Below are positions 1 to 64,000 of a stretch of DNA of 64,000 bases, in pieces; the first letter of the stretch is position 1; every line of letters begins with the position of its first letter. The translations under genes were made by a program, and so were the position numbers. The stretch is from Sedimenticola selenatireducens (GTDB lineage Bacteria; Pseudomonadota; Gammaproteobacteria; Chromatiales; Chromatiaceae), in NCBI RefSeq assembly GCF_007625115.1, contig NZ_VMNH01000023.1:186001-250000 (forward strand). Reading direction: 5' to 3'. The notes below the pieces were generated by a model that saw nothing but the letters and a program-made list of their open reading frames with translations, was not told the DNA's origin and searched no databases.

Positions 1-880
1 CAGCTTGCATTTTGTAGCCAACAAAAACCTCTTCAGCATCGGTCATCAGCTGACCGACCTGTCCCCATAACTGGTACAGCGCGTTGTAGTAAGTCACCGC
101 CATTGACTCGATAGCAGGCTCGGCGTCTTCGCCTTGAAGGTCACCCAGGTCACCAGTCAGAATTTGTTCCCGAAGTACGGCCAGCTTGTCGCAGGCCTCC
201 ATCGCCTGGAAAGCGGCGGTTTGGGTCTGAATTTGTGTCTCAGAAACCAGCTCAGGCCAACTGGGCAGGTTTCGTCCGCCATGCAGTTGCTTGTCCAGTT
301 CATTAATCTTGGCGTCTTTCTGGGTGAGTAATTTCTCGTGAACATCGTTGTCCTGTTCACGTTTTTCTTTCTCTTTGCGCAAGTGTTCCCGCAGTTCCGC
401 CTTGGTCATGCGGTCAATCTCATCGAGCGTCATCCCGGCCAGCGTGCCCCCCTCCGCCAGCTGCTCCAGCTCCTCATCATCTTCAACCATCAGCTCAAGG
501 AGTTTTGTCTTACCCAGGGAAGCCAGCTTTGACTTTGGTCCCGTGTATTTAACTGCAGCCTGCATCATTTTCTGTGCGGCTCTAGGAGCGAGACCAATCA
601 GGGTGAGGGCATTTTGAAATTCCCCCTGTGGCTCATGTTCCTTCAGCATGATCAACCGTTTACCGGCTTCCAGCATGGCCTCTGCAGACTGCTGTAGATA
701 AAACTGGGTTTCGTGGATCAGTCGACCAAAGTCATAAGGCAGCCCATCACCAAACTGAGAATCAATTAAAGCCAGGCGTTTGTTGTTCTCATCAAAGACG
801 GCGGTAGCTTCCTGCAGTGCCTGGGCATCCACTGCTTCTTTAGGATCAGCCGGGACTTTAGTTGTGGCTTTTCGTGGCAT
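1..880 (-). CDS. DUF3102-like phage early protein (3' end outside window)
   Basis: An open frame with no stop runs from an ATG preceded by a good Shine-Dalgarno (TGAGGA) off the left edge, giving at least 293 residues. Residues about 50-115 show the DUF3102 pattern, a helical segment with AGKRLIMLKE..PQGEFQNAL..IGLAPRAAQKMM that describes staying in one place and helix-turn-helix-like contacts. A Lys/Glu-rich coiled coil follows (about 165-200). Such proteins are common in the early regions of Mu-like phages; their role is unknown. It is the last visible member of a leftward early operon. Confidence 0.7.
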   Translation of the reverse strand, partial: MPRKATTKVPADPKEAVDAQALQEATAVFDENNKRLALIDSQFGDGLPYDFGRLIHETQFYLQQSAEAMLEAGKRLIMLKEHEPQGEFQNALTLIGLAPRAAQKMMQAAVKYTGPKSKLASLGKTKLLELMVEDDEELEQLAEGGTLAGMTLDEIDRMTKAELREHLRKEKEKREQDNDVHEKLLTQKDAKINELDKQLHGGRNLPSWPELVSETQIQTQTAAFQAMEACDKLAVLREQILTGDLGDLQGEDAEPAIESMAVTYYNALYQLWGQVGQLMTDAEEVFVGYKMQA

Positions 881-890
881 AAATCAATCC

Positions 891-1199
891 TCAATAAGGT
901 TGGGTAGAAAAACGTTGTTTGGTCTCAGCCAGTTTGCTCTCGGCACGACCGATGCCATTGAGCATGGCCACGCCTATCTGCGGAATACGAGGGGTCAAGC
1001 GCCACCGGTTGCTGTCCGATAACGGTTCCGCCAAACCCGCATGCTTCAAATTGGCTAAATCGTGAGTTACGTTGGCCGGGGTGATATCCAGTGATTTGCT
1101 GATCTCACCGGGCGCTAGGCCGTGTACCTCATGCCCCCCCAAGTGGATCAAAATGCGCAGAATGCGCTGCTGGCTATTGCTCAGGTAACGCTCGGACAT
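891..1199 (-). CDS. Winged-helix DNA-binding protein
   Basis: The 102-residue product begins with an ordinary winged-helix fold: recognition segment around SKSLDITPANVTHDLANLKHAGL (residues about 34-56) and a short wing ending at SDSNRWRLT. This resembles the IclR/MarR-type HTH. It probably binds phage DNA as an early regulator. It starts 3 bp after the preceding gene's stop and lies 10 bp before the next gene, so all three are probably co-transcribed leftwards. The target is unknown. Confidence 0.7.
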   Translation of the reverse strand: MSERYLSNSQQRILRILIHLGGHEVHGLAPGEISKSLDITPANVTHDLANLKHAGLAEPLSDSNRWRLTPRIPQIGVAMLNGIGRAESKLAETKQRFSTQPY

Positions 1200-1201
1200 A
1201 C

Positions 1202-1678
1202 TTACTCTCCAAAGTCCAATTCAGGTAAATCAGTTCGCTCAACCTCTGCCCTATGCCAAGCCAGATCCTCCATCGTCGCGGTTAGCGCATTAAGGGTTTC
1301 ATCGGCGGTCATTTCCTGGTCAGCAAACTTGAGCAGTGCATCAATTGCATTGGTGCAAGAACTCTGTAATGCATTGATATTCTTGGCTTTTGCTTTCCGT
1401 CCGGTAGGAATACCAATGGTCATTAAATGACCGCTATGGGCGATATACCGAGTCAGGAACTGGTGTGGGCATTCGCACGCGTGTTCAAACGGCCTGATCA
1501 AGTGGCTTGGCAGGCTGCCGTTGTCCACATACTTATAGAGTGTCCAGTGCTTAATCCCCATTCGATCAGCTACTCGCTCAACCGATAGGTTTTTCATTTC
1601 TTTTGCATACTCCAGATCCAAGCGCATCGCATGATCCATGCTGCTTGGTTGTAGGTGTTTCCAATTACGCCGATACAT
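1202..1678 (-). CDS. Phage early regulator with HTH motif
   Basis: The ATG giving MYRRNWKHLQP is chosen because AAGGGG lies just upstream; an in-frame ATG 15 bp earlier is less likely as it contains that ribosome site. The product is 158 residues. Residues about 30-55 (LSVERVADRMGIKHWTLYKY) look like an HTH, as in CII-like activators and other regulators of transposable phages. The C-terminal half is helical and acidic, with no recognised domain. First gene of the visible leftward operon after a 110-bp gap. Confidence 0.6.
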   Translation of the reverse strand: MYRRNWKHLQPSSMDHAMRLDLEYAKEMKNLSVERVADRMGIKHWTLYKYVDNGSLPSHLIRPFEHACECPHQFLTRYIAHSGHLMTIGIPTGRKAKAKNINALQSSCTNAIDALLKFADQEMTADETLNALTATMEDLAWHRAEVERTDLPELDFGE

Positions 1679-1790
1679 TGGAAGCCCCTTCAAAATGGGT
1701 TATGCAGAAATAAAAGGAATTTGGATATTTCAAAATCATTTCAGAACCGTTAGTCTTTCCTACAGGTGGCAGAACAAGAGGTTGAAGCAC

Positions 1791-2030
1791 ATGGGCAAGG
1801 AACTAGGCACAACCGTACTTGAAGAACGATTGGCTGCTCAGCGCTCGCTGATAGCGATGCTGATGGCTCACCTTGCTGACAATGGGCTGATTGATCGGAA
1901 TGTACTTGAGCCTGACTATTGGGCATTGCACGAGTACGCCGAACTGGGTGAGCACGCTCAGAACGATATGATTGGGCTGTTTCACATGGTCGATCAGATG
2001 CTCGACGGTTGGGAAAGCCAGCGGCAATGA
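1791..2030 (+). CDS. Small acidic phage protein
   Basis: A 79-residue product starting at an ATG with GAGG about ten bases upstream. The sequence (MGKELGTTVLEERLAAQRSL...) is helical and acidic and uses codons like the neighbouring genes. It lies between two leftward genes but reads rightwards, which is unusual; an overlapping leftward frame (2082-1750) was judged poorer. No family recognised. Confidence 0.55.
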   Translation: MGKELGTTVLEERLAAQRSLIAMLMAHLADNGLIDRNVLEPDYWALHEYAELGEHAQNDMIGLFHMVDQMLDGWESQRQ

Positions 2031-2090
2031 TCCTGGCAAGGGTTTCACTGTCCATCGGGGCTTTGGCATTCATGTGATGCATGGGAAACC

Positions 2091-2396
2091 TTATCGGGTA
2101 GCTGATAGCGGCTTAAGGTCATAGCCTGCTTCCAATAAGGCCTCATGAGTGGCCTGGATACGTTTGACACGTGCTTGTGGGTCGATCTGTCGGTGATACT
2201 GTGGCTGATCTTCGAAGACCTCTTCAAAGGGCAGGCCGATAGCGACCGAGAGCGCTTTGGCAGTGCGGCTGGAGCAAGCTTTTCTATGCGCCACATGATG
2301 GACATGCTGAGGAGTGACTGATAGTAGACGTGCAATATCAGTAAAGCTCAGCTGTACGGTCTTTAGTCGGCGAAGGATTTGATTGCCAGTCAACAT
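2091..2396 (-). CDS. Early HTH regulator (Ner/Cro-like position)
   Basis: The ATG giving MLTGNQILRRL is preceded by CGGAG; a longer frame has no ribosome site. The 101-residue product has an HTH at residues about 15-40 (LSFTDIARLLSVTPQHVHHVAHR). It is the first gene transcribed leftwards from the divergent control region opposite the repressor, the position held by Ner or Cro in Mu- and lambda-like phages. A role as early-phase repressor is inferred from that position. Confidence 0.7.
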   Translation of the reverse strand: MLTGNQILRRLKTVQLSFTDIARLLSVTPQHVHHVAHRKACSSRTAKALSVAIGLPFEEVFEDQPQYHRQIDPQARVKRIQATHEALLEAGYDLKPLSATR

Positions 2397-2408
2397 GGTT
2401 TTCTCCGG

Positions 2409-2428
2409 ATGCGCCGCCAGCGGCGCAT
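2409..2428 (-). promoter_or_regulatory. Stem-loop in leader of early HTH gene
   Basis: A perfect 8-bp stem (ATGCGCCG / CGGCGCAT) with a CCAG loop lies in the 5' leader of the leftward early gene, just upstream of its CGGAG ribosome site. No U-run follows, so it is not a standard terminator; it may affect translation or processivity. Confidence 0.5.
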
Positions 2429-2441
2429 TAAATAACGGTGA

Positions 2442-2532
2442 AAGTAACAACTTAAGGTAAGCATTAAATGAAAGTTAATCTTCAGTTTAAAGATATATCT
2501 TCTTATGTCAAGTAATATTGAAGATAAATCTT
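2442..2532. promoter_or_regulatory. Divergent early/repressor control region with four candidate operators
   Basis: Four related near-palindromes of 11-12 bp fit AAG-N(5-6)-CTT: AAGTAACAACTT (2442), AAGTTAATCTT (2472), AAGATATATCTT (2490, perfect) and AAGATAAATCTT (2521). The third ends three bases before the repressor start codon and the fourth lies inside its first codons, which suits autoregulation. The region is AT-rich and separates the leftward early operon from the rightward lysogeny operon. Binding by the repressor is inferred. Confidence 0.6.
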
Positions 2533-2936
2533 CTGTTGGTAGCCGCTGGCGAGAAGAGCGTGATCGTCTCCGACTGAGTCGGGCAGATGTCGCTTTGGCC
2601 TGTGAGCGAACACCTCAGGGAATAGGTGAATACGAGCGTGGAGTATCGATGCCTGGTGGTCAGGCACTTATAGGTTTTGCAGGGCTTGGGGCAGATATTA
2701 ACTATATTCTGACCGGCATCCGAACGCTCAGTGTTGATCAAGTAGCCGAAGAGCACCCCGAATATACACAAAAACAAAAAGAAGAAACTGCCACGGAGGC
2801 GGGTGCGTTATCTCCCAGGGACAGGATATGGCTGGAAATTGGTCAACAACTCTCTGAAGATGATCGCACTCGACTGCAGGAGATTGGCGCTTCGCTGGTA
2901 TCAGCGAAGTATTTGAAAAAAACAAAAAATGAATAG
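2505..2936 (+). CDS. XRE-family phage repressor (CI-like)
   Basis: A 143-residue protein. Residues about 11-65 form an XRE/Cro-CI helix-turn-helix (WREERDRLRLSRADVALACERTPQGIGEYERG), as in short CI-like phage regulators without a LexA-type peptidase domain. The C-terminal part is charged and may oligomerise. It is divergent from the leftward early genes and embedded in a cluster of repeated operator-like palindromes, so it is the likely lysogeny repressor. The four conversion genes behind it may be co-expressed during lysogeny. Confidence 0.8.
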   Translation: MSSNIEDKSSVGSRWREERDRLRLSRADVALACERTPQGIGEYERGVSMPGGQALIGFAGLGADINYILTGIRTLSVDQVAEEHPEYTQKQKEETATEAGALSPRDRIWLEIGQQLSEDDRTRLQEIGASLVSAKYLKKTKNE

Positions 2937-2947
2937 AGGGAGGCAGT

Positions 2948-3295
2948 ATGAGAAAAGGGATTTTTTTGCTACTCAGTTTATGTATCTCAAGTGGTGCCGT
3001 CGCTGCAGGTTGGGCAGACATATGCACCAGCAAACCGAATCAATATTGCAATGCTGTCGGACAGTCGGCTTATAACGCTACTGGGACTGCATCGCTCCGT
3101 AAAATAAAACTAGGGGTTATCAAAGGGGTTACCTGGCGACCTGAAGGCTCTATTGTCAGCATCTCACCTGCTATTCCTTCAGCAGGTATTCCACGATCTG
3201 TTCGATTGTCCCCGAGAGATGCCTTTTATTTCATTGTCGATGATGGAGTTGGAAATTACTTTCTAAGGCAATGCAATGAAGTGCAGCCAATTTAG
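2948..3295 (+). CDS. Small exported protein of the lysogeny region
   Basis: A 115-residue protein with a clear signal peptide (MRKGIFLLLSLCISSGAVAA, cleavage after AVAA) and three cysteines in the mature part, so probably periplasmic. A strong GGGAGG precedes the ATG and the gene starts 11 bp after the repressor. No family is recognised. It is AT-rich compared with the late genes. Its place behind the repressor suggests a lysogenic-conversion or superinfection-exclusion factor, but this is inference. Confidence 0.7.
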   Translation: MRKGIFLLLSLCISSGAVAAGWADICTSKPNQYCNAVGQSAYNATGTASLRKIKLGVIKGVTWRPEGSIVSISPAIPSAGIPRSVRLSPRDAFYFIVDDGVGNYFLRQCNEVQPI

Positions 3296-3360
3296 TTTCA
3301 TATAAATAAAATTTGCACATATATGGAATCCATAATAAAAGCAGTACAAGGATATCTACA

Positions 3361-4509
3361 TTGAGACACCTACTTACAAAAAGGAAAAAACGACTACTTC
3401 GTGAACAGGTGTTACAACGCATTCGAGAAAAGCGAAGAATAGCAAGGCTCGATGTTATTTATAATCCCAATAAAGTATCAACTGAACATAGACCATTAGT
3501 TAATCGAAAATACTCACCTCATGAGCCAACTAGAGGGCGCGCTGTTCTAAAATTCCCCAAAAAAATGAACTTCAGAGGTGACATCGATGAAACTATTTAT
3601 TTTTTGGATAAATTAAAGAAAGAAATACTATATGGAGATTCTACGGAGGTTTTACTTGATCAAAAGGCATTGGATTCAATAACTCCTGAAACGGCAATAA
3701 TATTAGTTTCAGAACTTCAGCGTTGTATACAGTACAAATCTATGAAGAAAAGGCTTCGGGGAACTCACCCAGATAGCCCAGCAGTAGCGCGGATCCTTAC
3801 CGATATAGGCTTTTATAGTTGTTTGAATATTAAATCACCGCCGCATGCTGAAGAGAAATCAAGCCGCGCTTTTTTTAGGATTATGCCAGGAAACAGAACA
3901 GATGCACGTATCGCCAACCGCTTAGTAAGTCATTTTGAAAAAGTTGTTTCATTCGAGCCCATAGCTAGAAAGCGCCTTCTTGCAGCTTTAATTGAATGTA
4001 TGGATAACGTGCATAATCATGCATATAGGAAAGATGGGATTTCACCTGATTTAATAGGTGAATGGTGGATGGCTGGTTTTGTTGATGAATCTGTTGGGCA
4101 AGTGGGCTTCATTTTTTATGACCAAGGCGTTGGGGTTCCAACTACACTTAAAGAAAAGTGGGCAGTAAAAATCAAGACATTAGTAGGCATGAATGATGCC
4201 GAGCTTCTCCAGCATGCGGTCCTAGAAGGGATTACCAGAAGAAAAAGTGAACGTCACGGAAACGGTTTTCCTAGCTTCAAGGAATTTATTAATGAAATAC
4301 CAGCTGGAACTGGCGGATTTTTAAGAGTAATTTCGAATAAAGGGGACTATTCTTATTGCAGGAATGCTCGCAGTAATCCTACAACTGTAGAAATTCCGCT
4401 GAATGGTACACTTTTAATTTGGTCGATTCACCCCAATAAAGAAACTGTTGACAAAGATGGACGTATTGATCTTTCAAGTGAAGGTCTACAAACGAGACTC
4501 GCAATATGA
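3361..4509 (+). CDS. STAS-like/GHKL ATPase fusion protein
   Basis: TTG is taken as start because AAGGA lies eight bases upstream; an earlier in-frame TTG (3313) lacks a site. The product is about 382 residues. After a basic N-terminus comes a STAS-like segment (about 50-160, with ITPETAIILVSELQRC and ILTDIGFYSCL). A GHKL ATPase follows: N-box ECMDNVHNHAY, G1 box DQGVGVP and G2-like region HGNGFPSF. This layout is known for ATPases paired with DUF4325 proteins and recalls partner-switching pairs such as RsbW/RsbV. The next gene overlaps by ATGA. The block is AT-rich and looks acquired. Confidence 0.75.
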   Translation: MRHLLTKRKKRLLREQVLQRIREKRRIARLDVIYNPNKVSTEHRPLVNRKYSPHEPTRGRAVLKFPKKMNFRGDIDETIYFLDKLKKEILYGDSTEVLLDQKALDSITPETAIILVSELQRCIQYKSMKKRLRGTHPDSPAVARILTDIGFYSCLNIKSPPHAEEKSSRAFFRIMPGNRTDARIANRLVSHFEKVVSFEPIARKRLLAALIECMDNVHNHAYRKDGISPDLIGEWWMAGFVDESVGQVGFIFYDQGVGVPTTLKEKWAVKIKTLVGMNDAELLQHAVLEGITRRKSERHGNGFPSFKEFINEIPAGTGGFLRVISNKGDYSYCRNARSNPTTVEIPLNGTLLIWSIHPNKETVDKDGRIDLSSEGLQTRLAI

Positions 4510-4838
4510 GCACAAAACATGATTGTTTTTATAACGTAGCGAAAGAGTTTTCCATGTTTCCTGGTGGAAGGCTCAAGGAGCATGGTCCAGATTCAGGCGA
4601 GGAGTTTCGTGATGACATTCTAATTCCTTTGTTTGAAGAGTGTGATTTGTTAACGATAGATCTGACAGGAACTATTACCTATGGAGCTTCGTTTCTTGAT
4701 GAGTCATTTGGTGAGCTTGGTAAGAGATATGGATTAGCGGCAGTAAAAAATAAACTAAAGCTTATTGCGAATGATGATCCAATGCTTGTAGATACAATTT
4801 GGGAAAAGGTACGTATTGCATCAAAGGAATATAAATAG
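4506..4838 (+). CDS. DUF4325 STAS-like protein
   Basis: A 110-residue protein matching the STAS-like DUF4325 pattern: N-terminal FPGGRLKEHGPDSGEEFRDD, a central hydrophobic strand LLTIDLTGTITYGASFLDESFGEL and a C-terminal LKLIANDDPML. It overlaps the ATPase gene by four bases (ATGA), indicating translational coupling and probable complex formation. In known pairs the STAS partner binds the GHKL ATPase; which signal it transmits here is unknown. Confidence 0.8.
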   Translation: MSTKHDCFYNVAKEFSMFPGGRLKEHGPDSGEEFRDDILIPLFEECDLLTIDLTGTITYGASFLDESFGELGKRYGLAAVKNKLKLIANDDPMLVDTIWEKVRIASKEYK

Positions 4839-5285
4839 ATGGATGGAATTCAGGGGTTTCTATGGGAAGGTGGTGTTGGAATACTTGGCTTTTTCGGTGG
4901 CCGTTACTGGGAAAAACGTGACCAGCGCTCTGGACGTATAAATGACAAAATCATCAAATTATCAACAGACATTGCGGAGCTGTCCAATTTGGCTACTTCA
5001 TATTATATAAATCCAGCCGATGAGCGAACCACAACAGCACAGACTGCTCTGATAGGTAGTGCGTTTAAACGCATAAATGTTGAATTGCATAGCTTGTGCC
5101 TAATTGCAAAACTTGAGTCATCGGTTTTTCTTGATGTCATAACGTCTTTTCATCAAGCTATTACAGCCGAACCATACGGAGCGAAGATAATAATACCGAT
5201 CAATGCTGACGATCCGAGAATTATTCAGATTCAGTGCACCGAAGAATCATTCATAAGAAAGCTAAAGTCCTTTGAAAAGGCCTGA
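4839..5285 (+). CDS. Membrane-anchored third protein of the ATPase/DUF4325 cassette
   Basis: A 148-residue protein whose first 22 residues (FLWEGGVGILGFFGGRYWEKR) form a short hydrophobic stretch followed by a basic turn, as in single-pass inner-membrane anchors. The rest is a soluble helical domain with no recognised family. Its ATG directly follows the DUF4325 stop, so it belongs to the same operon. It could be the effector or sensor of the cassette; a holin role is less likely given the long soluble domain. Confidence 0.65.
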   Translation: MDGIQGFLWEGGVGILGFFGGRYWEKRDQRSGRINDKIIKLSTDIAELSNLATSYYINPADERTTTAQTALIGSAFKRINVELHSLCLIAKLESSVFLDVITSFHQAITAEPYGAKIIIPINADDPRIIQIQCTEESFIRKLKSFEKA

Positions 5286-5296
5286 GATTACTCTGC

Positions 5297-5315
5297 TTTT
5301 TAAACCCGTTTAAAA
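5297..5315. promoter_or_regulatory. 19-bp palindromic late-operon element, copy 1
   Basis: TTTTTAAACCCGTTTAAAA is identical to the element at 17089 and lies in the only gap between the lysogeny block and the first late operon. In both copies CCCGGYA begins at the same distance (17th base after the element). It is probably the binding site of a late activator, or part of the late promoter itself. Confidence 0.6.
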
Positions 5316-5340
5316 TACATCCCCAACGCTGCCCGGCATC

Positions 5341-5874
5341 ATGTCGGGCATGCCTCAGCACCTTAAAACATTCGACTTAGCCTGTGACTGGCTGCTCTCT
5401 CCTGAAATTGAGGGCGGTTATGTCAATGATCCGGATGATCCGGGTGGCGAGACTAAGCACGGCATCTCAAAAAGATCATACCCTGACCTGGATATAGCCA
5501 ACCTGACAGAAGATCAGGCTCGCGCAATTTATTTCCATGACTACTGGCTGAAGGCAGGCTGCAGCGAGTTACCCGCGCCGCTTGGATGGGCGCTATTTGG
5601 TGGTGTGGTCAATCACAAAATGCACGTTGCTATTGCACTGATGCAGCAATCACTTGGTGTGACTGCTGACGGCATCAATGGGCCTGTCACACAGGCGACT
5701 GCTCTCCAATCTGATGTATCTGCTGTACTCGTAGACTATCTCTCACGACGTGCGCGCCTGTACCGCGACATCACGCTTTCAAATCACACCCAATCAAAAT
5801 ATTTCCGAGGCTGGATGAGGCGTCTGTTTTTGCTTCAGCAAGCCATATACACCCATCTTGGAGGTTCACTGTGA
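5341..5874 (+). CDS. Endolysin, glycoside hydrolase family 108 muramidase
   Basis: A 177-residue protein with the GH108 signature near the N-terminus: EGGYVNDPDDPGGETKHGIS, where the first Glu is the expected acid catalyst. The C-terminal half contains a peptidoglycan-binding-like helix pair (QQSLGVTADGINGPVTQ). It cleaves cell-wall glycan at lysis. There is no signal peptide, so a holin or other release route is needed. ATG 5350 is an alternative start; neither has a clear ribosome site. First gene of the late transcript. Confidence 0.9.
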   Translation: MSGMPQHLKTFDLACDWLLSPEIEGGYVNDPDDPGGETKHGISKRSYPDLDIANLTEDQARAIYFHDYWLKAGCSELPAPLGWALFGGVVNHKMHVAIALMQQSLGVTADGINGPVTQATALQSDVSAVLVDYLSRRARLYRDITLSNHTQSKYFRGWMRRLFLLQQAIYTHLGGSL

Positions 5875-6137
5875 GACGTTCACTCTTGCTTTTTGTGTTC
5901 ATGGCGCTGGCCCTTGTCGGTTGTGGAAACGATACCCTGGTGCGTGGAGAAAATGACCAAGCACTCGGTACACATAAGTATTCGGTGAAGCCCGATGGAA
6001 CGGTTTCGATTGATACCCGTTCATTACGGGGTGCGCCGGATGTTGAGATACACCGTCCTGACGGCACAACGGTCCATATCCGGTCATCTGATGTCCAGAA
6101 GCAGTTGGGCAAGCTGTTCATGCAATCGCTGAACTGA
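5871..6137 (+). CDS. Small lipoprotein of the lysis region
   Basis: An 88-residue product with a lipoprotein signal (MRRSLLLFVFMALALVGCGN, lipobox LVGC). GTG start overlaps the endolysin stop. The mature part (VSIDTRSLRGAPDVEIHRPDGTTVHI) is not proline-rich, so a classical Rz1 outer spanin is doubtful, but its place after the endolysin suggests an envelope-disruption role. Confidence 0.75.
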   Translation: MRRSLLLFVFMALALVGCGNDTLVRGENDQALGTHKYSVKPDGTVSIDTRSLRGAPDVEIHRPDGTTVHIRSSDVQKQLGKLFMQSLN

Positions 6138-6139
6138 TC

Positions 6140-6724
6140 ATGCGTGTTCTCGGCATTAACGGCATTCGAACAAATGGTGAAGAGAGCACTGATCGGGCGC
6201 TCTCCATTTTACGTCAGCGCGATATAGAGGCTGTCGATGCAGACTACCCGATGACGCGCTGGGTTCTGCAAGCTCGTAGTCGTGCAAGGCAGTTTCGCGA
6301 TGCCCGCTTGGTCATGGACCAACAATGTGATGGTGATGCAGTAATAGCTCATAGTCGAGGTTGCCTGGTCAATCTTCGAATGATGGAACTGGGAGCAAAA
6401 TTCTCGACTGTGTTTTGGTTTCGCCCCGCGATGAATTGCGACATGCATATCCCGTCAGGTGGCTGCAAGCGGCTCTTTATTATCCATCACCCAGGCGATC
6501 GCGCTATCTGGCTAGGTGCACGTCTACCCTGGCATGACTTCGGTGATGCTGGTCGCTTGGGTTTGAATGCAGGCAACCCAGAGCATGAAGACTTTGATGC
6601 GCGGTGTATGAATATCCAGGCACCTGATTATCAAAAGCATGAACTCTGGCGTCACTCAGATGACTTCCTGCCTGAAAATATAAATCGTTGGATCCGTTAT
6701 ATGGAGCTGCACTTCAATGGATGA
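6140..6724 (+). CDS. Alpha/beta-hydrolase-like protein of the lysis region
   Basis: A 194-residue protein with an alpha/beta-hydrolase layout: a first strand with GINGIRTNGEE, a nucleophile elbow AHSRG (Ser72), a candidate Asp (HHPGD, about 120) and a candidate His (about 167 or 172). No signal peptide. It could be an esterase or lipase acting on envelope lipids at lysis, in the manner of LysB, or a metabolic hydrolase. The substrate cannot be read from the sequence. Confidence 0.65.
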   Translation: MRVLGINGIRTNGEESTDRALSILRQRDIEAVDADYPMTRWVLQARSRARQFRDARLVMDQQCDGDAVIAHSRGCLVNLRMMELGAKFSTVFWFRPAMNCDMHIPSGGCKRLFIIHHPGDRAIWLGARLPWHDFGDAGRLGLNAGNPEHEDFDARCMNIQAPDYQKHELWRHSDDFLPENINRWIRYMELHFNG

Positions 6725-6950
6725 TGTTGATCGCGCTAAAGAGCGAGAGTTAGAACACCGACGCTTATCAGTTGAAAGCGAGCTGGCCTCTCATGTTGAA
6801 ACAGAAGCACCCCTGATCATTAACGGTGAGCGCTGCTGTGTTGATTGCAGAGAACAGATACCGATGGAGCGGTTAGCCGCCAGGCCAAACTCCGTCCGCT
6901 GCATTGAGTGCAAGGAAATCAGAGAACAAAAACAAAAGGGCTACCGGTAA
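6717..6950 (+). CDS. TraR/DksA-type zinc-finger protein
   Basis: A 77-residue protein with a C-terminal four-cysteine finger (CVDC...RCIEC, 17-residue loop) as in DksA/TraR. Mu-like phages commonly carry such a protein in this place. TraR-type proteins bind RNA polymerase in the secondary channel and reprogramme promoters without ppGpp; that role is known of the family, not shown here. It overlaps both neighbours. Confidence 0.85.
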   Translation: MDDVDRAKERELEHRRLSVESELASHVETEAPLIINGERCCVDCREQIPMERLAARPNSVRCIECKEIREQKQKGYR

Positions 6951-7363
6951 TGAAGTGGAGTGATTGGTTTTTTGTAATGCTGGGCGTCATCACACTGCTG
7001 TTTGCGCTCTACAAGTGGGTCATTGTTCGAAATGACAAGCGCCGGGGTGATCTTAAAGATGCCCATGACCGTACGCTGCAGGAACATGCCGAACGGTTAG
7101 ATCGCCACTCCGCCAGGTTAAGCAAGATGGATGAACTGATCACGCTGACACGCGATGAAATGCATGAGTCCTACCCCAAGCTCGACCGTATTGAAAAGAT
7201 GGAGGCATCCATTGATTCAAAGATTGAACGTGTCCATAGCCGATTGACCGCCGTATCTCGTGATGTGAATCAGGCCATCGGCACCATCAAGGCCAATCAT
7301 GAAAATGAAATTACCCACTTGGTTGCACAGATCAGAGACGCCATAGGCAGCAGCCATGATTGA
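6950..7363 (+). CDS. DUF2730 membrane protein (Mu gp25-like)
   Basis: Starting at the ATG that overlaps the previous stop, the product is 137 residues: an N-terminal membrane span (WFFVMLGVITLLFALYKWVIV) and a long charged coiled coil with heptads to the C-terminus. This is the DUF2730 arrangement found just before gp26/gp27 in Mu-like phages. Proposed to act in lysis or as an inner-membrane spanin-like protein; function unproven. Confidence 0.75.
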   Translation: MKWSDWFFVMLGVITLLFALYKWVIVRNDKRRGDLKDAHDRTLQEHAERLDRHSARLSKMDELITLTRDEMHESYPKLDRIEKMEASIDSKIERVHSRLTAVSRDVNQAIGTIKANHENEITHLVAQIRDAIGSSHD

Positions 7364-7697
7364 TGCATCTAAAAGAAAACAGCTTCGCCGCCTGAGGCTC
7401 CTGCAGTGGCTTCAACACGCTGACGGTGAGTGGCTGGCTGCGCCGTTGTTATTGAAATTACTGCTGGATGATCCAGATCTTCGTCCTGAATTGGTCAATG
7501 TGCTTCGCTCACTGATATGGCTTGAAGACCAAGGCCTGGCCGATGTGAAAGTAGTGGATGGCCTGGATGATGAGTCAACCACCTTTGCGCGTATCACCGA
7601 ATGGGGTAATGACTTCCTCTCTGCGGACATGGCGTTTGTAGAAGGCATATTTCACCCCAACTGCGGTGAATGTCTCGAGGTATCAGCTGATGCCTAG
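7356..7697 (+). CDS. Mu gp26-like winged-helix-like protein
   Basis: A 113-residue protein (QLRRLRLLQWLQHADGEWLAAPLLLKLLLDD...) with an HTH-like body. The family sits between DUF2730 and DUF3486 in Mu-like phages, exactly as here. Overlaps both neighbours by 8 bases. May be a small packaging protein or regulator. Confidence 0.7.
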   Translation: MIDASKRKQLRRLRLLQWLQHADGEWLAAPLLLKLLLDDPDLRPELVNVLRSLIWLEDQGLADVKVVDGLDDESTTFARITEWGNDFLSADMAFVEGIFHPNCGECLEVSADA

Positions 7698-8247
7698 ACG
7701 CTCCTTTGTGGTGGATCTCAGTGCCGGTGATAAAGCCTGGCTCGATCAGGAATTGATCAGCGGCGGCTTCCAAGGCTATGACGATTTAGTCGAAAAACTT
7801 CAGGGACGTGGCGTTAACTCCAGCACCAGTGCTGTCCATCGGTACGGACAGCAGCTGCAACGCAAGATTGATGCAATCAAGAGCAGTACTGAGGCGGCAA
7901 AGGCAATCGCTTCTGCTGCACCTGATGATGCAGATGCGCGTAGTGCAGCAGTGATCTCAATGGTGCAGTCTGACATGTTTGATGTACTGATGGCCCTCCA
8001 GGAAAGTGAGGACGCTGATCCCGGCAAGCGCGTAAAACTCATATCTAATGCCGCCCGAGCCATCTCTGACCTTTCCCGCGCCAGTGTTAACCAAAAGCGC
8101 TGGGCCGCTGAAGTGAATGCAAAACTGAATGCCGCCAAACAAGCCGCAGCCGACCAGGCCGAGACCATCGCCAGGCGCAATGGCTTAAGTGATGAAGACT
8201 GGGGTGCGATCCGTGCGCACATTCTAGGCATTGAGGTTCAAGCATGA
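7690..8247 (+). CDS. DUF3486 protein (Mu gp27-like), probable small terminase
   Basis: Start MPRRSFVVDL is chosen for the GAGG eight bases upstream. The 185-residue product has the DUF3486 pattern: PRRSFVVDLSAGDKAWLDQELISGGFQGYDDL followed by an HTH-like GVNSSTSAVHRYG and a long helical alanine-rich tail. In Mu-like phages this protein precedes the large terminase and is considered the small terminase that recognises the packaging site. Confidence 0.85.
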   Translation: MPRRSFVVDLSAGDKAWLDQELISGGFQGYDDLVEKLQGRGVNSSTSAVHRYGQQLQRKIDAIKSSTEAAKAIASAAPDDADARSAAVISMVQSDMFDVLMALQESEDADPGKRVKLISNAARAISDLSRASVNQKRWAAEVNAKLNAAKQAAADQAETIARRNGLSDEDWGAIRAHILGIEVQA

Positions 8248-8483
8248 GACTAAAGCCACTATCCCGTCCTCAGAAAGAAGTGCTTGAGGCAATCGCACAC
8301 TTTCAGATTGTTGCGGAACTGTCAGCCAACGTCGACGGTATGGAAAAGTTTCGTGAATTCTACAGGGAACGTGTCATCACTCGTAAGCAAAACCAAATAT
8401 TCGAAGAATATAAACGCACCGTTGTTGCCGTTAAAAAACGACTGACCGAAATGCTGAAGGAAGAGAATGGCAGAACGGACTGA
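8244..8483 (+). CDS. Small phage protein between terminase subunits
   Basis: A 79-residue basic helical protein with no recognised family. ATGA overlap with the DUF3486 gene and 17-base overlap with the large terminase imply tight co-translation in the packaging module. Confidence 0.65.
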   Translation: MRLKPLSRPQKEVLEAIAHFQIVAELSANVDGMEKFREFYRERVITRKQNQIFEEYKRTVVAVKKRLTEMLKEENGRTD

Positions 8484-10143
8484 CATTACTGAAGAAGCGG
8501 TCGAGATCTCTCAAGGTGAGCGGAAAGATCTGCTTGACCTGGTGGAAGAGAAACAGCAGTCGCGTATGGGACGGTTAATACCCGCTGCTCAGGTGCCAAA
8601 GATCTTGTTGCCTTATCAGGGTCGCTGGCATGCGGACAACTCGGTCGTGCGCCTGGCAGAGAAAAGTCGTCGTATCGGCTGGAGCTGGGGAGCGCTGGCC
8701 GCAGAAGGTGCGCTGGAGGCTGCATTACCGCTTGGGCATCCAAAGGGTATGGATCAGTTTTATATGGGCTACAACATGGCGATGGCGGCTGAGAATATCG
8801 GCGACGTGGTGTTCTTTGCCCAGGCCTATGGTTTTGCTATCAGCGAGATCGGTGTGAAACGCCACCGTGAGCATGTGATTCAGACTGACGTTGACGGCAA
8901 GGTGATACGCAATGAGCGGCGAGATATCACCACCTATAAGGTGCAGTTTGCGTCAGGCCATGTCTATGAAGCGCTGTCATCCAATCCGCATAACTGGCGC
9001 GGTCGCCAGGGGCATGCACGGATTGATGAAGCTGGCTTCCATGACAACCTTCAAGAGGTAGTCAAGGCCGCTTTAGCGTTCCGTCTCTGGGGTGGTCGCA
9101 TCAGTATTGTCAGTACCCATAACGGTGAGGATAACCAGTTCAATCTTTGGGTGCGTGATATCAAGGCCGGTAAGTTGAATTGGAGTTTGCACCATGTGGA
9201 TTTTGATCAGGCGCTTGCAGATGGCTTCTATAAACGCATCTGCCTGGTAACCGGTCAGAAATGGAGCGCAAAGGCTGAGGAGAAATTCAGAGCAGAAGCC
9301 TTTGCTGATTATCCAGATGAAGCCGATGCCAACGAAGAACTTTTATGTATTCCAAAGCGTGGTAGCGGTGTTTACTTTAGTCGGATTCTCATAGAGCAAT
9401 GCCAGGCAGAAGGTATTCCCGTTGTACGTTGGGTACAGCCTGAAGAGTGGGTTATTGATCCCACTCGACTGGAAACCACTGACCGCTGGTTAAAAGACAC
9501 CATCAAGCCGCTGATTGATAACTTGCCGCTGGACCAGCGAACGGTATATGGCCAGGACTTCGGTCGTGATGGGGATCTGTCTGTTATCTGGATACTGCAG
9601 AATGATTCTCCGCTCCACTGGCGGACCGCACTGCTTATTGAACTGAGGAAGATCCCCTTCGATGTACAAGCACTTATTCGCGATTACGTTCTTAGTGAGT
9701 TGCCTCTACTTCATGCTGCCAAATTCGACGCCAGAGGCAACGGCCAGTCACATGCTGAAGGTGCCATGCAGCGATTCGGTCCTAATCGGATCGAGTGCGT
9801 CATGCTCACCGCACAGTGGTACGCAGTGGCGTTTCCAAAATATAAGTCAGCCTATGAAGGCCGCAATATCACCGTGCCAAAGAGCGAAGACATTATTGCA
9901 GACCACCGACGCGTGGTACTGCATAAGGGCAGGCCCCATATGGATGATGGCAGAGATAAAGGCAGTGACGGCATGCCACGGCATGGTGATTCCGCCGTCG
10001 CTGGTCTGCTTGCCTGGATGGCCGCGCTGGACGAGGGTGAACCCGCCTATGGCGAAACCGTTGACAGTGATGATTTGAATAAACTCTACGCCCCAGAGAG
10101 TGCACGTGGGCGTAGGCAGATAGCAATGTTTAGACGGAGTTAA
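8467..10143 (+). CDS. Terminase large subunit (Mu gp28-like)
   Basis: A 558-residue packaging motor. The N-terminal ATPase has a deviant Walker A (EKSRRIGWSWG, about 55-65) and a Walker B-like ARIDEAGF (about 183-190). The C-terminal RNase H-like nuclease has QDFGRDGDLSVIW (about 362-374) with later acidic residues (KFDARGNGQS). It moves DNA into proheads and cuts it; Mu-type phages cut by headful with host DNA attached. Confidence 0.9.
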   Translation: MAERTDITEEAVEISQGERKDLLDLVEEKQQSRMGRLIPAAQVPKILLPYQGRWHADNSVVRLAEKSRRIGWSWGALAAEGALEAALPLGHPKGMDQFYMGYNMAMAAENIGDVVFFAQAYGFAISEIGVKRHREHVIQTDVDGKVIRNERRDITTYKVQFASGHVYEALSSNPHNWRGRQGHARIDEAGFHDNLQEVVKAALAFRLWGGRISIVSTHNGEDNQFNLWVRDIKAGKLNWSLHHVDFDQALADGFYKRICLVTGQKWSAKAEEKFRAEAFADYPDEADANEELLCIPKRGSGVYFSRILIEQCQAEGIPVVRWVQPEEWVIDPTRLETTDRWLKDTIKPLIDNLPLDQRTVYGQDFGRDGDLSVIWILQNDSPLHWRTALLIELRKIPFDVQALIRDYVLSELPLLHAAKFDARGNGQSHAEGAMQRFGPNRIECVMLTAQWYAVAFPKYKSAYEGRNITVPKSEDIIADHRRVVLHKGRPHMDDGRDKGSDGMPRHGDSAVAGLLAWMAALDEGEPAYGETVDSDDLNKLYAPESARGRRQIAMFRRS

Positions 10144-10145
10144 AA

Positions 10146-10511
10146 ATGGGCTTTACAGCAACCGACAAAGACCGCCTCATCGCCGATGAGCTGCGCCAGA
10201 TAAAAATGGGTGTGCAGCGCTCGGTATCAGACCTTAATGCACAGCTAAAACGCATGCAGCACTTCGGTGTGTTTGTATTCAACTCTGTACTAACTGCAGA
10301 CGGTGACGCAGATGCCGCCGACCTGGCAAAAGTGGTCGCCATTTTCAGAGAGCAGCGTGTCTTGATCGACGGCTTGATACCAATGCTGGATGATGTCGAG
10401 GCGATCAATGATGAAAACACGCCCGCAAACATCCCCGCGAACCTGGCCGCATTTTTGAGTGCTCACCCATCCATCAATATGGGTGAGTATATAAAACGGT
10501 TCGATATCTAA
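10146..10511 (+). CDS. Phage protein of unknown function, packaging region
   Basis: A 121-residue helical protein preceded by GGAG three bases after the terminase stop. No family recognised. Placement between terminase and the repeat protein suggests a small head or completion component. Confidence 0.65.
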   Translation: MGFTATDKDRLIADELRQIKMGVQRSVSDLNAQLKRMQHFGVFVFNSVLTADGDADAADLAKVVAIFREQRVLIDGLIPMLDDVEAINDENTPANIPANLAAFLSAHPSINMGEYIKRFDI

Positions 10512-10514
10512 AAG

Positions 10515-12335
10515 ATGGCGGCCAGTGGCACAAACCTATTACCTGCAATAACGGGAGTCCATAGTGGATTCCCGCAGGTATTACGTGCTGCTGATTTTGA
10601 TCCTGCCGCCATTGATGGTGGATCGCTGTCCCTGTCAAATGGCGGTGGTGATCTGCGTATCTATTCCGATGCCACAAAAACCACCCGCTTGCCCATTGAT
10701 GTTGTTCGTTTTGTAACGGGCGGCACGCCGGACATTGAAGTCCATTTTCGGCATCCATCAGCCTATACCAATGCGCCGTATCATATCGAGCGCTCCGCTA
10801 CGGAATCGGTGCAGCCTGCAGAGTGGGAGCCGTATGGGCGGGATGCTGTTTGGTCTGATTACTATGCAGTACTCCACATGAATGATGGCAGTTATATAGA
10901 TGCTACGGGTAATGGGCATGATGGGGCTGTTACTGGAACTCTTAGTCAAACGACCACATCACATCCGTGGGGAGGTGAGTGGACTTCATTTGACAACAAT
11001 GTAAATGAATACATAACAATAAATGGTTCCAGTGATTTCGGGGACGCTACTTCAGATGTCACTATATCAGCGTGGTCAAAAGCTAATGCTGACGGCACTG
11101 GCGGAATAATTAGTAACCGATTGTCCTCTGAAGAAGGTGACTGGTTTCAGATAAATAAAAGATCATCAGCCAATGAGTGGCAATTTTCGGCGCATGATGG
11201 TGCGTACCTGGGCGAAGTGTACGTTAAGCCAATAGCCGCTACTGCCGATCCTCATTTGTTTCATTTAGCGATCGACTCAGGATCAGTAATTCCGTCAGTA
11301 GATGGATCATCAACTGGGACGCTTACCCTCAGTGGAGACGGAATATTAAATTCCAGCAAGCCGATCACTGTTGGGCACTATTATGATCTATCAGTAACAG
11401 CCTACGATTATTATGGCCATATAGGAGAGGTGCGATTACGAGAGTCCTATCTGTCCATAGACTGGCGCGCCACAGAGTATTCCAACCAATCCGCTCCTGG
11501 CGCATGGGGCACCGTCGGCACTTGGTCAGACAGCGCAGGCACCACCCCCGTAACCAAAGACCTCACAACCCAATGGAACGTGCTTGAGCAACTCACCACT
11601 GACCACGCTACCCGGTGGGACATTCTCAATGCCGTCGATACCGATCTGCAAACCGCCTGGCATCTGCTGAACAAAGTCACTAAAGATGAATTCACCAGCT
11701 GGGACATCCTTCAGCAGCTCTCTAAAGATGTGAATATCAGCTGGGATATTATCGCGGCGCTCTTCCACATCACCAGCGATATGAACATGCGCTGGAACAT
11801 CATTAATGCCGTGCAAAAGGACGTGCAGACGGCCTGGCAGTTGTTGAACAGCGTCATCAAATCACAGTCGTTCAGTTGGCATCTGCTCAATGCGATGACC
11901 AAAGACGTGCAAACCGACTGGCACATTCTGGAGTCTGTTGAGCGTGATGTGGCCATCACTTGGGATGTCGACAGCAGTCTGACGGCAGTCACTAAAGACA
12001 TCGATCTGCGCTACAACATTTTGCAGGCTATCACCACCTCGTTCGACAGCCAGTGGAACCTGTTGGAGGCCGTCACCCAGGATCAGGATATCCGTTTCGA
12101 CATTGCCAATGCCGTGGTCACTGCCCTGGGTGCTGGTTGGAATATTGTTAATGGTGTAGCCACTGATCTGCCACTGCGTTGGAACAGCCTGGAGCTAATG
12201 CAAAACAGTCTGACCCTGACGTGGTCTGTTGATGGGTTGGCGATTACACCCATCACCTTCATACCTGTCCGGCCGGAGATCAGACAGATCCCGGTCCCAC
12301 TTGAAAACCGAATTATTCCTGTTAGGAGGAACTAG
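10515..12335 (+). CDS. LamG-like / tryptophan-repeat fibre-like virion protein
   Basis: A 606-residue protein with three parts. Residues 1-110 resemble the DUF2341 start (FDPAAIDGGSLSLSNGGGDLRIYSDATKTTRLP). About 115-320 is a LamG/concanavalin-like beta-sandwich (AVLHMNDGSYIDATGNGHDG...). From about 350 to 575 come roughly 16 imperfect 17-residue repeats with a core such as WNILNAVTKDLQT. A short Pro/Ile-rich tail ends the protein. Probably a surface decoration or fibre; lying between terminase and portal is unusual for a fibre gene. Confidence 0.7.
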   Translation: MAASGTNLLPAITGVHSGFPQVLRAADFDPAAIDGGSLSLSNGGGDLRIYSDATKTTRLPIDVVRFVTGGTPDIEVHFRHPSAYTNAPYHIERSATESVQPAEWEPYGRDAVWSDYYAVLHMNDGSYIDATGNGHDGAVTGTLSQTTTSHPWGGEWTSFDNNVNEYITINGSSDFGDATSDVTISAWSKANADGTGGIISNRLSSEEGDWFQINKRSSANEWQFSAHDGAYLGEVYVKPIAATADPHLFHLAIDSGSVIPSVDGSSTGTLTLSGDGILNSSKPITVGHYYDLSVTAYDYYGHIGEVRLRESYLSIDWRATEYSNQSAPGAWGTVGTWSDSAGTTPVTKDLTTQWNVLEQLTTDHATRWDILNAVDTDLQTAWHLLNKVTKDEFTSWDILQQLSKDVNISWDIIAALFHITSDMNMRWNIINAVQKDVQTAWQLLNSVIKSQSFSWHLLNAMTKDVQTDWHILESVERDVAITWDVDSSLTAVTKDIDLRYNILQAITTSFDSQWNLLEAVTQDQDIRFDIANAVVTALGAGWNIVNGVATDLPLRWNSLELMQNSLTLTWSVDGLAITPITFIPVRPEIRQIPVPLENRIIPVRRN

Positions 12336-12337
12336 CC

Positions 12338-12844
12338 GTGCCAATGGTCGCAACCGATATAAAAATATACTACAGCGGTGGAGCTGCAAACTCAGACCCG
12401 AATGCATCACTGGGTGGTGTGATCTCTAGTGTTGAAGTCTCTGCGGGAGTTCATAATCTGTTTGACCAGGTGGCCTCCGACGAAGCCAGTGCTGGCGATA
12501 CTGAATACCGTTGTGAATACGTGAAAAACACTCACCCAACGTTGACCGCTCAAAATCTGAAGGTCTTCGTCAATGCAGAATCACCGAGCGCCGATACGGA
12601 TGAAGAGATCGGACTTGGTACCAGTGCCATTAACGGTACCGAGCAGACCATTGCGGATGAAGACACCGCGCCATCGGGGGTCTCATTTGCTCAGGCTAAC
12701 GGCGTAGGTGCAGCATTGGTTATCGGCGATCTAGCCCCCGGTGAAACCAAAGCATACTGGGTCAAGCGTACGGTGTCGCCGGGAGCTGCAGCGTACAACA
12801 ATGACGGCCCGACTATACGTTTTGCCTGGGATACGGCTGCATGA
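12338..12844 (+). CDS. Phage virion protein, beta-rich
   Basis: A 168-residue protein; GTG is taken as start because AGGAGG is eight bases upstream (the ATG 6 bases later is too far). The sequence is rich in strands and small residues (LKVFVNAESPSADTDEEIGLGTSAINGTEQT) and ends in a typical beta-sandwich edge (PGETKAYWVKRTVSPGAA). No named family. It probably attaches to the preceding fibre-like protein. Confidence 0.65.
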   Translation: MPMVATDIKIYYSGGAANSDPNASLGGVISSVEVSAGVHNLFDQVASDEASAGDTEYRCEYVKNTHPTLTAQNLKVFVNAESPSADTDEEIGLGTSAINGTEQTIADEDTAPSGVSFAQANGVGAALVIGDLAPGETKAYWVKRTVSPGAAAYNNDGPTIRFAWDTAA

Positions 12845-13137
12845 TCCCAATCTCTGATACACCCCCCCTTCATCCAACCAGTGCCAAATGGTACTGGTTG
12901 AAATGGAATGATCAGGAACTTCAGGGTGCGACGATAGCATTAAGCACCTGGAGTACTTCTGGTGGCCTGGATATTGTTGATCAAGCCATCAATGGCCAGA
13001 TGACGGGTGTGAAAGTCTCTGCTGCTGTTGGAGCGGTCGAGGGCCAGTATGTTGAGTTGGATCTGGAGATTCAGACATCGGCAGGTGAGACGTTGCATGA
13101 GCAGATGATCATTGAGATCAGTAAAAAGGGCCATTGA
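12841..13137 (+). CDS. Phage fibre-tail adaptor-like protein
   Basis: A 98-residue immunoglobulin-like protein. The order WYWLKWNDQELQGATIALSTWSTSGGL then VSAAVGAVEGQYVELDLEIQTSAGETLHEQMIIEI matches small proteins named phage fibre-tail adaptor (D.I..STW......G..Y.L...V.T..G...). It overlaps the previous gene by ATGA. May dock the fibre-like proteins encoded just upstream. Confidence 0.65.
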   Translation: MIPISDTPPLHPTSAKWYWLKWNDQELQGATIALSTWSTSGGLDIVDQAINGQMTGVKVSAAVGAVEGQYVELDLEIQTSAGETLHEQMIIEISKKGH

Positions 13138-13206
13138 GCAACCTGCCCGATGGCTGGACTGTAGACGGTGTAGCGCGGTGATGATGCGTTTTGCGGCCAT
13201 TACCGG

Positions 13207-13226
13207 CTTTATAAAACTTTATAAAG
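13207..13226. promoter_or_regulatory. Palindrome upstream of portal gene
   Basis: CTTTATAAA-AC-TTTATAAAG is a perfect 9-bp inverted repeat in the 112-bp gap before the portal gene. It differs from the late-operon element at 5297/17089 but has a similar AT-rich symmetric design. It could be an internal promoter operator. Confidence 0.4.
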
Positions 13227-13249
13227 GCCTTTGAGGCGGAATATTGAAC

Positions 13250-14728
13250 ATGGGAACAGCTACAGACGACATCAGACTCCGTATTGCTGAAACATTAGGT
13301 GATACTGCGCTTCGCGATGCAATCGATCAGCAGGCTATCAAACAGGCCAGTCAGGTCCGTGTGATTGAGGCGGCTGGGGCCACCGTTGATGTAGATGATG
13401 ATCAGTGGCGTCGTCTAACTGGCAATAATAATCGCGACCTGGCCCCCATGACGCACACACGGATGCAGAATCTGTCTCTGTATTTGTGGGAGAGCAATCT
13501 TCTGGCAAACCGGCTCATTGAATTACCGGTGGCCTATCTGCTGGCTGAAGGCGTAGAGCTTCGTGTGACGGATCCCGATGCGCAAAAGTATCTGGATGCC
13601 TTCTGGAATGACCCGATTAATAACATGAAGCGCAAGCTGAAAAAGAAGGTGCGTGAATTGCTGCTGTTTGGTGAGCAGTGCTGGCCTGCCTTTATTAATG
13701 AGCACAACGGCCATGTGCGCCTGGGGTATCTTGACCCGGCGCTGATCGAAACCGTGGTGATGGATCCGGACAATGCGGAACAGCCGATCGGTATTGTTAC
13801 AGTCAAGAGCCGGAAAGGGATTGCTCGACGCTATCGGGTGATTCTGAATGGAACCGAGGATGATCTGTTTACCCAGCGTACCCAAGTCATTCGTGAAACC
13901 TTTGAGGATGGGCTCTGTTTCTTTAACCGGATTAATGAACTGAGTACCGGCACGCGAGGGCGATCTGCACTGCTGGCACAGATCGACTGGCTGGATGCCT
14001 ATGACCAGTATCTGTTTGGCGAACTGGATCGCAGTCAGTTCCTCCGCGCATTTATGTGGGATGTGGAGTTGGTCGGTGCCACAGAAGAGCAGATCAAAAC
14101 CCGGGCCAGACAGATTACATCACCCAAACCAAACAGCGTCCGGGTGCATAATGACGGTGAAAAATGGAATGCGGTCACACCGGGACTGGGCGCGGGTGAG
14201 AGCGCGGAAAATGCAAAGCTGTTTAGAAATCACATGCTGGGTGGGGCTACCTATCCGGAGCACTGGTATGGCGGTGCCGATGATGTGAATCGCGCCACAG
14301 GTGAGTCGATGTCTGAACCTACCTTTAAGGTTCTGAGCAGTCTGCAAAGTGATATTGGTGGCATTCTTGAAGATATGGCCATCTTTGTGATCAACCGTAA
14401 GCTCGACCCAACCGGCCAAGAGGTGTTCATTGATCCGTATGACCCGGATCCTGACCTGGTGCCTGAGGCGGTCTGGCCGGAGATGACTGCACGGGATACC
14501 ACCAAGTATGCTGCAGCACTTCAACAAGTGACGGCTGCAGCAGCAATGGCCATCAATGAGGGACTGATTACCAAGGTGCTGGCCCTGCGCCAGGTGAATG
14601 CCATTAGTGGGCGTCTAGGTGTAGACTTTGATGCCGAAACGGAGTTAAGCGCCGCACTGAAAGAAGCCGCAAAACGGGATCAAGGGGATGTGTACTCGGA
14701 TGACCCCATCAAGGATGAAGACGAATGA
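13250..14728 (+). CDS. Phage portal protein
   Basis: A 492-residue protein (ATG 13250; an in-frame TTG is 6 bases earlier). It has the portal core: WESNLLANRLIELPVAYLLAEG, an FLRAF-type stem region (LDRSQFLRAFMWDVELVG) and PEHWYGGADDVNRATGESM near the crown. It forms the dodecameric ring through which DNA passes. It is longer than the minimal portal core and is followed by the F-like protein, as in Mu-like phages, with three small genes inserted between. Confidence 0.88.
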   Translation: MGTATDDIRLRIAETLGDTALRDAIDQQAIKQASQVRVIEAAGATVDVDDDQWRRLTGNNNRDLAPMTHTRMQNLSLYLWESNLLANRLIELPVAYLLAEGVELRVTDPDAQKYLDAFWNDPINNMKRKLKKKVRELLLFGEQCWPAFINEHNGHVRLGYLDPALIETVVMDPDNAEQPIGIVTVKSRKGIARRYRVILNGTEDDLFTQRTQVIRETFEDGLCFFNRINELSTGTRGRSALLAQIDWLDAYDQYLFGELDRSQFLRAFMWDVELVGATEEQIKTRARQITSPKPNSVRVHNDGEKWNAVTPGLGAGESAENAKLFRNHMLGGATYPEHWYGGADDVNRATGESMSEPTFKVLSSLQSDIGGILEDMAIFVINRKLDPTGQEVFIDPYDPDPDLVPEAVWPEMTARDTTKYAAALQQVTAAAAMAINEGLITKVLALRQVNAISGRLGVDFDAETELSAALKEAAKRDQGDVYSDDPIKDEDE

Positions 14729-15099
14729 TCAGGATTGGGATATTTGCTGTGCTCGCTCTGTATGCTGGTTGGCTCAATGCGGGCCATCAGCACACAGAAA
14801 AATGGTACCAGGATCAGTGGTGTGAGTGGATCACGGAACATAGATTGGATGATGGTACCCGCGTTGACTGCCTAACACCGGATCATGCCATTGAAGTCGA
14901 CTTTGCCAGAAAGTGGTATGAAGGTGTCGGCCAGGCATTGCACTATGCCAGGATGACGGATCGGTGTCCGGGCGTACTGCTTATTATTGAACAACCCGAT
15001 GATTGCAAATACTTAGCCCGCCTTCGTCTACTGTCAACCCGGAATAGACCCCAGATGAAAATCTGGAGTACTGGCCCTGCAGCCAGCCGCTGCAACTAA
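14725..15099 (+). CDS. Exported PD-(D/E)XK nuclease-like protein
   Basis: A 124-residue protein with an N-terminal signal-like segment (MIRIGIFAVLALYAGWLNAG). The body carries LDDGTRVDCLTPDHAIEVDFARKWYEGVGQALHY, which has the D...E.D.A.K spacing of PD-(D/E)XK nucleases, followed by a strand PGVLLII. Similar exported proteins occur in many phages. Possible periplasmic nuclease that destroys competing DNA or host DNA; activity is inferred. Confidence 0.55.
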   Translation: MIRIGIFAVLALYAGWLNAGHQHTEKWYQDQWCEWITEHRLDDGTRVDCLTPDHAIEVDFARKWYEGVGQALHYARMTDRCPGVLLIIEQPDDCKYLARLRLLSTRNRPQMKIWSTGPAASRCN

Positions 15100-15115
15100 C
15101 CAGTGGAGAGTGATC

Positions 15116-15328
15116 ATGTACATCTATATTGACCTGGTGATGGATAATGGAGAGCTGGTTAGAATTGAATGCCCTCAAAAACACGAGGATGCACTTCATG
15201 ACTCCCTTGAGCACTGCCTGAAGCGTCGCGATTGGTGGAGTCCGAATCAGTTTGATAAATGCACCGCTGAATACATGGGTCTGCGTATGGATCGTATTAA
15301 TATGGGGCGAGTGGTCGGCGAGCTGTAA
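15116..15328 (+). CDS. Small phage protein
   Basis: A 70-residue product; the ATG is chosen for GGAG seven bases upstream. Beta-alpha composition with two cysteines (IECP, KCTAE). No recognised family; co-directional in the portal region. Confidence 0.55.
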   Translation: MYIYIDLVMDNGELVRIECPQKHEDALHDSLEHCLKRRDWWSPNQFDKCTAEYMGLRMDRINMGRVVGEL

Positions 15329-15336
15329 TCATTAAC

Positions 15337-15630
15337 ATGCAGCAGCATTTCAAAATACTCCAAGTGATCTCGGCCATCCGCCAGTCATATCGTGAGGCTG
15401 TTATTGTTTATCTGAATGGCGGCTGCTATCAGTTTTTTCTAATTCTTAAAGCCATTTTTCCCGATGCAAAACCCTTTTATGACGGTATTGAAGGTCATGT
15501 CGTGACAAAGATAGGCAGCCGGTTTTATGACATTACGGGAGAGATCAAAAAAACCCACGCCTATCCCCTGAGCAATGAACCACGGATTGCCCGATCCGCG
15601 CACCGCTGGAAGTACTCGAGTGACCGATAA
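15337..15630 (+). CDS. Small papain-like-fold candidate protein
   Basis: A 97-residue protein with GGCYQFFLILKAIFPDAKP, then GHVVTKIGSRFYDITGEI. The spacing of Cys, His and Asp recalls a minimal papain/transglutaminase-like catalytic core and is common in phage proteins of unknown function. Overlaps the next gene by about ten bases. Activity is inferred. Confidence 0.55.
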   Translation: MQQHFKILQVISAIRQSYREAVIVYLNGGCYQFFLILKAIFPDAKPFYDGIEGHVVTKIGSRFYDITGEIKKTHAYPLSNEPRIARSAHRWKYSSDR

Positions 15631-16810
15631 ACGAACCCGCACATTTAACAAAGCGCGTACTGCCCAGCTGAAAGCGGGCCTGCGGATCCGCAAGGATACC
15701 TATGGTGAAATTGTACGGCTGTTGAAACAGGCCGAGGCCGAGATCAAAGCTACCCTGGCTGCATCATCTAGTGACTATGAACAGTTTTATCTGCCCAAAT
15801 TGCAGAAACAGATCAAAGTGACACTGAGCCAGGTGGAAAGCCAAACGGCACAGTTAATGAGTGAACGCACAAACCAGAGCTGGCAGGCTGGGATTGACCT
15901 GGTGGACAAGCCACTCGCTGCGGGGGGCATAGAAATAGCTGGTTTGATACCGGCTATATCAACCGATCAGCTTTTAGCCATGCGAACTTTTGCGGTTGAC
16001 CGGATCAAGGATGTTTCAGTGCAATTGGCCAATAAGATCAGCAATCAACTGGGGCTGGCCATGATTGGTTCACAATCAATAGGCGATACGGTTTCCAATG
16101 TTCAAAGGCTGTTTAAAACCCAAGGCCGGAGTCGGGCGCTGACGATTGTGCGCACCGAACTTGGCCGGGCTTATGCCGTGGCTACACATCAGCGTATGGG
16201 AGAAGCTCAGAAAGTGCTGCCTGGCCTGAAGAAGCAATGGCGACGGTCAGGCAAGATACACAGCCGCACTAATCATGACGCCATCGATGGGCAGATCCGT
16301 GAGTATGATGAACTATTCCAGCTGGCTAATGGCGTAGAAATGAGGCACCCGAGAGATCCTGCTGCGCCAGCGTCTGAGATTATCAACTGCGGTTGTGAAG
16401 AGTTGCCCTTCATGGCGCATTGGGAAGTGAAAAGTCCCGATAAAAAACCGTTCAGTGATTTGGAGAGGCAACTCAATCCGCGCAAGCGAGCGCTGTCACC
16501 CCAGGATACCTCTGCAGAGCAGAGAGCCTATAAAACAGCCCTCACTGGCGGTAAGCATGCGGGAAAGTTGAGACGTTACCGTGATGTATCCTCTGCAGAG
16601 ATAAAGCGTGGCATTCGCTCACTGGAAAAGCAGATCACGAAACACCAGAGCTGGATTCAGGAGCCGACAAAGAAAACGAAACTGTTCTATAATCTGCATG
16701 ATGCCAGGCAGAGAGCGCTACTGGAAAAGCGTTGGCCTGAGGATATTCAGCGGCAACGTGAAGAACTGGCAATATTAAAGGCAATATTGGTAAGCAGAAA
16801 TGAAGACTGA
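15620..16810 (+). CDS. Mu F-like head morphogenesis (minor capsid) protein
   Basis: GTG 15620 is chosen because a purine-rich GGAAG lies upstream and the overlap with the previous gene is small; ATG 15575 is the alternative. The product is about 396 residues. The N-terminal half is helical. Residues about 180-260 hold the Phage_Mu_F signature (RTELGRAYAVATHQRM ... HDAIDGQ ... NCGCEELPF). The tail is basic and coiled. Acts early in prohead assembly next to the portal. Confidence 0.85.
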   Translation: MTDKRTRTFNKARTAQLKAGLRIRKDTYGEIVRLLKQAEAEIKATLAASSSDYEQFYLPKLQKQIKVTLSQVESQTAQLMSERTNQSWQAGIDLVDKPLAAGGIEIAGLIPAISTDQLLAMRTFAVDRIKDVSVQLANKISNQLGLAMIGSQSIGDTVSNVQRLFKTQGRSRALTIVRTELGRAYAVATHQRMGEAQKVLPGLKKQWRRSGKIHSRTNHDAIDGQIREYDELFQLANGVEMRHPRDPAAPASEIINCGCEELPFMAHWEVKSPDKKPFSDLERQLNPRKRALSPQDTSAEQRAYKTALTGGKHAGKLRRYRDVSSAEIKRGIRSLEKQITKHQSWIQEPTKKTKLFYNLHDARQRALLEKRWPEDIQRQREELAILKAILVSRNED

Positions 16811-17042
16811 AAAGCAATTGGCTCATATCCTTGATGAGGTCATATCGATCGCAATGGAACGTGGTAAGACGGCTGCGACAGCGGGTGATGATTTCAGCCA
16901 GGGAGAAGCCTCAGCGTATCACGATATGCTAGAGCACGTTGTTCAGGCGGCGGAACAGGTTGGCTATGATATGTCCGAGCTCGGCCTGGATGGACATCGT
17001 GTGGATGAGTTGCTACTGCCCATAAAAAAGAAAGCCAGCTAA
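16800..17042 (+). CDS. Small phage protein, last gene of first late operon
   Basis: An 80-residue acidic helical protein starting inside the end of the F-like gene. No family recognised. A terminator follows 24 bp after its stop. Confidence 0.65.
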   Translation: MKTEKQLAHILDEVISIAMERGKTAATAGDDFSQGEASAYHDMLEHVVQAAEQVGYDMSELGLDGHRVDELLLPIKKKAS

Positions 17043-17065
17043 GCGCCTCTAGCTACCTCTTACCG

Positions 17066-17093
17066 ACCGCCCTCTGGGGCGGTTTTTATTTTT
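17066..17093 (+). terminator. Rho-independent terminator ending first late operon
   Basis: ACCGCCC-TCTG-GGGCGGT makes a perfect 7-bp GC-rich stem followed by TTTTATTTTT. It separates the packaging/portal operon from the capsid/tail operon. Confidence 0.9.
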
Positions 17094-17107
17094 AAACCCG
17101 TTTAAAA
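17089..17107. promoter_or_regulatory. 19-bp palindromic late-operon element, copy 2
   Basis: Identical to the element at 5297 (TTTTTAAACCCGTTTAAAA), placed right after the terminator and before the capsid operon. CCCGGTA lies at the same offset as CCCGGCA in copy 1. Supports coordinated activation of the two late operons. Confidence 0.6.
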
Positions 17108-17177
17108 GACCCCGCTGCCTCCTCCCGGTAGTTTGGACACACATCAATGTGATTCCGAACCAAGCCGGAGAGAGAAC

Positions 17178-17417
17178 GTGGCAGAGAAAAAACCCACAGA
17201 AGAGAAACAGCCTTCCGAAGCGAAGTCACTCACCCATGCTGAAGTGGCCAAGCTGGTAAAGCGTGAAGTGCCGATCCTCGATAAGGAAACTGGCAAACCC
17301 ACCGACAAGACCCGCGAAATTGCGGTAAAGGGTGATGAGGTTTTATCGTTTAAAGAGTACGACGATCATGTGATTGTTGTGACCAAAGACGGTAAAAAGC
17401 TCCGGGGCGAGAAGTGA
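17178..17417 (+). CDS. Small charged phage protein before capsid gene
   Basis: GTG 17178 is chosen for GGAGAGAG upstream, giving 79 residues; an in-frame TTG at 17133 has no site. The first half is Lys/Glu-rich and disordered, the second half is beta-rich (VLSFKEYDDHVIVVTKDGKKLRG). Overlaps the capsid fusion gene by four bases. Could be a head decoration or scaffold helper. Confidence 0.65.
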   Translation: MAEKKPTEEKQPSEAKSLTHAEVAKLVKREVPILDKETGKPTDKTREIAVKGDEVLSFKEYDDHVIVVTKDGKKLRGEK

Positions 17418-19762
17418 ACAAGAAAATCCCCGCAGAAGGCATTCAAGGCGAGGAGCGGCTGCGGGAGGCGACCGCAGGCGATTTTCGCTCCGTCATAGAG
17501 CTGGTGTCGGCGGCATTGCGCGGGCACCTGGGGCAGCCATCCAGCGGCTATATCGAAATCGACGCCATCTACCCGGATCGCGTGGTGGTGCGCACCAGTG
17601 AAAAAAGAGGCCACCTGATGGCCTACCCCTACACCCTTTCCGACGACAACCAGGTGCAATTCGGCACACCCCAAGAGGTCGTGCTGGACCACAAGCCTGT
17701 CCGGGCCGTGGAGGCGCTGGATACCGACCACAAGGTACTCGAGGCGCTGGACGATACCGGCCATAAATACCGCATTTGCATCATTCAGGCGGGTACATCA
17801 AAGAACAGAAATCACTACACCGATACCGCTTTGAAACAGGCGGTCTCTGACCGTGTCTTTGAAGGTATGCGCGTCTTCGTCAAGAGTGACGATGAGCATA
17901 TTCGGATGAAAGGAAAGGATGTACGCAACCTGATAGGCCGCGTGACTGAAACCGTATTCGTTCCTGGCAAGGGCAGCGATCAGGGTTCAGTTGAAGGCAT
18001 ATTGGAGATGCTCAACAGTTCCGGAGAGATCGCCTCTAAAGTTCATGAAGCGGTAAAGCGCAACATGGCCAGCGACCTTTTTGGCTTTTCAATTGATGCC
18101 GATGTTCGCGCAAAGAAAGCACCAGGTGGCATTCAAGTCATCAGCAAATTCACCAAGGCTCACTCGCTCGATCTGATCGTGGAGCCGTCCGCCGGTGGCG
18201 GAATCATCAATGTAATCGAAGCTGTAATTGAAGAAGAGGAGCACGCCAATATGGCACTGCGTCAACGCATGATCGAGGCCATCAAGGGCCGCAATGGTGG
18301 GGCCCTGCCTGAGGGCCTCGACATCGAAAACGAGGAAGCCGTATTGGAGGCTTACTCCAACCTGAATAAACACACTGCCGACGACGAAAAATCGCAGGGA
18401 GCGGGCCAAGGTGCCGCAGTAGTGGGTCAAGGACAACCCGCTGGCACCAGTGGTGTTACTCAAAATGATTTAAGCAATGCCATGCGTATGGTTGAAGCGC
18501 GCTCACATGCTCGTGTGGCGATTGCTGAGTCGGGTCTGCCTGACAAAGCCAAGGCGCGGCTGAATCGTCAATTTGCTGATGCTGAGAGTTTCAGTGTGAC
18601 TCAGGTAACTGAGGCCATTCGCGAAGAGCGTGAATACCTGGCCAGTGTGACGGAGAGCGGTAAGCCTCATGGTCTGGGCGGCGATCATCTTCAGGCCGGT
18701 GAAGACCGATCTGAAAAGGTGGAGCGCATGCTTGAAGCGTTCTTTGATCCGGACAAGCCTGCAGGATCTTTCAAGCAGATCTATATCGATATCACCGGTG
18801 ATAAAGGCGTTAGTGGCCTGACCCAAGATTGCGATATGCAACGCTTGCGTGAAGCGGTTGGTGAGTCGCGTATCAGAGAGGCCGTGTCAGCGGCCACGTT
18901 TGGCAATGTATTGGGCAACTCAATCACCCGCGCCATGCTGCGTGAATATGGAATGGAGGATCAGTGGAGTGATTGGCGCTGGTTGACCGATATTGTCTCT
19001 GTCACCGATTTCCGCACCCAAGAGCGTACCCGCATGGGTGGTTATGGTGATCTGCCGGTTGTCGCTCAAAACGGATCGTATGACCCCCTCACAACACCAG
19101 GTGATGAAAAGGCTACCTATGCCCTGGAGAAGAAAGGCGGTAGTGAGACGCTGAGCTTGGAAGCGATCGCGAATGATGATGTGGGTGTAATTCAGCGTAT
19201 CCCACTCAAGATGGCTGTCGCTTCAAAGCGGACATTGTACAAGTTTGTTCTGGCCTTCCTGGATGCCAACCCAACAATCTACGACACCACTGCTTTGTTC
19301 ACTGTTGGGCATGGCAATCTTGGATCAGCTGCATTGAGTGCAACCTCTTATGCTGCGCGACGCTTGGCCATGCTGAACCAGGCAGAGTTGAGTTCTAATG
19401 AAAAGCTGGGCTTGGTGATGCGACACCTGGCAGTTCCTTCCGATTTGGAAGAGACCTCCTTCGATCTGTTTGTCCGGAACACGAACAATGATGAGACCTT
19501 TGTTCAGAGTCGTAAGCCGACCGTGCATGTAGTGCCCCATTGGACGGATGCAAACAACTGGTTCGGTACCGCTGATAAACGGGAGATCCCACTGATTGAG
19601 CTGGGCTTCTATAACGGCAAGGAAGAACCGGAGCTGTTTATCCAGGACAACCCGAGCCAGGGCAGTCTCTTTAGCAATGACCAGATCAAGTACAAGATCC
19701 GGCATATCTACAAGGGTGCCGTCATGGACTTCCGAGGATTCCAGGGCTCTATTGTCGCGTAA
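17414..19762 (+). CDS. Prohead protease-scaffold/major capsid protein fusion
   Basis: A 782-residue protein starting at GTG. Residues about 105-280 are prohead-protease-like (YRICIIQAGTSKNRNHYTDTALKQAV). A charged scaffold-like linker follows (about 290-430), then an HK97-type major capsid domain (about 440-782, ending GAVMDFRGFQGSIVA). Fused protease/capsid genes are known in some phages; they usually mature by self-cleavage. Followed by a terminator, which would favour high capsid expression. Confidence 0.85.
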   Translation: MNKKIPAEGIQGEERLREATAGDFRSVIELVSAALRGHLGQPSSGYIEIDAIYPDRVVVRTSEKRGHLMAYPYTLSDDNQVQFGTPQEVVLDHKPVRAVEALDTDHKVLEALDDTGHKYRICIIQAGTSKNRNHYTDTALKQAVSDRVFEGMRVFVKSDDEHIRMKGKDVRNLIGRVTETVFVPGKGSDQGSVEGILEMLNSSGEIASKVHEAVKRNMASDLFGFSIDADVRAKKAPGGIQVISKFTKAHSLDLIVEPSAGGGIINVIEAVIEEEEHANMALRQRMIEAIKGRNGGALPEGLDIENEEAVLEAYSNLNKHTADDEKSQGAGQGAAVVGQGQPAGTSGVTQNDLSNAMRMVEARSHARVAIAESGLPDKAKARLNRQFADAESFSVTQVTEAIREEREYLASVTESGKPHGLGGDHLQAGEDRSEKVERMLEAFFDPDKPAGSFKQIYIDITGDKGVSGLTQDCDMQRLREAVGESRIREAVSAATFGNVLGNSITRAMLREYGMEDQWSDWRWLTDIVSVTDFRTQERTRMGGYGDLPVVAQNGSYDPLTTPGDEKATYALEKKGGSETLSLEAIANDDVGVIQRIPLKMAVASKRTLYKFVLAFLDANPTIYDTTALFTVGHGNLGSAALSATSYAARRLAMLNQAELSSNEKLGLVMRHLAVPSDLEETSFDLFVRNTNNDETFVQSRKPTVHVVPHWTDANNWFGTADKREIPLIELGFYNGKEEPELFIQDNPSQGSLFSNDQIKYKIRHIYKGAVMDFRGFQGSIVA

Positions 19763-19783
19763 ATAACTCACCAGTGAGAGGGA

Positions 19784-19827
19784 AGCCTGGGCCGGTATAA
19801 CGATAACAGCGGCCTGGGCTTTTTTTA
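19784..19827 (+). terminator. Terminator after capsid gene
   Basis: AGCCTGGGCC and GGCCTGGGCT pair as a 10-bp stem with two G-U pairs, followed by seven T. Probably partial, since the tail genes continue in the same direction with no obvious new promoter. Confidence 0.75.
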
Positions 19828-19839
19828 GCCGAGAAGAAG

Positions 19840-20508
19840 ATGCTTCACGATTATCAAAAATTAATTGAGCGCAAAGTACGGGCAGATGCTGATGAGGTAA
19901 CACCATCGGATCTGGAGGATGCTTTTGATGCATCGGTGATTCGTTACAGTAAAGACCGGCCTCGCACGTTGGTACGGGATGTGATTGCACCTGGTGGGCA
20001 GGTTTTGGATCTACCGACTGATTGGGTTCCCGGCTTTTCAATTATTCAGCAGCTGGAATATCCCATCGGAAGCATACCGCCTGTGACTTTGGATGACTGG
20101 GAGATCTACCAGGCACCTGCGGGTGAATCAGTGCTGATTGGAATGAGTTTGCAGGCATCCGTATCGGTACGGGTCTCTTTCAGTGTGTTTCACAATGTGG
20201 ATGAAACGACTGACACCATTCCACTGGTGGATCGTGATGCGGTAGCCAGTTGGGCGGCTGCGCTGGTGTGTGATCAATTGGCCAGTCGTTATAGCGGTGA
20301 TTCTGATCCCACCATTCAGGCGGATAGTGTTGATCATGGAAGCAAGTCACGAGAATACGCCTCACGAGCTAAATCTTTACGGCAGAACTATTTCAATGAT
20401 CTTGGGATTGACCCCAAGAGTAATTCAGCCGCTGGCGTGGTAGTGGATCTGGATATGCCGAACAGCCAGGGGCGTGATCGGCTGCTGCATCCTGGCAGGT
20501 TGCGCTGA
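19840..20508 (+). CDS. Head-tail connector-like phage protein
   Basis: A 222-residue protein directly after the capsid gene. The order (LERKVRADADEVTPSDLEDAFDASVIRYSKDRPRTLV then a beta-rich part and a helical QLASRYSGDSDPTI) is typical of adaptor/connector proteins that sit under the portal. Specific family not certain. Confidence 0.6.
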   Translation: MLHDYQKLIERKVRADADEVTPSDLEDAFDASVIRYSKDRPRTLVRDVIAPGGQVLDLPTDWVPGFSIIQQLEYPIGSIPPVTLDDWEIYQAPAGESVLIGMSLQASVSVRVSFSVFHNVDETTDTIPLVDRDAVASWAAALVCDQLASRYSGDSDPTIQADSVDHGSKSREYASRAKSLRQNYFNDLGIDPKSNSAAGVVVDLDMPNSQGRDRLLHPGRLR

Positions 20509-20509
20509 T

Positions 20510-21010
20510 ATGAAGATTAACATCAATGCCGGAGATATCACTCAACTAACTGCCGCATGGGAACAAGCCCCTGAGTTGGTTGAGCAAGAATTGTCTGCGG
20601 CAACCTTAGAAGCTGAAATGCTATTGGAGCGTGAGATCAAAGAGGACACCCCTGTGGGTGCTACCGCTGCACTGCGTGAATCTATTCATTCAGAAGCGCC
20701 CCGCACCTTGGCCAATACGGTGATTGGTGTGGTCGGTACGGCATCCATGCATGCATTGCCTGTCGAGCTGGGAACGCGACCCCACTTCCCACCTATTGAG
20801 CCACTGATCGATTGGGTGCAAGCCAAACTGGATATCCGAGATGAAGAACAGGCCGAGGGAGTGGCACTGTCGATCGCTCGCAAGATAGCCGTTCGGGGCA
20901 CCTTGGGTGTCGGTATGTTCCACCGCAACTTCCGCCAACTGCAACCGCAGATCGATGCGATGTATGAGCGTGCCAGAGGCCGGATAGCCGAGGGACTGCT
21001 CCATGTCTGA
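20510..21010 (+). CDS. HK97 gp10-like neck/tail-completion protein
   Basis: ATG 20510 gives 166 residues, one base after the previous stop. It has the gp10-like pattern of an N-terminal helix pair followed by EDTPVGATAALRESIHSE, a VGTASMHALPVELGTRPHFPP turn and a C-terminal FRQLQPQIDAMY. Such proteins join head and tail. Confidence 0.7.
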   Translation: MKININAGDITQLTAAWEQAPELVEQELSAATLEAEMLLEREIKEDTPVGATAALRESIHSEAPRTLANTVIGVVGTASMHALPVELGTRPHFPPIEPLIDWVQAKLDIRDEEQAEGVALSIARKIAVRGTLGVGMFHRNFRQLQPQIDAMYERARGRIAEGLLHV

Positions 21011-21458
21011 TATGGAAACGATTCGCGCTGCCATTGTCGCCAAACTGAATAGCATTACTGATATTGGCATGGTTCACGCTTATGAGCGCTATGCCAAAAA
21101 CAGTGCGGATATGAAAAAACTGTATCTGTCTGATGGCAGGTTTAAAGGTTGGCATGTGCGCCGTGTAACGACACGTGAGAAAAGCCCCGCCACTGGCCGC
21201 TGGGCTCGGACGTATCGTTGGAAGATTCGCGGTTTTATGGCGTTGGATGATGCCGATAAGAGTGAACAGCTGTTTGATGCATTTATTGAACTGATCTGTG
21301 ATGCAGTTCGTGCAGATGACACGTTGGGCGGCGTGGTGGATAGCTGCATTGTTGGTGAAGAGGCCGGTGTTCAGGTGCAGGATTCAGGACCGGTTATGTT
21401 TGCCGGTGTGTTATGTCATAGCGCTGATCTAGCGCTCAATACGAGGGTTTATCTGTGA
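21003..21458 (+). CDS. Tail terminator-like protein
   Basis: A 151-residue alpha/beta protein. Its place before the tail-tube gene, starting with METIRAAIVAKLNSI and ending in a strand, fits the tail terminator that caps the tube. Overlaps the previous gene by eight bases. Confidence 0.6.
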   Translation: MSDMETIRAAIVAKLNSITDIGMVHAYERYAKNSADMKKLYLSDGRFKGWHVRRVTTREKSPATGRWARTYRWKIRGFMALDDADKSEQLFDAFIELICDAVRADDTLGGVVDSCIVGEEAGVQVQDSGPVMFAGVLCHSADLALNTRVYL

Positions 21459-21613
21459 GAGAAGGTGGCAGATTTGAACGTAAAGGGGATGAACTGAAAA
21501 AGGTGGAAGGCACCCAGGATCATCCAGAGGGCAATCGTCCCAGAGTGGCCGAAGATCAACCGGTTGACCTGGCACAAAAGCCACAACCTAAGGACAAAAA
21601 GGCCAAGGGGTAA
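21455..21613 (+). CDS. Small phage protein (52 residues) before tail tube
   Basis: A short gene with GTG start overlapping the previous stop (GTGA). It encodes MREGGRFERKGDELKKVEGT followed by a Pro/Lys/Gln-rich tail. Similar short lysine/proline-rich proteins lie between terminator and tube genes in many siphophages. No function known. Confidence 0.6.
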   Translation: MREGGRFERKGDELKKVEGTQDHPEGNRPRVAEDQPVDLAQKPQPKDKKAKG

Positions 21614-21619
21614 TCGATT

Positions 21620-22546
21620 ATGAAATTCAGAAAAAAAGTGTTGCTGGCAAAACTGGAAACTCTTTATGGAACCGATTCTACGCCTACCGGTTTGGCCAAT
21701 GCGATTCAGGTGAGTGACCTCAGTATTTTACCAATGGAAGGCAGTGCCGTCAGCCGTGATTTGGTGCGCCCTACGCTGGGCAATGATTTGCAGATTCACG
21801 TGGGTACTCATGTAAAACTGGAGTTTGATGTGGAGATGGCTGGAGCGGGTGCTGCGGGTACCGCCCCTGCTTATGGCCCCATTCTACGTATGTGCGGCAT
21901 GGCAGAGACGATCAATGCCAGCGTCAGTGTGGAATACGATCCGGTCTCTGGTAACGAGGAATCAGGCACACTCTATTTCCACATCGATGGCCAGAAACAT
22001 GCGCTATTGGGTGCGCGGGGCGGCTTCAGTCTCAAGGGTGATCCAGGCAAAATTCCAAAGTTTCATTTCATGATGACCGGACTATGGGCTGACCCCGCTA
22101 CTGTGGCGGATCCTGTTCCGGATTTCACCGCCTTCCAGGTTCCGCTGGCGGTCACCAACGACAACACGCCAACCTTCAGCTTGCACGGGATCTCTCCCAA
22201 CATGATCGGTTTCTCCTTCGATCAGAACAACCAGGTGGTGTATCGCAACGTAGTGGGTGAAGAGAGCGTGCAGATCACCGATCGTGCACCGGGTGGCCAG
22301 GTGACTATAGAAGCACCCGTGCTGAGCACCAAAAACTTTTTCACTATCGCAAAGGCTAACACCACCGGCGCGATTCAACTGGTTCACGGAACCATAGCTG
22401 GACATATCGTCCAGTTCGACGCCGCACAGGTGCAAGTACTGCAACCGAAGTATGGTGAAAGCGACGGGATTGCCACCCTTCAGATGGGGCTGTCGGTGAT
22501 CCCGACCAGCGCCGGTGATGATGACTTCAAGATTACGGTGAAATAA
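21620..22546 (+). CDS. Tail tube (major tail) protein
   Basis: A 308-residue beta-rich protein (KLETLYGTDSTPTGLANAIQVSDLSILPMEG...) with the typical major-tail opening and an alternating strand pattern to the end. Sits just before the chaperone pair and tape measure, as expected. Forms the tube hexamers. Confidence 0.85.
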   Translation: MKFRKKVLLAKLETLYGTDSTPTGLANAIQVSDLSILPMEGSAVSRDLVRPTLGNDLQIHVGTHVKLEFDVEMAGAGAAGTAPAYGPILRMCGMAETINASVSVEYDPVSGNEESGTLYFHIDGQKHALLGARGGFSLKGDPGKIPKFHFMMTGLWADPATVADPVPDFTAFQVPLAVTNDNTPTFSLHGISPNMIGFSFDQNNQVVYRNVVGEESVQITDRAPGGQVTIEAPVLSTKNFFTIAKANTTGAIQLVHGTIAGHIVQFDAAQVQVLQPKYGESDGIATLQMGLSVIPTSAGDDDFKITVK

Positions 22547-22548
22547 AT

Positions 22549-22878
22549 ATGTTTGTAATGCAAAAACACGATGCACCCATCAATTGGCCGGTAGTTGTTG
22601 AAGTGCCGGTCGATGGTGGCAAGACCAATCGCCAAGAGTTTACCGCACAGTTCCAGATGCTGGATCAAGAAGCCATTGATGCCCTGGCAGCCCAAGGAGA
22701 CACGGCCTTTATCCGTGGCGTATTGGTAGGCTGGGGTGAGGATGTGAAAGACCCGGATGGCAAAGCAATCAAGTTTGGTAAGAAACCACTGGCAGAGATG
22801 ACCCGCCGCCCGTATATCCGCAAGGCCTTGATCCGTGCCTACTACGAGATGGCCGGAGGGGTCGTAAGAAAAAACTGA
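22549..22878 (+). CDS. Tail assembly chaperone G-like protein
   Basis: A 109-residue protein between tube and tape measure, the lambda G position. Its last codons GTA AGA AAA AAC TGA contain a slippery heptamer. In -1 frame the reading passes into the following DUF1799-like gene, as in lambda G/GT. The fusion would be about 218 residues and coats the tape measure during tail assembly. Confidence 0.8.
   Translation: MFVMQKHDAPINWPVVVEVPVDGGKTNRQEFTAQFQMLDQEAIDALAAQGDTAFIRGVLVGWGEDVKDPDGKAIKFGKKPLAEMTRRPYIRKALIRAYYEMAGGVVRKN
22869..22875 (+). promoter_or_regulatory. Programmed -1 frameshift site A AAA AAC
   Basis: The heptamer is in the correct phase (A AAA AAC) directly before the UGA stop of the G-like gene. 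After a one-base slip, translation reads KKLIGAARHWAAEG and joins the downstream frame without interruption. Confidence 0.85.
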
Positions 22879-23204
22879 TCGGCGCGGCCAGGCACTGGGC
22901 CGCAGAAGGTAAAAAAGCCGGTGCCGACGAAGTGGATGCAGACCTGGCTGCAATGAATGCCCCTGATGAGATCAGGCAGAAGGTCCAGGTCAGTTCTGAT
23001 GATTTCTATGTACTCGAGGAGAACTGGACTGCCGTTATGGCCTGGTTGACGGTTCAGACCCAGATGACTCGTACAGGGTTCAGGTACGAGGGTATGGAAG
23101 CTGGGCTAAGGATGGCCACCATCGAATCGACGCCCGAGATCTTCTCAAAGCTGCAGGTGATGGAGGGCGCGGTGTTGGCGGTTTGGAATAACCATTCAAC
23201 GTGA
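22875..23204 (+). CDS. GT extension of tail chaperone (DUF1799-like), by frameshift
   Basis: Reading in -1 frame from the slip site gives about 109 residues: LIGAARHWAAEGKKAGADEV, then VLEENWTAVMAWLTVQTQM and a C-terminal DUF1799-like segment. No ribosome site or convincing start is present, so it is expected only as the fused GT protein. Confidence 0.8.
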   Translation: MIGAARHWAAEGKKAGADEVDADLAAMNAPDEIRQKVQVSSDDFYVLEENWTAVMAWLTVQTQMTRTGFRYEGMEAGLRMATIESTPEIFSKLQVMEGAVLAVWNNHST

Positions 23205-23226
23205 TCAGTTTTGCTAAGGACAACCC

Positions 23227-23466
23227 ATGACATTTGAGAGATTGGCCAAGCCAAAAGATGGATTCAGTTTCTGGGTGGGACGACTACTGGTTGATGTCAA
23301 CTGGGCAAGAACTTGGACATGGTGCGATCAGAGTGAGGATAACAAAAGGCGTACTACCCATCTGATATCACTGCGTGTTGTTCAGCATATATTTGATAAA
23401 AAGACTCGGCGTGCACTGACCATAATACTGGGTCCACTGAAGCTTATGCTGGGATTGGCTGCGTAA
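23227..23466 (+). CDS. Small phage protein before tape measure
   Basis: A 79-residue, Trp-rich basic protein (FWVGRLLVDVNWARTWTWCDQ) with AAGGA eight bases upstream. Family unknown. Location between chaperone and tape measure suggests a tail role. Confidence 0.55.
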   Translation: MTFERLAKPKDGFSFWVGRLLVDVNWARTWTWCDQSEDNKRRTTHLISLRVVQHIFDKKTRRALTIILGPLKLMLGLAA

Positions 23467-23470
23467 ATTT

Positions 23471-25906
23471 ATGTCTGATTTAGTCCTATCAATAAAGCTC
23501 GAAGGTGATGCCGGGGATCTCAATGGTGAGATCCGGATCTCTCGCCAGGAATTCGAGAAGCTCGAAAAGAGTACCGAGAAAACCGGTAAAGCGGCTAATC
23601 GTACTGGCAAGGATGCGTATCGACTGGGTAAACAGTTCAGCGAAACAGGTCGTGAAGCCGAGCGCCTGAATCGGGTTAATCAACACCTTGCCAGAACACT
23701 CGGTACCGTTATCGGTACCTTTGCGGGTGTGGTGGGTGTTTCAGCCATTACCGGTTCATTCATTGAAGCCGCCTCAGCCTCTGAAAATTTTGAAACCCGT
23801 TTGAAAATACTGCTGGGCAGTACGGAAGAAGGTAGCCGTCTGTTTGAAGAGATGGCTGACTATGCAGGACGGGTGCCTTTTGAGTTTGAGGCCATCATGA
23901 GCTCTGCTACCCAGTTAGCCGGGGTGATGAAAGGCGGCGTTGATGAGATCAAAGAGTGGATGCCGCTGATCGGTGACCTGGCGGCTGCGTCTGGACTAAG
24001 TATTCAGCAGACCACTGAACAGGTTATTCGGATGTACTCTGCCGGTGCCGCCTCTGCAGACATGTTCCGGGAGCGCGGAATTCTAGCCATGCTCGGGTTT
24101 CAGGCCGGGGTGAGCTACAGCGCTGAAGAGACCCGCAAGCGGTTGATGGAATCATGGAAAAAGGCAGGCAGTCAGTTCAGAGGGGCTACTCAAGATCTGG
24201 CTGATGACTGGGACGGCTTAATGTCGATGTTCTCAGATAAGTGGTTCGCCTTCCAGAATGAGGTTGCCGATGCGGGTCTGTTTGATGCGCTGAAGGGTGA
24301 AGCCAGTGATTTCCTCGGGACCATTGATCAGTTAGCCGCAGACGGCACCCTGAAAGAGTGGGCACAGACCACATCAGATTCATTGATCTGGATGGGTCAA
24401 CATTTAGATGAGGCGGCGATCGGCCTGGGTGGGTTGATGATTGCCCGAACCTTGGGCCCCATCTTCAACAGCGCAGCCGTGGCAGTAAACACTTATACCG
24501 CTGCTCAGATTCGCGCCAACCTGGCGATGCGCACCGGAATGGCCGTGGGTACAGCTTACTCCGGTGTCATGGCCGCTTTGGGTGGACCGGCAGGCTTGAT
24601 CATTGCCGGAGCCGCTGCACTAACGATCTGGGCCAGTAATGCATCTGATGCGGCTGAGGATACCCGAACCCTCCGGGAAGAAAATGAGGCACTTTTAAAG
24701 AGCTTTGAGAATACTGCAAAGGCTCAGGTTGAGCAGCAGATTTCATTAACTGAGGCAAAAATCGAGAACCTCAAACGTGAAATTGAATCACTGGAAAAGC
24801 TGAGCAAGATGCAGCAGTTCGCTGATCCTGGAAACCAAAAGGCCTTTTCAGACCAGATGGCACAGTCCCGTCAGGAGATCACCGAGTATCAGGATCAACT
24901 GGGGCAGCTGAGTGAGCGCTTGAAGGGTATGGGTAATACCGGATCCACCGCCTTCAGCAAGGTTGGAAATGGTGCTGATGATGCTAAGAAAAAGCTTGAT
25001 GCTCTGAAGAAATCCGGACAGGCATTAATGGATACCCTCTTTCCTGAGGAAGCGGCCTTTAACAAGTACTCCGAGCAGCTGAACCTCATAAGTCAGATGC
25101 GCCAGGCTGGCATTATTGATATTCAAAAAGAGCAGGAAGCGATTGATCAGCTCACCACTCAATATCTTGATCTGGATGAAGAGGTCAAAGAAACAGGCAA
25201 GACCACTTCAAAAACCATGAAGAGCATGGCGCAAGAAACATCAAAGGCCATGCGCATGATTCAGCAGTCAACTGATCGGGCTATGTGGTCGGCTGAGAAC
25301 GCCTTTGTGAATTTTGCCAAGACCAGCAAGTTTGAAATCAGAGATTTAATCGACACGGTATTGGATGAAATGTTGCGTCTGCAATTCAGGCAGAATTTCG
25401 CATCGGGTGGAACCAGTCTGTTCAGCGGTTTGTTCGGTGGGATGTTTGGCGGCGGTGGTGACTTTTCATCAACACCTGGCATCGACCTGGGCTCATTTGG
25501 TGGTGCCACACCCATCCAGGGGTCGTCGTGGCTTTCAGGTCTGGCATCGCTGTTCTCGTTCGGCGATGGCGGCATCATGACATCAGCTGGTCCTATGCCG
25601 CTGCAGAAATATGGTGATGGTGGCATTGTAAACGGCCCACAGTATCGTGTGGCTGGGGAACGCTATCGACCCGAGGCCATCATCCCGCTGCCTGATGGCC
25701 GATCAGTGCCTGTGCAAATGCAGGGTGCAGGTCAATCCATTGTATTTAGCCCAACGTACAGTATTGATGCCCGTGGTGCCGATGCAGGCGTTGAAGCCAA
25801 AGTGCGGGTCGTGGCTCGGCAAGAAGCTGATCGTGCTCTGTCTCAGTTTAAGCAGGAGATCAATCGGGGTGGTAGTGCGGCTCGCTTGGTGGGGAGACGT
25901 AGCTAA
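23471..25906 (+). CDS. Tail tape measure protein
   Basis: An 811-residue protein with a coiled N-terminus, a tape-measure core (FETRLKILLGSTEEGSRLFEEMADYAGRVPFEFEAIMSSATQLAGVM, about 100-150), hydrophobic segments around 330-390 and a Gly-rich C-terminal part with GDGGI repeats. Sets tail length; for this type about 1.5 angstrom per residue, suggesting a tail of roughly 120 nm (inference). Confidence 0.92.
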   Translation: MSDLVLSIKLEGDAGDLNGEIRISRQEFEKLEKSTEKTGKAANRTGKDAYRLGKQFSETGREAERLNRVNQHLARTLGTVIGTFAGVVGVSAITGSFIEAASASENFETRLKILLGSTEEGSRLFEEMADYAGRVPFEFEAIMSSATQLAGVMKGGVDEIKEWMPLIGDLAAASGLSIQQTTEQVIRMYSAGAASADMFRERGILAMLGFQAGVSYSAEETRKRLMESWKKAGSQFRGATQDLADDWDGLMSMFSDKWFAFQNEVADAGLFDALKGEASDFLGTIDQLAADGTLKEWAQTTSDSLIWMGQHLDEAAIGLGGLMIARTLGPIFNSAAVAVNTYTAAQIRANLAMRTGMAVGTAYSGVMAALGGPAGLIIAGAAALTIWASNASDAAEDTRTLREENEALLKSFENTAKAQVEQQISLTEAKIENLKREIESLEKLSKMQQFADPGNQKAFSDQMAQSRQEITEYQDQLGQLSERLKGMGNTGSTAFSKVGNGADDAKKKLDALKKSGQALMDTLFPEEAAFNKYSEQLNLISQMRQAGIIDIQKEQEAIDQLTTQYLDLDEEVKETGKTTSKTMKSMAQETSKAMRMIQQSTDRAMWSAENAFVNFAKTSKFEIRDLIDTVLDEMLRLQFRQNFASGGTSLFSGLFGGMFGGGGDFSSTPGIDLGSFGGATPIQGSSWLSGLASLFSFGDGGIMTSAGPMPLQKYGDGGIVNGPQYRVAGERYRPEAIIPLPDGRSVPVQMQGAGQSIVFSPTYSIDARGADAGVEAKVRVVARQEADRALSQFKQEINRGGSAARLVGRRS

Positions 25907-26505
25907 TGCCTACCCTGACATGGCCCACATCACTCCGTCCCTCTGATATGCAGTGGCGCTTGCAAACGAACACAACGGGATTCACGTCCCCGTTCACAGG
26001 TAAAACTACCACGCAGGAGTGGCCAGGTGCTCGCTGGATGGCCACCCTGGTGTATGACCAATGGCGTCGACACGAGATTCAGGCAATGGAGGCGTTTTTG
26101 GTGGCGCTACGTGGATCTGCGGGTCGATTTTATCTATGGAACCATGCGCGGGAGAATCCCCTGGGGGCGGCAACCGGGACGCCGCTGGTCAATGGAGCTA
26201 ATCAAGTTGGTGCCAACCTGATCACCGATGGGTGGACTCCCAATCAAGCAGGTATTTTATTGGCCGGTGACTATATCGGCGCGGGTGGTGAGCTGAAGAT
26301 GGTTATAGCCGATGTGGATGCTGATGCCACTGGTTCCGCCACTATTCCTATTGAACCCCCGTTGCGCTACAGCCCGACTGATGACAGTGCGGTGATCGTA
26401 AATAGTCCCACGACTACCTTTAAGCTGGTGGACGATGAGCAGACGGCATTTGACTATAAAGGCGTACTGGGTGGTTTTTCAATCGATGTGATTGAGGCGT
26501 TCTAA
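25906..26505 (+). CDS. Minor tail / distal tail-like protein
   Basis: A 199-residue protein starting inside the tape-measure stop. WPTSLRPSDMQWRLQTNT then RWMATLVYDQWRRHEIQAMEAFLVALRG, a pattern seen in tail proteins directly after the tape measure. Probably part of the distal tail ring. Confidence 0.65.
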   Translation: MPTLTWPTSLRPSDMQWRLQTNTTGFTSPFTGKTTTQEWPGARWMATLVYDQWRRHEIQAMEAFLVALRGSAGRFYLWNHARENPLGAATGTPLVNGANQVGANLITDGWTPNQAGILLAGDYIGAGGELKMVIADVDADATGSATIPIEPPLRYSPTDDSAVIVNSPTTTFKLVDDEQTAFDYKGVLGGFSIDVIEAF

Positions 26506-27050
26506 TGCGCACGTCAGACCCCACCACTCAAGCGGCGCTGGATCAAGACAACATCCCGTTGGTGATATTTGTTGAACTGGATTTTGCATCGGCGACATCA
26601 CGGGTCCATTCGGGCGTGGGCAATTTGCAGTGGAATGGACATACCTGGATGGGTGCGGGTGCAGTGGGTGAGATATCGGAGATTCAGGAGGGCGATGAGC
26701 TGCAAAGCAACGATATCCAAATGGTGCTGAATGGCGTTGACCCGGCCATGATGGCCACGGCCATGAGTGAAGACTATCAGGGAAGACCGGCAAAAATCTG
26801 GCTGGGTATTTTGGACAATGACCATCAGATGCTGGGTGAGCCGATAGGCCCATTTGGTGGGTTGATGGACACGATGGACGGCGAGATTGGCAAAGAGGGC
26901 CGCATTGTATTAACAGTAAAAAACCGCTTGGCCGATTGGGAGCGTCCACGCATTCGTCGTTATACCAATGAGGATCAGCAGGCTGAGTTTCCGGGGGATC
27001 TGGGCATGGAGTTTGTCTCCCAAATGGTAGAAAAGGAATTGGTCTGGTGA
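26505..27050 (+). CDS. Minor tail protein (lambda L-like position)
   Basis: A 181-residue protein with LVIFVELDFASATSRVHSGVGNLQWNGHTWMGAG near the start, typical of tip proteins of this class. In lambda order it lies where gpL is found, before a K-like protein. Iron-sulfur cysteines of gpL are not visible. Confidence 0.6.
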   Translation: MRTSDPTTQAALDQDNIPLVIFVELDFASATSRVHSGVGNLQWNGHTWMGAGAVGEISEIQEGDELQSNDIQMVLNGVDPAMMATAMSEDYQGRPAKIWLGILDNDHQMLGEPIGPFGGLMDTMDGEIGKEGRIVLTVKNRLADWERPRIRRYTNEDQQAEFPGDLGMEFVSQMVEKELVW

Positions 27051-27457
27051 TGCGGCTGGATGGCTGGGAAAAGAGGTTGATGGAACTGTTGCAGGCCGCA
27101 CATGATCGCCCGTTTGAATGGGGTAATCATGACTGCGCTTTGTTCGCAGCAGCGGGTGTATTGGCCATAACCGGTAATGATGTGGCAGCCGATGTGCGTG
27201 GCCATTATTCGTCTGCTAAAGGCGCTTTGAAAGTGCTGAAAACACTCGGCATGGCGGATCTGGAGAGTGCCACGACTCACCTGCTGGGAAACCCAGTGGA
27301 TACGCGCCTGGCTGGCCGGGGTGATGTGGTTCTGGTTGAGACTGCCAATGGCCCAACCTTGGCTATCTGTGCGGGCATTTACGCCTTTGCACCAGGTGAA
27401 AAGGGCTCTATTGCAATGGCACGCCATGCCTGGCGTAACGCCTGGAAGGTGGGTTGA
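27050..27457 (+). CDS. DUF6950-like tail protein (K-like, NlpC-type candidate)
   Basis: A 135-residue protein starting in TGATG overlap. It has FEWGNHDCALFAAAGVLAITGND, the NHDC start of DUF6950 proteins, which share a cysteine-peptidase-like fold with the NlpC domain of lambda K. Later His residues (ARHAW) could complete the site. May cut peptidoglycan at entry. Confidence 0.7.
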   Translation: MRLDGWEKRLMELLQAAHDRPFEWGNHDCALFAAAGVLAITGNDVAADVRGHYSSAKGALKVLKTLGMADLESATTHLLGNPVDTRLAGRGDVVLVETANGPTLAICAGIYAFAPGEKGSIAMARHAWRNAWKVG

Positions 27458-27458
27458 T

Positions 27459-30176
27459 ATGCCAACCGCGATAGCGGGTGCGATTATTTCTGCAGTAGGT
27501 GCCACCGGTATCGTGGCGTCACTCATTACCGCCGCTGTGAACATTGGCTTTAGCCTGGTGATGGGTGCCATATTCAAGCCCAAGCAACCAAAGGGCGGTG
27601 GTGGGTTTACCGCCGAGGCAACCGATCGCACAGTGGTGGTGAGGTCGCCAATTTCACCCCACCGGATTATCTATGGCGAGGCGCAGGTATCGGGCACCTT
27701 GGCCTTTGCCGATGTGACCGGCAGTGACCCAAAATATCTGCATATGGTCATCGTTCTTTCAGGGCGTGAAGTTGAGGAAATTGGTACGGTCTATTTCAAT
27801 GACATTCCAGAGACCGATAGCCGCTGGTCGGGGCACATTCGCATCAATCGTCATTTAGGGAGTCCTGACCAACTTGCCGATTCAGACCTGGTTGCCGAGA
27901 GCGCTCTCTGGACCAGCAACCATCGACTGCGAGGTCGGGCGTATATCTATGTCAGGCTCAAGCAGAGCCGTGATGTTTTTCCAACAGGCATCCCTAACAT
28001 CAAGGCCGTGTTGAAGGGGCACCAGGTGTACGATCCTCGTACCACACTGACCGTTTATTCAACGAATGCAGCGCTCTGTGCACTCGACTATCTGCGGTGG
28101 GAGTATGGCTTTGGGGCATTGTCCAGCGAGATTGATAATGACAGTTGGATTGCCAATGCCAATGCCTGTGATGAGCTAGTTACCATCGATGCGGAAGGCA
28201 CCACCCAGCAGCGCTATACCTGCAATGGCACGTTCACGTTGGATCGCTCGCCGCTCGATGTATTGGAAGAGTTGAAGTCCACGTTTGCCGGCGCTGCGGT
28301 CTGGTCAATGGGCACCTGGCAGGGACATGCTGGCGTTGCGATCGCACCGACCGGAGCGATTGATGAGGATGATCTGCGTGGCTCCATCAAATACCGTTAC
28401 AAGCCAGGGCGCGCTAAACAATTCAATGCGGTACGAGGGACGTTCGTCAACCCAGATGACCACTGGCAGCCGACAGATTTTACCCCGGTTACCAACAGCT
28501 ATTATGAAGGCCTGGATGGTGGCCAGCGGATTTATGAGGATATCGCGCTGGATTTTTGTACGGACCCGATTGAGGCACAGCGAAACGCCAAGATTGCCTT
28601 GGAGGTACACCGCCAATCACTGACGGCAACCCTGCCGATGATGTTAGGTGCTGGCCTAAAATACCGCCCTTGGCAGGTGGTTCCAATTACGATTGGTCCG
28701 CTCGGCTGGAGCGCCAAGCCGTTTCTGATCCTGGATTGGAAACTGGTTGAAGAGGATGGCGGCTTAGGTGTGGATTTGCTTGTTCAAGAGTACTCCGCTG
28801 AGTGTTTTGATTGGAACTTCGGCGAGGCCACAACGCGCGATCTCACGCCCAATACAAACCTACTCGACCCATCGATCATTTTGCCGCCCACAGGTATTCA
28901 GTTGGTCAGTGGCACTACCGAACTTTTGGTGGGTGGTGATGGCACCGTCATCAGCCGTTTGAGAGTAGATTGGATCAATCCATCCGATGCGACAGTGCAG
29001 CAGGTTGATATTCAGTACAAGCGAACTGTTGACACTGGCTGGACCAGTGTTAATCCGGCGCGTAGTGGTGAAACCACCGCGTGGATCAGCCCTGTTTTGG
29101 ATGGTGAGCGCTATGATGTGCGGCTGCGTTCAGTCAACAGCTGGGGCGTTCGGTCGGCCTGGGAGTATGCCTACAACCACCTGGTGTTGGGTAAGTCTTT
29201 AGACCCTTCTGATGTCAGTCAGTTTTTCGTTGATCGTCAGCCCGATGGTACGCGCCAGTTCTCATGGTTGCCGGTTACCGATGCTGACCTAGCGGGCTAT
29301 CTCATTCGCTATCGCCTCGGGACTGGTTGGGACTGGGATGACATGTCACCGCTCCACGAGGGTTTGCTGATGGCGTCTCCGTGGGAAACTAATCAGCTGG
29401 CGGCAGGAACCTATACCGTTGGAATTAAGGCGATTGATCGTTCAGGTAATGAATCGGTCAATGCCCGGATTATCCAGTCGACGCTGGGTGATCCTCGCAT
29501 CAAAAATGCGCTGGCTTATGAAGGGGCGCATCTGCAGGGCTGGCCTGGCACCAAAACCAATTGTGCGGCCGATAATGCCGGGGGCACGCTCACTGCCCTG
29601 GGTAACTACACGTGGGACGATCTGACCACCTGGGATGCCTGGGCATCGTGGGCACAAAATCCCTACACACAGATTATCTATGAGCACCTCAAGTTAGATC
29701 TTGGCGCGAGTGTCGCCTTTAACCCACTGATTACCGCCAATGCCTCGGCAACGCCTGTAATCGAAATCAGTACCTCTGTTGACGATATTGCATGGACGTC
29801 TTGGTCTGTCCCGGCTGGGCAGGTGACAGCTCGTTACCTCAAGGTGCGTGTAACAGTTAATCAGGCAGCCAGCGAGATCCCACAGATCCAGACATTGGTC
29901 ATCATCGCTGGGGGTGAGTCTCTTGAGGAAGATATTAACGACCAAGCCACCAGCGGTTGGGCTGGCTCGGCCGCTGCTGGGCGTACTGTCCCGCTGCAAA
30001 AAACCTACGCAACAATCACGAGTGTTCAGGTTGCGCTGCAGAATGTCGGGCCGGGATGGAGTTGGGAGGTGTTATCCAAGTCCACTGCCGGGCCGGTGAT
30101 CCGGATTTATGACAATAACGACACACCCGCTGATGCCACAGTTGACGTGGTTATCAAGGGCGTCCCAAACAATTAA
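27459..30176 (+). CDS. Tail tip / host-specificity protein (lambda J-like)
   Basis: ATG 27459 gives 905 residues; the longer upstream frame overlaps the previous gene. An N-terminal hydrophobic stretch and Lys/Gly-rich hinge (FKPKQPKGGGGF) lead into the J-type core with PHRIIYGEAQVSGTLAF. Two fibronectin-III-like domains follow (about 490-690), then a carbohydrate-binding-like C-terminus. Central baseplate hub and probable receptor determinant. Confidence 0.85.
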   Translation: MPTAIAGAIISAVGATGIVASLITAAVNIGFSLVMGAIFKPKQPKGGGGFTAEATDRTVVVRSPISPHRIIYGEAQVSGTLAFADVTGSDPKYLHMVIVLSGREVEEIGTVYFNDIPETDSRWSGHIRINRHLGSPDQLADSDLVAESALWTSNHRLRGRAYIYVRLKQSRDVFPTGIPNIKAVLKGHQVYDPRTTLTVYSTNAALCALDYLRWEYGFGALSSEIDNDSWIANANACDELVTIDAEGTTQQRYTCNGTFTLDRSPLDVLEELKSTFAGAAVWSMGTWQGHAGVAIAPTGAIDEDDLRGSIKYRYKPGRAKQFNAVRGTFVNPDDHWQPTDFTPVTNSYYEGLDGGQRIYEDIALDFCTDPIEAQRNAKIALEVHRQSLTATLPMMLGAGLKYRPWQVVPITIGPLGWSAKPFLILDWKLVEEDGGLGVDLLVQEYSAECFDWNFGEATTRDLTPNTNLLDPSIILPPTGIQLVSGTTELLVGGDGTVISRLRVDWINPSDATVQQVDIQYKRTVDTGWTSVNPARSGETTAWISPVLDGERYDVRLRSVNSWGVRSAWEYAYNHLVLGKSLDPSDVSQFFVDRQPDGTRQFSWLPVTDADLAGYLIRYRLGTGWDWDDMSPLHEGLLMASPWETNQLAAGTYTVGIKAIDRSGNESVNARIIQSTLGDPRIKNALAYEGAHLQGWPGTKTNCAADNAGGTLTALGNYTWDDLTTWDAWASWAQNPYTQIIYEHLKLDLGASVAFNPLITANASATPVIEISTSVDDIAWTSWSVPAGQVTARYLKVRVTVNQAASEIPQIQTLVIIAGGESLEEDINDQATSGWAGSAAAGRTVPLQKTYATITSVQVALQNVGPGWSWEVLSKSTAGPVIRIYDNNDTPADATVDVVIKGVPNN

Positions 30177-30185
30177 GGAGAGCAG

Positions 30186-30911
30186 ATGAGCTGGCCAACA
30201 GATGATCTCGGCACCACCAATACTGACGAAGGTATCGATAACCCGAGTATTGCCCGCCCAATGATCAACACGCTGATACAGCGTGTGAAGAGCATCATTG
30301 CTGCTCGGGGTGTCGCCAATGGTGTGGCTGACCTGGATGCCGATGCCAAGGTGCCCAATGCCCGACTGCGTCTAGGCAGCGCGGGTGGCGTGGCGGGTTT
30401 GGATGGTAATGGCAAGGTGCCTATTGCGCAGCTGCCTGGAGGGGCAGGGAATGGACTGGATGCAGACAAACTGGATGGACAGGAAGGAGCCTATTACGCC
30501 CCAAAGGCGTCCCCAGCATTTACAGGCACTCCGACTGCGCCTACGCAAGCCGGAAGTGATGATTCCACGAGAATTGCTACTACGGCGTTTGTAAAAGCAC
30601 TGGTGGCTGCAATATCAACACTGCCACCTGCAAATTCAGTCGGTGATAATGAGCTAAAGAAAAGCTTTCAGGCAGATGGCTCGTGGGCCATTCCGGACGG
30701 AGGGTCTACGCGGTACACAGTCCCCTCTGGGGTCTACATGGTAGTTTCGGCTGTTGCCCCTATTCTATTGTGTTTATATACCTCCGGTACATGGAAGGAC
30801 TCGTTCGCTTATGGGCAAGGCGGCATCATCATTTCTGATGGAGCTAATGTTGCATTCAAGACCACTGGGTGGGTAGGCGCGGCCCACGTTTACTACAAAA
30901 AATTAGCATGA
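30186..30911 (+). CDS. Tail fibre protein
   Basis: A 241-residue protein, ribosome site GGAG. It has a repeated LDADAKVPNARL / LDGNGKVPIAQLP motif, a PKASPAFTGTPTAPTQAG collagen-like collar and IATTAFVKA, all common in tail fibres. The short C-terminus probably contacts the receptor. Confidence 0.8.
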   Translation: MSWPTDDLGTTNTDEGIDNPSIARPMINTLIQRVKSIIAARGVANGVADLDADAKVPNARLRLGSAGGVAGLDGNGKVPIAQLPGGAGNGLDADKLDGQEGAYYAPKASPAFTGTPTAPTQAGSDDSTRIATTAFVKALVAAISTLPPANSVGDNELKKSFQADGSWAIPDGGSTRYTVPSGVYMVVSAVAPILLCLYTSGTWKDSFAYGQGGIIISDGANVAFKTTGWVGAAHVYYKKLA

Positions 30912-30920
30912 GGAAGACCG

Positions 30921-31439
30921 ATGCCAACGCTTAATCAGATCATTGATAATTCGCAGACTGATTGGGATGGATTTCCTGATTCGCTGAACGGCGAGCGGTT
31001 CCTGGGTTTCGGATCCGATGGATTGAGTTCGGATCCAAAAGATGGATATCTCACAGAGCTGGTTATGCCACAAAAAAGCTTGGTAGATATTAAAGCAAGC
31101 AAACTGGAAGAGATGTTGGATGCATGTGAAGCGCAAATTCGTGCTGGATTTATCTCTAATGCACTGGGAGATGACCACCTCTACGACACCGCAAAAGATA
31201 GCGATCAACTGAATTTGATAGCAGCTGGATTGGGTGGCATCGACATTCCATTTACATGCACAAAGCTAAGTGATGGAGTGAAGGCGCAACGTCTACATAC
31301 AGCGGTTCAAATCACCCAGGTATACACAGCCGCTTCAGCAGAGAAGGTACGCCTCTTGGGCGTAATGGATTCACTGCGAACAGCGATATCTACTGCTGTA
31401 TCAGTCGTGGATGTGGAGGCAATCACCTGGACTGGATAA
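30921..31439 (+). CDS. DUF4376-like tail fibre assembly protein
   Basis: A 172-residue protein with a C-terminal helical segment (SLVDIKASKLEEMLDACEAQIRAGF...) typical of DUF4376 and tail-fibre assembly proteins, directly after a fibre gene. Likely folds or attaches the fibre. Last gene of the tail operon. Confidence 0.7.
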   Translation: MPTLNQIIDNSQTDWDGFPDSLNGERFLGFGSDGLSSDPKDGYLTELVMPQKSLVDIKASKLEEMLDACEAQIRAGFISNALGDDHLYDTAKDSDQLNLIAAGLGGIDIPFTCTKLSDGVKAQRLHTAVQITQVYTAASAEKVRLLGVMDSLRTAISTAVSVVDVEAITWTG

Positions 31440-31460
31440 GTATTATTTGAGAGACAAGAA

Positions 31461-31604
31461 GTAGGAAGCGACCAGATAGGTGCGCCAACACCCACCTGGC
31501 CGTCAACCCACGGTATACGAGACCGTGAGCCGACCAAGGCTTCCCAGCCCTGTACAGAGCGCTGAGAGCCTACCACAAAAACAAGAATCGGAGTGACGGC
31601 TCAC
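31461..31604 (+). ncRNA. Structured leader RNA of the adenine methylase gene
   Basis: The 166-bp gap has nested complementarity: GGAAGC (31464) with GCTTCC (31539), AGGTG (31478) with CACCT (31493) and CACGGT (31509) with ACCGTG (31522). In addition GTGAGCCG (31525) is perfectly complementary to CGGCTCAC (31597), which lies between the GGAG ribosome site and the ATG of the methylase. The last pairing and the CACGGT hairpin share bases and exclude each other, as in a translational switch. Mu mom translation is also controlled by RNA structure at this genome position. Confidence 0.5.
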
Positions 31605-31605
31605 T

Positions 31606-32415
31606 ATGAAATATCATCCTGTAGTCCCCTGGATTGGGGGAAAAGGGCGCATATCAGACTGGATTCTATCCAGGTTCCCTGTCCACAAGTGCTATGTAGA
31701 GGCGTTCTGTGGAGCGGCAGCCATCTATTTCACTAAGCCTCCAAGTGAAGTCGAGGTGATAAATGACATCAACGGGGAGCTGGTAAACATGTACCGGGTC
31801 ATCCAGCATCATCCAGAGGAGATGATCCGACAGTTCAAATGGGCGCTTTCAAGCCGCCAGTTCTATGAGTGGGAACAACGTAAAGATCCCGCCACTTTGA
31901 CGGATATCCAGCGGGCTGCACGGTTCTACTATCTACAAAAGCAGGCTTTTGGTGGGCGGGTTGATGGGCAGAGCTTTGGAACAGCGACTACATCAGCACC
32001 CAGGCTGAATCTGTTCAGGCTGGAGGAAGATCTCAGCCAGGCGCACCTGAGGCTGCAAGGTACCTATGTGGAGAATCTACCCTGGGATGAGATCATCCGG
32101 CGATACGATCGACCACATACACTGTTCTATCTGGATCCACCCTACTGGAATACGGAGGGCTATGGGGTTAATTGGACATTCGATAACTATGAGCGCATGG
32201 CTATATTGGCACGTGAGAGCAGCGGCATGATGATGATCTCAGTGAACGATATCCCAGAGATGAGGGAAGTTTTCTCCGGGCTTTATATGGATACACGGCC
32301 AATCAAGTATACGGTCGGTGGAGGAGCTGGTACGGAGGCTCAGGAACTACTGATTTGGAATGACCAGGCTGAAAATGCACCTAAGCAGTCAGGAGCACAG
32401 ATGAGGCTGATGTGA
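31606..32415 (+). CDS. DNA adenine methylase (D12 class)
   Basis: A 269-residue class D12 N6-adenine methyltransferase: SAM-binding motif PWIGGKGRISDWIL at the N-terminus and catalytic motif IV DPPYWNTEGYG (about 182-192). Full length for the class. No restriction enzyme is nearby. At the far right end of the phage it occupies the place of mom in Mu, so it may protect phage DNA from host restriction or alter gene regulation. Confidence 0.9.
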   Translation: MKYHPVVPWIGGKGRISDWILSRFPVHKCYVEAFCGAAAIYFTKPPSEVEVINDINGELVNMYRVIQHHPEEMIRQFKWALSSRQFYEWEQRKDPATLTDIQRAARFYYLQKQAFGGRVDGQSFGTATTSAPRLNLFRLEEDLSQAHLRLQGTYVENLPWDEIIRRYDRPHTLFYLDPPYWNTEGYGVNWTFDNYERMAILARESSGMMMISVNDIPEMREVFSGLYMDTRPIKYTVGGGAGTEAQELLIWNDQAENAPKQSGAQMRLM

Positions 32416-32466
32416 TACGGTCTTCAGACATCTATTTGAACTATTGGAATTTTGTTTAGAGATGCT

Positions 32467-32523
32467 AAATTATTTCGGAGAGGCATTTATCTCGCTCTGA
32501 GCGACGATTTATCGCGCTCGGCA
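32467..32523. repeat. Right end of phage with transposase-type direct repeats
   Basis: CATTTATCTCGCTCT (32484) and GATTTATCGCGCTCG (32506) are direct repeats 22 bp apart, with a weaker third copy AATTATTTCGGAG at 32468. The last phage bases are CA at 32522-32523. Read inward from the host, the end starts TGCCGAGCGCGATAAATC. Spacing and terminal dinucleotide match Mu-type attachment ends bound by transposase; the next five bases TCAAC would be the target duplication. Confidence 0.65.
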
Positions 32524-32789
32524 TCAACACCCCCAGGGGAACCCTGGAGTTTAAATATTTCTTCTCCAGCCATGTCAGTACGGCTGGAGGTGGAGAGTGT
32601 TCCGCCACCGCGATACGGGCATTGATAAAGAAATTAGTCGCTGCAGAGAAACCTAATAAGCCTCTCAGTGACAACAAGCTGGCGAGCATACTCGCCGACC
32701 AAGGCATTCAGGTCGCTAGGCGGACTGTAGCAAAATACCGCGAGTCTATGGCGATACCGCCATCAAACGAGCGCAAGCGCCTCATATAG
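32524..32789 (+). pseudogene. rpoN: 3' fragment of rpoN (sigma-54), interrupted by prophage
   Basis: The open frame reads [17 protein letters not shown], then a helical segment, the RpoN box [10 protein letters not shown] and the usual end [11 protein letters not shown]-like tail before TAG. These are the last 88 codons of sigma-54, corresponding to the domain that contacts the -24 promoter element. Upstream homology stops exactly at the phage end; the preceding in-frame residues are phage-derived. hpf-ptsN-rapZ follow in the usual order, confirming identity. Confidence 0.93.
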
Positions 32790-32813
32790 AGGCCAGTAAC
32801 CAAGGAGCAAATC

Positions 32814-33152
32814 ATGCAAATCAGCATCACCGGTCATCATGTAGACATCACCGAAGCCATGCGCAACTATGTCGATACCAAATTCGAGCGTCTTGAGCGT
32901 CATTTTGATCACGTCACCAAAATTCACGTTATTTTAAGTGTTGAGAAACTGCGTCAGAAGGCAGAAGCCACACTCCACGTAAATGGTGCCGATGTCTTTG
33001 CCGAGTGTGTAGAAGAAGATATGTATGCAGCCATTGATGGTCTGGTGGATAAAATTGATCGCCAAGTGAAAAAACTCAAGGAGAAGAGCACTAACCATCG
33101 TAATGGTGTTGGCATGAAGGGTATTGACCCCGCTAACGCAGAAATCGGATAA
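32814..33152 (+). CDS. hpf: Ribosome hibernation promoting factor
   Basis: A 112-residue HPF/YfiA family protein (MQISITGHHVDITEAMRNYVDTKFERLERHFD) with a strong GGAG. It binds the 30S subunit and dimerises or inactivates ribosomes in stationary phase. Short form, without the C-terminal dimer domain of long HPFs. It is the usual gene after rpoN; with the phage inserted upstream its transcription may depend on a local or phage promoter. Confidence 0.95.
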   Translation: MQISITGHHVDITEAMRNYVDTKFERLERHFDHVTKIHVILSVEKLRQKAEATLHVNGADVFAECVEEDMYAAIDGLVDKIDRQVKKLKEKSTNHRNGVGMKGIDPANAEIG

Positions 33153-33164
33153 GCAGGCATAACA

Positions 33165-33641
33165 ATGTTTCCCGCAAACTTTATAAGTGTTGAACGGATC
33201 AGTACCGCCAACCAGGCCGCCAGTAAAAAGCGCATTCTTGAAGAGGTCGCAGGTCTGTTGGCAACCGCTTCTGAGGAACTCACTCAGGGCAACGTGTTTG
33301 ACAAACTGCTTGAGCGGGAACGACTAGGTAGTACCGGGCTGGGGCATGGCATCGCCTTGCCCCACGCCCGGGTTGCCGGCATCGCTGAAGCCCGCGGTGC
33401 CTTTATACAATTACAAAAAGGGGCTGATTTTGACGCCATTGATCAACAGCCAGTTGATCTGGTGTTTGGCCTCCTGGTACCAGAAGAGGCAACGGAGGCC
33501 CATCTCCAGCTTCTGGCAAAACTGGCAACGCTGTTCAGCGATGCGGATTTCTGTGCGCGACTTAGACAAGCACAGGACAGTGAAACCTTGCTGAATGAAT
33601 TTCTGCTCATTGAGCCCATGCGCAAAAGCGCGAGTGCCTGA
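33165..33641 (+). CDS. ptsN: PTS IIA-Ntr protein
   Basis: A 158-residue EIIA-Ntr with the phospho-acceptor region GLGHGIALPHARV (His67). Receives phosphate from HPr-type carrier and regulates potassium transport and nitrogen/carbon balance. Twelve bp after hpf. Confidence 0.94.
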   Translation: MFPANFISVERISTANQAASKKRILEEVAGLLATASEELTQGNVFDKLLERERLGSTGLGHGIALPHARVAGIAEARGAFIQLQKGADFDAIDQQPVDLVFGLLVPEEATEAHLQLLAKLATLFSDADFCARLRQAQDSETLLNEFLLIEPMRKSASA

Positions 33642-33730
33642 TCTCCACTTGCAAGCGCATGCAAAGGCTGATTAACTAAACCCCTACTAAAAGCGAAACC
33701 TGTTGAATATTAAGAGATTATAATTATTCA

Positions 33731-34603
33731 ATGAAACTGGCCATCATCACTGGGCTCTCCGGTTCAGGAAAGAGTGTCGCACTTCATACACTGGAAGATG
33801 AGGGCTACTACTGCATTGACAATCTGCCGGTTTTTCTCCTACCCGCGCTGGCCGGCGAACTCGTCGCTCGGCAGGATAAACGATTCGATCTGGTCGCTAT
33901 CAGTCTTGATGCCCGCAACGCCCCAGATAAATTTGAGGACATCTCCTCACTGTTAAAACCGCTGAAAGAAAACGGCATCCGCTATGAAGTCATCTTCCTT
34001 GAGTCCCAGGACGAGACACTGGTTAAACGCTTCAGCGAGACACGCCGACGCCATCCACTCACCGGCGGACAACGCCCCCTTTCCGAGGCTATAAGCTATG
34101 AAAGAGCGCTGATGGCGCCCTTTCTCAGCGTGGCTGACCTGCGTATCGATACCAGTCAGACCACACTTCATGAGCTGCGCCACATCATCCGTTCACGCAT
34201 CAGTGAACGACTGGACACCAAGATCTCACTGCTGTTTCAGTCATTTGGCTTCAAGCAGGGCGTGCCACGGGATGCCGATTTTGTCTATGACGCGCGCTGT
34301 TTGCCTAATCCTCACTGGCAACCTGAACTGAGACCGCTGACCGGTAAAGATACCGCTGTCGCAGATTTTCTTGCTGCCAGCTCAGAGGTTCAGCGTTACA
34401 AAGAGGATATCACCCGATTCCTTGAGCAGTGGATTCCCTGCTTCGAACGTGAAGGACGCAGCTATCTGACCATCGCTATCGGCTGTACAGGTGGCCAACA
34501 CCGCTCAGTTTTTATGGTAGAACAACTCGCCACGCATTTTCGTAACTGCGGTCGACAGATCCAGACCCGCCACAGGGATCTGCCACTGTCCCCGGCTACC
34601 TGA
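33731..34603 (+). CDS. rapZ: RNase adapter protein RapZ (NTPase)
   Basis: A 290-residue protein with Walker A GLSGSGKS (8-15) and the C-terminal CTGGQHRSVFMVE signature. In enterobacteria RapZ delivers GlmZ sRNA to RNase E; in other Gammaproteobacteria its target is less clear. Usual member of the rpoN locus. Confidence 0.94.
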   Translation: MKLAIITGLSGSGKSVALHTLEDEGYYCIDNLPVFLLPALAGELVARQDKRFDLVAISLDARNAPDKFEDISSLLKPLKENGIRYEVIFLESQDETLVKRFSETRRRHPLTGGQRPLSEAISYERALMAPFLSVADLRIDTSQTTLHELRHIIRSRISERLDTKISLLFQSFGFKQGVPRDADFVYDARCLPNPHWQPELRPLTGKDTAVADFLAASSEVQRYKEDITRFLEQWIPCFEREGRSYLTIAIGCTGGQHRSVFMVEQLATHFRNCGRQIQTRHRDLPLSPAT

Positions 34604-34761
34604 CAGCGAGCAAGAACAGACAGTCAAAGAGAGGCCGAGTTGGTCCTGCTCCAGCTTCTGGCTGTCAAGAATAGATGAAAGAAGGATTCAAACCCGCCAT
34701 TTCATCAACAGCGGAGATTGTGAGATAGTATTTCCCATGGCATCAGTGACTTGAGCAATCT

Positions 34762-35031
34762 ATGGTTAAAAAGCAGATAACAATTATTAATCGCCTTGGC
34801 CTTCATGCGCGTGCGGCTGCAAAATTTATAACCGAAGCCGGCCAATACAGCAGCGAAATTTTACTCGACAGGGGAGACAAACCGGTCAATGGTAAAAGTA
34901 TTATGGAGGTAATGATGTTAGCTGCGAGCCAGGGAACGGAACTGACCCTCACCACCCATGGAGAGGACGAGGAAGCGGCCGCTTCGGCCTTGGAGGCCCT
35001 CATCAATGACCGGTTCGGAGAGCCTGAGTGA
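34762..35031 (+). CDS. Phosphocarrier protein HPr
   Basis: An 89-residue HPr with His15 (GLHARAA) and Ser46 (NGKSIMEV). Passes phosphate from EI to PtsN; could be named ptsH or ptsO (NPr). A 158-bp gap separates it from rapZ, where some relatives have an EIIA-Man gene that is missing here. Confidence 0.92.
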   Translation: MVKKQITIINRLGLHARAAAKFITEAGQYSSEILLDRGDKPVNGKSIMEVMMLAASQGTELTLTTHGEDEEAAASALEALINDRFGEPE

Positions 35032-36749
35032 GTTTTGCCGGTAATGGCATCGGCATAACCCGGGGAATCGCCATTGGCGAGGCCCATATCCTACAACGCG
35101 GTATGTTAGAAATCACTCCGCGTAGCATTGAGCAACCAGAGATCCCTTTTGAGATCGAGCGATTTAGAGACGCGGTCTGCTGTGCCAGAGACCGACTGCA
35201 ATCCGTTCGCCAAAAAATCCCAGAAAGTACGCGATCAGACATTGTGGCTTTTATTGACACCCATCTGTTGATGCTCAACGATGCGGCACTCATCCAGGCA
35301 CCCATTGATCTGATTAAGCAGCATGCCTATGCGGCAGAGTGGGCGCTCCAACTACAGAAAGAGGCCCTGGTTCAGGTGTTTGACACCATGGATGACCCTT
35401 ATCTGCGAACCCGCAAAGATGATGTGGAGCATGTAGTCAATCAGATTCAGAAGGCCCTGCACGAGCAGGGTGAAGAAACCGATGGTGATTTGACAGGAAA
35501 AGTGATTCTGGCACAGGACCTGACCCCCGCAGACACTATTGTGATGCGCCACCAGGGAATCACGGCCTTTATTACCGAATTCGGCGGACCCATGTCTCAT
35601 ACCGCCATCCTGGCCCGTAGCCTGGGTATTCCTGCTGTTGTCGGCGTGCACAGTATTACCCGTCTTCTGCGTCAAGGCGAGGTACTCGTCGTTGATGGTG
35701 AGCACGGTGTTGTGCTCGCCGATGTCGATCGGCGAACACTGGATCACTATCGTCGGCACATCCATACAGCCGCCGATCAGGCGACTCAGCGCCTCAGCCT
35801 TATCGGTAAACCAGCCACCACAAAAGAAGGCGTAAGGGTATCCCTGATGGCCAACATCGAACTGCCTGAGGATATTGAATCGACCCGGGTACTCAAGGCC
35901 GATGCCGTGGGGCTCTACCGTACAGAGTTCCTCTATATGAACCGTCAGGGCATGCCAGACGAGGAGGAGCATTACCGAACCTACCGAAAAGTAATAGAAG
36001 GCCTGGATGGCATACCCATTACCATCCGCACCCTGGATCTGGGCGCCGACAAGCAGGTGGATGGTTGTACCGCAGCCAGCTGTAATCCTGCTCTAGGTCT
36101 ACGCGCAATTCGCCTCTGCCTGAAAGAGCCAAAAATATTCCAGCCACAGATAAGGGCTATCTTACGGGCAGCCATTCATGGCCCGGTCAGAATCATGATC
36201 CCGATGCTTTCCAACCTTCAGGAGGTTCGGAAACTCAAAGCCATTATTGCCGAGACTAAGCGTCAGCTGGCTGAAGAGGGGCTCCCGTATGCAGACCACA
36301 TCCCCATTGGCGGTATGATCGAGGTACCCGCCGCCGCCCTTTCCGCCGATGCCTTCAGCAAAGAACTCGATTTTCTCTCCATTGGCACCAACGATTTGAT
36401 CCAGTACACGCTGGCCATTGATCGCGTGGATGATGAAGTCAACTACCTCTACGACCCTCTGCATCCGGCTATCCTCCGGTTGATTCAGACCGTGATCGAA
36501 GCCGGAAAGGCAGCCGACATACCGGTCAGCATGTGTGGTGAGATGGCTGGCGATCCCCGCTATATTCCCTTGCTGGTTGGAATGGGACTGCGTGAATTCA
36601 GCATGCAGCCAGGGTCATTGCTGATCGCCAAAGAGTGCCTGTTTTCACTCAGTGCCGAAAAACTGTCAAAACAGACGCGCAAGCTCATGAAAAAATTAGG
36701 CTCCTCCAAACACGAACGATTATTGGATAAGATCTGCCGCCTACACTGA
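35028..36749 (+). CDS. ptsI: PTS enzyme I
   Basis: A 573-residue enzyme I; GTG start overlaps the HPr stop. Phospho-His191 in GGPMSHTAILARS and the C-terminal PEP-binding Cys in SMCGEMAG. No GAF domain, so it is the sugar-type EI rather than EI-Ntr (PtsP). With no EIIBC in view, it likely feeds the regulatory PtsN branch. Confidence 0.93.
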   Translation: MSFAGNGIGITRGIAIGEAHILQRGMLEITPRSIEQPEIPFEIERFRDAVCCARDRLQSVRQKIPESTRSDIVAFIDTHLLMLNDAALIQAPIDLIKQHAYAAEWALQLQKEALVQVFDTMDDPYLRTRKDDVEHVVNQIQKALHEQGEETDGDLTGKVILAQDLTPADTIVMRHQGITAFITEFGGPMSHTAILARSLGIPAVVGVHSITRLLRQGEVLVVDGEHGVVLADVDRRTLDHYRRHIHTAADQATQRLSLIGKPATTKEGVRVSLMANIELPEDIESTRVLKADAVGLYRTEFLYMNRQGMPDEEEHYRTYRKVIEGLDGIPITIRTLDLGADKQVDGCTAASCNPALGLRAIRLCLKEPKIFQPQIRAILRAAIHGPVRIMIPMLSNLQEVRKLKAIIAETKRQLAEEGLPYADHIPIGGMIEVPAAALSADAFSKELDFLSIGTNDLIQYTLAIDRVDDEVNYLYDPLHPAILRLIQTVIEAGKAADIPVSMCGEMAGDPRYIPLLVGMGLREFSMQPGSLLIAKECLFSLSAEKLSKQTRKLMKKLGSSKHERLLDKICRLH

Positions 36750-36867
36750 TTACCTTCAACTGTTTTTTTGCGCTTTTATTAAACAGTGTCTCCCGCTTGT
36801 CATCATCTACTGCTAGAATCGGCCCGACTCATCAACCCGACGCCAACCACGAGGTTTCCCTACAGGC

Positions 36868-38229
36868 ATGCCCGATCAGGTTCCCCTACAGCTTGGTAAC
36901 ACCCGATTGGATCGACTGCATCTGGCGTTGGAGAGTGGCGCCCTGCTGCAGGCAGGAAAGATGCTCAACGCCCTCCATCCAGGGGAGATAGCTCATCTGT
37001 TAGAGTCCCTGCCCATGGCCCAGCGAGAGATGATCTGGGAGCTGGTAAACGAAGAAAACGGGGGTGAGGTACTGACACTGCTGGCCGATGAGGTTCGCGA
37101 CGACCTGATCAGCAAGATGGATGTATCAGAACTGCTGGCCGCTACAGAAGGCCTGGACACGGATGATCTGGCGGATCTGGTGCAGGAGCTTCCACGCACC
37201 ATCACCCAGGAGATCCTGGACTCACTCGATCAACAGCACAGAGAACGTCTGGAGGCCATCCTCTCCTATCCAGAGGATACCGCCGGTGGCCTGATGAATC
37301 CTGATACCATCACGGTCCGCCCAGAGGTTACGCTGGACGTGGTGATGCGTTATCTACGCCGACTCAGAGATAAGATTCCTCACCAAACCGATATCCTGAT
37401 GGTTGTGAACCGGGATGGAAAGTATCTGGGTGTACTCCCCCTGACCGTGCTGGTCACTCACGATCTTGACGACACGGTTGCTGAGGTGATGTCACTGGAT
37501 GTACGCGCCATACCTGCCAACTGGGATGATGGGAGAGTGGCCAATCGCTTTGAACAGCACGATTTGATCTCTGCGCCGGTAATAGACGAAGAGGGCAAAC
37601 TGATCGGCCGAATCACTATTGATGACGTGGTGGATGTGATCCGTGAAGAGGGCGAGCATCAGTTCATGGGTCAGGCGGGTCTCTCTGAAGATGAAGACAT
37701 GTTTGCACCGGTGCTGGTCTCTACCCGACGCAGGGCACTGTGGCTGGGTATCAACTTACTCACTGCGCTCATGGCTTCCTGGGTGATCGGACAATTTGAA
37801 GCCACTATCGAAAAAATTGTAGCCCTCGCAGTACTCATGCCAATCGTGGCCAGCATGGGCGGCATCGCAGGAAGCCAGACCCTGACACTCACCATTCGTG
37901 GCATCGCCTTGGGTCAGATCTCCGGTAAAAACACCCGCTGGTTGATCCTCAAAGAGTTGGCGGTCGGCTCGCTGAACAGCCTAATCTGGGCGGGTGTTGT
38001 CGCGGTGATCGCAGGCTTCTGGTTCAATGATGTGAATATTGGCCTGCTCATCGCCACCGCCATGTGCATCAATCTGATCCTGGCCTCACTCACCGGCACC
38101 GTACTCCCTATTGCACTCGAAAAACTCGGTATTGACCCCGCATTAGCGGGATCTGTACTCCTGACGACCGTCACGGATATTGTCGGCTTTCTCTCCTTTT
38201 TGGGACTGGCTACCCTGTTCCTGATCTAA
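36868..38229 (+). CDS. mgtE: Magnesium transporter MgtE
   Basis: A 453-residue MgtE: N-terminal superhelical domain (IAHLLESLPMAQREMIWELV), two CBS domains (about 135-255) and a five-helix membrane part (about 285-453) with the P.VASMGGIAGSQ pore loop. Its stop directly abuts the stop of the convergent iorA gene. Confidence 0.92.
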   Translation: MPDQVPLQLGNTRLDRLHLALESGALLQAGKMLNALHPGEIAHLLESLPMAQREMIWELVNEENGGEVLTLLADEVRDDLISKMDVSELLAATEGLDTDDLADLVQELPRTITQEILDSLDQQHRERLEAILSYPEDTAGGLMNPDTITVRPEVTLDVVMRYLRRLRDKIPHQTDILMVVNRDGKYLGVLPLTVLVTHDLDDTVAEVMSLDVRAIPANWDDGRVANRFEQHDLISAPVIDEEGKLIGRITIDDVVDVIREEGEHQFMGQAGLSEDEDMFAPVLVSTRRRALWLGINLLTALMASWVIGQFEATIEKIVALAVLMPIVASMGGIAGSQTLTLTIRGIALGQISGKNTRWLILKELAVGSLNSLIWAGVVAVIAGFWFNDVNIGLLIATAMCINLILASLTGTVLPIALEKLGIDPALAGSVLLTTVTDIVGFLSFLGLATLFLI

Positions 38230-40128
38230 TCAGCTATGCTGATCCGGTGATTCCCCTATCGGCGTTATTTTCGAGAGATCCGCCGGGACCATGGCATCCG
38301 GCCCACAAGTCTGCAAGCAGATATCACACCCGGTACAAGCCGCCGATTCGATGCGAACCCAGGCCTTCATCACTTCCCGCCCTCCTTTGCGCACTTCGGT
38401 CTCACGACGGGTCACCAGAATCGCAGGGCAGCCCACACTCAGGCAGTTGGCACAGCCGTTACATTTTTCGGCCGCTACCATCAGGGGACGGCGTGGCGTA
38501 TAGCGCTCAGTCAGCACGCAGGGTCGCTTGGCGACAATAACGGATGGCACGGGCGCCGCCATCTCCTGCTTAACGGTTCGATACAGCACCGGCAAATCGT
38601 AGGGATCAACCACATGCACCCGCTCTCTGGCCACACCGAGGGCGCAAGCCAGTTCGGCGAAATCGACCTGGGGCGCCGCATTACCCCGCAGATCTTTACC
38701 ATTGCCGTGATTGTTTTGTCCCCCTGTCATCCCAGTAGCCGAGTTATCCAGTATCATCACTGTCACGTTGCCCTGGTTATAGACCAGATCCAGCAACCCT
38801 TGAATGCCCAGATGCAGGAAGGTGGAATCGCCAATAATGGAAAAGATCCCCTTATCCTGATCACGCTCACCGCGTCCCAGATCCATCCCCAGACCGATAC
38901 CAATAGCCGAACCCATGCAGATGCAGGTATCCAGGGCATTCCAGGGCTGGCCCGCCCCGAGGGTATAGCAACCGATATCTCCGGCAAAATTGGCCCGTTT
39001 GCGTAATCGGGAGAGGGTGTAGAAGACCGCCAGATGTGGGCAACTGACGCACATCGTGGGAGGCCGGGGAAACAGACCCGCTAGTGATGGCATTGGTGGC
39101 GGAGTTGGCGCAGACACCTCTTCCTCACCCTGTAGTGCACGCAGGGCCCGCAGCAACACCTCAGGTGCAAGCTCACCCGTCGCCGGAAAATACTCCTTGC
39201 CGACCACCGTCAGACCGGCAGCCCTTAGCTCCAACTCGATCAGCGGCTCCGTCTCTTCGACCACCACTAGCGTCTCCACACCTTGAGCAAAAGCCCGGAT
39301 CTGCTCAACCGGAAGGGGATGGGAAAAACCAATCTTATAAACAGGTGACTCTGGAAAGGCCTCTTTAACGTGGGTATAGGCCGGCCCCGATGTCACAAAA
39401 CCGTATTCGGTCGCCTTGCCTGGATCTGAAAAATTCAAGTCAGACTGCTCACTGTAGGCACGCAGCGTCAGGTCTCGTTGCTGTTGCAGTTGCAGGCGTT
39501 TTTTCGCATTCCCGGGCACCATCACCCAACGGGATGGATTCGGCGTGAAGCCCTTGGCCGTATGAGTCTGCCGCTCACCCACCGTCACCACGCCTTTGAC
39601 GTGACAGATACGTGTTGTCAGACGCAGGATCACCGGGCAATCGAACTGTTCCGAGAGGTCAAAGGCCTGAATGACCATGGCATACGCTTCCTGAGAATCG
39701 GAAGGTTCCAGTATGGGCAGATGGGCAAAACGCCCCCAGTAGCGAGAATCCTGCTCATTCTGTGAAGAGGACATCCCCACATCATCCGCGATCGCAATCA
39801 CCAGACCGCCCTCCACACCAGCCAGGGTCTGGGTCATTAACGCATCTGCCGCCACATTCATCCCGACATGTTTCATCGCGCAAAATGCACGGGAACCACA
39901 CATCGAGGCCCCAATGGCCACCTCCAGGGATACCTTCTCATTCGGTGACCAGTTGGCGTGAATATCCGAGTAGGTGCCCAGATACTCAAGGATCTCGGTA
40001 GCGGGCGTTCCGGGATAGGCAGTCGCTACTCGCACACCCGCCTCCCAAACGCCTCGAGCGACGGCCTCATTACCGGACATAAATCGGCGATTGGCGACTG
40101 GTTGGATCTCTTCGGCTACCGCATTCAC
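38230..40128 (-). CDS. iorA: Indolepyruvate:ferredoxin oxidoreductase, alpha subunit
   Basis: GTG 40128 is chosen because AAGGAG lies seven bases upstream; the longer ATG frame lacks a site. About 632 residues: pyrimidine-binding domain (PGTPATEILEYL, NEKVSLEVA), TPP-binding region (GDSTFLHLGIQGLLDLVYN) and two C-terminal 4Fe-4S clusters (CNGCANCLSVGC and CTGCDICLQTC). Oxidises aryl pyruvates to aryl-acetyl-CoA with reduced ferredoxin. No iorB next to it. Confidence 0.92.
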   Translation of the reverse strand: MNAVAEEIQPVANRRFMSGNEAVARGVWEAGVRVATAYPGTPATEILEYLGTYSDIHANWSPNEKVSLEVAIGASMCGSRAFCAMKHVGMNVAADALMTQTLAGVEGGLVIAIADDVGMSSSQNEQDSRYWGRFAHLPILEPSDSQEAYAMVIQAFDLSEQFDCPVILRLTTRICHVKGVVTVGERQTHTAKGFTPNPSRWVMVPGNAKKRLQLQQQRDLTLRAYSEQSDLNFSDPGKATEYGFVTSGPAYTHVKEAFPESPVYKIGFSHPLPVEQIRAFAQGVETLVVVEETEPLIELELRAAGLTVVGKEYFPATGELAPEVLLRALRALQGEEEVSAPTPPPMPSLAGLFPRPPTMCVSCPHLAVFYTLSRLRKRANFAGDIGCYTLGAGQPWNALDTCICMGSAIGIGLGMDLGRGERDQDKGIFSIIGDSTFLHLGIQGLLDLVYNQGNVTVMILDNSATGMTGGQNNHGNGKDLRGNAAPQVDFAELACALGVARERVHVVDPYDLPVLYRTVKQEMAAPVPSVIVAKRPCVLTERYTPRRPLMVAAEKCNGCANCLSVGCPAILVTRRETEVRKGGREVMKAWVRIESAACTGCDICLQTCGPDAMVPADLSKITPIGESPDQHS

Positions 40129-40281
40129 TCGCAGACTCCTTCGCTCAGGAAAACTGAACAAATATAGGCTTTACTGATGAACAGGGCGAAGCAGAAGAAC
40201 TCACCGCTGTCCAGAACTGTAAGACAAAATCAGGACGCAAGATTACCACCAAAACCCTTCAATCTTTTCGCAAAATACCTA

Positions 40282-40300
40282 TAATTAACCCCATTAATTA
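40282..40300. promoter_or_regulatory. Candidate Lrp-type operator between iorA and lrp-like gene
   Basis: TAATTAA-CCCCA-TTAATTA is a perfect 7-bp inverted repeat in the AT-rich divergent region, flanked by GCAAAAT and ATTTTATTGC as a looser outer symmetry. Likely bound by the adjacent Lrp/AsnC protein to control both genes. Confidence 0.55.
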
Positions 40301-40330
40301 CAATTTTATTGCGCTTTAATAGAGTTAATC

Positions 40331-40840
40331 GTGAAAGTTATGCATGACAAGCGACTAGACACTGCGGATATTCGAATCCTCGCCCATCTGTTGAAAAACG
40401 CCAAGGCATCCAATCATGAACTGGCAGAGGTCGCATTCCTGTCGCCCTCCCAGTGCCATCGCCGGGTGAAGCGACTGGAGTCCCTCCAGATTATTCGTGG
40501 CTATACTGTACAACTTGACCCACAGGCCCTGGGCCAGGAGATCACCATCTTTGTGAATGTCTCACTGGATGCCCATGGATCCAATCCGGCCCTGCGCTTT
40601 AGTGAGTCGATTCGAGGCGTCCCTGAGGTCATCGAGTGCTTCTCTTTAACCGGTGAAACGGACTATCTGATCAAGGCACGCCTCCCCAGTCTGAAGGCGA
40701 TGTCGGAGTTTTTGATGCACCGACTGATGTCCGTCCCAGGCGTGGGCAGTATCAAGACTTCTGTGGTGGTGGAAGAGATCGAGTGCCTACCGTCCCTGCC
40801 AGCCGACCTACTCGAACAAGCGAGAAGGGAGGCACAATAA
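40331..40840 (+). CDS. Lrp/AsnC family transcriptional regulator
   Basis: A 169-residue regulator. N-terminal HTH (DTADIRILAHLLKNAKASNHELAEVAFLSPSQCHRRVKRLE) and a C-terminal RAM effector domain (VNVSLDAHGSN ... GVPEVIECFSLTGETDYLIKA). Divergent from iorA, so it probably senses an amino acid or aryl acid and controls it. ATG 40340 is an alternative start. Confidence 0.92.
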   Translation: MKVMHDKRLDTADIRILAHLLKNAKASNHELAEVAFLSPSQCHRRVKRLESLQIIRGYTVQLDPQALGQEITIFVNVSLDAHGSNPALRFSESIRGVPEVIECFSLTGETDYLIKARLPSLKAMSEFLMHRLMSVPGVGSIKTSVVVEEIECLPSLPADLLEQARREAQ

Positions 40841-40907
40841 TGATTGACGAATGCCGCTGAATAAGGTTTTCTACTGCGCTTTTAATAGCCTAGGGCGGAA
40901 TCGAGCA

Positions 40908-41189
40908 ATGTTCAAAACCAATCAGTACTTTGATGGAAAAGTTACCTCAATCGCGTTCCAAACGGCCACCCTGCCGGCTACTGTTGGTGTGATGGCGGTT
41001 GGCGAATATGAATTTGGCACCCGTCAAAAAGAGACCATGACCGTGGTCAGCGGTTGCTTGACAGTCAAGCTGCCGGGAGAATCGGCATGGCAGGATTATC
41101 AACAAGGTGATCAATTCATCGTTGAGGCCGGTGAGAAATTTCAACTCAAGGTCGCCGTAGAAACGGCCTATCTCTGCACCTACGAATAG
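40908..41189 (+). CDS. ppnP: Pyrimidine/purine nucleoside phosphorylase
   Basis: A 93-residue cupin (E. coli PpnP is 94). Start ATG 40908 follows [46 protein letters not shown] and the acidic EKFQLKV end match the family. Splits diverse nucleosides by phosphorolysis. Confidence 0.92.
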
Positions 41190-41216
41190 CGCCAAGCCAG
41201 CAGAATCAGGCCTTTA

Positions 41217-41765
41217 TCACCCGGTAAAGGCCCCTTCTGAAACCAGATACTGTAACTCTTCCGAATTACTCGGACGCCCCAAAATGGCATTGCGGTGAGG
41301 AAAACGGCCAAACTGACGGACAATCTCCCGATGATGCCTAGCGAAGGTCAGGTTATTTTCAAGTCCCTCCTGCTCGTAAAGCGCTACCGAGCGATCCTGA
41401 TCTTCCAGTGATTCACTGTGCATGAAGGGCATGTAGAGGAAGGCACGCTGAGCCGGCTCCAACAAGGCATCAAAGCCCCGCTTAATAGCAAATCCAGCCA
41501 CAGACCGCGCCTGTGCCTCGGTCTGGAAACTCTCGGGCTGTCCACGAAACATATTCAGCGGAAACTGATCAAGCAGGATCACCAAGGCAAGGCAACCCTC
41601 AGCGGAAGTCATCCAATGATCCAGATGACCGTCACTGGCCAGCCCCCAAAGTGACGCATAACGGTCACCGATCTCCTGGTCCAGTTCAGGCGTCGATGAG
41701 AACCAGTGACTGCAGACCGGTTCACTAAACCAGAACGTGAGAAGCTCACTCGGTTCTACAGCCAT
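41217..41765 (-). CDS. DUF924 family protein
   Basis: A 182-residue protein with the DUF924 features: LTFWFSEPVCSHWFSSTPELDQEI at the start, LALVILLDQFPLNMFRG and LYMPFMHSESLEDQ. Widely conserved tetratricopeptide-like fold; function unknown. Confidence 0.9.
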   Translation of the reverse strand: MAVEPSELLTFWFSEPVCSHWFSSTPELDQEIGDRYASLWGLASDGHLDHWMTSAEGCLALVILLDQFPLNMFRGQPESFQTEAQARSVAGFAIKRGFDALLEPAQRAFLYMPFMHSESLEDQDRSVALYEQEGLENNLTFARHHREIVRQFGRFPHRNAILGRPSNSEELQYLVSEGAFTG

Positions 41766-41822
41766 AGTTCATCTCCATACTTATATTCAACCAATTTCAT
41801 TCAGAAACAAGCTCAACAAGTA

Positions 41823-42335
41823 CTACCTTTGATGCCGGTAGACATGCCATTCACCCTTGCGAAACGGCAGCGTCTTCTCAAACCTGGCACCCACCCGTTT
41901 CGCCAAGGCGATAGAGGGGAGGTTTTCGCCATTAATGAAACTGATCAGATGCAGTTCAGGCAGCGTCTCGATAGCCATCTTATTGACCGCCATGGCAGCC
42001 TCGCAGGCGTAGCCACGCCCCCAATAATCCTGCGCCAAAGCCCATTTGATCTCGGGCTCTGGCCAGTCAACCGGATACCAGAGTCCAACGGGACCCACAA
42101 CCCGACCAGAGGTACGCTCCACCACGGCATAGGGGCCATATCCGCGCATTTGCCAATGACCGATCATGCTCGCCAAGATGCGCCAGGTCCCCCCTTCGGT
42201 GAGGGGCTTACCAACGGTGTACTGGATACAGACAGGATCTGAATAGTAGGCATGCAGATCCTGCCAATCAGACGCCTGAAAGGTGCGCAGTATTAACCGC
42301 TCAGTCTCAATCTGTTCTGGTATTATGAAACGCAT
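41823..42335 (-). CDS. GNAT N-acetyltransferase (RimJ/RimL type)
   Basis: A 170-residue GNAT: ERLILRTFQASDWQDL start and acetyl-CoA loop region WALAQDYWGRGYACEAA. Probable protein or small-molecule acetyltransferase; target unknown. Confidence 0.88.
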   Translation of the reverse strand: MRFIIPEQIETERLILRTFQASDWQDLHAYYSDPVCIQYTVGKPLTEGGTWRILASMIGHWQMRGYGPYAVVERTSGRVVGPVGLWYPVDWPEPEIKWALAQDYWGRGYACEAAMAVNKMAIETLPELHLISFINGENLPSIALAKRVGARFEKTLPFRKGEWHVYRHQR

Positions 42336-42364
42336 TAACTAACCGTCTTCCAGGCCGGCCGCGC

Positions 42365-42856
42365 TCAGTGCGTCTGACAGGGCGCGCCGTCATGGTGCAC
42401 ATGTCCGTGTTCGATCTCATCAGAACTGGCATCCCTCACCTCCAGGATCTCCAGCTCAAAACGCAGCTCTTTCCCAGCCAGCGGATGATTGCCATCCACG
42501 GTGACCGCCTGGTCGTCTACATCCACCACCGTTACCAAAAAGGGAACGCCCTCTTCCATCTCAGTCTGGAACTGCATACCGACCTCAATCTGCTCAACCC
42601 CGGGGAAATTCTCCAGTGGAACAGACTCCACCAGACTTTCATCCCGCTCCCCGTAGGCATCATCACAGCTGATATTTATAGAGAGCTTCTCCCCTTGTTG
42701 GTGACCGGCCAATGCGGCCTCAAGGGCAGGGATCAAACTCTCGGTTCCGTGAATATAGGTCAGATAGCCATCATTGTCCGAGCTATCGATGATTTCACCA
42801 CTCTGATCACGGGTCACATAGTCAAGGATAACGGCCTTAAAATCGGTTATTTGCAT
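42365..42856 (-). CDS. FKBP-type peptidyl-prolyl isomerase, SlyD-like
   Basis: A 163-residue SlyD-like protein: FKBP halves (YIHGTESLIPALEAALAGHQQGEK, DAYGERDESLV) around an insert-in-flap domain (VDDQAVTVDGNHPLAG). The tail is short with His and Cys (HGHVHHDGAPCQTH), so it may bind metal. Chaperone and isomerase role. Confidence 0.88.
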   Translation of the reverse strand: MQITDFKAVILDYVTRDQSGEIIDSSDNDGYLTYIHGTESLIPALEAALAGHQQGEKLSINISCDDAYGERDESLVESVPLENFPGVEQIEVGMQFQTEMEEGVPFLVTVVDVDDQAVTVDGNHPLAGKELRFELEILEVRDASSDEIEHGHVHHDGAPCQTH

Positions 42857-43062
42857 GAACTTTCTCAGTTAAATCATTAGGGAAACGCAGGCTAACAGGA
42901 TAACCTTGCAGTAAGTAGAGATCTGTTAAATTCTTATTAAAGAATCAGCAGTTATGGTCGCCTATACTATTACATAAAGCACTTAATGCTTGAATATACA
43001 CGGCCCATGACACCATACAAAACTGGCAGAACGCAAGATTTCCAAACTAACTTTTTAGATGC

Positions 43063-46035
43063 GTGCAACCCTACAACAAGACAGGCGATAATTTGAGCTG
43101 GTTTCAGAACTTAATCTGTCATATCAAGATACGCCGGCTCCTGCTGATGGTGCTGGGGCTTTTGAGTTTGGTGGCCATCTCAGCCCTGATTTGGAACGGG
43201 CTCACCGTGCTCGAACAGCACCGCACCGCCAGCAGACTGACACTCAATAGCCAACTGGCAGACCAATCCCTCTTCTTGACCAACGAATTGGCCATTGAGC
43301 GTGGCCTTACCTCCACGCTACTGGCATCTGATGAGCTACCCAATCCGGACGGGTTGATTCGCATCACAGAACAACGCCAGCGTGTGGATGGCAGGTTCCA
43401 GGCATTCTTACGACCGTTAAAGAGCCATTACAACCCAAACAGTAGTGAGCCTCTGCATACCGCCTACGACACCCTGCTAGGGCATTTTCAGCAGCTCTCC
43501 CGCCTGCGAGGCTCCATCGACGCCCTCTTTATGGGCAACCAAGACAGGGATACTTCCCTGCAATGGTTCGGCCTCATCAGCGGTATCATCGATGACATTG
43601 CCCGCCTGCAGCGGAGAATCATAAGCCGATCCCAGGATGCCGGTTACGTGGTGGCCCAAGGCCAGCAGCTTCGATCACTCTTTTTTAGGATGACAGAGGC
43701 CGCAGGTCGAGAACGCGCGCTGATCGGAAGAGCCATCGCCCTGAAAGATGTATTGTCCGACGATCAGCTCACCGAGTTAGTAGACTATCAGGAGGCCCTG
43801 CATAACGGCGAAAAGCAGATCATGGTACTTGCGGAGCAATACCCCAAGACAGAGAGTCTCAAGAATGCCCTTGAACGATTTAAAAGGATCTATCTCGGCG
43901 ATTTTGAAGAAATCCGCACCAAAGTTCTAACCGCCTCTGCGAAGCGGGATCCTTACCCTGTCTCTGAGCTGGTCTGGTTTTCCGAGGCATCACGGGCGGT
44001 GGATACCATCACAGAACTCTCCGAGGCCTTTAATCAACACATTCGTTCCGATACTGCCGCCATACAGCAAAGCGCCAATAACACGGTAGTAGCATTAGTC
44101 GCTACGGTACTACTGGTATTGGTGTTGTTTGCACTGGCATATCTGATCACCTATCGCCGTATTCTCATCCCACTTAGAGTGCTGGACAAAGCCGCCAAAA
44201 CCATCGAGAAGGGTGATCTCAAACAACGCGTATCCGTCGATGCGCAAGATGAATTTGGCAGGCTGGGAAAGAGTTTTGAGCAAATGCGTCAAAGCTTGCT
44301 GGAAGATCGTGAAAACCGCGAATTGGTAGAACAGGAGCTACGCAAGTTGCATCAGGCGATTGAGCAGAGCGTCAGCTCATTGGTCATCACCGATGCTGAA
44401 GGCGTCACGGAATACGTCAATCATCGCTTTGAACTGACCACAGGCTTCCGTCAGGAAGAGATTATTGGCCATAAATACAACCAAGTACGGTCAGGCCAAA
44501 CCCCGATGAGCGTCTATGATGAGTTGTGGCAAACCATTAAGGCAGGGGATATTTGGGAGGGTGAACTGCTCAATAAAAAGAAAAACGGCGAACTGTTTTG
44601 GGAGCTGGTCAGCATCTCACCCGTGAGAGACAGGCTGGGAACAATCACCCACTTCATCGGTATGCAGCATGACATTACCCAACGCAAGGCCATGGAGGAA
44701 CGGCTTAACTACCTCGCCTATCACGACGACCTGACCGGGCTGCCTAACCGCACCCTGCTTTCTGACCGATTTAACCAACTCACCAGCCAGTCCAAGCGGC
44801 ACGCAAAGAAAATTGCCTTGCTGATGCTGGATCTCAACCGCTTTAAACTGATCAACGACAGCCTGGGGCATGAAACCGGGGACCGGGTACTGGTAGAGAT
44901 CGGCAGTCGTCTGCTGCGTATGGCCCGCACGGGGGATACCATAGCCCGTTACGGGGGTGATGAGTTTGTAGTACTGCTACCTGATATTGAATCAATTAAT
45001 GCGGTGACCGAAATAGCCCGACGCATCAATTTCACCATCAGCACACCGCTTGAGATCGATGAACGCATACTGCATGTCAGTTGCTCTGTGGGCGTGGCAA
45101 TCTGGCCGAACGACGGAGAGAAACTCGATAATCTTTTAAGCAATGCAGACGCCGCCATGTATCAGGCCAAAACACGCAGTGGTGAAAAGCTGCAATTTTT
45201 CACCGAAGAACTGAATAACCAGGTCCAGCATCGCATGAACATGGAGAGTGATCTGCGAGAAGCGATCGACCACGGCGAGCTGGAACTCTACTATCAGCCA
45301 CAACTCAATTTGGCAAGCCATACCATTACCGGAATGGAAGCACTGTTACGCTGGCACCACCCAAAGCACGGCATGGTTCCACCGGATCAATTTATCCACC
45401 TGGCGGAGGAGACCGGCCTCATCCTACCCATAGGCGAGTGGGTATTGAACCAAGCCTGCAACCAGCTCAAACAATTCCAGGAGATGGGCTTTTCTAATCT
45501 GGTCGTAGCCGTTAATGTCTCTGTCCGTCAGTTGGAAGGTCAGAACATGACGCTTTTCATCAAACAAATACTCAATAAAACCGGCATCAAACCGGCCTGT
45601 CTTGAGATAGAGATCACCGAGAGTGTGATGATGGAAGACCCCGAGCGGATGATCGTATCACTCCGTGAGTTGAAGCAACTTGGCATTCGACTGGCACTGG
45701 ATGACTTTGGTACAGGCCACTCTTCTCTCTCCTATCTCCAGCGTTTCCCGTTCGATAAGCTGAAGATTGACCGCGCCTTTATTCGCAATATCATCGAGTC
45801 GCCTGATGATGCGGCCATTGCCATGACGATTGGTGCTATGGCCAAGAGTCTGAAGCTTGAGGTGATTGCGGAGGGCGTGGAAACCGAAGAACAGATGGAA
45901 TTCCTCAAGAAATGCGGTTGTAACGAGATCCAAGGCTATCTCATCAGCCGCCCCGTACCTGCCAATCAGTTTGCACGGCTACTGTCAAAATATCGCCCGC
46001 CCTTGCACCTAGCCAAACCTTCCAAAAAACCTTAA
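43063..46035 (+). CDS. NIT-HAMP-PAS-GGDEF-EAL signalling protein
   Basis: A 990-residue membrane protein. First span about 25-48, a nitrate/nitrite-sensing-type (NIT) helical domain (NELAIERGLTSTLLA...), second span about 345-365, HAMP, PAS (about 430-545), GGDEF with intact RYGGDEFVVLL and EAL with EALLRW and DDFGTGHSSL. Both catalytic sites look complete, so it can make and break c-di-GMP. GTG start uncertain; TTG 43093 is possible. Confidence 0.9.
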   Translation: MQPYNKTGDNLSWFQNLICHIKIRRLLLMVLGLLSLVAISALIWNGLTVLEQHRTASRLTLNSQLADQSLFLTNELAIERGLTSTLLASDELPNPDGLIRITEQRQRVDGRFQAFLRPLKSHYNPNSSEPLHTAYDTLLGHFQQLSRLRGSIDALFMGNQDRDTSLQWFGLISGIIDDIARLQRRIISRSQDAGYVVAQGQQLRSLFFRMTEAAGRERALIGRAIALKDVLSDDQLTELVDYQEALHNGEKQIMVLAEQYPKTESLKNALERFKRIYLGDFEEIRTKVLTASAKRDPYPVSELVWFSEASRAVDTITELSEAFNQHIRSDTAAIQQSANNTVVALVATVLLVLVLFALAYLITYRRILIPLRVLDKAAKTIEKGDLKQRVSVDAQDEFGRLGKSFEQMRQSLLEDRENRELVEQELRKLHQAIEQSVSSLVITDAEGVTEYVNHRFELTTGFRQEEIIGHKYNQVRSGQTPMSVYDELWQTIKAGDIWEGELLNKKKNGELFWELVSISPVRDRLGTITHFIGMQHDITQRKAMEERLNYLAYHDDLTGLPNRTLLSDRFNQLTSQSKRHAKKIALLMLDLNRFKLINDSLGHETGDRVLVEIGSRLLRMARTGDTIARYGGDEFVVLLPDIESINAVTEIARRINFTISTPLEIDERILHVSCSVGVAIWPNDGEKLDNLLSNADAAMYQAKTRSGEKLQFFTEELNNQVQHRMNMESDLREAIDHGELELYYQPQLNLASHTITGMEALLRWHHPKHGMVPPDQFIHLAEETGLILPIGEWVLNQACNQLKQFQEMGFSNLVVAVNVSVRQLEGQNMTLFIKQILNKTGIKPACLEIEITESVMMEDPERMIVSLRELKQLGIRLALDDFGTGHSSLSYLQRFPFDKLKIDRAFIRNIIESPDDAAIAMTIGAMAKSLKLEVIAEGVETEEQMEFLKKCGCNEIQGYLISRPVPANQFARLLSKYRPPLHLAKPSKKP

Positions 46036-46636
46036 CCCAATCGAAATACCACTGCAATCTCTGTGCTTGATAATAACCAACTAATTTAGTATGTTATTAA
46101 GCAGATCAAGCCAATGCCGAGAAAAAAGACGATGCACAATCAGAATTGTACCTCTTTAAGACGACGACAAATCGCCGAATTCATTGCCCTTTCCGCCGAC
46201 TACATTGGGGTTAAGCCGCCCTCTAATACTACCTTCAACCGCTGGACAGCCCACTGTGTCTGCCAGGAGGAGAAAATTGAGGCGCGTCTATCCTAGAACC
46301 TGTTAACACTATGCAGATAGTCATCGACGACGCGGGCCATTTTTTTGCGGGACTAGGCGCGCTAACTGTTGGTTTGCACACTGTTTCGATACCCCGGCAA
46401 TTCGTCATAGGGCGCCCCATGGGCGCCGTCGGCGGGCACGGCCCACCCTAGGGTTCGTGAGCTGATCGAACCTATGGCAGAAGCGCAACTGCTTCATGGC
46501 TACGACAGGTGGCCACAAGAGGTATGGGGTAGGAGCGCAAACCGCCCACCCTCTTGACGTATTCAGTTATCCTGCCTGCATTTTGGGTTGCAGCACCTTG
46601 ATCTTACGACCCAATCTCCTGTAACTTGCTGCCCCA
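46036..46636. other. 600-bp intergenic region without a convincing gene
   Basis: One 60-codon frame (46114-46296, MPRKKTMHNQNC...) lacks a ribosome site and recognised domain. A hairpin GGCGCCC-CAT-GGGCGCC lies around 46410-46430, followed by CACGGCCCACCCTAGGG, which faintly recalls the GTAGGGTGGGC repeat family. No promoter could be assigned with confidence. Confidence 0.4.
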
Positions 46637-47551
46637 ATGGCAGCACTTATCCACATCAGCAACATCACTCGCCGCTACGGCGATCTCTGCGCCCTGGACG
46701 ATGTCAGTTTCGAATTACAGCCGGGTGAGGTGTTGGGATTTCTTGGCCCAAACGGCGCAGGAAAATCCACGGCCATGCAGATCATCTGTGGGACACTGTC
46801 TCCAACCAGCGGTCAGGTGATTATCAATGGGGCTGATCTGCAAAGCGATCCCATCACGGCCAAAGGCCATATCGGGTATCTCCCTGAAACACCCCCGCTC
46901 TATCCTGATATGCGGGTAGATGAGTACCTCACCTTCTGTGCCCGCCTTCGTAAAATCGCCCGATCTCAAGTAGCCCTGTCGGTGGAAAAAACCAAACAAC
47001 GCTGTGGATTGGCGCAGGTTGGATCAAGAGTCATTGCCAACCTCTCGAAAGGTTACAAACAGCGGGTGGGTATAGCACAGGCAATCATCCATAACCCGCG
47101 TGTGATTGTACTGGATGAACCGACCAGTGGACTGGACCCCAATCAGATCCAAGAGATCCGCGATCTGATCAAGACCCTGTCACAAGAGTGCGGCATCCTA
47201 ATCTCCACCCATATCATGTCCGAGGTTCGAGCAATCTGTGATCGTGTATTGATACTCCACCAGGGTAGGCTGGTTTACACCGGCCCGGTAACAACCGTTA
47301 AGGACAGCGCACTGTTAATCACCCTTGGCCAAGAGAGCAAGTGGGACTATCTGGCACAGCTCCCCGGTGTATCCCATGTTGAGCCGATTGATCAGCAGAG
47401 ATTCAGGCTCACACTCTCCGGATCAACCTCTGCCGCCGATATAGCCCAAGCCATCGTGGCGCATGGTGACAAACTGTATGAGCTGCGTCCTGATCAGGGC
47501 AACCTGGAGCAGATCTTCAGCCAGTTGACATTGGGAGAGACCAACCCATGA
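46637..47551 (+). CDS. ABC transporter ATP-binding protein (GldA-like)
   Basis: A 304-residue ATPase: Walker A GPNGAGKS, signature LSKGYKQRVGIAQ and Walker B VIVLDEPTSGLDP. Together with the next three genes it matches a Gld/Gldg-type ABC cluster found in many Proteobacteria. Role in the envelope or gliding-like export is not established here. Confidence 0.9.
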   Translation: MAALIHISNITRRYGDLCALDDVSFELQPGEVLGFLGPNGAGKSTAMQIICGTLSPTSGQVIINGADLQSDPITAKGHIGYLPETPPLYPDMRVDEYLTFCARLRKIARSQVALSVEKTKQRCGLAQVGSRVIANLSKGYKQRVGIAQAIIHNPRVIVLDEPTSGLDPNQIQEIRDLIKTLSQECGILISTHIMSEVRAICDRVLILHQGRLVYTGPVTTVKDSALLITLGQESKWDYLAQLPGVSHVEPIDQQRFRLTLSGSTSAADIAQAIVAHGDKLYELRPDQGNLEQIFSQLTLGETNP

Positions 47552-48285
47552 TACGCAATCTGTCAGCCCGAGAATTGAAGTCGCTGTTCCTGTCACCCAT
47601 GGCCTGGAGCCTTCTGGGTGTGGTGACGATCATTCTCGCCTGGCTGTTTCTGGTACAGATCGAATCTTATTTGAAGATACAACCCAATCTGGTTGCCCGA
47701 GCATCGGAGCTGGGTGTCACTGACCTGATCATTTCACCGCTGTTTGACTCCAGCGCCATGGTGTTGCTGCTCATCACACCGTTGCTCAGCATGCGACTGC
47801 TCAGTGAAGAGTTTCGTACCGGCACGATACAACTGCTGCTCTCTTCCCCGCTTTCTACCCAGCAAATCGTCCTTGGCAAATATCTCGCCCTGATTGGCAT
47901 GCTGTTTTTCGTGTTGCTAGTTACCGCACTGATGCCCTTGTCACTGCTTTTCGGTGCATCAATCGACAGTGGCCGATTGGCCGCATCCCTACTTGGCCTG
48001 GCTTTGCTGCTAGCCAGTTATGGGGCCATCGGCTTATACCTCTCGAGCCTGACCGAGCAACCGGCTGTCGCAGCGGTCAGCACCTATGGTGTGCTGCTAT
48101 TTTTATGGATCATCAACCTTGCAAATAACAGCGGATTGTTTGATTGGCTCTCCCTTGCCAGCCACTATCGCCCGTTTTTAAACGGCACAGTAAGTACAGG
48201 TGATACTAGCTACTTCCTGTTGATCATAGTCGCCTGTCTACTGATGACGATTCATCAGTTGGAACAGCGCCGTGGCAGGGGCTGA
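47548..48285 (+). CDS. ABC transporter permease (GldF-like)
   Basis: A 245-residue permease with about six hydrophobic spans (LLGVVTIILAWLFLV, AMVLLLITPLLSM and others) and the EEFRTGTIQLLLSSPLS loop of ABC-2 permeases. Overlaps the ATPase gene by ATGA. Confidence 0.88.
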   Translation: MIRNLSARELKSLFLSPMAWSLLGVVTIILAWLFLVQIESYLKIQPNLVARASELGVTDLIISPLFDSSAMVLLLITPLLSMRLLSEEFRTGTIQLLLSSPLSTQQIVLGKYLALIGMLFFVLLVTALMPLSLLFGASIDSGRLAASLLGLALLLASYGAIGLYLSSLTEQPAVAAVSTYGVLLFLWIINLANNSGLFDWLSLASHYRPFLNGTVSTGDTSYFLLIIVACLLMTIHQLEQRRGRG

Positions 48286-48289
48286 ATTC

Positions 48290-49636
48290 ATGAAGAACCT
48301 GGAACAGATAAAGCTGCGCCAACGTATACAGGGCACAATCTTCTATCTACTGCTTGCAACGGCTGTTGGACTGGCCGGTTGGTTGACCCATCGTTATGAA
48401 GCCATCTTCGATTGGAGCAATCAATCCAGAAACAGCCTCTCAAGCGCCAGCCAGCAACTGATAGGCCGTCTTCAATCGCCCTTGGTAATACACTCCTTCG
48501 CACCACCCAATCCAGAACTGAGGGCGCGTATAAAAGCCGTGATAGCGCCTTATCAACGCATCAACGCCGAAATCCAACTGACGTTCATCGATCCGATCAG
48601 CCAACCGCAACTTACTCGTGAATCCGGTATTCGCATAGCGGGTGAACTGCAGTTCAACTATCAGGGCAGAACGGAGAATCTAGGCATCCTCAATGAGCAG
48701 AGCATTAGCAACACCATCCAGCGACTGATACAGCAGGGTGAGCGTTGGATTGTCAGCATTGAGGGACACGGCGAACGAAAACTGACGGGACAGGCCAACC
48801 ACGACCTGGGCAGTTTTGGCGCCGAACTGGTACGCAAAGGGTTTCACCTACAGACGCTGGACATGACCCGGCAACTGGCCATTCCCAGAAACACCTCGCT
48901 ACTGATTATTGCCGGACCACACATCGCCTATTTGCCGGGTGAACTGCAACTGATTCAACAGTATCTGGAGCAGGGAGGGAATCTGCTGTGGCTGACTGAT
49001 CCGGGTGAGCAACACAATATACCCTCACTATTTTCAGAAACAGGCCTTGAGATTTTGCCCGGCACAGTGGTCGATGCCAATGCATCCAAATTGGGATTGG
49101 ATAATCCCGCCATCGCATTGGTAACTCGTTTCCATGATCACCCCGCAACGGCCCAGCTTGATCAAGTCACACTCTATCCCTTTGCTGCAGCATTAAAGAG
49201 CTCGGCATCGGGCACCTGGCAGACAACCCCCCTGCTTCAGACCCAATCCAACAGCTGGAATGAAACCAGTCCGTTATCAGGAGAACTGAAGCGCGATGTG
49301 GATGCAGGAGAAGAGGCTGGGCCTTTGACTATCGGTATCGCCTTTAGTCGCACCATCAATCAACAAAACCAGAGGGTGCTGGTTATGGGTGATGGCGATT
49401 TTCTCTCCAACAGCTATCTGGGCAATGGTGGAAACATGAACCTTGGATTGAACTTGATTCGCTGGCTGGTAGAGGATGACAACCTACTGGACATCCCGGT
49501 GAAAACGGCATCTGATATTGAGCTCAATCTCAGCCCAACAACAGGCGCGGCAATTGGGCTAGGCTTCTTGTTTATTCTTCCTGCCCTGTTCATCAGCTCT
49601 GGGGTGGCGATCTGGTGGCGTAGGCGCAGGGCATAG
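48290..49636 (+). CDS. Gldg family protein
   Basis: ATG 48290 follows AGGGG; 448 residues. N-terminal membrane helix (IFYLLLATAVGLAGWL), a large periplasmic Gldg-type domain (NLLWLTDPGEQHNIPSLFSETGLEI) and a C-terminal helix (IGLGFLFILPALFISSGVAIW). Usually partnered with the ABC genes upstream. Confidence 0.85.
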   Translation: MKNLEQIKLRQRIQGTIFYLLLATAVGLAGWLTHRYEAIFDWSNQSRNSLSSASQQLIGRLQSPLVIHSFAPPNPELRARIKAVIAPYQRINAEIQLTFIDPISQPQLTRESGIRIAGELQFNYQGRTENLGILNEQSISNTIQRLIQQGERWIVSIEGHGERKLTGQANHDLGSFGAELVRKGFHLQTLDMTRQLAIPRNTSLLIIAGPHIAYLPGELQLIQQYLEQGGNLLWLTDPGEQHNIPSLFSETGLEILPGTVVDANASKLGLDNPAIALVTRFHDHPATAQLDQVTLYPFAAALKSSASGTWQTTPLLQTQSNSWNETSPLSGELKRDVDAGEEAGPLTIGIAFSRTINQQNQRVLVMGDGDFLSNSYLGNGGNMNLGLNLIRWLVEDDNLLDIPVKTASDIELNLSPTTGAAIGLGFLFILPALFISSGVAIWWRRRRA

Positions 49637-49647
49637 GTATTAACGAC

Positions 49648-50487
49648 ATGCAGAGACAAAGCCTTATCAATCTATTCTTGCTATTGATCGTCCTGATGCT
49701 TGGGCTTTTTGTCTGGCTAAGCCCTGAAGAGACAACACAACCCACCCAAGCACCTTTGACTAATCTGAATCCGGACGATATTCAACAGATTGAAATTAAG
49801 AATAACAATGGCCCACGCTTTGTCATGCAGCGACAATCTGGAGGCTGGCAGATGACTGAACCTTATCCTGTACAGGCAAACGGCCCACGCATTGATATCC
49901 TGATGGATCTGCTTTCAACACCACAGGTGGAAGCGCTACCCTTACCCACTGACCGATTAGTTGAATTTGGACTGGATAGTCCGCTGGCCACAGTAATGTT
50001 CAACGACACCCAGATTACCTTTGGGGGCACACACCCCTATAACTATCGTCGTTATGTGCGTATCAACGACCGGCTCTTCCTGATCAATGACCTGTTTCCC
50101 CATCATGTACTGGCCCAGGCCGAAGATTTTATTAGCCACGCTTTGCTCCCAGAAAACACTCAGCTAAGTGAAATCAACACTCCCGACTGGCGGCTCATCA
50201 AGACCAATGGCCGTTGGGAAGCAACACCCACAAATGTCGGCATCACCCAGGCTCAGCTACAAGAGAAGGTCGACGCCTGGTTACACACCTGGGTCTCCAA
50301 GGTCAGTAAAGCACCCAAGGAGACATTCACCGAAGCGGTCACGCTCCAGATCGAAGGCATAACGCAACCCATCACGCTGGGTGTAGTCCGTCAGAAAAAA
50401 CAGCTCTTGCTGGTGCGGAAAGAATTGGGGCTCGCCTATCGACTCACATCCGACAGTTTATTGAAGCCGCCCGGCGCTACTGACTAA
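49648..50487 (+). CDS. DUF4340 domain protein
   Basis: A 279-residue protein: one N-terminal helix ([18 protein letters not shown]) and a periplasmic DUF4340 domain ([30 protein letters not shown]), commonly following Gldg genes. Probably the fourth part of that membrane complex. Confidence 0.85.
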
Positions 50488-50488
50488 T

Positions 50489-51301
50489 ATGCCCGAGTTA
50501 CCCGAGGTAGAAACCACCCGCCGTGGTATCGCCAGTCACATTGAGGGCCAGCAAATCACCGGCGTGATCATTCGCCAGCCCCGATTGCGCTGGCCTATCC
50601 CGAGTGATCTTGAAGAAAAACTGAAAGGGCGAAAGATTAAATCGGTCGAGCGACGCGCCAAGTATCTGCTGATCAATCTGACCCACGGCTGCCTGATCAT
50701 GCATCTGGGCATGTCGGGTAGCCTGCGCATATTGCCTCGCTCAACCGAGCCCGGAAAACACGACCACTTCGACCTGCTGTTTAAAAATCACTGCCTGCGA
50801 TTCCATGACCCAAGACGGTTTGGCGCCATACTCTGGACAGAACAACCGATCGCGGAACACAGCCTGATCAGGCATCTGGGGCCGGAACCCTTGTTAGAAG
50901 ATTTTACCGGCGACTATCTGTATCAGCAGGCACAAGGCCGACGTGTCGCCGTGAAGAACCTGATCATGGATGGCCGGGTCGTTGTGGGCGTTGGCAACAT
51001 CTATGCGAATGAGGCCCTGTTTCGCGTGGGCATTCTTCCGACACGCGCAGCCAATCGTATTTCACTCGCCCGCTATACCCGCCTCGCCGATGAAATCAAA
51101 TTAGTCTTGGCGGCCGCCATCAAAAGAGGCGGTACCACATTGCGGGATTTTCAAAGGGAAGATGGCAAACCCGGTTATTTTGCGCAAGAGCTACTGGTCT
51201 ATGGCAAGGCCGGTGAACCCTGTCCTGGGTGCGGTGAACCGTTGAAGCAGAAAAGGATTGGGCAGCGGTCGAGCTTTTATTGCGGACAGTGTCAGAAGTA
51301 A
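50489..51301 (+). CDS. mutM: Formamidopyrimidine-DNA glycosylase
   Basis: A 270-residue Fpg/MutM. Pro2-Glu3 active site (PELPEVET), ribose-pocket Lys region ([10 protein letters not shown]), and a C-terminal zinc finger (CPGCGE...FYCGQC). Removes 8-oxoG and opens damaged purines. Starts one base after the DUF4340 stop. Confidence 0.97.
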
Positions 51302-51422
51302 CTGATTTCAGATTATGTGCTGTTAGGCAGCGTCATGCCGATGGGGGGCTACCCCCCTTTGCTCATTTTCTAATCAAGCTTTATTTCATCAACCTAACAG
51401 GCTTTCATAATGTGAATTTGTG

Positions 51423-51972
51423 TCGCTACGCGACCATTTTTAATGGGGGTCCCGGCCCCCTTCGCCGGGTTACTTTTACGGGTAAAAGTAACCAAAACCC
51501 TCGCTCCACCACCCCACCCCTTCGGGGTTCCCTGCGTTTCTCGCCAGGCACGGGGCGCGTATAACTCGCTACGCTCAAACAAATACGCGCCTTAAACCGT
51601 ACCCGGCTGCGATACTCGGTGGTGTGGAGGTCGCAAAACGGTGGGCTACCTCGTGCTGTTCTTTTTTTATAATGCACCGGCCAGGATTCTATCCTCGTCC
51701 TTATCCCCTTCCGGCCTGTCGAGCATCGCAGGGGTGAGCGGAACAGAGCGCTCATTTGTCTGAGCCGCTTTAGCGGCGAGTTTATGAGCGCGCCGCTCAC
51801 GCCGAGAAGCGCAGAGGACCCGAAGGGCAGGCTGGGGGGGAGAGACTTTTGGGTACTTTTGGTCACAAAAGTACCTCGCTAAAGGCCGTCAGGCCGTGCG
51901 AACGAATAAAATTGATAGCAATATTAACGAAGGGGGCCCGGGCCCCCCATTTAAATTAAGATCGCGTAGCGA
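51423..51972. repeat. 550-bp MITE-like element with terminal inverted repeats
   Basis: Both ends carry TCGCTACGCGA (right copy inverted) followed by a related ATTT.AATGGGGG.CCCGG.CCCCCTTCG, about 45 bp of imperfect inverted repeat. Inside are two more near-perfect hairpins: GTTACTTTTAC/GTAAAAGTAAC (51470) and GGTACTTTTG/CAAAAGTACC (51853). A long frame on the minus strand (51426-51866) is Arg/Ser-rich and looks spurious. No transposase is encoded. Confidence 0.75.
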
Positions 51973-51982
51973 TACATAAAAA

Positions 51983-52001
51983 CAGCGGCTCAAGGCCGCT
52001 G
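51983..52001 (-). terminator. Terminator of leftward small gene
   Basis: CAGCGGC-TCAAG-GCCGCTG forms a 7-bp stem; on the minus strand it is followed by TTTTT. It ends transcription of the gene starting at 52283. Confidence 0.85.
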
Positions 52002-52028
52002 CTAATCAACTCATTCAGAAATGCGCCA

Positions 52029-52283
52029 TCACTTGCCAATCGGAATACCAATACCACCCATCTGACTCATCTGCTGCTGCTTCCTTACATTCTTTGCAGC
52101 CTTCTCACCGACAAACTTCGTGAACTCCTCAACGTTTTCATAACCCATCTGCATAGCAAACTGAGTCACTGCAAAAACCAGATCGCGGGTTTTGCCAATC
52201 TCCTCGTGGCTGCGACCGCAACCCGAACAATGAGTACCTTCCTGACTACAGAAGTCGCCGCCTTTACAAGGACTGAATTGCAT
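52029..52283 (-). CDS. Small Cys-rich protein
   Basis: An 84-residue protein with four cysteines in the first 22 residues (CKGGDFCSQEGTHCSGCGRS), a possible metal site, and a Met/Gln-rich C-terminus. Some similarity in style to DUF1289 proteins but not assignable. Confidence 0.75.
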   Translation of the reverse strand: MQFSPCKGGDFCSQEGTHCSGCGRSHEEIGKTRDLVFAVTQFAMQMGYENVEEFTKFVGEKAAKNVRKQQQMSQMGGIGIPIGK

Positions 52284-52303
52284 AACTTATCTCCTCACCT
52301 TTA

Positions 52304-52762
52304 CTACCATTGTGCGGTCATCAGTCGAAATGTACCGATCACCTCTTTTGCCCCGCCCTCATGACTGTCATAGATCTTGAAAAAGATCCCGCCATCCGGG
52401 AGATTGCCACCGAATTGTCCCGTGGCCGTGTAAGTCCAGTCATCCTGATTCGCCAATACTGGCTCAAACTCCAACTTATCGAACAGGGTACCATCCCGAT
52501 CCAGAATATCCACTTCAACCCGATGCTCACCCTTCTCCACCACAAGATTCAACACCACATAAGCACCGACATCCGGATCACCCGCCTTAAGTTTATTGAA
52601 CACTTTATCTGGCTGAACAAAACCATTCTCCTGCTGCAGCTTATTCGAAAAGTAGATATTGGTAAGATAAGCCGCCTGTCGATACTTGCCAGAGACCGCC
52701 AAGCCAGGAGATAGCAGGCCCAAAATACAGAGTATAACCAGTGCTCTCAAAATAAATTCCAT
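52304..52762 (-). CDS. Exported protein of unknown function
   Basis: A 152-residue protein with a signal peptide (ALVILCILGLLSPGLAVS) and a beta-rich mature domain (DVGAYVVLNLVVEKGEHRVEVDILDRDGTLF). Same direction and 20 bp from the Cys-rich gene. No family recognised. Confidence 0.8.
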   Translation of the reverse strand: MEFILRALVILCILGLLSPGLAVSGKYRQAAYLTNIYFSNKLQQENGFVQPDKVFNKLKAGDPDVGAYVVLNLVVEKGEHRVEVDILDRDGTLFDKLEFEPVLANQDDWTYTATGQFGGNLPDGGIFFKIYDSHEGGAKEVIGTFRLMTAQW

Positions 52763-52834
52763 CTGGCTGGTGGTTAAAAGATGAATACGTTGGCCACAGG
52801 ATAGGGACCATCAAAAAATTGTCAAGGCGACACC

Positions 52835-54538
52835 CTATTGGATCATCGCCTTACCCAGGCCCCGAGGATCGCTGGCACCGGTCACCGCCCCACTCTCCCG
52901 ATTCCACATCAGCGCCTGCATATTGCCGTAGTTGGAATCGAGACGCTTCAGTTGATGACCCAGGTGTATCAATGCTTGTTGTTCATCTTCCGTCAATGCA
53001 TCCGATTCATACTGAATCACATCCGGCAGATATTGATGGTGATAGCGTGGACGCCTCACCCACTCTTCAGGTCCTTCACCTTCTGCCAATGCTAAAATCC
53101 CGTGCAGCAACATGGTGATAATCCGGCTCCCACCCGGTGTGCCTAATACCGCTACACCTTGCTCTGTCTCTACAAAGGTAGGTGTCATGCTGGATAACAT
53201 GCGTTTACCCGGCTCAATGGCATTCGCCTCTCCACCCACTAGACCGTATACATTGGGCGTGCCCGGACGAGCCGAAAAATCATCCATCTCGTCATTGAGC
53301 AATATCCCCGTACCGGGCACAACAAAACAGGAGCCGAATGGATAGTTGATACTCAGGGTGGCCGAAACGCGATTCCCCTCCGCATCAATAATGGAGTAGT
53401 GCGTAGTATCTTGCCCCTCGGTGGGATTTCCTGCAGGAGCCTGCCGACTCGGCGTCGCCGCATCCATCTGGATACTTCGTGTCAGTCCTGCCGCATAGTC
53501 AGGATCAATCAACTGCTTCACAGGTATTGAGACGAAATCCGGATCACCCAGATACTCAGCACGATCACGGTAGGCACGACGCATCGTCTCTACAATCAGG
53601 TGTTTCTGTTGAGTCGATGATAGTGTTCCCAAATCATAGCGGGCCAGCTGGTTGAGCATGCTGATCAGCACGATGCCGCCCGATGAGGGTGGCGCTGCAC
53701 TGACGATCTTGATACCGCGATACTCACCCCGTATCGGCTTGCGTTCCATTACCTGATAAGTGTCTAAATCCTCCAGCTTCCAGATTCCACCAGCCGCTCT
53801 GACACCCTGTACCAACCGCTCTGCCACTACACCGCGATAGAAACCATCGTGACCTTTTTCCGCCATCTGAGAAAGCGTCTCCGCCAGTTCAGGTTGTTTG
53901 AGCAGATAACCGGCTTCTGGCACCTCGCCGTTGTATAAAAACTGTTGCTGACCCTCAGGCCAACGCCGTAGCTGCTCAAGCCGCCAAGAGGCCATGCGAC
54001 GATAATGTTCATCCACAGGAAAACCTTCACGGGCCAGATGGATCGCGGGTGCCAATGTTTGACTCAGTGTTAACCTTCCATAAAGAGAAGCAAGATGGGC
54101 CAGTGCTGCCGGCTGACCGGGTATGCCTGCTGAGAGCGGACCATTAACCGATAACCCTGGAATCACTTCACCCTGTGGATCCAGGTAGAGATCTCGATGA
54201 GCCGCCAAAGGCGCTCGCTCGCGCCCGTCCAGCATCACCTCAAGACCATCCTTTGCCCGATGCAGCATCCAGAAGCCACCGCCACCCATACCGGAACTGT
54301 AAGGCTCCACTACCGCCAGTACCGCCGCTACGGTCACTGCCGCATCAAAGGCGTTGCCGCCTTGATTTAATATCGCCAATCCTGCCTCGGTAGCCAGTGG
54401 ATGGGCCGAGGCAATACCGGCTTGTCCATCAGTCGCTTGAAGCTGGGGGACATAAATGAACACGCCCAACAGTAAAGGTATCAGCCGCAACAAGATTTTA
54501 GTCGTTGCAATAAACCTTACAAAATTCGAGTAATTCAT
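52835..54538 (-). CDS. ggt: Gamma-glutamyltransferase
   Basis: ATG 54538 gives 567 residues with a signal peptide (FIATTKILLRLIPLLLGVFIYV). Large-subunit motif GMGGGGFWMLHR and the autoprocessing Thr of DTTHYSIIDAEGN (about residue 380). SMTPTFVE and GTPGGSRII complete the small subunit. Periplasmic hydrolysis or transfer of glutathione gamma-glutamyl groups. Confidence 0.93.
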   Translation of the reverse strand: MNYSNFVRFIATTKILLRLIPLLLGVFIYVPQLQATDGQAGIASAHPLATEAGLAILNQGGNAFDAAVTVAAVLAVVEPYSSGMGGGGFWMLHRAKDGLEVMLDGRERAPLAAHRDLYLDPQGEVIPGLSVNGPLSAGIPGQPAALAHLASLYGRLTLSQTLAPAIHLAREGFPVDEHYRRMASWRLEQLRRWPEGQQQFLYNGEVPEAGYLLKQPELAETLSQMAEKGHDGFYRGVVAERLVQGVRAAGGIWKLEDLDTYQVMERKPIRGEYRGIKIVSAAPPSSGGIVLISMLNQLARYDLGTLSSTQQKHLIVETMRRAYRDRAEYLGDPDFVSIPVKQLIDPDYAAGLTRSIQMDAATPSRQAPAGNPTEGQDTTHYSIIDAEGNRVSATLSINYPFGSCFVVPGTGILLNDEMDDFSARPGTPNVYGLVGGEANAIEPGKRMLSSMTPTFVETEQGVAVLGTPGGSRIITMLLHGILALAEGEGPEEWVRRPRYHHQYLPDVIQYESDALTEDEQQALIHLGHQLKRLDSNYGNMQALMWNRESGAVTGASDPRGLGKAMIQ

Positions 54539-54719
54539 GCGTCTTTTTCCAAGCCTCTTCATCTGTGCATCCGTGATGCCGCACGACAATCGGGAGCAAT
54601 AACATCAAAGTATACCCGCTATAATCAAACAAGGAAGAAATAGGAAATCCGTTACTGCGGCAACCACCCTTCTCTCCGTCACCAATAAGTTCTATGGCAT
54701 AATCGCTACCGTAAAACAT
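54498..54719 (-). CDS. Possible small protein upstream of ggt
   Basis: A 73-residue frame (AIELIGDGEKGGCRSNGFPI...EEAWKKTHELLEFCKVYCND) with natural-looking composition, overlapping the start of ggt by 41 bp. No ribosome site. Could be a real short gene or a chance frame. Confidence 0.4.
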   Translation of the reverse strand: MFYGSDYAIELIGDGEKGGCRSNGFPISSLFDYSGYTLMLLLPIVVRHHGCTDEEAWKKTHELLEFCKVYCND

Positions 54720-54743
54720 CTGACCAATAGGATTCCAAGCAAT

Positions 54744-55613
54744 ATGACTGCTGATAGTACAAAGCCCTTACCGCCCGTTAACCTAGTGATGACAGATGCA
54801 GGGCTTGACTCCACGGTTGCCGTCTCGTCACTGGATGAGCATGGACAAATACGAGAAGGCCATATTGCTGCCGAGCGTCCTCTGACGATCTATCTGAATA
54901 AGCGCGAACTGGTTACCTTGATGACCTTGGGCTCCCAGCCGGAGATGCTGGTGCTGGGTTGGTTACGTAATCAGCGCTTGATCCAACACGTCGATCAGAT
55001 CCAGGCCATCCAGGTCGACTGGGAAACCAGCACAGCCGCTATTCAAACCCGCGAAGAGATCGCAGACATCGAGAAAAAGCTGGAACGGAAAACCGTCACA
55101 ACCGGCTGTGGCCAGGGTACCGTTTTCGGTGACCTGATGGATGATCTGGAAAAGATCAAATTGCCCGAAGTTCAGTTGCGGCAATCACTCATCTATGGGT
55201 TGCTCAAGTCACTCGATCAACACAACCAGATCTATCGGCAGGCCGGAGCAGTGCATGGCTGCGCGCTCTGTGAAGGGACTGAGATCCTCCATTTCGTTGA
55301 AGAGGTTGGTCGCCATAACGCCGTCGATACCATCGCAGGTCACATGTGGATGAGCCACACATCGGGCGGTGATAAGATCTTCTATACAACGGGTCGCCTT
55401 ACCTCTGAGATGGTGATCAAGGTGGCGCAGATGGGTATACCCATTCTGCTCTCTCGTTCGGGCGTTACCCAAATGGGACTCGAACTGGCGCAAAAACTGG
55501 GCGTAACGCTGGTGGCACGCGCCAAGGGTGAACATTTTTTACTCTATCATGGGACGGAACAGTTTCTGTTCGATCAACCACCCCGCACTATCAAACAGTC
55601 GAAGACGAAATGA
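54744..55613 (+). CDS. fdhD: Formate dehydrogenase accessory sulfurtransferase FdhD
   Basis: A 289-residue FdhD with GCGQGTVFGDL and VHGCALCEG plus the EEVGRHNAVDTIAG signature. Transfers sulfur to the Mo-bis-MGD cofactor of formate dehydrogenases. Overlaps mobA by four bases. Confidence 0.95.
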   Translation: MTADSTKPLPPVNLVMTDAGLDSTVAVSSLDEHGQIREGHIAAERPLTIYLNKRELVTLMTLGSQPEMLVLGWLRNQRLIQHVDQIQAIQVDWETSTAAIQTREEIADIEKKLERKTVTTGCGQGTVFGDLMDDLEKIKLPEVQLRQSLIYGLLKSLDQHNQIYRQAGAVHGCALCEGTEILHFVEEVGRHNAVDTIAGHMWMSHTSGGDKIFYTTGRLTSEMVIKVAQMGIPILLSRSGVTQMGLELAQKLGVTLVARAKGEHFLLYHGTEQFLFDQPPRTIKQSKTK

Positions 55614-56209
55614 ACAACAACAGAACCCCAAAAATCACCGCCGTGATTCTCGCAGGCGGCATGGCAAGACGCATGGGCGGACAGGACAAGGGACTGATTG
55701 ATCTGGACGGGCGGCCCCTGATCGCCCATGTGCTGGAACGCATTCAACCTCAGGTGGACCAGGTGGTGATCAACGCCAACCGCAATCTGGAACAATATGC
55801 CCGCTTCGGCCATCCGGTAATCAGTGACACGCTCAGCGACTTCCAAGGCCCCCTGGCCGGCTTTCTTGCCGTCATGCAGCAGGTTGATACCGACTTTATT
55901 GCCACGCTCCCCTGCGACGGCCCCTGCCTGCCTGACGACTTGATCGAACGCCTACGCAACGCACAACAAGCCGCCAATGCCGACATCGCGGTGGCCCACG
56001 ACGGTAACCGCATGCAGCCGGTCTACGCCCTCATCGCCACTCACCTGCGACCGAGCCTGGAAGCCTTCCTGCAAGCCGGTGAACGCAAGATCGATTGGTG
56101 GTATGCCAAACACAACACCGTCAACGTCGACTTCTCTGACGCCCCCGATACCTTTCTCAATATCAACACCCCCGAAGATCGGGAGCGTTATCTCGCTGGC
56201 AAAGACTAA
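55610..56209 (+). CDS. mobA: Molybdenum cofactor guanylyltransferase
   Basis: A 199-residue MobA: LAGGMARRMGGQDKGLIDLDGRPLIAH and PCDGPCLPDDLI. Adds GMP to molybdopterin to make bis-MGD, working with FdhD. Confidence 0.95.
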   Translation: MNNNRTPKITAVILAGGMARRMGGQDKGLIDLDGRPLIAHVLERIQPQVDQVVINANRNLEQYARFGHPVISDTLSDFQGPLAGFLAVMQQVDTDFIATLPCDGPCLPDDLIERLRNAQQAANADIAVAHDGNRMQPVYALIATHLRPSLEAFLQAGERKIDWWYAKHNTVNVDFSDAPDTFLNINTPEDRERYLAGKD

Positions 56210-56214
56210 GCCTG

Positions 56215-56362
56215 GTAGGGTGGGCACGTCGGTTGTGCCCACGCGGATAAAACTGCATTCAACGAGCTATTGAACAAGGCTGTTACGATATCAGCGCATG
56301 AAAAACAGTGTAATGTGTAGATACTAACGACAGCGTGGGCACTAATAACGTGCCCACCCTAC
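56215..56362. repeat. GTAGGG repeat element, copy A
   Basis: 148 bp with perfect ends GTAGGGTGGGCAC / GTGCCCACCCTAC. Each end is itself a hairpin (GTGGGCAC...GTGCCCAC). Same length as copy B and about 80 percent alike by eye. No coding capacity. Confidence 0.85.
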
Positions 56363-56370
56363 GCGTGTTA

Positions 56371-56415
56371 TTAGGTAGCTAATGCAGGCGCCCCATCAAA
56401 CGCCTCTGCAAATCA
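56371..56415 (-). pseudogene. 3' remnant of a paralogue of the Cache pseudo-kinase
   Basis: The minus strand reads AEAFDGAPALAT-stop, alike to the last residues AESFDGVPALAT of the gene at 57548, with mostly synonymous changes. It follows copy A just as that gene end follows copy B, so a whole repeat-plus-gene segment was duplicated and then lost. Confidence 0.6.
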
Positions 56416-56451
56416 AACTGCCAGACTGCCACACCCTAAACCTTCGTCCTG

Positions 56452-56590
56452 GTAGGGTGGGCACGTTATTTGTGCCCACGCGGACGTAATCAAATCAAAC
56501 AAATGAACATGAGGGTTACGATATCAGCACAGATGAATAATAATTTGGTAAAAAATTATCCATGGCAGTGTGGCACTAAAAATCACCCTA
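56452..56590. repeat. GTAGGG repeat element, eroded copy D
   Basis: Left end intact (GTAGGGTGGGCACGTTATTTG...). The middle retains GTTACGATATCAGCAC; the right end is worn (GTGTGGCACTAAAAATCACCCTA). Confidence 0.65.
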
Positions 56591-56843
56591 TGCGGCTCAG
56601 GACGAACTGCTTGCTTTGTGTTTGGCATGCGGTTGCTTGGGGAATATACCGAAAATAGTCCCAACATTTTCTACTTCTCAGGCCATCAGACTGGGAGTGT
56701 TAGCATCTGTTGCTTGTCGCGCAAATGTCCGGCTATGTCACGATTGATAATTAGCATTTAATTATATTCTGTGGGTAATGTATATTGCCGCCAAACGATT
56801 GGTATCACCAATTATTCATTCAATCTCACATGACAGGTAGAGT

Positions 56844-57380
56844 ATGAGCCTTTCCAAATACAACAATCCCCAAGTGGCGCTTCACTGGCTGACAGCTGCA
56901 ACCATCAGCTTCCTGCTGGTCACTGGTACTTTCATCCTGAGTCATATCGACAATACGGACCCGACCAAAATAAACAATCTGAAAATACATATGATTGTGG
57001 GTGGTCTGGCGCTTGTGTTAACACTGGCGCGGATCTTCTGGAGAGCCCGGTCACCACAACCGGAAGTGCTGGACAACTCCGGTTCTCTTATGGCCAAAGC
57101 AGGAACCGCCGCCCATTACGTGCTGAATATGATGGCACTCGTTATTGCAATCAGCGGGGTGGGGCTGGCCTTGCTTTCCGGCCTGCCTGAGGTAGTCTTC
57201 TTCGGCCAGGGAGTCCTTCCTGAAAGCTTCTTCGATTATATACCTCGATATGTTCATGGCATCTCCACCAAGATCATGCTGGGACTAGTCGCGTTGCACA
57301 TCCTGGCCGCGTTCTATCATGCCGTGGTAATCAAGGATTCACCGTTCCGCCGAATGTGGTTCGGTCGGCAGAATGCCTGA
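56844..57380 (+). CDS. Cytochrome b561-type membrane protein
   Basis: A 178-residue protein with four spans and conserved His residues (VALHWLTAATISFLLV, LKIHMIVGGLALVLTLARI, AHYVLNMMALVIAISG, VALHILAAFYHAVVIKD). Diheme cytochrome b561 family; moves electrons across the inner membrane from quinol. Confidence 0.9.
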   Translation: MSLSKYNNPQVALHWLTAATISFLLVTGTFILSHIDNTDPTKINNLKIHMIVGGLALVLTLARIFWRARSPQPEVLDNSGSLMAKAGTAAHYVLNMMALVIAISGVGLALLSGLPEVVFFGQGVLPESFFDYIPRYVHGISTKIMLGLVALHILAAFYHAVVIKDSPFRRMWFGRQNA

Positions 57381-57391
57381 CTCAAAGCCAA

Positions 57392-57539
57392 GTAGGGTGG
57401 ACACCTCGTTTGTGCCCACGCGGATAAAACTGCATTCAACGAGACGCTGAACAAGGGTGTTTAGATATCGGTGCAAGAAAAACAGTGTAATGTGTAGATA
57501 ACAACGACAGCGTGGGCACAAAAAATGTGCCCACCCTAC
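57392..57539. repeat. GTAGGG repeat element, copy B
   Basis: 148 bp, homologous to copy A along its whole length (shared inner text such as AAAACTGCATTCAACGAG and AACAGTGTAATGTGTAGATA). One base differs in the left end (GTGGACAC). Confidence 0.85.
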
Positions 57540-57547
57540 GCGTTTTA

Positions 57548-58942
57548 TCAGGTTGCCAAGGCAGGCACACCATCAAACGACTCCGCATTGAAATCGACCT
57601 TGATCTTTAACAGCGTGCCGGTTCCCTTGGTACCGAACACAGACACTTCTCCGCTAATCCCTTCTACACGGGAGATCACGGTATTCAGCAGCATCTCAGC
57701 CATATCAGAGCTACCTTTACTATTGGATTTTGGATCAAACCCAACCATATCTTCAAGCAGTGAAATCTGTACAGACTCTTCAGAGAAAGTGGTACGTACA
57801 ACGACCTTGCCCTCGCCTTCACTCTGCTCTACAAAGCGCATGACATCCTGTATCACACGATACAGTTCCCACTCTACGCCTTTAGGTAGACGCTGGGTCA
57901 GCAAACCTTGCTGATAAAGTTTGACCGGCACTCTACCCCGATCATTGTACTGCTTGCACAATATATCCAAACCATAGGATAACCCGTGCTCTTCAAGACT
58001 CTTGGGGTTGAGCGTATGAGATATCTGCTGAATCGCTTTTACGGCCTTACCCATTTCATGGTTTAGTAAGTTTACGACTTCATCACTTACGCCTTTATCC
58101 ACCATCAGATCAGGCAATCGATTTTTCAGACCAACCAGATGCTCTTCAACACTGTCTTCAATCTCAGCCGCAATTGCTTGTCGCTCATGTTCTTGCGCCC
58201 GGTTGACCTGATCAGAGAGTGCTTTCAGTTTATGATCCGCGCTATCGCCTTCCCGTAACGTCAGACGACCAAACAACAGCGCGGCAAACAGCAGTGAGCC
58301 ACCGGACAGCCCGAGGAAAACCAAAGTACTTTGGCTCAGATTACTATCCAACTCTTGATTCAACTTGGTGTGTACTGCATCAATATCATCGGTGTAGAGA
58401 CCCGTACCAATAATCCAGTCCCACTTAGGTAATGTCTTGACATAACTGACCTTACCCACTGGGTCAGGGAATCCTGGTTTATCCCACATGTATTCGGTAA
58501 AACCGGTTCCATCCTTTGCCGCCTGATCAATATCACGAATCAGGAACTTATTATCTTTGCTTTTCAGATCCCACAGATTACGCCCTTCCAAGGCGGGCTT
58601 GGCACCATGAACCAGTGTATTCCCGTTATAGTCATTGACGAAGAAATAACCACTGGGGCCATAACTCAACTTACGAATGATTCCCTTGGCCTCTTCCTGG
58701 GCCTGTTGTGGCGCCTGAATAGAATTATTGTAGTGGGCATCGATGGCAGACTCAGCCAAATTGGTGTAGCTATGCAATTCATTGCGTCGCAGCGTCAACA
58801 TTTGATCACGGAATGTCGCGTTATTAAGCTCCCCGAAATTCCGGGTTTCATAGATGGCAAAGCTCGATATGGCAATGCTCACCAACAGCGTTGGCAACAT
58901 AGCCAGAAGCATCATGCGGTATTTCAATGAAATGGTTTTCAC
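57548..58942 (-). CDS. Cache-domain pseudo-histidine kinase
   Basis: GTG 58942 is chosen because AGGAGGAGA is directly upstream; 464 residues. One span at each side of a single Cache domain (GPSGYFFVNDYNGNTLVHGAKPALEGRNLWDLKS ... PKWDWIIGTGLYTDDI). The cytoplasmic part is NarX-like but the dimerisation motif reads ERQAIAAEIEDSVEE, with Glu where His is phosphorylated, and the ATPase N-box lacks its Asn (QDVMRFVEQ). Probably binds a ligand and regulates by contact. Confidence 0.85.
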   Translation of the reverse strand: MKTISLKYRMMLLAMLPTLLVSIAISSFAIYETRNFGELNNATFRDQMLTLRRNELHSYTNLAESAIDAHYNNSIQAPQQAQEEAKGIIRKLSYGPSGYFFVNDYNGNTLVHGAKPALEGRNLWDLKSKDNKFLIRDIDQAAKDGTGFTEYMWDKPGFPDPVGKVSYVKTLPKWDWIIGTGLYTDDIDAVHTKLNQELDSNLSQSTLVFLGLSGGSLLFAALLFGRLTLREGDSADHKLKALSDQVNRAQEHERQAIAAEIEDSVEEHLVGLKNRLPDLMVDKGVSDEVVNLLNHEMGKAVKAIQQISHTLNPKSLEEHGLSYGLDILCKQYNDRGRVPVKLYQQGLLTQRLPKGVEWELYRVIQDVMRFVEQSEGEGKVVVRTTFSEESVQISLLEDMVGFDPKSNSKGSSDMAEMLLNTVISRVEGISGEVSVFGTKGTGTLLKIKVDFNAESFDGVPALAT

Positions 58943-59105
58943 TCTCTCCTCCTTTAATTTATTATCAAGTAGATCCCCAACCCTAAGCATAGAAGCCGCA
59001 TTTTTTCGATTACAGTTTATTTCTCTATTTTTCGTTATCTGTATCACGTTTTACGCCTGATATTTCGCACAAAACCACTATTTGTTTCTTTTGTAACCAT
59101 TTGGT

Positions 59106-59135
59106 AAAAAAAAAGGGTGCCATTTAAAGGCACCC
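59106..59135 (-). terminator. Terminator of the benzoyl-CoA/glutaryl-CoA operon
   Basis: GGGTGCC and GGCACCC pair around a 7-base loop; on the minus strand a run of nine T follows. A second, larger imperfect hairpin (59162-59197) lies between it and the gcdH stop. Confidence 0.88.
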
Positions 59136-59221
59136 AAAGAGAGAATAGGAGAATACGATGAAGGTGCTATTTCACCCGATGCATAGGGCGAAATAACACC
59201 TGAGGGATTTTCTAAAGCAGA

Positions 59222-60421
59222 CTATGGCGCAAACGCCTGAATACCCGTCTGGGCACGACCAAGGATCAACGCATGCACATCATGCGTTCCTTCATAGGTG
59301 TTAACCGCTTCCAGATTCATGGCATGGCGAATTACATGGAACTCATCGGAAACACCATTACCACCATGCATATCACGTGCAATGCGCGCAATATCCAACG
59401 CCTTGCCTGCATTGTTACGCTTCATCATGGAGATTGCCTCTGGAGCGGCATTTCCTTGATCAAACAATCGTCCAAGTTGCAGACAGCCCTGTAACCCCAG
59501 GGTTATTTCTGTCTGCATATTGGCCAGTTTCAATTGAATAAGCTGATTGGCTGCCAGTGGCCGGCCAAACTGCTTACGATCGAGTGTGTAGTTGAGTGCG
59601 CGATGCCAACAATCTTCAGCAGCTCCCAGTACACCCCAGGCAATGCCGTAGCGCGCACGATTGAGACAGCCAAATGGGCCAGACAGTCCTTTCACATTCG
59701 GCAACAAATTTTCGGCAGGAACAAACACCTCATCCATCACGATCTCGCCCGTAATAGAGGCACGCAGTGAGAACTTGCCTTCAATCTTCGGTGCGGAGAG
59801 TCCCTTCATACCCTTTTCCAGGATAAATCCGCGAATAACCCCTTCGTCATCCTTTGCCCAGACAACAAAGACATCCGCAATCGGCGAGTTGGTGATCCAC
59901 ATCTTTGAACCAGAAAGCGAATAACCACCTTCCACCGTTCTGGCACGCGTCTTCATGCCGGCAGGATCCGAGCCATGATCGGGTTCAGTTAAACCAAAAC
60001 AACCGACCAATTCACCCGTCGCCAGCTTTGGTAGATATTTTTGCCGATGCTCTTCTGTTCCATAGGCATAGATGGGATGCATCACAAGGCTGGACTGCAC
60101 ACTCATCGCAGAGCGATAACCTGAATCAACGCGCTCCACTTCACGGGCAATCAACCCGTAGGAGACATAATTGAGACCCGCACAGTCGTAACCATCAATA
60201 GTACATCCGAGCAAACCCAACTCACCCATCTCGTTCATGATCTCACGATCAAAATGCTCATGGCGATTGGCTTCAAGCACACGAGGCATCAACTGTTCCT
60301 GACAGTATTTCTGCGCTGTGTCCCGCACCATCCGCTCTTCTTCCGTAAGCTGCTGATCAAGCAGCAGTGGATCTTCCCACTTGAATGGGGCTCTTGCCTG
60401 GGTTTTTGAATTCATAGCCAC
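59222..60421 (-). CDS. gcdH: Glutaryl-CoA dehydrogenase
   Basis: A 399-residue acyl-CoA dehydrogenase. [18 protein letters not shown] flavin region and the C-terminal [17 protein letters not shown] with the catalytic Glu typical of glutaryl-CoA rather than short-chain enzymes. Converts glutaryl-CoA to crotonyl-CoA, the late step of anaerobic aromatic degradation. Confidence 0.93.
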
Positions 60422-60500
60422 TCTTCCGGTTATCTGAGAATGGTGGATGCGCTGCGCTTATCCACCCTGCGTCTCTATCAATTGTAATTAGGACCATCGC

Positions 60501-60582
60501 GTAGGGTGGGCACGTCGTCCGTGCCCACCACTTTGTCCCGTGCCGTACCTTCCGCGTGGGCATAAAAACGTGCCCACCCTAC
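60501..60582. repeat. GTAGGG repeat element, short copy C
   Basis: 82 bp with perfect ends GTAGGGTGGGCACG / CGTGCCCACCCTAC; the central part of the 148-bp form is missing. Lies between gcdH and the reductase gene within the operon. Confidence 0.8.
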
Positions 60583-60586
60583 CGAG

Positions 60587-61294
60587 CTAAATATACTGAC
60601 CGCTATCTACCTTGATGATTTCACCGGTAATCATACGCGCCGCATCGGATAACAGGAACAGTACGGCGTTGGCAATATCTTCTGGTGTCGCCAACTCTTT
60701 TAATACTGTCTCGTCCAGTGCCTTTTGCAGATACTCTTCCGGTAGTTTCTTAGCCATCTCAGTAAGCACCATACCCGGTGCAACGGCATTAACGGTCACG
60801 CCCTTACTGCCTAGTTCACGGGCGGCCGTTTTGGTGAGGCCAATCATTCCCGCCTTGGCCGCACTGTAATTAGCCTGGCCAAACTTACCCCGCATGCCAT
60901 TGATCGAGGTGATGTTAACAATACGTCCATAGCCCTGCTCTCGCATGCGCGGAGCCAATGCCCGGATCAGATAAAAGGCACCACCCAGATTGATATTGAT
61001 AACAGAACTCCACTCGTCATCACTCATCTTGGCAATGCTTTTGTCGCGTGTAATACCGGCGTTATTCACCAGCAAGGTCACGTCGTCCGCGAGTTCATCT
61101 ACCGCTGCCTGCACACTCGCCGGGTCACCGATATTAACTTGATGAAATATTCCTGGAAGCGTGTCCGCATCACCAATGGTCAAGTCAAAAATATGTACTT
61201 CCGCGCCTGCCTGCTGGAGCATTTCGGCCACGGTACGACCAATACCACTGGCACCCCCTGTGACGATTGCTTTTCGACCTGTAAAATCCCACAT
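60587..61294 (-). CDS. Short-chain dehydrogenase (acetoacetyl-CoA reductase / beta-ketoacyl reductase type)
   Basis: A 235-residue SDR: TGGASGIG cofactor loop, NNAG, and catalytic Ser-Tyr-Lys in ITSINGMRG ... YSAAK. GITRD and LGGAF resemble PhaB/FabG. In this operon it may act on 3-hydroxyacyl-CoA intermediates. Confidence 0.9.
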   Translation of the reverse strand: MWDFTGRKAIVTGGASGIGRTVAEMLQQAGAEVHIFDLTIGDADTLPGIFHQVNIGDPASVQAAVDELADDVTLLVNNAGITRDKSIAKMSDDEWSSVININLGGAFYLIRALAPRMREQGYGRIVNITSINGMRGKFGQANYSAAKAGMIGLTKTAARELGSKGVTVNAVAPGMVLTEMAKKLPEEYLQKALDETVLKELATPEDIANAVLFLLSDAARMITGEIIKVDSGQYI

Positions 61295-61304
61295 AGATGC
61301 AACC

Positions 61305-62219
61305 TCAAAGCGCGCAGGAGAGCGATAATTCCTGGGCGGGCCGGAAACCTGAACTGGCCAAGAAACGGTTCAGATCAAAATTTTCCCACTCCACCTCAGT
61401 GCGTACATTTTCTACTTGCAGTGAGGCCAGATTGTCCATGAGTTGAGCCATCAGAGCAGAACCGATACCACTGCCCTTGTATTCTGGCCCTACACCCAAG
61501 GTATCCACTACAGCGGTAGAGTCAGCGCGACCAAAACTGCCGTAATCTACGCGTGCCATGATGAAGCCAGCAACCATTCCATCCTGCTCTGCAACCATTG
61601 AAACACGAATACCTGAGTCGGAGATCACCTCTGACACTTTTTGCTGAAGATAGTCACTGCGGTCTTCATTGGTGATGTGCTTATCAATTCGGCGAATGGA
61701 ATTGAGGTCTGATTCGGCCAGTGAGCGTACTGGGCGAAGACCAATATCATCATCTTCATCAAGTGCCAGCGGACTGGTATCACGAGTTAACACGTTACGC
61801 GCGGCCAAAGCAAAGCCGGCATTGGAAAAATAGGCCAACAGTTCTTGCTGATGCCAGTTTGCTTGTGTCTGCAGCGTGCCACAACCCCGCTTTTTGGCCT
61901 CATCTTTCAGTGCATTCATTAACATCATTCCAACACCTGAACCCTGCTCCCCGGGCTGCACACCCAAGGCATCAATAACCGCGACAGGCTGATGTGTACC
62001 AAACTCACCTTTAAGAACATGCGCACAGAGGAACCCGCAAACCTGTCCCTTTATACTTGCGACATAACTGATGTAAGTTTCCGGTGAACGACTCATCGCC
62101 TGCAATCGCTTATTAAAAAACTCCGGGCGCGGACTACCACCCAAATTCTTATCCAACGCAATCACCTGGTCTATATCACTTTCCTGTAATTGCTGGATCT
62201 GGCATTTTTTTTCTGACAT
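61305..62219 (-). CDS. Tandem GNAT acetyltransferase
   Basis: ATG 62219 follows GGAGGT eight bases upstream; 304 residues. Two GNAT domains (about 5-150 and 160-304), each with an acetyl-CoA loop (GEQGSGVGMMLM; GPEYKGSGIGSALM). Commonly seen near benzoyl-CoA reductase genes; might acetylate enzymes of the pathway (inference). Confidence 0.88.
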   Translation of the reverse strand: MSEKKCQIQQLQESDIDQVIALDKNLGGSPRPEFFNKRLQAMSRSPETYISYVASIKGQVCGFLCAHVLKGEFGTHQPVAVIDALGVQPGEQGSGVGMMLMNALKDEAKKRGCGTLQTQANWHQQELLAYFSNAGFALAARNVLTRDTSPLALDEDDDIGLRPVRSLAESDLNSIRRIDKHITNEDRSDYLQQKVSEVISDSGIRVSMVAEQDGMVAGFIMARVDYGSFGRADSTAVVDTLGVGPEYKGSGIGSALMAQLMDNLASLQVENVRTEVEWENFDLNRFLASSGFRPAQELSLSCAL

Positions 62220-62365
62220 CGCAACCCACCTCCGGGTAATTTGTTTGGCTTTACTAATGCGCAACCACGCAATTTAGTCAGCACGCTAGGCGAAAGGATT
62301 CACCGCAAGGCATCATTATCATAAAGCCCTGCAACAAAGTGAACCGCTACTCGTTGATCGTTAAC

Positions 62366-62608
62366 TCAATGTAACGAATCGTACTTCGCCAATAATTGCT
62401 CTTCAGTCTCTTCGAAATCCGGATTGGGTACGATGCAGTCTGGCGGACAGACCAGCTGACATTGGGGCTCATCTTCTGCACCCACACACTCTGTACACTT
62501 GAGCGGATCAATTACATAAATCTCTTCACCCTGGGTGATAGCCTCATTCGGGCACTCAGTCGGGCATGCGTCACAAGCCGTGCAGTCTTCATTGATCATA
62601 AGGGCCAT
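62366..62608 (-). CDS. 2[4Fe-4S] ferredoxin (Alvin type)
   Basis: An 80-residue ferredoxin: CTACDACPTEC and the extended CTECVGAEDEPQCQLVCPPDC. Feeds low-potential electrons to the ATP-dependent benzoyl-CoA reductase encoded beside it. Confidence 0.95.
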   Translation of the reverse strand: MALMINEDCTACDACPTECPNEAITQGEEIYVIDPLKCTECVGAEDEPQCQLVCPPDCIVPNPDFEETEEQLLAKYDSLH

Positions 62609-62675
62609 AACATTTTCTCCTTACTCAATCTTCAATAGGTCGTCTACCGACGTCAATAATAAGAGGTAAACTGGG

Positions 62676-63521
62676 TTAAGAGGCCTTGGCCAAATCACTG
62701 CCCTGTGCTGCCAATTTGTCATAGCGGTATGCGCCCCATATCGCTGCACCAATGGCACCACCATAGGGTGAGTCTGGATGGCTCACGGCCTTACCCTGCA
62801 CTTTCATTTTAACCATCGCTTCATTAATCGATGCGGTCAAACCTTCATCCAGTGCCAAACCGCCACTCAGGAAAGTAACCCCTTCGTTGGCTTTAATGAC
62901 GCGGAGAAGCTTCACCAGACGACCGGCCATGGAGTCATGAATGCCCTTAAGAATATTCGATGCAGAGATACCACGGGAAACCATGTTGATCACATCCGTC
63001 TCAGCCAATACTGCGCAGATACTGGAAACATCTTCTGGATTATCCGCTTTCTTGGAAAGCTCACCGATCTCATTCTGGGCAATACCCAGGTAGCGTGAAA
63101 TATTCTCCAGAAACTGTCCTGAGCCAGAGGCACACTGGCTCGTCATACGATAAGTCAGCACCTTGCCTTTCTCATCCATCTTAACGGCACGGCCATTCAA
63201 TGCCCCCATATCTAATACTGAACGTGATTCAGGATTTAGATAAATTGCACCACGACTGTGAGTCGTCATAGAATAGAAATGCCCCGTTGAAAAAGGAATA
63301 TTTTCTCCTTCACCGGTCGTAGCAATATAGTCGATATCCGCTTCCGTCAACCCAGCCTCTTCAATCACTTCATCGAAGGCACGTCTTGTCAGCTCCATTG
63401 GATCGCGTTGACGAATTTTGTCATTTCGACGGGCAACCCACTCAATCTGATCACCATTGACTTTGAACAATACGGTCTTGATACAACCGGTACCGACATC
63501 GATGCCTATAGTAGTAGTCAT
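62676..63521 (-). CDS. bcrD: Benzoyl-CoA reductase ATPase subunit, BcrD/BadG type
   Basis: A 281-residue BadF/BcrA-family ATPase: IGIDVGTGCIKTVLF phosphate loop, YIATTGEGENIPF and 4Fe-4S ligands CASGSGQFLE and CAVLAETD. With its partner it couples ATP hydrolysis to electron transfer for dearomatisation. Confidence 0.92.
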   Translation of the reverse strand: MTTTIGIDVGTGCIKTVLFKVNGDQIEWVARRNDKIRQRDPMELTRRAFDEVIEEAGLTEADIDYIATTGEGENIPFSTGHFYSMTTHSRGAIYLNPESRSVLDMGALNGRAVKMDEKGKVLTYRMTSQCASGSGQFLENISRYLGIAQNEIGELSKKADNPEDVSSICAVLAETDVINMVSRGISASNILKGIHDSMAGRLVKLLRVIKANEGVTFLSGGLALDEGLTASINEAMVKMKVQGKAVSHPDSPYGGAIGAAIWGAYRYDKLAAQGSDLAKAS

Positions 63522-63523
63522 GG

Positions 63524-64000
63524 TTAAGCCTCCTCAACGGCACGGCGGGCAAACTCTGCACCACCCAATGCACCGGTATAGATTGAATCAGGGTCAATAT
63601 TGATCTTCACGTCACCGTAGTTCTCTTTGACCAGCTCATGCAACTGCTTTACAGCCGCTTCATTTTTAGCCACACCACCGGTAAAGGTAAACTCATCGGT
63701 AATACCACCCGAGCGGGAGATAATCGACATGGCGCGTAAGATAATGGCGCGATGCAGTCCAGCCATAATGTTTTCACGCTTCTCACCCATGGCCAGACGA
63801 TCACGCAATTCCGCACCCGCAAACACCGTACAGGTAGAATTGATCCGCGTTGTCTTGGTTGCCTGCATGGCCATAGGACCGAGCTCGTGCAGACCCAGGT
63901 TCATTTCATCTGCGATGTAACCCAAATAGCGGCCGCAGCCGGCGGCACAGCGATCATTCATCTGGAAATTAACCACGATGCCTTTATCATCCACCTGAAT
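63524..64000 (-). CDS. bcrA: Benzoyl-CoA reductase ATPase subunit, BcrA/BadF type (5' end outside window)
   Basis: The last 158 codons of a BcrA-type subunit; the frame is open through the right edge. [10 protein letters not shown] and [12 protein letters not shown] hold the bridging 4Fe-4S cysteines, and [16 protein letters not shown] is the ATP-binding end. Two bp before bcrD. Confidence 0.9.

Follow-up and report, generated by a model that had tools for sequence, protein, structure and literature searches.

The psHK gene of Sedimenticola selenatireducens (named here for pseudo-histidine kinase) lies in the window, the 64,000-nucleotide stretch of DNA that was analysed. It probably encodes a pseudo-histidine kinase of long standing, whose role would be to detect a small carboxylate and to signal through contact with another protein. 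It is highly likely, judging from the comparison with its relatives, that catalysis has been lost from this protein while a function has been retained. The catalytic residues and the partner gene are gone, yet selection on the gene is strong in related species, which points to carboxylic-acid sensing and signalling through protein contact as the probable role. The features discussed are as follows.

57548..58942, minus strand: psHK, an open frame of 464 aa with a GTG start
58364..58795, minus strand: sCache_2 sensor domain (PF17200), residues 50-193, in which the carboxylate contacts Y99, H112, Y151, W153, and K164 are kept
57953..58192, minus strand: degenerate DHp region, residues 251-330 (bounds chosen from the alignment), with E262 for the acceptor His and E267 for the Gln of DxxxQ
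57587..57952, minus strand: degenerate ATP-binding (CA) region, residues 331-452 (bounds chosen from the alignment), with N-box F370, G1 D397E/G399M, and G2 G416E/G418L
58943..59221, minus strand: psHK 5′ region, with a terminator-like site (59135-59115) after the upstream acyl-CoA dehydrogenase gene, then conserved blocks and a ribosome-binding site
59222..60421, minus strand: acyl-CoA dehydrogenase gene, next to psHK on its upstream side wherever psHK is full-length (four genomes)

Loss of catalytic positions in the kinase-like module

A sequence-only reading of this DNA had described a membrane sensor of histidine-kinase form in which Glu replaces the acceptor His, the N-box Asn is missing, and the ATP site is degenerate, and all of this is borne out. 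There are two hydrophobic segments (19-residue hydropathy windows), starting near residues 8-13 and 205-209, an sCache_2 domain, and an MctS-related module. In the alignment to intact relatives, which that reading had proposed as a check, the phospho-acceptor His is replaced by Glu262 and the N-box Asn by Phe370 in all four full-length orthologues, whereas the acceptor is His in 15 out of 15 intact relatives. The ATP site has lost its N-box, G1, and G2 positions. Additional losses, beyond those listed in the reading, are in G1 (Asp397Glu and Gly399Met, which depart from the DxGxG for ATP-Mg binding), in G2 (Gly416Glu and Gly418Leu), and in DxxxQ, where Gln is replaced by Glu267 to give DxxxE in all four full-length orthologues. 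DxxxQ is described as the phosphatase motif of HisKA_3 kinases (PMC3510030).

The intact relatives were collected by searching 55 relatives, 210 genomes of the order, a sample of 369 genomes from the class, and a plasmid collection, in which 318 records matched (182 of them at 80 % cover or more) and six out of the 318 were examined. Fifteen are full-length: two from the same genus, two more from the same family, five more from the class, and six from plasmids. Acceptor His and N-box Asn are present in all 15, and the DxxxQ Gln in 14. There are 30 positions of the kinase part that are invariant in these relatives, 16 of which are kept in psHK, including Glu253, Asp263, Ser308, Pro313, Gly320, Arg362, Gln365, Gly401, Gly431, and Thr443. 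The 14 lost include His262, Asn370, His374, Asp397 and Gly399 of G1, and Gly416 and Gly418 of G2. Likewise, a survey of the kinase part in 52 rows from fetched loci, duplicates included, comprised 16 psHK rows and 36 others; among the latter, His is present in 35 out of 35 covering the acceptor site and Asn in 34 out of 35 covering the N-box, the one exception being a partial row of locus L026. The psHK substitutions are accordingly not a matter of chance.

Identity between psHK and its intact homologues is about 32 % or less. An order-wide search with MctS matched at least 203 of the 210 genomes, mostly through other kinases and Cache receptors, and 30 loci were fetched. Among the matches listed, none of the 210 genomes passed the 700-bit cut-off of the MctS model NF052443; an intact MctS-like kinase scored 506.7 bits. 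No relative was found among 93 pattern matches in viral contigs.

No HisKA_3 (PF07730) or HATPase domain was found in psHK in Pfam up to E 1, only Cache-type domains. The kinase form can be recognised solely from homology with MctS-like kinases along the full length (BLAST E 1e-71) and from weaker NCBIfam matches, the best of which is MctS (NF052443), spanning residues 5-450 at 270.9 bits against the 700-bit cut-off; LiaS, UhpB, and NarX also match, like MctS below their own cut-offs. The AlphaFold model (six-row alignment; mean pLDDT 43, pTM 0.30) was not used. A PDB search with a profile of psHK orthologues only returned five rows, all Cache chains, and no kinase structure at E 0.1; the kinase structures VraS and DesK match the profile only once intact relatives are included. 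The kinase fold of psHK is thus a prediction from homology.

The alignment with MctS of the MctSR-MctP system of Rhizobium runs full-length through Cache, DHp, and CA, at 28 % identity to R. leguminosarum MctS, which consists of a Cache2 domain and a histidine kinase domain (PMC9100948). In contrast to MctS, psHK has no acceptor His, DxxxQ Gln, N-box Asn, or G1/G2 residues and no adjacent regulator or transporter, and it falls well below the score of the model. Its nearest intact relatives are the MctS-like kinases of two Sedimenticola genomes (G001 and G006), with 31-32 % identity over 445 aa; these stand beside DctM TRAP transporters and differ from psHK in having intact catalytic residues and adjacent DctM-like and response-regulator genes. 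In the family tree psHK forms a long branch. It most likely descends from MctS-type sensor kinases or shares their ancestor.

Sensor domain and predicted ligand

The sCache_2 match (PF17200) has a score of 126.7 bits (E 9.7e-37), passing the Pfam gathering score of 25 bits. In PscD, Tyr90, His103, Tyr143, and Lys156 bind the carboxylate, with Tyr90, His103, and Lys156 critical for it, and Trp92, Trp145, and Phe126 line the pocket (PMC5062169). Positions were matched on alignments, and the three critical residues are kept as Y99, H112, and K164 in all four orthologues. Overall, five out of seven PscD ligand contacts are kept in psHK (Tyr99, His112, Tyr151, Trp153, and Lys164). The other two, Trp92 and Phe126, are replaced by Phe101 and Arg136, and the ligand may therefore differ; Arg136 is also present in several intact relatives. 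Of 21 Cache positions invariant in the 15 intact relatives, psHK keeps 14.

Position 103 is Tyr in all 15 intact relatives and aligns with Tyr70 of 4EXO, which contacts the pyruvate carbonyl (PMC5062169); in psHK it is Asn, as in PscD. The reported affinities of PscD are 23 µM for glycolate, 31 µM for acetate, and 356 µM for pyruvate, so that pyruvate is bound more weakly (PMC5062169). From these residues we infer that the psHK Cache domain would still bind a small carboxylate and would no longer favour pyruvate. Carboxylate sensing by psHK is, on this basis, the better-supported expectation.

Distribution and selection in Sedimenticola

Full-length orthologues are present in four Sedimenticola genomes (G000, G008, G007, and G004), are 87-96 % identical, and contain no stops. 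E262, E267, F370, and the G1/G2 losses are common to all four. Sequencing error or frameshift is ruled out as the cause, as the residues are identical in four separate assemblies. The nearest loci in named assemblies are in Sedimenticola metagenome-assembled genomes (MAGs), at 95, 90, and 87 % identity. A fifth genome, G005, has a C-terminal fragment of 111 aa (73 % identity) that shares the N-box and G1 losses. This fragment is followed by ankyrin-like and LysR-like frames (named by eye; L034 1-4654) instead of mobA, therefore the locus is arranged differently in G005.

The gene is absent from four of the nine Sedimenticola genomes (G002, G001, G006, and G003); orthologues are few, and three of the five carriers are drafts with a completeness of 65 to 90 %. 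The acyl-CoA dehydrogenase gene adjoins mobA directly in G002 and G003, and a psHK remnant is ruled out there, since the gaps of 336 bp and 56 bp give only DNA matches of 10-18 bases with E about 0.1 or worse. For G001 and G006, the stretches compared show no mobA match after the acyl-CoA dehydrogenase gene. A tree of the neighbouring-gene proteins, unrooted and with partial data for some genomes, places the four psHK-less genomes together (support 97) with G005 beside them (support 100). The distribution would be explained by one loss in this group, or by one gain outside it if the root is on that branch; transfer may also have contributed.

Selection was estimated as dN/dS by NG86 counts. 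Most of the wider pairs have a saturated or undefined dS, so that reliance is placed on the pair G000-G008 and on the pN/pS contrast. For this pair, psHK has a dN/dS of 0.038 for the whole gene, 0.032 for the Cache domain, 0.042 for DHp, and 0.046 for CA, with 23.5 non-synonymous versus 127.5 synonymous changes. The two intact HisKA_3 kinases of the genome have whole-gene values of 0.034 and 0.036. The DHp-CA part of one of them, at 0.009, is tighter than the 0.042-0.046 of psHK, and that of the second is undefined due to saturated dS; the neighbouring acyl-CoA dehydrogenase gene is at 0.014. For G007-G004, the values are 0.014 for psHK (dS 3.1) and 0.028 for its CA region, compared with 0.038 and 0.020 for DHp-CA of the two intact kinases. 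Biopython YN00/NG86 gave a dN of 0.0225, a dS of 0.40, and a ratio of 0.056 for psHK in G000-G008, with several other pairs undefined. The dN/dS of psHK is near that of intact kinases, therefore the dead module is under strong constraint, in the range of working kinases but looser than the tightest.

It had been suggested in the sequence-only reading that homologues with intact His would mean local decay. Such homologues do exist, at about 32 % identity or less; however, they do not carry that meaning, as orthologues at 87-96 % identity share the loss, and local decay is ruled out by these shared losses together with the dN/dS values. By its kinase form, its lost acceptor His, and its retention across species under purifying selection, psHK can be classed as a pseudo-histidine kinase.

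The dS of psHK in G000-G008 (0.58) is well below that of the acyl-CoA dehydrogenase gene (1.39) and also below the values for the two intact kinases (1.39 and 3.05). This hints that lineages may have exchanged psHK recently.

Proposed mode of action and gene neighbourhood

In all 15 intact relatives a response-regulator gene is directly adjacent. A DctM-type TRAP gene is near six of them and an annotated mctP near three, with no match to either in the available stretch around the other six. An MctS-like gene in genome G174 (L097 4510-6460) is broken by in-frame stops, three of them in the matched part, and still has an adjacent regulator-like match; it was omitted from the counts of intact relatives. 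Around psHK, no MctR-, MctP-, or DctM-like match was found in the 64-kb window (tblastn, E 1e-8). On the 301,619-base contig, the nearest receiver-domain match ends at 155,828, 88 kb away, and the 56 kb between psHK and the opposite contig end contain none. The genome as a whole has 85 receiver matches and eight GerE loci. The most MctR-like of these (38 % identical) adjoins a uvrC-like frame, which suggests a UvrY/GacA regulator rather than MctR.

The intact HisKA_3 kinases of the genome, of 655 and 552 aa, have like-length counterparts (judged by frame length only) in four out of four and three out of four psHK-less genomes, respectively. Neither therefore stands out as a partner, and identification of a heterodimer partner by co-loss with psHK was rejected.

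On comparison with working kinases, the psHK module lacks the residues needed to coordinate ATP, to autophosphorylate, and to dephosphorylate a response regulator, and no regulator gene is nearby. In the proposed mechanism, the periplasmic Cache domain would bind a small carboxylate, with acetate, propionate, and glycolate as likelier candidates than pyruvate, and binding would shift the psHK helices across the membrane. The kinase-shaped module, as a homodimer or as a heterodimer with another kinase, would then change which protein it holds, tuning the partner without phosphotransfer. The sequence-only reading had likewise proposed a ligand-sensing pseudo-kinase controlling an unknown partner; joint catalytic loss in all four orthologues, strong selection, and the kept Cache pocket support the sensing pseudo-kinase, whereas the partner is still conjectural. 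For the output, a heterodimer or scaffold is an evenly balanced prospect. It is suggested only tentatively that psHK is a phosphorylation-free transmembrane switch, in which the regulator has gone, kinase and phosphatase residues have been removed, the pocket has been retuned from pyruvate to C2/C3 acids, and the module has become a ligand-gated platform for a protein other than a response regulator.

It is very improbable that psHK is instead a relic in decay, in which an MctS-type kinase, once deprived of transporter and regulator, would be degenerating. The missing catalytic residues and regulator gene, the absence from four of nine genomes of the genus, the long branch in the family tree, and the tighter conservation of DHp-CA in one intact kinase would all fit a relic, but the four full-length copies are open and stop-free with the same substitutions, the 5′ region and ribosome-binding site are conserved, and the dN/dS of 0.03-0.05 in Cache, DHp, and CA (G000-G008) is strong counter-evidence. 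Kinase-like folds are used without ATP in Spo0B and ChpT, and the DHp-like helices of psHK might take phosphate from an outside donor at a different His, such as His268 or His252. His237, His252, His268, and His319 of the cytoplasmic part are present in all four full-length orthologues; in the 15 intact relatives, His is never found at 237, 268, or 319 and only once at 252, hence a relocated phosphotransfer site is conceivable. His268 is one residue past the lost phosphatase Gln. It is, however, six residues off the acceptor site on a helix face not obviously shared and, with the regulator gene absent nearby, such relocation is very unlikely.

Sensing through a response regulator, in which the module would bind a host receiver protein and report or titrate it, has a precedent in DivL. 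psHK retains Asp263 beside the acceptor site as well as several structural residues of DHp, and the 85 receiver matches could supply a target; nevertheless there is no linked regulator gene, and none of the eight GerE loci holds a close relative of MctR, making this a less likely, though credible, mode of action.

The action of DivL, RcsD, and a ChrS pseudokinase demonstrates that dead kinases can act on signalling; ChrS presumably belongs to the NarL type. The acceptor His is replaced in both DivL of Caulobacter, by Tyr, and psHK, and DivL functions in vivo without kinase activity (PMC4211667). DivL is reported to have all of its N, G1, F, and G2 boxes in place and carries PAS sensors (PMC4211667), whereas psHK combines a Cache sensor with a module from which most nucleotide-binding positions are gone. 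RcsD is, like psHK, a membrane sensor with an inactive kinase domain, but has an Hpt domain that joins phosphotransfer (preprint PMC13317618), where psHK ends after the CA region. In C. glutamicum, the dead kinase ChrS_CA-fs still alters signalling, and heterodimers between the native kinases were seen and proposed as the route, although the truncated pseudokinase showed no two-hybrid interaction (PMC9491836). That protein arose by laboratory evolution and has kept its His with a frameshifted CA, unlike psHK, which is natural and common to several species.

Pseudo-histidine kinases are thus already known, and psHK is a more fully disarmed example, not a new class. DivL keeps part of the kinase machinery and RcsD adds Hpt, and both are in systems with known regulators. 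psHK has lost its regulator gene along with the acceptor and phosphatase positions and most of those for nucleotide binding, while selection on the kinase-like part is still in the range of working kinases, therefore it provides a clean natural test of the role of the kinase fold without phosphate. Only a few ligands are predicted, and assaying them would cost little. Among the titles listed in searches of the open-access PMC literature, none concerns the psHK gene or a Cache/MctS-type pseudo-histidine kinase.

The GTG start of psHK at 58942 is preceded by AAAGGAGG, a ribosome-binding site, and both site and start are kept in four genomes. The terminator-like site upstream (59135-59115) is a consensus match, and the minus strand of 58943..59221 yielded no promoter-like site. 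Based on the terminator-like site and its own conserved 5′ region, separate transcription of psHK from the acyl-CoA dehydrogenase gene is suggested. That gene, which we guess to encode glutaryl-CoA dehydrogenase, belongs to a minus-strand cluster upstream of psHK (59222-63994), partly conserved in the genus, of acyl-CoA dehydrogenase, short-chain dehydrogenase, double GNAT, ferredoxin-like, and BadF/BadG-type ATPase genes. By its gene content the cluster resembles one for anaerobic benzoyl-CoA metabolism.

On the other side, a cytochrome b561 gene (56844-57380, plus strand) between psHK and mobA is not there in G008, G007, or G004; its best matches in the other eight genomes of the genus are about 29-32 % identical. 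Direct repeats of 157 bp (57392-57548 and 56215-56371, 88 %) lie on either side of it. Next to the second repeat copy, 38 bp from the psHK 3′ end recur (56373-56410, 82 %), therefore the end of psHK was apparently duplicated by the insertion.
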